Below, piece after piece: positions 1 through 21,693 of a stretch of DNA of 21,693 nucleotides; positions within the stretch are counted from its first letter, which is position 1; the number at the start of each line of letters is the position of its first letter. The stretch is taken from IMG/VR virus record IMGVR_UViG_3300025897_000102, positions 1 to 21,693 of that record; one strand, written 5' to 3'. The position numbers and the translations under genes are program-made. This DNA is from a virus. The notes beneath the pieces were generated by a model. The model was not told the DNA's origin. It was given only the letters and a program-made list of their open reading frames with translations, and searched no databases.

Positions 1-1
1 A

Positions 2-403
2 ATAGAAGCATTATCAGGACTTAAAATATTTGAACAAACAAGAAAGAGAGAGATAGTAGAAATAAGATCTCTGTTCTATACAGTATTAAGAAAGTTCTAT
101 AGGTTTAACCTTAGAGAGATACAGGAGTTTGGAGAGGAATATGGTTACTTTATAACTCATGCAAGTGTAATACATAGCTTAAAGTCTTTTGATGTGTATA
201 AGACATACAACAAAAACCTAGAGGATTGGTTTCATGCAATTATTATTGATCTTGAAGAAGATGTAGCTGCCTCTAGAATAGATTTCATTAAACCTAAACT
301 AAAGTATTTATCAGAAGATGATCTGTTAAAGTTATCAACAATTGTAAAAGAAATGTATGAAGAATCAATTATACAAATGAAAGAGGAAAGTTTACAAACT
401 TGA
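2..403 (+). CDS. DnaA domain IV-like DNA-binding protein (5' end outside window)
   Basis: The reading frame is open from base 2, so the gene begins before the window; 133 residues are visible. The GTG at 194 lies inside the conserved part and is not the start. About residues 13-60 look like the C-terminal helix-turn-helix of DnaA (domain IV): a basic segment RKREIVEIRSLF, then a helix with LREIQEF, then THASVIHSLKSF, which corresponds to the DnaA signature around 'DHTTVIHA'. In DnaA this domain binds DnaA boxes. No AAA+ ATPase part is visible, although the missing N-terminus could hold more. The acidic C-terminal third is not recognised. It sits 21 bases before the terminase small subunit, so it may be a phage regulator or replication accessory. 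The domain call is fairly good; the function is inferred. Confidence 0.6.
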   Translation: MEALSGLKIFEQTRKREIVEIRSLFYTVLRKFYRFNLREIQEFGEEYGYFITHASVIHSLKSFDVYKTYNKNLEDWFHAIIIDLEEDVAASRIDFIKPKLKYLSEDDLLKLSTIVKEMYEESIIQMKEESLQT

Positions 404-424
404 CAAAAATAAACAAAAAAGGAA

Positions 425-763
425 ATGGCAAAGGATAAAGGTAAATTCTTAGAAGTGTTTGCATCTAAATTAGGGAATGTCAGTAAGGCATGTGAAGCTG
501 CTCAGATTAGCAGACAAACATACTATGATTGGATGAAAGACAAAGAGTTCTCAGGAAAGGTTGATGAAGTAAGAGAAGGACTATTAGACTTTGCAGAACA
601 TCAGTTACTATCTAATATAAAAGATGGTAAGACTGCTGAGATATTATTCTACTTAAAAACTAAAGGTAAGAAAAGAGGTTACATAGAAAGACAAGAGGTT
701 GATACAATAGGTGAGAATATGTTTGAGGTTAAGATACTAAAGAATGAAACAGATACAGACTAA
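425..763 (+). CDS. Terminase small subunit
   Basis: This 112-residue protein has a helix-turn-helix near its N-terminus (residues about 13-40: GNVSKACEAAQISRQTYYDW), followed by a helical region (DFAEHQLLSNIKDGKTAEILFYLK) and a basic stretch KTKGKKRGY. This is the usual layout of small terminase subunits that recognise the packaging site and form a ring that feeds DNA to TerL. It overlaps the large subunit start by 20 bases, which fits translational coupling. The bases before ATG are A-rich (AAAAAAGGAA), not a classic ribosome binding site at normal spacing. The position directly before TerL makes the assignment firm, although small subunits diverge quickly. Confidence 0.85.
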   Translation: MAKDKGKFLEVFASKLGNVSKACEAAQISRQTYYDWMKDKEFSGKVDEVREGLLDFAEHQLLSNIKDGKTAEILFYLKTKGKKRGYIERQEVDTIGENMFEVKILKNETDTD

Positions 764-1907
764 TGTTGTATTTGAGTTACTAGAATCTAACCAATCTAAA
801 ATAGTAGCATTACAAGGATCAAGTAGGGCAGGAAAAACTTATAATGCATTACTATGGATTATATTTAGTTATTGTCATAAGAATACTGGAAAGGTAATCA
901 GTATTTGTAGAAAGACACTTCCAAGTTTAAAAGCAACTGTATTAAGAGACTTCCTAGAGATACTTAGAAATAATGAGCTGTATTCTGAAATCTATCACAA
1001 CAAAACATCTAATGAGTATTGGTTAAATGGAAACCTAATAGAGTTCTTCAGCCTGGACATGGGGAGCAGGGTTAGAGGAAGAAAAAGAGATATGCTGTTT
1101 ATTAATGAAGCTAATGAGATAGACTATGAAGCATGGAATCAATTACTATTTAGAACAGATGGAAGAATAAATGGTGTAATCCTAGACTACAATCCACATG
1201 ACCAGTTCCACTGGATATATGACAAAGTGCTAGAGAGAGATGATTGTAATCTATACATTACTACATTTATGGATAATCCATTTATTTCTGAAACATTAAA
1301 GAAAGAGCTATTAAGATTAAAAGATACTGATCCTGATTACTGGAGAGTATATGGATTAGGTTTAAGAGGACAGAGTAGGTCATTGGTGTTTAAGTTTCAT
1401 GTATGTGATAGTATACCTGCTACAGCTAAACTAATATCTAGAGGATTAGACTTTGGTTTTGCATCTGATCCATCAGCTCTGTGTGCAACTTATATAGATG
1501 GTGATAATATGTACACTCAAGAATTGCTTTATGAAAAAGGTTTGACTAATCAAGACTTAGCTAAAGAGTTTGTAAGATTAGGATTAGATAGGAGAGATGA
1601 GCTATTTGCAGATTCAAGTGAACCTAAATCAATAGAGGAGATTCATAGAATGGGATGGAATATAAAAGGTAAAAAGAAATATGAAATCAATTATGGAATA
1701 GACCTGATCAGAAGATACAAACTACATGTTACTAAAGATAGTACTAATGCATTGAAAGAATTAGAGAACTATAAATACATAGAAGATAGAAATGGTAATC
1801 CAACTAACAAACCAGTAGACAAGTTTAATCACTTCTGTGATGCATTAAGATATAGTGTAGTTCATAAACTATCCTATCCTAACTATGGAAGGTATGCTAT
1901 AAAATAA
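744..1907 (+). CDS. Terminase large subunit (packaging ATPase and nuclease)
   Basis: This is the DNA packaging motor protein; it drives genome translocation through the portal and cuts the concatemer. The N-terminal ATPase domain shows Walker A GSSRAGKT (residues 25-32) and Walker B MLFINEAN (117-124, with the catalytic Glu in NEAN). The C-terminal RNase H-like nuclease domain shows RGLDFGF (Asp236), FADSSEP (Asp290) and NHFCDALRY (Asp366), a complete set of acidic metal-binding residues. The length of 387 residues is slightly short but normal for the Terminase_3/6 group. The ATG at 744 lies inside the small-subunit gene. The stop codon at 1905-1907 touches the T-tract of the opposing minus-strand terminator, so the two transcription units converge tail to tail. 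Confidence 0.96.
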   Translation: MKQIQTNVVFELLESNQSKIVALQGSSRAGKTYNALLWIIFSYCHKNTGKVISICRKTLPSLKATVLRDFLEILRNNELYSEIYHNKTSNEYWLNGNLIEFFSLDMGSRVRGRKRDMLFINEANEIDYEAWNQLLFRTDGRINGVILDYNPHDQFHWIYDKVLERDDCNLYITTFMDNPFISETLKKELLRLKDTDPDYWRVYGLGLRGQSRSLVFKFHVCDSIPATAKLISRGLDFGFASDPSALCATYIDGDNMYTQELLYEKGLTNQDLAKEFVRLGLDRRDELFADSSEPKSIEEIHRMGWNIKGKKKYEINYGIDLIRRYKLHVTKDSTNALKELENYKYIEDRNGNPTNKPVDKFNHFCDALRYSVVHKLSYPNYGRYAIK

Positions 1908-1938
1908 AAAAAGGAGGGAGACCTAAGCCTCCTCTCCT
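1906..1938 (-). terminator. Rho-independent terminator of the minus-strand island
   Basis: Read on the minus strand, AGGAGAGGAG (1938-1929) pairs with CTCCCTCCT (1920-1912) as a 9-bp GC-rich stem with one bulged A and an 8-base loop. A run of Ts follows (1911-1906). In the plus direction the same stem has no T-run behind it, so it mainly stops transcription from the minus-strand genes. It abuts the TerL stop codon. Confidence 0.8.
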
Positions 1939-1941
1939 GTA

Positions 1942-1954
1942 CACCTTGAAGGTG
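1942..1954. repeat. Small odd palindrome CACCTTGAAGGTG
   Basis: A 13-base inverted repeat, CACCTT-G-AAGGTG, lies between the minus-strand terminator and the last minus-strand gene. It could fold into a small hairpin in the 3' end of the minus-strand mRNA or be a protein site; nothing else supports either role. Confidence 0.35.
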
Positions 1955-1980
1955 CCATTAACAAATTAATATGAAAAACA

Positions 1981-2100
1981 TTACATTGAATCAACTAAGT
2001 TGGAAAGGATTATCAAACCAACTGCTGCAATCCATAGTAATAAGGTAATTAACCAAATTGGTAGGTTAAAGTATTTTTCTAAATCTTTTAAATCTTTCAT
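1981..2100 (-). CDS. Small single-span membrane protein (39 aa)
   Basis: This short gene starts at an ATG three bases after the stop of the upstream minus-strand gene (2103) and ends in TAA at 1981-1983. The product begins with a charged, amphipathic segment (MKDLKDLEKYF) followed by about 22 hydrophobic residues (from LPIWLITLLLW to LIILSNLV), a clear single membrane span, and a very short tail. It is the third gene of the minus-strand island and lies just before its terminator. Tiny membrane proteins in phage islands are often superinfection-exclusion, lysis-timing or host-membrane factors; that role here is only inference. No family is recognised. The tight spacing and the position inside a promoter-terminator unit make it likely a real gene. 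Confidence 0.6.
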   Translation of the reverse strand: MKDLKDLEKYFNLPIWLITLLLWIAAVGLIILSNLVDSM

Positions 2101-2102
2101 AA

Positions 2103-2222
2103 TTAAAATTCTAAGTTTTTCCATTTTTCTATAATCTGTTCATTTGTAGAATCATCAATGTAATAAGTGTAGCCATTGATTTCTATATATACTGAGCTGT
2201 TTGATGTAACATCTATTTTCAT
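2103..2222 (-). CDS. Small hypothetical protein of the minus-strand island (39 aa)
   Basis: An ATG at 2222-2220 lies two bases after the stop of the preceding minus-strand gene (2225-2227) and opens a 39-residue frame ending in TAA at 2103. The product alternates polar and beta-branched residues (SSVYIEINGYTYYIDDST), suggesting a small beta-hairpin, followed by a helix-like end (NEQIIEKWKNLEF). It has no signal peptide or membrane span. The sequence before ATG is ACTATATAATT, AT-rich like other starts in this phage. The function is not recognised. Its support is the compact operon-like spacing with both neighbours and the shared promoter and terminator. Confidence 0.6.
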   Translation of the reverse strand: MKIDVTSNSSVYIEINGYTYYIDDSTNEQIIEKWKNLEF

Positions 2223-2224
2223 AA

Positions 2225-2545
2225 TTATATAGTTTGTCCCATTAATGTATTACTCTTAATATCATCTGCCCAAGTTGAATACATATCAATTAACTCATTA
2301 TAAGTTTTAAAATAAGTTGAAGTATATGGAAAATCAGAACCTTTTAAAGACCAAACTTTGTAGTAAGTTTTTTTACAATCTGTTACTATTTTAGTAATTT
2401 TTGCATTTAACACAAAACCATCTTTTTGTTTTAATGTAAAATGGTGCTGAGTAGTTAGTGTTTCTTGACCTATTGAACAATATTCAGTATGACCAAAATC
2501 TTCTTTTTTTATTAATTTTAAATTTTTCATAATAGTGTTTTTCAT
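2225..2545 (-). CDS. Hypothetical protein, first gene of the minus-strand island
   Basis: This minus-strand gene lies between TerL and the tail chaperone gene, both on the plus strand. The frame could start at 2569, 2545 or 2530. A start at 2569 would overlap the predicted -7 promoter box, so I favour 2545 (106 residues) or 2530 (101 residues). The product is polar and mixed alpha/beta, with HHFTLKQKDGFVLNAKITKIV resembling two strands and a C-terminal region rich in aromatic residues. It has two Cys and no membrane span or signal peptide. I do not recognise a family. It is followed with 2-3 base gaps by two more tiny genes and a terminator, so it heads an independent three-gene unit. Base composition appears even more AT-rich than the flanking virion genes. 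Confidence 0.7.
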   Translation of the reverse strand: MKNTIMKNLKLIKKEDFGHTEYCSIGQETLTTQHHFTLKQKDGFVLNAKITKIVTDCKKTYYKVWSLKGSDFPYTSTYFKTYNELIDMYSTWADDIKSNTLMGQTI

Positions 2546-2555
2546 ATTTATAGTG

Positions 2556-2587
2556 TAAATATAATACATTATTATATAACTACCAAA
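2556..2587 (-). promoter_or_regulatory. Bacteroidota-type promoter of the minus-strand island
   Basis: On the minus strand TTTG lies at 2587-2584 and TATATTTA at 2563-2556, with 20 bases between them. The Bacteroidota primary sigma factor consensus is TTTG, about 19 bases, then TAnnTTTG; only the last base of the -7 box differs (A for G). Transcription would begin around 2550, just before the ATGs at 2545 and 2530. Confidence 0.55.
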
Positions 2588-2620
2588 TATCTTGAAAACT
2601 TTTTTTTAAAACTTTTAGAT

Positions 2621-2634
2621 AAAAGCATTATATA
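2621..2634 (+). promoter_or_regulatory. Start-proximal element AAAAGCATTATATA before the tail chaperone gene
   Basis: This 14-mer lies at -17 to -4 relative to the ATG at 2638. The identical 14-mer lies at the identical distance before the ATG at 16438. Its ATTATATA core begins at -11, as it does before the gene at 14144. It may replace a Shine-Dalgarno site, or be a late-promoter element giving a near-leaderless mRNA; the sequence cannot decide between them. Confidence 0.45.
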
Positions 2635-2637
2635 GAT

Positions 2638-3309
2638 ATGGAACTAGAAGTGAAAGTGCCTGAGAACCTATCAGAAATAAGCCTGGACCAGTATCAAAAA
2701 TACTTAAAGGTACAAGCAGGAGATAATGATGAGATGTTTATAGCACAAAAAATGATAGAAATCTTTTGTAATGTAGACCTTAAATATGTTACTAAGATGA
2801 GATGGAAAGATGTAAGTGAAATCACTAGCACACTATCCAACATGTTTGATGAGGATAATAAGTTTATTAATAAGTTCACATTAGATAGTGTACAATATGG
2901 ATTCATTCCAAACTTAGATGAGATTACATTTGGTGAGTTTGTAGATTTAGATTCATACTTAGGAGACTGGCAAGAAATGCATAAGGCAATGTCAGTTCTA
3001 TATAGACCTATTGACATACAAGCTAGAGGAAGATATAATATAAAAGAATATGATGGCTCTATAAATGACCACCTTAAAGAGATGCCTTTATCAGTAGCAT
3101 TAGGTGCTGTTTTTTTTTTGTTGAATTTAGGAAAAGAATTATCTCAAGTTATGATGGATTATTTGGACAGGGGGATTCTCAAGGATCATTCACAAGTGAA
3201 GGAGGGTTTAATGCAAAATGGAATTGGTACTCATCAATTTACACAGCAAGTCAGGGGAATCTTGAAAAGTTTGAATATATCACCAAACAACATGCACATA
3301 AAGTTTTAA
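2638..3309 (+). CDS. Tail assembly chaperone, zero-frame product
   Basis: This 223-residue soluble helical protein resembles the first tail assembly chaperone (lambda gpG-like role) of Bacteroidota phages. Conserved-looking features are the ISLDQYQKYL start, LDEITFGEFVDLDSYLGDW near the middle, HKAMSVLYRP, and MPLSVALGAVFFLLNLGKEL. Chaperones of this kind coat the tape measure before the tail tube assembles. It opens the plus-strand tail block, after the divergent minus-strand island, and an AAAAGCATTATATA element lies before its ATG. The gene contains a T10 run at 3110-3119 from which a second, longer product can be made in the -1 frame. The zero-frame continuation after the run also looks genuinely coding, so both products are expected. 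Confidence 0.7.
   Translation: MELEVKVPENLSEISLDQYQKYLKVQAGDNDEMFIAQKMIEIFCNVDLKYVTKMRWKDVSEITSTLSNMFDEDNKFINKFTLDSVQYGFIPNLDEITFGEFVDLDSYLGDWQEMHKAMSVLYRPIDIQARGRYNIKEYDGSINDHLKEMPLSVALGAVFFLLNLGKELSQVMMDYLDRGILKDHSQVKEGLMQNGIGTHQFTQQVRGILKSLNISPNNMHIKF
3110..3120 (+). promoter_or_regulatory. Slippery T10 run for -1 frameshifting
   Basis: Ten Ts followed by G are read in the zero frame as GTT TTT TTT TTG. The heptamer T TTT TTG is a perfect slippery site in which both tRNAs keep pairing after a one-base backward slip. The -1 frame opens at 3078 (after a TAA at 3075-3077) and stays open to 3383. Slippage by RNA polymerase on the run would give the same product. Confidence 0.7.
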
Positions 3310-3383
3310 TGTATTTAGAGTATGTTACAGAAAAACAAATATTAGAGAATCAAAAAATAAAAAGAAGTTATGGCAAGAAGTGA
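3120..3383 (+). CDS. -1 frameshift extension of the tail assembly chaperone (GT-like)
   Basis: These 87 codons in the -1 frame continue the chaperone after the T10 run, giving a fusion of about 248 residues in place of the 223-residue zero-frame product. The frame has no ATG, GTG or TTG between 3078 and 3308, so it can be reached only by frameshifting. Its content is protein-like: FNAKWNWYSSIYTASQGN, then FEYITKQHAHKVLMYLEY, then a charged Lys-rich end. The W-W-Y-IY...A-G-...F...T pattern is what I know from the second chaperone segment of Bacteroidota phages. The stop at 3381-3383 lies 14 bases inside the next gene (ATG at 3370), as in a coupled operon. In lambda the equivalent gpGT fusion is needed for tail assembly; the same role is inferred here. 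Confidence 0.75.
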   Translation, partial: VEFRKRIISSYDGLFGQGDSQGSFTSEGGFNAKWNWYSSIYTASQGNLEKFEYITKQHAHKVLMYLEYVTEKQILENQKIKRSYGKK

Positions 3384-3846
3384 TCAGGGAATAAGAGGTT
3401 TTTATTTAGTTACATCAACAATTAAAGATGAGCTGTTGTCAAATCCAAGTATAAAGACTTGTACATTTGGAGATATAACAGATATTGATCTACAGAAACA
3501 AACCATATTTCCTTTAGCTCACATAATTATTGAAGGAGCTACAAATGCAGAAAAAACATTACAATTTAATTTTACAGTTCTAACAATGGAACAAGTAGAC
3601 ACCAACAAACAATTAGATGAAGATTTGTTTACTGGTAATACAAACATTCAAGACATTCTTAATACTCAATTATCAGTTTCAAATAGAATGGTGTCCAGGT
3701 TAAGAATAGGTACATTATCACAAAATGGATATGAGTTAGTAGGTGATCCTACATGTGAACCATTCTTTGACAGGTTTGAAAACATCTTAGCAGGATGGGC
3801 AACTACCTTTACAGTACAAATATTAAATGATATAGATGTTTGCTAA
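3370..3846 (+). CDS. Virion protein, candidate tail terminator or connector
   Basis: This 158-residue mixed alpha/beta protein belongs to a type common in Bacteroidota phages. Recognisable stretches are KTCTFGDITDIDLQKQTIFP, FNFTVLTMEQVD, NIQDILNTQLSVSNRM and EPFFDRFENILAGW. The start overlaps the chaperone frameshift extension by 14 bases. The stop TAA overlaps the next ATG (TAATG at 3844-3848), so translation is coupled. Size, fold type and neighbourhood (beside a gp10-like completion protein) fit a tail terminator or head-tail joining protein. That role is inference; membership of the phage structural cluster is more secure. Confidence 0.5.
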   Translation: MARSDQGIRGFYLVTSTIKDELLSNPSIKTCTFGDITDIDLQKQTIFPLAHIIIEGATNAEKTLQFNFTVLTMEQVDTNKQLDEDLFTGNTNIQDILNTQLSVSNRMVSRLRIGTLSQNGYELVGDPTCEPFFDRFENILAGWATTFTVQILNDIDVC

Positions 3847-4421
3847 TGGATTTAAATAAAACAAAGAAAGCATTACAAGACTTTGCTAGAGATGTAGTAG
3901 ACCATGCAAAGAAGAACCTTAGAAAGAAAAGGATCAGAAGGAATGGAAAGTCATATCCTTTAGTAAGCTCAGGTCAGCTAGAAAAGTCAGTAGATGATAA
4001 GTTAAAAGTATCTCCTAATTCATTTCAATTAGAGTTTATGTTTGCAGATTATGGTGCATTTGTAGATGCAGGGGTTGATGGAAAGAAAACAAAATATGGT
4101 AAAAGAAAGTATGGATTAAAAACATTTAGCTATAAAACTAAAATGCCTCCTCCAAAAGCATTTGATAAATGGGTTGTAAAACAAGGCATAGCTCCAAGAG
4201 GAAAGAAAGGACAATTTAAGAAAAGATCAATACAATCAGTAGGATTTAAAAACTCAATTACATTTCTAATAGCTAGATCTATATTTCAACATGGAATGAA
4301 ACCATCATACTTTTTTAGTGAAGCATTTGAAAGTGCTTACAAGAAGTTTCCACAAGAACTAATAGACAAATATGCATTAGATGTAGAATCATTTTTAGAC
4401 TATACAATACCAAACAAATAA
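3846..4421 (+). CDS. HK97 gp10-like neck / tail-completion protein
   Basis: The product is 191 residues from the ATG at 3846, which overlaps the preceding stop as TAATG. The upstream in-frame TTG at 3840 is less likely. The N-terminal third is a basic helix (ARDVVDHAKKNLRKKRIRR). A beta segment with LEFMFADYGAFVDAGVDG follows, the hallmark of HK97 gp10-type head-tail joining proteins. The C-terminal part has ITFLIARSIFQHGMKPSYFF, also typical of this family, where a conserved helix is followed by 'G..p..ff'. These proteins sit at the head-tail interface or on the tail end. Lys and Arg are abundant throughout. Confidence 0.65.
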   Translation: MDLNKTKKALQDFARDVVDHAKKNLRKKRIRRNGKSYPLVSSGQLEKSVDDKLKVSPNSFQLEFMFADYGAFVDAGVDGKKTKYGKRKYGLKTFSYKTKMPPPKAFDKWVVKQGIAPRGKKGQFKKRSIQSVGFKNSITFLIARSIFQHGMKPSYFFSEAFESAYKKFPQELIDKYALDVESFLDYTIPNK

Positions 4422-4422
4422 T

Positions 4423-5391
4423 ATGGCAAATTACTTAGTAAGACTTAGATCACCTTTTTTCTTAAATGAAACATCATCACAAGCATCAGGTTCAGCAGAC
4501 CTTGTGATTAAAATAAATAATGTTAATCAATATGTGATTTCAAAAAATACAATATCTAACAATGTAATATTTGAAGTATCAGAATTGATAAAAGACTATT
4601 TAGATGTTACATGGGATGGTGTATTCCCATATAGCACAACTACAAAAAACAGTTTAGTTATTACAGCAGAAATTGACATTAACTTTTTTACTGGAACTAA
4701 AGAACAAAGAGCTATTTTAGCAGAGAGTTCTACTCAATTAATTGAACACAATATATATGGCTTTGATGCTTATAGTGAATTTAATGAAGGTTCAAATAAG
4801 CAATTAGTATCAGGACAACTATTACAATCAAACACTACAATGTATCTACCTGAAACTGGGAATGCATATGTTCCATCTGAATCATCTAATGGTGTAACTT
4901 ATACAACTATTGCTGACACAGTAGCAGATGGTGCATCTCAAACAATAGCAGGGATTCCTATAACTGTTAGAAGGATATGTGAACCAGTTTACAATATTTT
5001 AAAAGTTATATTCTTAAACAAGTTTGGAGCTTTACAAGAGTATTATTTTAATAAGAAGAATGTTCAGTCTTTAAATACAAATCAAAAGAGTTACAAATCA
5101 ACTATAATTTCAGGCTCAACATATTCACCTTTAGATCATCAAAAATTACAATACAACAAACAAGGATCTGAAACAATCAGAATGAATACTGGTTATGTAG
5201 ATGAAGGACAGTATGAGCCTATAAAACAAATAATGGTATCTGAATTAGTTTGGGTGCAAATAGGAACAGTAGTTTCTCCAATAAATGTTGTAACTAATTC
5301 TTTAGAAAAGAAAACAAAGATAAACAATAAACTTGTCAATTATAGTTTAGATTTTGAATTTGCATATGACATCTTAAACAATGTGAGATAA
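4423..5391 (+). CDS. Conserved Bacteroidota-phage tail protein (distal tail or baseplate candidate)
   Basis: This 322-residue, beta-rich protein has no signal peptide or membrane span. Its C-terminal half carries the segments I associate with this phage family: LNKFGALQEYYFNKKNVQSL, ETIRMNTGYVDEGQYEPIKQ, VSELVWVQIG, and KINNKLVNYSLDFEFAYDI. It begins two bases after the gp10-like gene and ends in TAATG, shared with the start of the giant tail protein. The close coupling to that protein suggests the two assemble together at the distal tail. The precise role (Dit-like, hub or adaptor) cannot be read from the sequence. Confidence 0.55.
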   Translation: MANYLVRLRSPFFLNETSSQASGSADLVIKINNVNQYVISKNTISNNVIFEVSELIKDYLDVTWDGVFPYSTTTKNSLVITAEIDINFFTGTKEQRAILAESSTQLIEHNIYGFDAYSEFNEGSNKQLVSGQLLQSNTTMYLPETGNAYVPSESSNGVTYTTIADTVADGASQTIAGIPITVRRICEPVYNILKVIFLNKFGALQEYYFNKKNVQSLNTNQKSYKSTIISGSTYSPLDHQKLQYNKQGSETIRMNTGYVDEGQYEPIKQIMVSELVWVQIGTVVSPINVVTNSLEKKTKINNKLVNYSLDFEFAYDILNNVR

Positions 5392-8300
5392 TGAGTGGAT
5401 ATGAATTATACATAAACAATCAGAGAGTAGAAATATTTGAAGATGAAAGTCTAAGCCTTAATCAAACAATTCAAGATGTTAGGGATGTTTCTAAAGTGTT
5501 TACAGACTTTTCAAAACCTTTTAACTTACCTGCATCTAAAGAAAACAATAAGATATTCAAACATTATTATAGATTTAATTTAGGAACTGGTACATCATTT
5601 GATGCTAGAAAGAAAGTTCCTGCTAGAATAGAGTTAAATACAATACCATTTAAAGAAGGACTTTTAAGATTAGAAGGAGTATCAATAGAAAATAATAAAC
5701 CTAAATCATACAAGGTTACCTTTTTTGGAAACACAGTAACATTAAAAGACACATTAAGAGAAGATGAAATTAACTCATTAAACTGGCTAGACAATTTTAA
5801 CACTACATATAGTGCATCACAAGTTTTAAATCTTTTAACTACAGAGGATGGTTTAGGAGGTACATCAGGTGTTATAGTAGATGATTTAGGAACTAATGTA
5901 ACATACTACAAATCTGTTATCTGTCCTTTAATATCTAACTCAGCTAGATTGTATATGGATGGAGGTATAACTGTTCCATATCAAAATGCAGATGGATCAG
6001 AGAACTTAGAGCTAGGAGGAAACTTAGCACCAACTAATGCAGGATCAGAAACTGCTGCAGATGTTCATGGAGTGTATTTTGAAGATTTAACTTATGCTAT
6101 TCCAGTTCATTTAATTATAAGAGCAATACAAAACCAATATACATCAATCAGATTTAGTGATGATTTCTTTAGTTTAACAAATGGTCCAGAGGGTTATAAA
6201 AAACTATACATGCTTTGTCAAAATACAGAAGGAAGACAGTTTGAAGATATGGGAACAGCTCTAAAACAAGTATCAGGTTTTAGCACAGCACAAGCATTAA
6301 ATAATAAATTAATAGTTTCATTCAATGCAATTTATATTCAAGGATTACCTGAAAGAGATTTTATAACTGGTGTTTTTAGTTTTCAAGCCACATCAGCATA
6401 TCCTGATTTTACAATTAGAGTAAGAAGGGGTGGCACATCAGAAGTATTTTCACAAAACTTTACTGGAGGAACAAATACAACTGGCTCATTTACTGTGTTT
6501 ATGTATAACACATCAGCAGGTTATACAATAGAAATTGAAACTACTACAGCTTTTCAATTATCTAGTTTTACTTTTCAAGCAAGTGATTCAAGTGGTAACA
6601 GCTCTAGCCATCAACTTACAAATGTAATTATACCTCTTGAAAAAGAATTTATAATAAAAGACCATCTACCATCTTTGAAAACAATAGATTTTATTAGTGG
6701 ATTGTTTAAAATGTTTAATCTAACAGCTTTTGAAAAGGATGGAATTATACATGTAAAAACTTTAGAGGAGTTTTACAATTCAGGTTCTATTAGAGATATT
6801 ACAGAATTTGTTGATCCAAGTTCTACTGAAATAGATAAAGCATTGCCATATGAAGAAATTATTTTTAAATATAAAGACACAGATACAAAGTTAGCAAAAC
6901 AACATAGTCAGCTAAGTGGATCAGATTGGGGTTCATTGAAATACAACAATAGTGAATTATTAGACAGCAACAACAAAGTGTTCAATGTAGAATTGCCATT
7001 TGCACATTTAAAATATGAAAAACTACTAAATGGTAGTAATGAAACAGAAATACAAGTAGGATGGATGGCAAATGAAAATGGAGAACCTTACTTTAAAGAT
7101 GCAGTTTTATTTATTCCAATATTTCAACAATCAGCTAATGATATTAGATTTCTAGAACAGAAAACTGGAACTGGAGGAATAAATGACTTTGGTGATTTTT
7201 GGATGCCAAGCAATTCAGTAAGTATTCAGCCTGATGTAAACAAAGAAAACATACATTTTAATTTAGAGTTAAATGAGTTTACTAATAGTACTGCTTTTGA
7301 TGAAACATTATTTTTAAAATATTATAGGTTTTATATTCAATCAGTATTTAATAGATCTAAAAGACTAACAAGACTAAATGCAAGATTGCCAAAAAAGTTT
7401 ATTTTAAATTACAGTTTAGCAGATAGTGTAACTATTAACAATGAATCTTATAAAATAAACAGTATAACAACAAATCTACTAAGTGGTGAAAGCCAAATGC
7501 AGTTATTAAATGAAACAGTAGATGTTGCACCTAGCATTAATCCTGATACTGGAGGTGGTGATACAACTCAGCCTGAAGGAACTCCTGAAACTAATGTACT
7601 TTACTTTGAGGATTGTGCTAACTTAGGAACATTTTATGAATCATCTTCTACAATAGAAACTTTTAATTTTGTAAACAATAGAAGGCTAACAGAAGGTGGA
7701 AACTTTTATATTGTTAAAGGAAATATAGGAGCAGGAACATATACAGCAAAAACAGTTAGTGATACTGGATTCTCAGGATGTCCTGAATCAACTACTCCTC
7801 CTACATTATATTATGGTTTAAAGAGGTGTTCAGATAATGAGAGTACTTTTAGAACATCAACAGCAGTAACAAATCCTACATATGCTATAACAGAAAAAGT
7901 AGAAGATTCAAACAATGTTGCATATGTGATTATTAACAGCAATACAACAACTTCAACTATTGTAAATAATACATCAGGACAACCAACTGTAGTATCAGCA
8001 AAAACTGTATCAGCTTTTAATCCTAAGGTATATAATTGTACACAAGGTCCAACAACATATTATTATAGTTTAACAAGATGTGATGGTACTGGAACTGTTT
8101 TATATGGTTTTAGTGGTTCAGCATCAGAAAGTGGGAGCAGAACATACAATAATACATGCTACAACATTGCCTCAACAACAAATACTGGAACTATAGATGT
8201 GAGTAGTTTAACTACTTGTACATGTCCAGTTTATTATTATACATTAAATGACTGTTCTAACACAAGCTCAGTTCAACATTATGGGTTTTCTAATTTATCT

Positions 8301-10106
8301 AATTTAGCAGGAACTGAAAGAACATACAGTGGTACATGTTATTATGTTGCAGCCACAAGTAATACAACTGGTTCAATTAATATAGGAGCTTTATCTACTT
8401 GTACATGTCCATCAGGAGGAGGTACACCTGATCCTGAAAGATACTCATTAAAACTATGTGAAAATGATCAAACAGGATATGTTTCACCTGAGACTACAGA
8501 CCAAATTGATTTAGATATTGATCCTAATGGTGAAACTGGTTCTAGAGTACAGGATGCAAATGGATTTATATATACAGTTATAGGAACTACTACTAACACA
8601 AATGGAATTGTAGGAGCATTAGTTGATTTAGGAAGTAATGGTTGTCCATCAGTAACAGTAACACCTACTACATTTTATTGGCTATTATATAAATGTACTA
8701 CTTCTCAAGGTGGGTTTGTTTCAGAACAGACTACTGCTGAATTAACAGGTATGACAGAAGATCCTGTAAATGGTTCTAGAGTACAAGGACCTGATGGTAT
8801 TGTTTATATTGTATATGGGCAAACATCAGATCCAAGTCAGTATACTGGTGGTATTATATCAGTAGTTAGTTTGAGTGCTACTGGGTGTCCAACAACTCCT
8901 GATCCACCACCTGATATTTATTATTGGGAGCTTAGACAATGTTCTACAAATAATACAGGTTATATATCAGCTCAAACAACAGACCAATTAAGTGATTTAG
9001 CTGTAGGAGAATTTGTTTTTGAAACTGCTACACCAAGTCAAATATATGAAGTAACAGGAACTAGTCAATCAGGTACATCAATTGGAAGTGTAACAAAATC
9101 TACACTAACAGCTTGTCCATTATATTGGGCATTAAAACAATGTGGAACTTTACAAGGTGGATACAGAAGTGGAAACACAACTTTACAGTTGCCAAATCTA
9201 GTTGAAAATGATCCTAATGGAACAAGAGTTCAAGATCCTAATGGAATTTTTTATATAGTTGTAGGTACTACAAACTCAACTGCTAATGTAGGAACTGTAA
9301 CAGACACAGGTGCTACTGGATGTCCTACACCACCACCAGTTATAAACTATTATTCATTACAAAAATGTGATGATGGTACAACTGGTTGGAGATCACAACA
9401 AGATAATACACAGATTACTTTTAACACAAATGATATTGTATCTTTTGGTAATGGTGGAACTACATATAAAGTAGTAGGATTGGTAACATCAGGAAACAAT
9501 GCAGGACCTATGAGTCCTACTTCATTTACAAGTTGTCCTACATCACCACCACCTACTCCACCACCACCACCACAAGGTCCATATTATGCTCAGTTCATTA
9601 CTTGTGATGATCCTGCAGGTGCAGTTTTATATGTTGTAAGTCAATCACAACAAATATCTTCATGGTGGGTTATACAAAGTGGAGGACCAACAGGATATGA
9701 ATGTTATAGGTGGGTTACAAATTTAGAAAATGCAGTAAATCCACAAGACATAACAAACTTCACTATATTTTCATCAGCAACTACATCAGGAGAAAATTGT
9801 ATAGAGTGTAATGAAAATGCACCTACACCACCTACACCACCTACTCCTCCTCCTACACCAATATGTGGAAGTCAAAGTTTATTTTATGCATCAACTGCTC
9901 CTGATTTATGTAACCAAACTACACCTAGAACTGTTTATATGGATGCAAATACTATAGAACAAGCAAATACTATTTATACAGATTCATCTTGTAGTACTAC
10001 ATTGTCTGTTGCTAGGTATTTTGCAGACCAACCTTCAGGTAACTATTATTACTGGTCAGGAACTAACCTACAAGGTCCATACACTAACAGTTGTCAATCA
10101 CAATAA
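5391..10106 (+). CDS. Giant modular tail / receptor-binding protein (1571 aa)
   Basis: Residues 1 to about 710 form the conserved tail domain, starting with FEDESLSLNQTIQDVRDVSK and TDFSKPFNLPASKENNKIF, a beginning I know from tail proteins of flavobacterial phages. After a Gly/Thr/Pro hinge (about residues 715-735) come about eleven modules of 57-80 residues. Most begin with an aromatic pair and 'L..C' (such as YYSLTRC, FYWLLYKC, LYWALKQC) and end in 'GCP' or 'CTCP'. Each thus has a Cys near both ends, probably a disulfide. Linkers become Pro-rich toward the end (PPPTPPPPPQ, and TPPTPPTPPPTP). Modules 5, 6 and 8 share GSRVQ/GTRVQ cores. The design suggests a long, flexible host-surface binder. 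A prolyl 4-hydroxylase-like gene follows directly. Coupled to the previous gene by TAATG at 5389-5393. Confidence 0.8.
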   Translation: MSGYELYINNQRVEIFEDESLSLNQTIQDVRDVSKVFTDFSKPFNLPASKENNKIFKHYYRFNLGTGTSFDARKKVPARIELNTIPFKEGLLRLEGVSIENNKPKSYKVTFFGNTVTLKDTLREDEINSLNWLDNFNTTYSASQVLNLLTTEDGLGGTSGVIVDDLGTNVTYYKSVICPLISNSARLYMDGGITVPYQNADGSENLELGGNLAPTNAGSETAADVHGVYFEDLTYAIPVHLIIRAIQNQYTSIRFSDDFFSLTNGPEGYKKLYMLCQNTEGRQFEDMGTALKQVSGFSTAQALNNKLIVSFNAIYIQGLPERDFITGVFSFQATSAYPDFTIRVRRGGTSEVFSQNFTGGTNTTGSFTVFMYNTSAGYTIEIETTTAFQLSSFTFQASDSSGNSSSHQLTNVIIPLEKEFIIKDHLPSLKTIDFISGLFKMFNLTAFEKDGIIHVKTLEEFYNSGSIRDITEFVDPSSTEIDKALPYEEIIFKYKDTDTKLAKQHSQLSGSDWGSLKYNNSELLDSNNKVFNVELPFAHLKYEKLLNGSNETEIQVGWMANENGEPYFKDAVLFIPIFQQSANDIRFLEQKTGTGGINDFGDFWMPSNSVSIQPDVNKENIHFNLELNEFTNSTAFDETLFLKYYRFYIQSVFNRSKRLTRLNARLPKKFILNYSLADSVTINNESYKINSITTNLLSGESQMQLLNETVDVAPSINPDTGGGDTTQPEGTPETNVLYFEDCANLGTFYESSSTIETFNFVNNRRLTEGGNFYIVKGNIGAGTYTAKTVSDTGFSGCPESTTPPTLYYGLKRCSDNESTFRTSTAVTNPTYAITEKVEDSNNVAYVIINSNTTTSTIVNNTSGQPTVVSAKTVSAFNPKVYNCTQGPTTYYYSLTRCDGTGTVLYGFSGSASESGSRTYNNTCYNIASTTNTGTIDVSSLTTCTCPVYYYTLNDCSNTSSVQHYGFSNLSNLAGTERTYSGTCYYVAATSNTTGSINIGALSTCTCPSGGGTPDPERYSLKLCENDQTGYVSPETTDQIDLDIDPNGETGSRVQDANGFIYTVIGTTTNTNGIVGALVDLGSNGCPSVTVTPTTFYWLLYKCTTSQGGFVSEQTTAELTGMTEDPVNGSRVQGPDGIVYIVYGQTSDPSQYTGGIISVVSLSATGCPTTPDPPPDIYYWELRQCSTNNTGYISAQTTDQLSDLAVGEFVFETATPSQIYEVTGTSQSGTSIGSVTKSTLTACPLYWALKQCGTLQGGYRSGNTTLQLPNLVENDPNGTRVQDPNGIFYIVVGTTNSTANVGTVTDTGATGCPTPPPVINYYSLQKCDDGTTGWRSQQDNTQITFNTNDIVSFGNGGTTYKVVGLVTSGNNAGPMSPTSFTSCPTSPPPTPPPPPQGPYYAQFITCDDPAGAVLYVVSQSQQISSWWVIQSGGPTGYECYRWVTNLENAVNPQDITNFTIFSSATTSGENCIECNENAPTPPTPPTPPPTPICGSQSLFYASTAPDLCNQTTPRTVYMDANTIEQANTIYTDSSCSTTLSVARYFADQPSGNYYYWSGTNLQGPYTNSCQSQ
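7596..10103 (+). repeat. Array of about eleven Cys-flanked modules in the giant tail protein
   Basis: Approximate module bounds are 7596-7784, 7806-8039, 8058-8228, 8229-8411, 8439-8648, 8673-8891, 8919-9119, 9120-9326, 9348-9539, 9582-9809 and 9861-10103. Modules 1-9 each open with a hydrophobic/aromatic strand leading to a Cys and close with a Cys, usually followed by Pro. Modules 3 and 4 are close copies (both with YGFS, TCYN or TCYY, and a CTCP end). Modules 5, 6 and 8 share a second pattern. Modules 10 and 11 are more divergent. The array looks like domain duplication followed by drift. Confidence 0.75.
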
Positions 10107-10116
10107 AATAAAAAGA

Positions 10117-10734
10117 ATGATTAAAGAAGTAGAAAATTTTATAGATAAAGCAGAAGCAGATCACTTAATGTATTTAATAGATAAATTTGCACATAAATCT
10201 ACAGTTGCAGGTTCTAAAAATCAATACAGTAAATTAGATACTGCTAGAACATCATACTCAGCAACATTAGATAGTAAAAATCCTACTATTAAAAAGATTC
10301 ATCAAAGAATTGCTAAATATTTAGGTGTGCCTTTTAGTAAAGGAGAAGTGTTACAAGGTCAGAGATATGAAAAAGGTCAATACTTTAGAGAGCATCCTGA
10401 TTACTTTATAGGAGAACACTATGATATGAATTGTTTGTCATCAGGAAACAGAACTTATACATTTATGTTGTATTTAAATGATGATTTTACTGGAGGTACT
10501 ACAAACTTTAGACATCTAAAAAAAGAAATACAGCCAAAAAAGTACAAAGCTGTAATTTGGCACAATTTACATATGGGAAAACCTGATGAATATAAATTGC
10601 ATTCAGGTGAAGATGTAAAAGAAGGTACAAAATATATAGTAACATCATGGTGGAGAGAGAATAATTGGAATGGATCAGATGATTACAAAGAATACCAAAA
10701 ATTATTAAAAAAATCTCAATTAAGTATTATATAA
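10117..10734 (+). CDS. 2-oxoglutarate/Fe(II) oxygenase, prolyl 4-hydroxylase-like
   Basis: This is a 205-residue enzyme of the P4H-like 2OG-Fe(II) dioxygenase family, which hydroxylates protein side chains (commonly proline) using O2, 2-oxoglutarate and Fe2+. The complete metal and cosubstrate set is visible: His93 and Asp95 in REHPDYF, His162 in KLHSGEDV, and Lys172 in EGTKYIVTSWWRE, the expected C-terminal strand for 2-oxoglutarate binding. The jelly-roll core also has TYTFMLYLNDDFTGGTTNF. I chose the ATG at 10117 because earlier in-frame positions lie inside the preceding tail gene (stop 10106). The gene sits directly behind a tail protein with poly-Pro linkers and before the tape measure. 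Modification of that tail protein is a reasonable guess, but host targets are equally possible. Confidence 0.88.
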   Translation: MIKEVENFIDKAEADHLMYLIDKFAHKSTVAGSKNQYSKLDTARTSYSATLDSKNPTIKKIHQRIAKYLGVPFSKGEVLQGQRYEKGQYFREHPDYFIGEHYDMNCLSSGNRTYTFMLYLNDDFTGGTTNFRHLKKEIQPKKYKAVIWHNLHMGKPDEYKLHSGEDVKEGTKYIVTSWWRENNWNGSDDYKEYQKLLKKSQLSII

Positions 10735-10739
10735 GTAGC

Positions 10740-10895
10740 ATGTTAAAGAACATAATAGACCTCTTACAAGTAGTGAATGGTGAAACTGAAAGAATAAAGT
10801 TTGCACAAGGCTCTAAATATCTTCCTGATAATTGGAAAGATGGTTTAAAGATTGCTAAAAGAATGGCTAACTGGGAAATAAATAAAAACAAATGA
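10740..10895 (+). CDS. Small hypothetical protein coupled to the tape measure gene (51 aa)
   Basis: An ATG at 10740 opens a 51-residue frame that ends in TGA at 10893-10895, overlapping the tape measure ATG at 10892 as ATGA. The product has an N-terminal amphipathic helix (LKNIIDLLQVV) and a basic, aromatic C-terminal part (YLPDNWKDGLKIAKRMANW). It has no membrane span. ATTATATA begins 14 bases before the ATG. The tight coupling suggests the protein works with, or regulates the level of, the tape measure. The family is not recognised. The gap between the oxygenase and the tape measure would otherwise be an unusual 157 bases. Confidence 0.65.
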   Translation: MLKNIIDLLQVVNGETERIKFAQGSKYLPDNWKDGLKIAKRMANWEINKNK

Positions 10896-12541
10896 GTGTT
10901 ATAAAAAAAATACAGTTACTTTTTCAAGTAGATAATACAGAGGCTAATGAAGCTATTGAAGAAACTGCTCAAGAAGTCAAGCAGGTTGAAACTAACATGG
11001 AGGATGTAGCTGAAACTGGTGATATATTTACTGGTGGAATGATATCACAATTTAAAGGAGTAGTAAATAGTGTAAAAACAGCAGTAGCTAGTTTAAGAAC
11101 TTTAAAAGGAGCTTTGATTGCTAGTGGTATTGGACTTTTTGCAATAGGTCTAGGATCTGTAACAGCAGCATTTACAAATTCTGAAGAAGGTCAAGATAGA
11201 TTTAATAAGTTGATGTTAAGTTTCAATGTTATTGTAGGTAACTCTATTGATATTCTAGAAAACTTAGGTAAATCTATTTTAAGTGCAGGTAAAATATTAG
11301 GTAAAATTTTTACTGGACAGATAGGAGCAGCAGCTTTAGAGTTTGACAATCTTAAAGAAAGTGTAGGTGATACAGTTGAAGGGATAAAAGACTTTGGAAA
11401 AGAAACTGCTAAAGAAATAAAACAAGCAAGATTATTATCAGACCTAAGAGCAGCAGCAGATAAAGATGAAAGAAAACTAATAATTGATAGAGCAGAGGCA
11501 GATAGAGTAAGAGCAGATTTATTAGAAAAAGCAGTTGATAGAGATAGATTTTCAACTCAAGAAAGAATACAGTTTCTAAAAGATGCTAGTGCTTTGGAGG
11601 AAACAATTACAAATCAAGAAATAGATTTAGCACAAACTAGATTAGACAATCTTAAATTACAAAACAGTTTTGGTCAAAGTAAAAAAGAAGATTTAGATGC
11701 AGAAGCTCAATTAACAGCAGAGTTAATAACACTTGAAACTGCAAGGCTAACAAAACAAAAAGAGGTAACTAGTCAAATCTTAGCATTAAAAACTGAAGAA
11801 AAAGCAGCTAATGATGCAGCAACTGCAGCAGCAGAGGCAGAAATAAAAGCACAAGAAGATGCATTAAAATCTTTTGAAGAAAAAGAACTAGAAGCTCTAG
11901 CAATTACAGAAGAATTAAAAACAGAGTTAGCAGTTAGAAAATCTGATGAAAGATATGAGGCTTTAATAAAGTTAGCTAGACAATATGGAAAAGACACATA
12001 TGAACTTGAAACAGCACAAATTTTAGCAAGACAAGACATATTGTTAGCAGCAGGAAAGGATGAAGTAGCTTTAGTAGAAAATACTGAAAAAACAAAACAT
12101 GATGTTCTCTTAAAATTTACTGCAATAGGTTTAGCATTAGCAACAGAAGGATCAAATGCAGGAAAAGCCTTAGCAATAGCAAATGCTTTAATATCAACTT
12201 ATTCAGGAGCAGCACAGGTATTAGATGATAAAACATTACCATTAATAGCAAAGATAGCAGGAGTAGCAACAGTACTTACTACTGGTTTTACACAAATTAG
12301 AGCAATACAGCAAACACAAATACCAGTGCTTAGTGTAGGAGGTGTTTCAGCAGCAGGAGGTTCACCTGCACCTCAAATACAAGCACCTTCATTTAATGTT
12401 GTAGGTGCATCACCAATTAATCAATTAACAGAAGCTATAGCAGGACAACAACAACAGCCAGTAAGAGCTTATGTAGTTGCTAATGATGTTACAACAGCAC
12501 AAAGTGTTGATAGAAATGCAATTCAAACATCAGGAATTTAA
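10892..12541 (+). CDS. Tail tape measure protein
   Basis: This 549-residue protein is largely helical. The N-terminus (IKKIQLLFQVDNTEANEA) and a glycine-rich hydrophobic segment at about residues 72-95 (LKGALIASGIGLFAIGLGSV) match tape measure proteins of Bacteroidota phages. Residues about 170-385 are a charged, Ala/Glu/Lys/Arg-rich coiled coil. A second hydrophobic stretch (about 425-475, with KALAIANALISTYSGAAQVL) is the usual C-terminal tape measure motif. An Ala/Gly/Pro/Gln-rich tail closes it. Tape measures set tail length at about 0.15 nm per residue, which would give roughly 80 nm; this is an estimate only. It is short for the class but complete, and its start overlaps the 51-residue gene. 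Confidence 0.88.
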   Translation: MSVIKKIQLLFQVDNTEANEAIEETAQEVKQVETNMEDVAETGDIFTGGMISQFKGVVNSVKTAVASLRTLKGALIASGIGLFAIGLGSVTAAFTNSEEGQDRFNKLMLSFNVIVGNSIDILENLGKSILSAGKILGKIFTGQIGAAALEFDNLKESVGDTVEGIKDFGKETAKEIKQARLLSDLRAAADKDERKLIIDRAEADRVRADLLEKAVDRDRFSTQERIQFLKDASALEETITNQEIDLAQTRLDNLKLQNSFGQSKKEDLDAEAQLTAELITLETARLTKQKEVTSQILALKTEEKAANDAATAAAEAEIKAQEDALKSFEEKELEALAITEELKTELAVRKSDERYEALIKLARQYGKDTYELETAQILARQDILLAAGKDEVALVENTEKTKHDVLLKFTAIGLALATEGSNAGKALAIANALISTYSGAAQVLDDKTLPLIAKIAGVATVLTTGFTQIRAIQQTQIPVLSVGGVSAAGGSPAPQIQAPSFNVVGASPINQLTEAIAGQQQQPVRAYVVANDVTTAQSVDRNAIQTSGI

Positions 12542-12560
12542 AAAACATGATAATAAACCA

Positions 12561-12568
12561 ATTATAAT
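12561..12568 (+). promoter_or_regulatory. ATTATAAT element before the protease gene
   Basis: This element starts exactly 11 bases before the ATG at 12572, a variant of the ATTATATA element found at the same distance before the genes at 2638, 14144 and 16438. There is no Shine-Dalgarno sequence. Confidence 0.35.
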
Positions 12569-12571
12569 AAT

Positions 12572-13771
12572 ATGAAGATTATAGAATTAATATTAGATGA
12601 AGAAACTGAGTTTAATGGAGTAGATGCAATTTCTATTGTAGAAAATCCTGCTATACAAAGTAACTTTGTTGCATTAAAGGATGCAGACCAGGTAGTTAAA
12701 CTTGCAGAGGTTTCTAAAGATAAAAGAATATTATTAGGAGCAATTCTAATTCCTAACAAACCTATTTTAAGAAAAGGTGATGATGAAGATTATTACATAT
12801 ACTTTTCCAATGACACAGTAGAGAGAGCTAGTCAGATGTATCTTAAACAAGGTAATCAACATAATGCATCATTAGAACATGAATATAATTTAAAAGGATT
12901 GACATTAGTAGAGAGTTGGATAGTAAAAGACCTAACACATGATAAGAGCAGGTTATATGATAACACTAAAGATGTTCCAGTAGGTACATGGATGGGTGCA
13001 ATAAGAGTAGACTCTGATGAAGTATGGGATGGGTATGTTAAAGAGGGAGTTGTTAAAGGTTTTTCAATAGAAGGCTATTTTGCTGATAAAGCTGAAAGAC
13101 CAAAAGAAAAGATAAATGATTTTTTAAATGAAATAGAGTCCTTAGAGGCAGAGTTTTTACTTTCTGAAATAGAAAACATACTAGATGATAAAGAAGTTAA
13201 TCTAGAGAGCTTTAATGACTATCCTGAAGGTGTAGCAAATAATGCTAAAAGAGGAATAGAGTTAAATGAAAAGATAAAAAACAAGTGTGCAACTGATGTA
13301 GGTAAGATCAGAGCAACACAATTAGCACAAAAGAAGAACATTTCAGTAGAGACTATTAAGAGAATGTACAGCTATTTATCTAGAGCTGAAGATCAGTATA
13401 GAAAAAACTCAGATGATTCAGAGGCATGTGCTAATATTTCATATTTATTGTGGGGTGGATTAGCTGCTTTAGGTTGGAGTAGAAACAAACTAAGACAATT
13501 AGGAGAGTTAGAACTTGAAACAGTAGTGGTTGATGAGAACTTTGCAATAATAGATGACAGGTTAGCATACTCCTCTGTTGAAAAAGCAGAAGAAATGGCT
13601 ATGAATATAGGATGTGAAGGTCATCATATGCATGAGCTAGATGGTAAAGAGTGGTACATGCCTTGTGAACAGCATGAATTAAAAGCTCCTTGTCAAGCAG
13701 GATATGAAATGTATGGCTTTAAAATTAAGAATGGAAAGAGAGTTCCAAATTGTGTACCAATAAACAACTAA
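12572..13771 (+). CDS. XkdF-like prohead protease with extra C-terminal domains
   Basis: The N-terminal half (residues about 1-175) resembles the PBSX XkdF / HK97-type prohead protease that matures the capsid. It has NGVDAISIVENPAIQSNFVA, a candidate catalytic His103 in LEHEY and Ser165 in GFSIEGYF. A second region (about 212-310) has YPEGVANNAKRGIELNEK, GKIRATQLAQ, IKRMYSYLSRAE and ISYLLWGG. This recurrent phage-borne domain has, as far as I know, no assigned role. The C-terminus (347-399) holds a Cys/His-rich patch (C348, H351, H352, H354, C365, H368, C374) and ends in YGFKIKNGKRVPNCVP, another short recurrent motif. The gene opens the head block just before scaffold and MCP, as expected for a protease. 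Its 399 residues exceed a plain protease. Confidence 0.75.
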   Translation: MKIIELILDEETEFNGVDAISIVENPAIQSNFVALKDADQVVKLAEVSKDKRILLGAILIPNKPILRKGDDEDYYIYFSNDTVERASQMYLKQGNQHNASLEHEYNLKGLTLVESWIVKDLTHDKSRLYDNTKDVPVGTWMGAIRVDSDEVWDGYVKEGVVKGFSIEGYFADKAERPKEKINDFLNEIESLEAEFLLSEIENILDDKEVNLESFNDYPEGVANNAKRGIELNEKIKNKCATDVGKIRATQLAQKKNISVETIKRMYSYLSRAEDQYRKNSDDSEACANISYLLWGGLAALGWSRNKLRQLGELELETVVVDENFAIIDDRLAYSSVEKAEEMAMNIGCEGHHMHELDGKEWYMPCEQHELKAPCQAGYEMYGFKIKNGKRVPNCVPINN

Positions 13772-13774
13772 GAC

Positions 13775-13819
13775 ATGCCAGGAAAACATTATAAAAAGAA
13801 AAAGAAGAAAAAGAAGTAA
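13775..13819 (+). CDS. Tiny poly-lysine peptide gene (14 aa)
   Basis: An ATG three bases after the protease stop opens a 14-codon frame: MPGKHY followed by eight Lys codons, mixing AAA and AAG, and a TAA that overlaps the next ATG (TAATG at 13817-13821). Mixed codons rather than a homopolymer, together with coupling on both sides, suggest that the peptide rather than the DNA run is maintained. A strongly basic peptide beside the capsid genes could bind DNA or the acidic scaffold. A frame this short could also serve only to couple translation, so confidence is modest. Confidence 0.4.
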   Translation: MPGKHYKKKKKKKK

Positions 13820-13959
13820 TGGCTAAAAACAAGTTCATATCATCTTCAACTTTAATTAAAAAAAAAGTAAGAAGAAAGGGTGTTCATGCTAAAAGTAAGA
13901 CTTCAAAAAATAGAGGATCAGACAATTATGTCAAACCATATAAACAACAAGGAAGATGA
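13819..13959 (+). CDS. Small basic protein in the head block (46 aa)
   Basis: This 46-residue frame begins at ATG 13819, sharing a base with the previous stop, and ends in TGA at 13957-13959. The product is rich in Lys, Arg, Ser and Gln: LIKKKVRRKGVHAKSKTSKN followed by GSDNYVKPYKQQGR. The pattern 'RRKGVHAKSKTSK..., Y, K.Y..QG' is one I associate with very small conserved proteins found beside capsid genes in Bacteroidota and other marine phages. No function is known to me. The high positive charge suggests contact with DNA or an acidic capsid or scaffold face. It overlaps the next gene by four bases (ATGA). Confidence 0.7.
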   Translation: MAKNKFISSSTLIKKKVRRKGVHAKSKTSKNRGSDNYVKPYKQQGR

Positions 13960-14102
13960 ATAAAAAAAGAAAAAATCCTGCTCCATCTTATACAAGTCCT
14001 ATAAGAACTCAGAGAGGTTGTTTGTGTGATGATGGTACTTATCATCCTGAATGTTGTGATGGTACACTATGGGGACAAGGAGTTGGAAGAACAGAAACTT
14101 GA
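13956..14102 (+). CDS. Small Cys-motif protein (48 aa)
   Basis: The ATG at 13956 overlaps the previous stop (ATGA), and the 48-residue frame ends in TGA at 14100-14102. After a basic start (MNKKRKNPAPSYTSPIRTQR) comes GCLCDDGTYHPECCDGTLWG and then QGVG. Four Cys in a CxC, nine residues, CC arrangement with Asp and His nearby could bind a metal such as Zn or an iron-sulfur centre. I associate the CLC...Y...CCDG...QG(I/V)G pattern with short proteins and protein ends in other Bacteroidota phages, but cannot name the family. It lies between the protease and scaffold genes, in the same coupled string as the two basic micro-genes. Confidence 0.7.
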   Translation: MNKKRKNPAPSYTSPIRTQRGCLCDDGTYHPECCDGTLWGQGVGRTET

Positions 14103-14132
14103 ACCAAAAATATAAATTTTTAAATCAATATA

Positions 14133-14140
14133 ATTATATA
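14133..14140 (+). promoter_or_regulatory. ATTATATA element before the scaffold gene
   Basis: This element starts exactly 11 bases before the ATG at 14144, the same position as before 2638 and 16438. It supports 14144 as the true start in place of the in-frame ATG at 14069, which lies inside the Cys-motif gene. Confidence 0.4.
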
Positions 14141-14143
14141 GTC

Positions 14144-14740
14144 ATGAAAGCAACTGATACAATTAGTAAAATCAAAAACATCTTAGGCATGGAGTTGTCT
14201 AAAGAAGTAAAAGAAGTAGAAGTGAAAGCTGAAGAAGTTACACTAGCTACTATGAATCTAGAAAATGGTACTGTTATAGAGGCAGAATCATTTGAAGGTG
14301 GTAAGGAAGTCTTTATTGTCACAGAAGATGATAGGGTTCCCATGCCAATTGGAAGTTATACTCTAGAAGATGGAAGATCAGTTGTAGTTAAAGAAGAAGG
14401 TCTAATTGACAGTATCTCTGAAGCTACAGAAGAAGTTGAAGAAGAAGTTGAAACATCTAAAGAAGATGTTAAGGCTGAAGATTTAGCTACAGATTATCCA
14501 TCAAAAGAGGAATTTAATGAGTTAAAATCTATGGTAGAGGATATTAAAACAAATCTATCAGAGGTTTTAGAAACTCAGGAAAAGGAAATTAAAAAGTTAC
14601 AAACTGAATTATCAGCAGAACCTGCTGCACAGCCTATAACTCACAGTCCTGAAAACAAAGCTAAAGAAGTAGAGTATCAATTTAGCAGTTCAAGAGCAGA
14701 AACTTCTCTTGACAGAATAATGAAAAAATTAAGTAAATAA
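14144..14740 (+). CDS. Putative capsid scaffolding protein
   Basis: This 198-residue, strongly acidic protein is encoded just before the major capsid protein, the usual place for a scaffold. The N-terminus (MKATDTISKIKNILGMELS) is a short amphipathic helix. A compact beta segment follows (LENGTVIEAESFEGGKEVFI, then DRVPMPIGSYTLEDGRSVVV), and then a Glu/Val-rich linker. A coiled coil comes next (KEEFNELKSMVEDIKTNLSE and ETQEKEIKKLQTELS), and the basic end RAETSLDRIMKKLSK fits a coat-binding tail. An in-frame ATG at 14069 is rejected because it overlaps the preceding gene and encodes non-conserved residues. Scaffolds diverge in sequence, so the call rests on composition, layout and position. 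Confidence 0.7.
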   Translation: MKATDTISKIKNILGMELSKEVKEVEVKAEEVTLATMNLENGTVIEAESFEGGKEVFIVTEDDRVPMPIGSYTLEDGRSVVVKEEGLIDSISEATEEVEEEVETSKEDVKAEDLATDYPSKEEFNELKSMVEDIKTNLSEVLETQEKEIKKLQTELSAEPAAQPITHSPENKAKEVEYQFSSSRAETSLDRIMKKLSK

Positions 14741-14747
14741 AAATAAA

Positions 14748-14769
14748 AATAATTTAAAAATAATTTAAA
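14748..14769 (+). repeat. Perfect tandem 11-bp repeat directly before the MCP start
   Basis: AATAATTTAAA occurs twice back to back (14748-14758 and 14759-14769), and the MCP ATG follows at 14770 with no gap. No Shine-Dalgarno site is present, so this AT-only tract probably acts as the unstructured leader that helps ribosomes start on the most highly expressed virion gene. Confidence 0.5.
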
Positions 14770-15696
14770 ATGAGTAAACCAACAATTACAACAAGTTATG
14801 CAGGAAGAGCATCCTCTTCATACATCTCAGCAGCTTTGCTTTCTGGGACAACATTAGAGAATGGTGGTGTAACTGTTATGCCAAATGTGGCACACAAAGA
14901 AGTAATCCAAAAGATTGCTGCATCAGGTCTTATCAAAGATTCAACATGTGATTTTGATGATCAAGGAACTGTTGCTGTAACAGAAAGAATATTAACATTG
15001 GAAGAATTCCAAGTAAATGTTAAGTTCTGTACTAAGCAATTTGTAAATTCATGGGAAGCATCAGAATTAGGAGTAAGTGCATTTACTAACATGCCATCAA
15101 GATTCTCAGACTTCATCATTGCAAACTTTGCAGATCAGATTGCTGCATCAGTTGAAACAAATATTTGGACTGGGGTAACAGGAAATCCAGGAGAGATATC
15201 AGGATTTGAAACTCTATGGGCAGCAGATGGTGACATCATAGATGTACCTAACCCAGTTGCAATTACACATACAAATGTAATAGAAAAACTAGGTGATACT
15301 GTAGATTTAGTTCCTAATACTGTGTATGGTAAGGATGACTTAAAGATTTATGTATCTAAAGATGTAATGAAAAACTACATCAGATCTTTAGGTGGATATG
15401 CATTAGGTCAAGGTGCAAATGGATATGAAAACAAAGGTCAAATGTGGTACAATGGTCAAGCATTAACTTTTGATGGTATTCCATTATTCATGGCATCAGG
15501 TATGTCAACAAACACAATGGCTGTAGCACAAACTAGTAACCTTTATATGGGAACAAATGTATTATCAGATTTAAATGAAATCAGAGTAATTGATACATCT
15601 GACACATTAGGTGATAGAAATGCAAGATTCATTGCAAGGTTTGCATATGGAATCCAGTATGGTTTAGGAAATGAAATAGTGCTTTATCAGGCATAA
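14770..15696 (+). CDS. Major capsid protein
   Basis: This 308-residue protein is the main shell subunit, probably of the HK97 fold. The N-terminus (TTSYAGRASSSYISAALLSG), MPNVAHKEVIQKIAASGLIK and the following TCDFDDQGTVAVTERILTLE with FQVNVKFCTKQFVNSWEASE are the pattern I know from MCPs of flavobacterial and other Bacteroidota phages. The C-terminal part (DRNARFIARFAYGIQYGLGN) also fits. The position between scaffold and tail tube gene and the lower-bias, C-containing codon use agree with a highly expressed structural gene. No cleavage site is obvious near the N-terminus, although a protease is encoded upstream. Confidence 0.88.
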   Translation: MSKPTITTSYAGRASSSYISAALLSGTTLENGGVTVMPNVAHKEVIQKIAASGLIKDSTCDFDDQGTVAVTERILTLEEFQVNVKFCTKQFVNSWEASELGVSAFTNMPSRFSDFIIANFADQIAASVETNIWTGVTGNPGEISGFETLWAADGDIIDVPNPVAITHTNVIEKLGDTVDLVPNTVYGKDDLKIYVSKDVMKNYIRSLGGYALGQGANGYENKGQMWYNGQALTFDGIPLFMASGMSTNTMAVAQTSNLYMGTNVLSDLNEIRVIDTSDTLGDRNARFIARFAYGIQYGLGNEIVLYQA

Positions 15697-15712
15697 TTTC
15701 AAAATTTTAATT

Positions 15713-15727
15713 TACTGATAATCAGTA
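15713..15727. repeat. 15-base palindrome after the MCP gene
   Basis: TACTGATAATCAGTA is a perfect inverted repeat with 7-base arms about a central A/T. It lies 17 bases after the MCP stop in the 100-base gap before the next gene. It can form a 6-bp hairpin or be a site for a dimeric DNA-binding protein. It has no T-run and is probably not a terminator by itself. Confidence 0.45.
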
Positions 15728-15751
15728 TCTTAGACTAATAATCAAGTATAG

Positions 15752-15769
15752 GGAGGTGTAAAAGCCTCC
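15752..15769. repeat. GGAGG/CCTCC hairpin between MCP and tail tube genes
   Basis: GGAGG (15752-15756) pairs with CCTCC (15765-15769) around an 8-base loop. An alternative pairing uses AGGTGT with ACACTT. The following bases are As rather than Ts, so it may attenuate, process or protect the MCP mRNA rather than end it. It resembles the terminator hairpins at 1912-1938 and 16354-16385. Confidence 0.4.
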
Positions 15770-15796
15770 TAACACTTAAAAAAAATAAAATATAAT

Positions 15797-16330
15797 ATGA
15801 GTTGTAATTTAACCACAGGTAGAATAGTACCTTGTAGAAATAAATCAGGAGGTTTAAAAAAGGTTTTCTTTGCAGATTTTGAAACATTAGGAGCAATAAC
15901 TGAATCAGCAGGTTTAATAACTGCATTTGGTGGCACACCTGATTTTTTTGAATATGATTTAAGAGGAACATCTAATTTAGATTCTGTTGTAACAAGTTCA
16001 GTTGAAAATGGAACTACTTTCTACACAGAAACATTGACACTACAACTACAATATTATGATAGAGCAACAAGTGAAGAAATTAAGTTATTAGCAGTAGGTA
16101 GACCACACATTGTAGTACAAGACAATGATGACAACTTTTTATTAGTTGGTCAGGTTAATGGAGCTGCATTAACAACTGGTAATTTTACAGTTGGTGCAAA
16201 TATGGGAGATTTTAATGGATTCAATTTAACTTTTGAAGCATTAGAGAAAGCTCCACCATCATTTGTTACAGCTAGTTTAGTAACTGGTGCTGCAAGTACA
16301 ACACAAATAAGTACTTTTCCTACATCATAA
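15797..16330 (+). CDS. Probable major tail tube protein
   Basis: This 177-residue, beta-rich protein has the beginning MSCNLTTGRIVPCRNKSGGL followed by KKVFFADFETLG. I associate this 'C..tGr..pC...GGLK..yF' family with genes near the capsid in Bacteroidota phages and with a tail tube role. Further segments are ENGTTFYTETLTLQLQYYDR, EIKLLAVGRPHIVVQDNDDN and GANMGDFNGFNLTFEALEK, alternating strands like those of tube subunits. It lies 100 bases after the MCP, has an AT-only leader, and is followed by a strong terminator, as expected for an abundant structural protein. Head decoration protein is the main alternative. Confidence 0.58.
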   Translation: MSCNLTTGRIVPCRNKSGGLKKVFFADFETLGAITESAGLITAFGGTPDFFEYDLRGTSNLDSVVTSSVENGTTFYTETLTLQLQYYDRATSEEIKLLAVGRPHIVVQDNDDNFLLVGQVNGAALTTGNFTVGANMGDFNGFNLTFEALEKAPPSFVTASLVTGAASTTQISTFPTS

Positions 16331-16353
16331 TAGTTAAGTGTTTTTTTCTAATT

Positions 16354-16385
16354 AAGGGAGATCTAATCAGGTCTCCTTTTTTTTT
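16354..16385 (+). terminator. Strong rho-independent terminator closing the head block
   Basis: AAGGGAGA (16354-16361) pairs with TCTCCTTT (16372-16379) as an 8-bp stem (one G-T pair) with a 10-base loop, and Ts continue without a break to 16385 (nine in all). It ends transcription from the protease-to-tail-tube block and separates it from the portal block. Confidence 0.88.
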
Positions 16386-16420
16386 AAAATAAAATCTTAC
16401 ACTTTATAAAAAATAAAACA

Positions 16421-16434
16421 AAAAGCATTATATA
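16421..16434 (+). promoter_or_regulatory. Start-proximal element AAAAGCATTATATA before the portal block
   Basis: This 14-mer is identical to the one before the tail block (2621-2634) and lies at the same -17 to -4 position relative to the ATG at 16438. It follows the terminator at 16385, so it may be part of the promoter or initiation region for the portal block. Confidence 0.45.
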
Positions 16435-16437
16435 AGT

Positions 16438-16941
16438 ATGATAATCCTAAGTACTGCTACATCAGCTCAGACTTTTCAGTTTATTCCTAGATCTTTTGTC
16501 TTATCAGGAAATTTAACTGTAAGAGATGAAGAAACTAACATAGTACAAACAAATCAAGTTCCTTTAGGTAGGTTAGGTGGATTTGCATCTATTAATGTTG
16601 CATTAACTTTAGAGGAAGGAAAATTTTATGAAGTAGAATTAACATCATTAGGATCTAACTGGGACACAGTTTTTGAATTTTGGAATAACATTACAATAAC
16701 TTGGGATGAAGCATTAACTGCAATTGGTGCCACATGGGGAAATGCACAAGAAGAATGGAATTTAGCAACAAATAAATGGGAGGATCCAAGAGAAGCAGTA
16801 GAACAAACAATTTACAAGGATAGGATATTCTGTACTGATCAAACAATTTCACAAAGAGCATCAGAATATTATGATCCAATTAAGGGATTATATAAAAAAA
16901 GCACATCAAGGGATAATACATATAAGGTATATAATGGATAA
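16438..16941 (+). CDS. Trp-repeat virion protein of unknown function
   Basis: This 167-residue protein opens the portal block, two bases before the portal ATG. Its first third is beta-rich. The middle has six Trp at positions 75, 82, 89, 100, 107 and 114, two triplets with exact seven-residue spacing, in acidic, amphipathic context. The last part has TIYKDRIFCTDQTISQRASEYYDP, a pattern I associate with short proteins encoded beside portals in Bacteroidota phages. The hydrophobic start (MIILSTATSAQTFQF) is short and lacks a positive region, so a signal peptide is unlikely. A neck or portal-associated role is inferred from position only. Confidence 0.55.
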   Translation: MIILSTATSAQTFQFIPRSFVLSGNLTVRDEETNIVQTNQVPLGRLGGFASINVALTLEEGKFYEVELTSLGSNWDTVFEFWNNITITWDEALTAIGATWGNAQEEWNLATNKWEDPREAVEQTIYKDRIFCTDQTISQRASEYYDPIKGLYKKSTSRDNTYKVYNG

Positions 16942-16943
16942 TT

Positions 16944-18758
16944 ATGAGTAGACAACACAGAAAACCTAAATTTGAAGGAGATATAAGAGTATTAGAGTTA
17001 GCAACTTACACTTCTCCAAAAATTATAGAAGATCCTAGAAAGGATTTTGTAATGTATGGTGAGGATAATAACTATTATCAATATCTAATAGACCAGTTTA
17101 TGGGTTCACCAACTAACCATGCATGTATTAATGGAATATCAGAGATGATATATGGTAGAGGATTAGATGCATTAGACAGCTCATCTAAACCTGACCAGTA
17201 TGCAGAGATGATTAGCTTAATGAAAAAAGAAGTAATTAAAAAAGTTATATATGATTACTATTTAATGGGTGGTGCAGCTATGCAAATTATCTATGGTAAA
17301 GGAAGAAAGAAGATTGTACAAGTAGAACACATACCAGTAGAGACTCTTAGAGCAGAGATAAGCTCTGAAAAAGGTCAAATTGAAGGATATTACTATCATT
17401 CTAATTGGAGTGAATACAAGACATCTGATGAGCTTAAAAGAATACCTGCATTTGGTACATCTAAAGAGAATATAGAGATATTATTTATTAAACCATATAA
17501 AGCAGGATATTATTATTATAGTCCTCCTGCATATACTGGTGGATTACAGTATGCAGAACTTGAAGCTGAGGTGTCAAACTTTCATATGAATAACATTAAA
17601 AATGGATTAAGTCCTTCTATGATCATAAATATGAACAATGGAATACCAAATGAAGAAGAAAGATCAATAATTGAAAGAAAAATAGCAGATAAGTTTACTG
17701 GATCAACTAATGCAGGAAGATTTATTCTATCATTTAATGACAATACAGAGTCTCAAGCTAGTATTGAACCAATTCAACTATCTGATGCACACAATCAATA
17801 TCAGTTTTTAAGTACAGAATCTCAAGAGAAAATTTTAGTAGCTCATAGAGTTGTATCACCAATGCTTTTAGGAATTAAAAATAACACTGGTCTTGGAAAC
17901 AATGCTGATGAAATGGAAAAAGCATCTGTGCTTATGGATAACATGGTAATCAGACCATTCCAAAACTTAATGATTGATTCATTTGATAAGATATTAGCAT
18001 TTAATAATATATCATTAAAGCTATATTTCAAAACATTACAGCCTTTAGAGTTTACAGATTTAACAAATGTTACAGACCAGGAGACAAGAGAAGAAGAAAC
18101 TGGACAAAAGTTAAGTTTAAAGAAAGAGGAAAAGATAACAAGAACAGATAATCATCCAAGTAATGCTGTAGCAGATGAGTTAATAGCTTTAGGAGAGGAT
18201 GAAGATTTAGAAAACTGGGATTTAATATCTGATGAGCCAGTTAATTATGACTTAGATGACAAGCAAAATGAAATGTTAAAGTTAGCATCTACAGGTTCAG
18301 CAAATCCTGATAGCAAAAGTGAACAAGATAAAGGAATGTTTAAAGTAAGATATTCTTATGCACCTTTACAAGCAGGTAAAAGCTCTAGGGAGTTTTGTAG
18401 AAAAATGGTAGCAGCTAAAAAAGTTTATAGAAAAGAGGATATTGAGGCAATGTCTAAGAAGAAAGTAAATGAGGGGTGGGGACCAAAAGGAAATTCTGAC
18501 ACTTATTCAATTTGGTTTTACAAAGGTGGTGGATCATGTAAACATTACTGGACAAGAAAAGTATATTTTAGAAAGAGAAATGAACAAGGAGAGTTTTTAC
18601 CTAGTAGTGGATTAAAAAATGATAGAAATAGCTCTGTAAGTGAAGCAAAAAGAAAAGGAGTTGATATTGAAACTAATGATAAAAAGGTAGCAACAAGACC
18701 TAGAGATATGGAAAACAGAGGATTCCTAGAACCTAAAAACTTTACAACACCAAAATAA
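16944..18758 (+). CDS. Portal protein with fused C-terminal SREFCR domain
   Basis: This 604-residue protein is the dodecameric ring at the capsid vertex through which DNA enters. Portal features include the N-terminal APS-like start, DNNYYQYLIDQFMGSPTNHA CING, the DYYLMGGAAMQIIYGKG strand, NFHMNNIKNGLSPSMIINM and the stem/crown region with VVSPMLLGIKNNTGLGNNAD EME. After an acidic linker (about 370-460) comes an extra domain at about 464-545. It has SREFCRKMV (481-489), YRKEDIEAM (495-503) and GGGSCKHYWTRK (528-539), with Cys and His that could bind metal. This domain recurs fused to portals in related phages; its role is unknown to me. The C-terminus is Lys/Arg/Asp-rich and probably disordered. 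One base separates it from the connector gene. Confidence 0.85.
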   Translation: MSRQHRKPKFEGDIRVLELATYTSPKIIEDPRKDFVMYGEDNNYYQYLIDQFMGSPTNHACINGISEMIYGRGLDALDSSSKPDQYAEMISLMKKEVIKKVIYDYYLMGGAAMQIIYGKGRKKIVQVEHIPVETLRAEISSEKGQIEGYYYHSNWSEYKTSDELKRIPAFGTSKENIEILFIKPYKAGYYYYSPPAYTGGLQYAELEAEVSNFHMNNIKNGLSPSMIINMNNGIPNEEERSIIERKIADKFTGSTNAGRFILSFNDNTESQASIEPIQLSDAHNQYQFLSTESQEKILVAHRVVSPMLLGIKNNTGLGNNADEMEKASVLMDNMVIRPFQNLMIDSFDKILAFNNISLKLYFKTLQPLEFTDLTNVTDQETREEETGQKLSLKKEEKITRTDNHPSNAVADELIALGEDEDLENWDLISDEPVNYDLDDKQNEMLKLASTGSANPDSKSEQDKGMFKVRYSYAPLQAGKSSREFCRKMVAAKKVYRKEDIEAMSKKKVNEGWGPKGNSDTYSIWFYKGGGSCKHYWTRKVYFRKRNEQGEFLPSSGLKNDRNSSVSEAKRKGVDIETNDKKVATRPRDMENRGFLEPKNFTTPK

Positions 18759-18759
18759 G

Positions 18760-19269
18760 ATGGCAGCAACAGTATTATTTATAAATAGAAATGATTTAGT
18801 ACAAAACACTATAATAGATGGTAATGTACAAGCAGATAAGCTAATGCATTTTGTATCTATAGCACAAGAGATACATATACAACATTATTTAGGTACTGAT
18901 TTGTATAACAAAATAGCCTCTCTGATTAATTTAGATACTATTAATGGTACAATTTATGAGACATTATTAAAAGATTATGTGCAGCCTATGCTTATTCATT
19001 ATGCTATGGTTGATTATTTACCATTTGCTGCATATCAGATTAAGAATGGTGGAATATTTAAACATGTTTCTGAAAATGCAGAGACAGTTAGTAAGAATGA
19101 AGTGGATTATTTAGTTGAAAAAGAAAGAACAATGGCTGAATATTACACTAGAAGGTTTATATCATACATGGATTTTAATCAAACATCATATCCTGAATAT
19201 ACATCTAACACAAATGATGATATATATCCTGATAGAGATGAGCCAACTTTTCAAGGTTGGGTACTATAA
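18760..19269 (+). CDS. Head-tail connector-like protein (DUF6712 type)
   Basis: This 169-residue helical protein follows the portal gene after one base. The layout FINRNDLVQNTIIDGNVQAD, KLMHFVSIAQEIHIQHYLG, DLYNKIASLI, then LLKDYVQPMLIHYAMVDYLP matches the DUF6712-type proteins of Bacteroidota phages. These resemble gp6/Ad1-style adaptors that form a ring under the portal. A central stretch with VSKNEVDYLVEKERTMAEYY and a C-terminal tail with YPEY and DEPTFQGWV complete it. No membrane span. The connector role follows from fold similarity and position and is not shown directly. Confidence 0.65.
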   Translation: MAATVLFINRNDLVQNTIIDGNVQADKLMHFVSIAQEIHIQHYLGTDLYNKIASLINLDTINGTIYETLLKDYVQPMLIHYAMVDYLPFAAYQIKNGGIFKHVSENAETVSKNEVDYLVEKERTMAEYYTRRFISYMDFNQTSYPEYTSNTNDDIYPDRDEPTFQGWVL

Positions 19270-19358
19270 TTAGATAACAATGAAAATATATAAACCTAAG
19301 CAAAAAAACATTATAAAGTTAATGACATATATAAATACAAAATTAAAATTAAGAAAAA

Positions 19359-21693
19359 ATGGCAAGTAGTTTAACAGGAATATCAATAGCATCCAGTTAT
19401 GATTCATTAATAAAGGTTGGTGATAATGATGGATTGACATCTCAATTACAAGTCCTATCTGATGGATTGGGAACTGAAAGTGGGATCAGTATGAACAATA
19501 CTGGAGATTTAACAGCAACAGGTACTGTAACAGCAAACAGTTTTGTTGGAGCTTTAAGTGGGAATATAACTGGAAACACAACAGTTTCAGGAACACTTAC
19601 CTTTGGATCTTTATCAGATGGAGTCATAACAATAGCAGACTTTAAAGATGAAGATGATATGTCATCAGATAGTGCAACAGCTCTAGCAACTCAGCAATCA
19701 ATTAAAGCATATGTTGATTCTCAGCTAGGTGTCCAGGATTTAGACTTTCAAGGAGATGCAGGTGGTCAACAAGCTATTGACTTAAATACAGAAGTATTCT
19801 CAGTAGTAGGAACAGCAAATGAAATTTCTACAGATTCTACTGGTAATGCTTTAACAATATCATTAAATCCTAATATAAGTGGATTAACAAGTGTAGCAGC
19901 AACTACATTTACTGGTGCATTAACTGGTAATGCTACCACAGCTTCAACATTGGCTACAAGTAGAAATATTGCAGGTGTAGCTTTTGATGGAAGTGCAGAT
20001 ATTTCATTAACAACAGACAATATTACTGAGGCAGCTAACCTTTATTACACACAAGCAAGGTTTGACTCAGCATTTACAGCTAAATCTACAACAGATTTAT
20101 CAGAAGGAACCAATTTATATTACACAGATGCTAGAACAGATGCAAGAGTAAACTTACAAACTGGAGCAAATCTAGATTTATCAAGTAAATCAACATCAGA
20201 TCTGAGTGAAGGTACAAACCTTTATTTTACAGATGAAAGAACTGATGACAGAGTAGCTAGTTTAGTAGTAGCATCAACTGGATTGTCAAAAGTATATGAT
20301 GACACAGCAGGGACTTTAACTCTTACTAACACAGCACCTGATCAAACAGTTGTATTAACTGATGGTACTGGTATAACTACAAGTGGAACTTATCCAAATT
20401 TCACAATAACAAATTCAGCTCCTGACCAAACTGTATCTATTACTGGTTCTAATGGATTGACTAATGGAGGCACATATCCAAACCTAACAATAGCAGGTGA
20501 TGATGCAACAACAAGTGCAAAAGGTGTGGCTAGTTTCTCATCTAATCACTTTGATGTAGCAAGTGGAGCTGTTAGCTTACAGGCAGATTCAATAGATGAT
20601 ACCTTAATTGACTTTGGTACTGGTGCAAATCAAGTTAGCACTACAAGTTTACCTGAAGGATCTAATCTTTATTTCACAAATGAAAGGGTGGATGACCAGG
20701 TTGGAAATAACTTAATAGTTGGTGGAAGTGGAATAAGTGCTGTTTATGATGATACAGCAGGTACACTAACAATAAATTCAACTGCAAGTGGAATTGGGTT
20801 ATCTGACTTTTCAGCAGCAACATCAGGAATAGGAAGTTTAGTATATGATAACACTAATGGTGTATTTACTTATACTGGACCAACTAAATCAGAAATTGAT
20901 GGTTTAAATATAGCAGCTGCAACACTTTCTACTCCAAGAAATATATCAGGAGTTGCATTTGATGGTTCAGCTAACATAACACTAAACACAGCAGATATAA
21001 CAGAGAATACCAACTTGTATTATACTGATGCTAGAGTTCAAGCAGTTTCAATAAATGCAGTATCAGAAGATACATCACCTGTATTAGGAGGTAATTTAGC
21101 AGGAGGTTCTTACAACATTACAACAACTGGTAAAATTTACTATGCTAACATGTTCTCTACAGTTGGTGATTTACCAAGTGCATCAAGTTATCATGGAATG
21201 TTTGCTCATGTACATGCTACTGGAAAAGGATATTTTGCACACAATGGAAACTGGATAACACTAATTGATGAAACAAGTTCTACAACTGATGATTTAACTG
21301 AAGGAAGTACAAATCTTTACTACACAACAGCAAGGGGTAACACAGACTTTGATACTAGATTTGCAACTAAAGACACAGATGACCTAACACAAGGGACTAC
21401 AAATCTTTATTATGCTACATCATTGTTTAATACAGATTTTGGAACTAAAACAACATCAGACTTAACAGAAGGAACTAACCTTTATTATACTGATGCAAGA
21501 TTTGACACTAGACTTGCAGCTAAAACAACAGATAATTTAACAGAAGGCTCTACTAATCTATATAACCAAACACATACTGGAGATGTAACTGGTGCAGTAG
21601 CTTTAACTATTGCAAATGATGCAGTTACTACAGCTAAAATATTAGATGCTAATGTTACAACAGCAAAACTTGCAGATGATTCTGTGACTGCTG
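19359..21693 (+). CDS. Tail fibre protein (3' end outside window)
   Basis: The reading frame opens at ATG 19359 and continues without a stop for 778 codons to the window end. The N-terminus (MASSLTGISIASSYDSLIKV) is followed by Gly/Thr/Ser-rich beta segments, ALATQQSIKAYVDSQ (about residues 108-125), and at least nine copies of a short repeat of the type 'EGTNLYYTDAR'. Two copies of RNI(A/S)GVAFDGSA are also present. A compact segment at 21162-21269 (VGDLPSASSYHGMFAHVHAT, KGYFAHNGNWITLID) is a module I know from fibres of marine myoviruses. The protein is beta-repetitive and almost free of Cys and Trp, as in trimeric fibres. It is a likely host-contact structure, encoded 90 bases after the connector gene. 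A separate transcription start is possible. Confidence 0.85.
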   Translation, partial: MASSLTGISIASSYDSLIKVGDNDGLTSQLQVLSDGLGTESGISMNNTGDLTATGTVTANSFVGALSGNITGNTTVSGTLTFGSLSDGVITIADFKDEDDMSSDSATALATQQSIKAYVDSQLGVQDLDFQGDAGGQQAIDLNTEVFSVVGTANEISTDSTGNALTISLNPNISGLTSVAATTFTGALTGNATTASTLATSRNIAGVAFDGSADISLTTDNITEAANLYYTQARFDSAFTAKSTTDLSEGTNLYYTDARTDARVNLQTGANLDLSSKSTSDLSEGTNLYFTDERTDDRVASLVVASTGLSKVYDDTAGTLTLTNTAPDQTVVLTDGTGITTSGTYPNFTITNSAPDQTVSITGSNGLTNGGTYPNLTIAGDDATTSAKGVASFSSNHFDVASGAVSLQADSIDDTLIDFGTGANQVSTTSLPEGSNLYFTNERVDDQVGNNLIVGGSGISAVYDDTAGTLTINSTASGIGLSDFSAATSGIGSLVYDNTNGVFTYTGPTKSEIDGLNIAAATLSTPRNISGVAFDGSANITLNTADITENTNLYYTDARVQAVSINAVSEDTSPVLGGNLAGGSYNITTTGKIYYANMFSTVGDLPSASSYHGMFAHVHATGKGYFAHNGNWITLIDETSSTTDDLTEGSTNLYYTTARGNTDFDTRFATKDTDDLTQGTTNLYYATSLFNTDFGTKTTSDLTEGTNLYYTDARFDTRLAAKTTDNLTEGSTNLYNQTHTGDVTGAVALTIANDAVTTAKILDANVTTAKLADDSVTA
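20028..21569 (+). repeat. Nine 'EGTNLYYTDAR'-type repeats in the tail fibre
   Basis: Copies lie near 20028-20063, 20099-20134, 20208-20240, 20651-20686, 21002-21034, 21298-21336, 21390-21419, 21463-21501 and 21540-21569. The core is (S/T)NLYYT.AR, often with D(L/T)(S/T)EG before it. Spacing is irregular, with other beta segments between copies. The array may continue past the window end. Confidence 0.75.

Follow-up and report, generated by a model that had tools for sequence, protein, structure and literature searches.

In gene pairs of the lambda G/GT type, the G part binds the tape measure protein and the T part binds the tube protein, and both are absent from virions. In lambda, a -1 shift at GGGAAAG near the end of G gives a fusion with the T domain, G itself terminates about 6-8 codons after the slip, and the pair lies in the tail-gene region, flanked by the major tail protein gene and the tape measure gene. 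The gpE/E+E' pair of phage P2 uses a -1 shift at TTTTTTG, a T run and then a G, with E ending about 7 codons past the annotated shift site and the fusion annotated as an essential tail protein. Ribosomal heptamers of the T TTT TTN form require 6 or 7 T's. The homologous gene of the Nonlabens phages P12024S and P12024L (Inhavirus) carries a T9 run and a T-like domain in the -1 frame, and its upstream and -1 pieces are listed as distinct hypothetical proteins, gp38 and gp39. Across annotated phage frameshifts, the mean distance from the slip to the in-frame stop is 26 nt (PMC10885494). Runs of 9 A's or T's also give access to a second frame in Thermus thermophilus dnaX, Shigella spa13 and IS elements, and bacterial RNA polymerase, whose RNA-DNA hybrid measures 9-10 bp, slips efficiently in vivo on 9 A's or T's (reviewed in PMC5009743).

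Here we analysed a 21.7-kb IMG/VR virus fragment (21,693 nt, hereafter the window) in which a comparable gene was found. Its predicted slip would likewise join an upstream G-like domain to a T-like domain within a tail-gene region, but the slip site is a T run instead of the GGGAAAG of lambda, the run comprises at least 9 T's in the family compared with T6 in P2, the zero frame continues for 63 codons after the slip in the window whereas it stops after 25 in P12024S/L, and the gene follows the terminase. We consider it very probable, as the best explanation of the evidence as a whole, that this one gene gives rise to two proteins by slippage at the T run and has a G/GT-like role in the tail; we infer both that the fusion is produced and that it acts as a chaperone. 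Within the literature searched, of which coverage was incomplete, neither a tail chaperone with transcriptional slippage nor the present gene family was described.

Gene layout and neighbourhood

The preliminary description had placed a T10 run inside a chaperone gene, with a -1 frame that is open across it and has no start codon of its own and a zero frame that stays open well beyond it, and this layout was confirmed throughout (Table 1). The zero-frame ORF spans 2638-3309 (223 aa), and the run is flanked by G3109 and G3120 and read in zero frame as GTT TTT TTT TTG. The -1 frame is open from 3078 to 3383, with the translation FFFVEFRKRIISSYDGLF...FNAKWNWYSSIYTASQGNLEKFEYITKQHAHKVLMYLEYVTEKQILENQKIKRSYGKK followed by the stop, and its first ATG, GTG or TTG is the ATG at 3309, so the -1 segment cannot start by itself. 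Standard decoding would yield the 223-aa G-like protein, and a one-base slip at T10 would yield a fusion of ~248 aa in which the helical T-like domain of 88 aa takes the place of the last 63 codons. The whole gene matches only phrog_32199, of unknown function (E=8e-17 for the upstream domain). An AlphaFold2 model of the upstream domain has a pLDDT of ~80-90 over most of its length, and that of the T-like domain is helical with moderate confidence (pLDDT 69). The T-like domain consists of an aromatic start, the motif F..F[RK].R....Y..LF...F..KWGWY.SIY.LA.GD and then a long charged helix.

Table 1. Positions of the frameshifted gene, its parts and its neighbours in the window
Feature	Position	Strand	Remarks
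Terminase large subunit	744..1907	+	Upstream neighbour of the frameshifted gene
G-like upstream domain, 160 aa, common to both predicted products	2638..3117	+	ORF; relatives down to 16-25% identity
T10 slippage run, with T TTT TTT and T TTT TTG heptamers	3110..3119	+	T9-T11 in relatives
T-like domain, -1 frame, 88 codons + stop TGA	3117..3383	+	Conserved motif; helical model
Zero-frame C-terminal extension of the unshifted product, 63 codons + stop	3118..3309	+	Open in nearly all relatives
Next gene, 158 aa, phrog_30964	3370..3846	+	Starts before the T-like frame ends; order shared with Galbibacter and Flagellimonas loci

Both the small and the large terminase subunits are encoded upstream of the frameshifted gene, and the downstream genes match unknown PHROGs, a head-maturation-protease-like protein, a capsid-like protein and a portal; Pfam and NCBIfam searches gave no match for the window proteins. 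The conserved order runs from the terminase through the frameshifted gene, two genes of ~150-190 aa and one of ~320-340 aa to a large tail-type protein, which in the window and in the Galbibacter prophage locus is followed by a tape-measure-like gene (~550 aa; 10892-12541 in the window), assigned by eye from its size and composition and named by no profile. The frameshifted gene thus lies directly after the terminase and ~7.5 kb ahead of the tape-measure-like gene, an order kept in prophage loci.

Several further features of the window were noted. The gap at 1908-2637, between the terminase and the chaperone gene, holds an opposite-strand ORF of 114 aa (2225-2569) that belongs to no known family, whereas the two genes lie almost side by side in the Galbibacter and Flagellimonas loci. 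A 1571-aa protein is encoded at 7600-10106, and the cysteine-containing repeats of its C-terminal half (YY.L..C.......) suggest a repetitive tail fibre. A 2OG-Fe(II) oxygenase (10009-10734; phrog_61, E=4e-23) is encoded after the large tail protein and before the tape-measure-like gene. The only two other T9 runs, at 13858-13866 (- strand) and 16377-16385 (+ strand), are both intergenic.

Conservation of the run and agent of the slip

Using the upstream domain, the -1 domain and alignments of each as queries, we retrieved a few hundred loci, which included 206 distinct relatives with a complete site, mostly found through the upstream domain, and another 79 distinct ones found through the -1 domain alone, many of the latter on contigs already in the upstream-domain set; outside the 206, one locus ended inside the run and one (L197) before it. 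The family falls into two superclades with ~16-25% identity between them in the upstream domain, and the window belongs to superclade 1. The known hosts of this phage group, which is large and nearly devoid of annotation, are Flavobacteriaceae; the named sources were Nonlabens phages P12024S/L, isolate loci of Flagellimonas onchidii XY-359 and Galbibacter pacificus CAA-3, and several metagenome-assembled genomes, with P12024S/L the only cultured phages recovered and none from superclade 2.

The preliminary description had looked to homologues for the same overlap, and they share it, together with an invariant slip site and, in the -1 frame, the same helical domain, whose motif is kept across both superclades down to 24-28% identity. 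A run was present at the same place in 206/206 relatives, as T9 (105), T10 (100) or T11 (1), a count of loci that are not phylogenetically independent, and all 79 relatives found through the -1 domain had T9. The -1 frame lacked ATG, GTG and TTG up to residue 20 in 53/79 relatives.

Homopolymers are error-prone, and the true run could in principle be one T longer or shorter, which would make the gene one continuous frame. One locus does differ between two records: the plasmid records L309 (CP045836.1, Lysinibacillus) and L310 (NZ_CP040811.1, Escherichia fergusonii), which contain a near-identical relative of the phage region, have T8 and T7 at the run, respectively, with other indels besides, and look like contaminating phage sequence with homopolymer errors. 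Against a sequencing or assembly error at the window's run, lengths of 9, 10 and 11 recur in hundreds of contigs and in isolate genomes with an identical frame relation, the zero frame past the run is conserved, and a continuous single-frame G-T gene was seen in none of the DNA loci inspected save one indel-ridden plasmid record. Such an error is extremely improbable, and sequencing error or a pseudogene was ruled out as a candidate by the homologues.

Two groups of weaker or double matches were also recorded. Five BFVD proteins of 226-258 aa (A0A516L611, A0A6J7WDG4, A0A6J5MY57, A0A6J7XA66 and A0A6J5N3F3) match both the G and the T models, and could be in-frame G-T fusions or homopolymer artefacts. 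In Flavobacterium phage 6H (L211, ~10352-10927), the upstream domain has a weak structural counterpart, after which comes an ORF in a different frame; a clean T run was absent from the frames around this weak fold match.

As to the agent of the slip, the preliminary description had named ribosomal slippage at T TTT TTG and polymerase slippage on the run as both workable, and both are still compatible with the data, but that heptamer is one reading of a site at which the family keeps at least 9 T's in varying codon phase, a pattern that fits polymerase slippage at least as well. The run starts at codon position 1 in 15 loci, position 2 in 184 and position 3 in 7, and the flanking codons always extend it to at least 9. 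A homopolymer of this length, the condition for transcriptional slippage, was present in 206/206 and 79/79 relatives; RNA polymerase would add a U on such a run during transcription.

The same G/GT pair could also arise purely from a ribosomal -1 slip at T TTT TTT or T TTT TTG, with the length of the run due to codon or amino-acid preference, a serious possibility against which we incline slightly. An in-phase T TTT TTT heptamer (X XXY YYZ type) occurs in every relative, P2 makes E/E+E' with TTTTTTG, and SD-like motifs were found within 20 nt upstream of the run in 15/59 representatives compared with 5/59 control stretches; the known tail chaperone cases have moreover been described as ribosomal (PMC5009743). 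P2, however, needs just six T's and a G, yet 0/206 runs are shorter than 9 despite varied flanking codons, and a stimulatory RNA structure downstream of the run was absent relative to shuffles (mean z=0.01, n=59 representatives; the model covers hairpins, with pseudoknots outside it). Run length alone is indecisive, since T9 includes the ribosomal heptamer and a preference for V/I/L-F-F-Y/L could lengthen the run. Because the run never has 7 or 8 T's despite three codon phases and no downstream structure is seen, we lean slightly towards a slip that is chiefly transcriptional, and polymerase and ribosome slippage may both contribute.

Coding in both frames past the run

In the relatives, the zero frame stays open for 48 to ~100 codons beyond the run (mostly 54-91), the exceptions being the Nonlabens-phage group, in which it ends after 25 codons, and loci truncated at a contig boundary. 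When the -1 protein was synonymously recoded, a zero frame this open arose with P mostly 0.00005-0.1 per lineage; it stayed open in 0.1-10% of trials for most lineages and in 1.8% for the window. The zero frame is thus rarely open after recoding, yet open in almost all relatives, which is more than expected by chance.

The substitution pattern changes along the gene in the same sense. In an alignment of 33 close relatives, the region upstream of the run had 3.84 substitutions/site at zero-frame position 3 compared with 0.94 at position 2, the region past the zero-frame stop had its peak at position 3 of the -1 frame (1.76), and the overlap zone was flat (1.4-1.9). Over overlap codons 1-20, wobble positions of the -1 frame evolved at 0.16 times the rate of single-coded sequence (p=1e-8); further out in the overlap the values of 0.48 and 0.59 are uninformative, being no lower than that of the tail coded only in the -1 frame (0.46).

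We further compared zero-frame amino-acid similarity across clades with that of synonymously recoded -1 sequences, using the alternate frame of a single-coded region as control. Superclade 1 gave z=9.7, 1.2 and 2.6 for codons 1-20, 21-40 and 41-60 (control up to 2.7), and superclade 2 gave z=14.3, 17.5, 13.9 and 5.3 over codons 1-80 (control up to 6.4). Judged by these comparisons, each of the two frames codes for protein over the first ~20 overlap codons of both superclades, and in superclade 2 dual protein coding reaches to about codon 60, while the outer extension of superclade 1 appears weakly constrained, its constraint visible mainly as an absence of stops. In superclade 2 (L106, L109, L116, L103 and L227-L278), the extension ends in a conserved hydrophobic segment, flanked by lysines or other basic residues, that overlaps the -1 domain (KTKFGKL..LL.SPLWL...I.L.LW..I.KKKK) and is more hydrophobic than the recoded null in 12/21 lineages at P<0.05, looking like a membrane anchor.

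The weaker constraint in superclade 1 bears on whether function is confined to the -1 domain, with the zero-frame extension an unselected by-product and the unshifted protein a G with a dispensable tail. Codons 21-40 of superclade 1 lack excess conservation and codons 41-60 show little, within the control range, the Nonlabens phages dispense with all but 25 codons of the extension, and residues 179-223 of the window protein were modelled with a pLDDT <50. We nevertheless find an unselected extension doubtful in view of the score of the first 20 codons, the values of 14-17 maintained through codon 60 in superclade 2 and the avoidance of stops in many divergent lineages. Collectively, the comparative sequence evidence establishes that both frames are under selection. 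The earlier view of the locus as dual coding and not a broken gene is upheld by the codon-position rates and the cross-clade conservation, with the qualification that beyond ~20 codons the zero frame of the window's clade is weakly constrained.

Proposed role in tail assembly

The gene probably belongs to the tail assembly chaperones and works like G/GT, as judged from its architecture, its synteny and weak matches to tail profiles. The upstream ORF, the conserved slip site and the overlapping -1 frame conserved as a C-terminal extension, which characterize the class, are all present; the gene does not occupy the position between the major tail protein and tape measure genes, which is usual for the class and not strictly defining. 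Weak matches were obtained to phrog_166 'tail protein' in 17/55 members (best E=2e-5) and to Phage_TAC_7 (PF10109) in one member (E=0.03), and the single match with a tail role in a BFVD fold search was a tail assembly chaperone (E=0.039). Profile comparison with lambda G, lambda T and P2 E, which had limited power with single sequences on one side, found no homology, and PDB sequence and fold searches returned nothing significant. The chaperone assignment made in the preliminary description is therefore favoured by architecture, synteny and weak profile matches, and homology to lambda G/T or P2 E, in sequence or PDB fold, was not found. The lambda gpG/gpGT pair suggests a division of labour during tail assembly in which the G part would coat the tape measure protein, with the T part bringing in subunits of the tail tube.

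A frameshifted gene with two products could have another role, for instance as a neck or head-tail connector factor, and its place right behind the terminase, well upstream of the tape-measure-like gene, would suit such a role, as would the lack of detected homology to known chaperones. We regard this as unlikely, given that a gene in a tail cluster that gains a C-terminal extension by -1 frameshifting carries the known chaperone signature and that the phrog_166, Phage_TAC_7 and BFVD matches, weak as they are, point to tail assembly.

With the chaperone reading, a gene present in hundreds of environmental phage contigs, which databases list as phrog_32199 of unknown function or as two unrelated hypothetical proteins, receives a name and an explanation. 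Its long dual-coded overlap is unusual for this type of gene, as the overlaps of lambda and P2 extend for ~6-8 codons. Since the run keeps 9 or more T's whatever its codon phase, the family constitutes a natural, deeply conserved set for telling polymerase slippage from ribosomal frameshifting. We also propose, tentatively and with considerable doubt, that this may be a tail chaperone family that sets its G:GT ratio by RNA-polymerase slippage, instead of or besides ribosomal slippage, and in which both C-termini would be functional, the -1 frame providing a tube-recruiting domain and the zero frame a tail that is anchor-like in one superclade.
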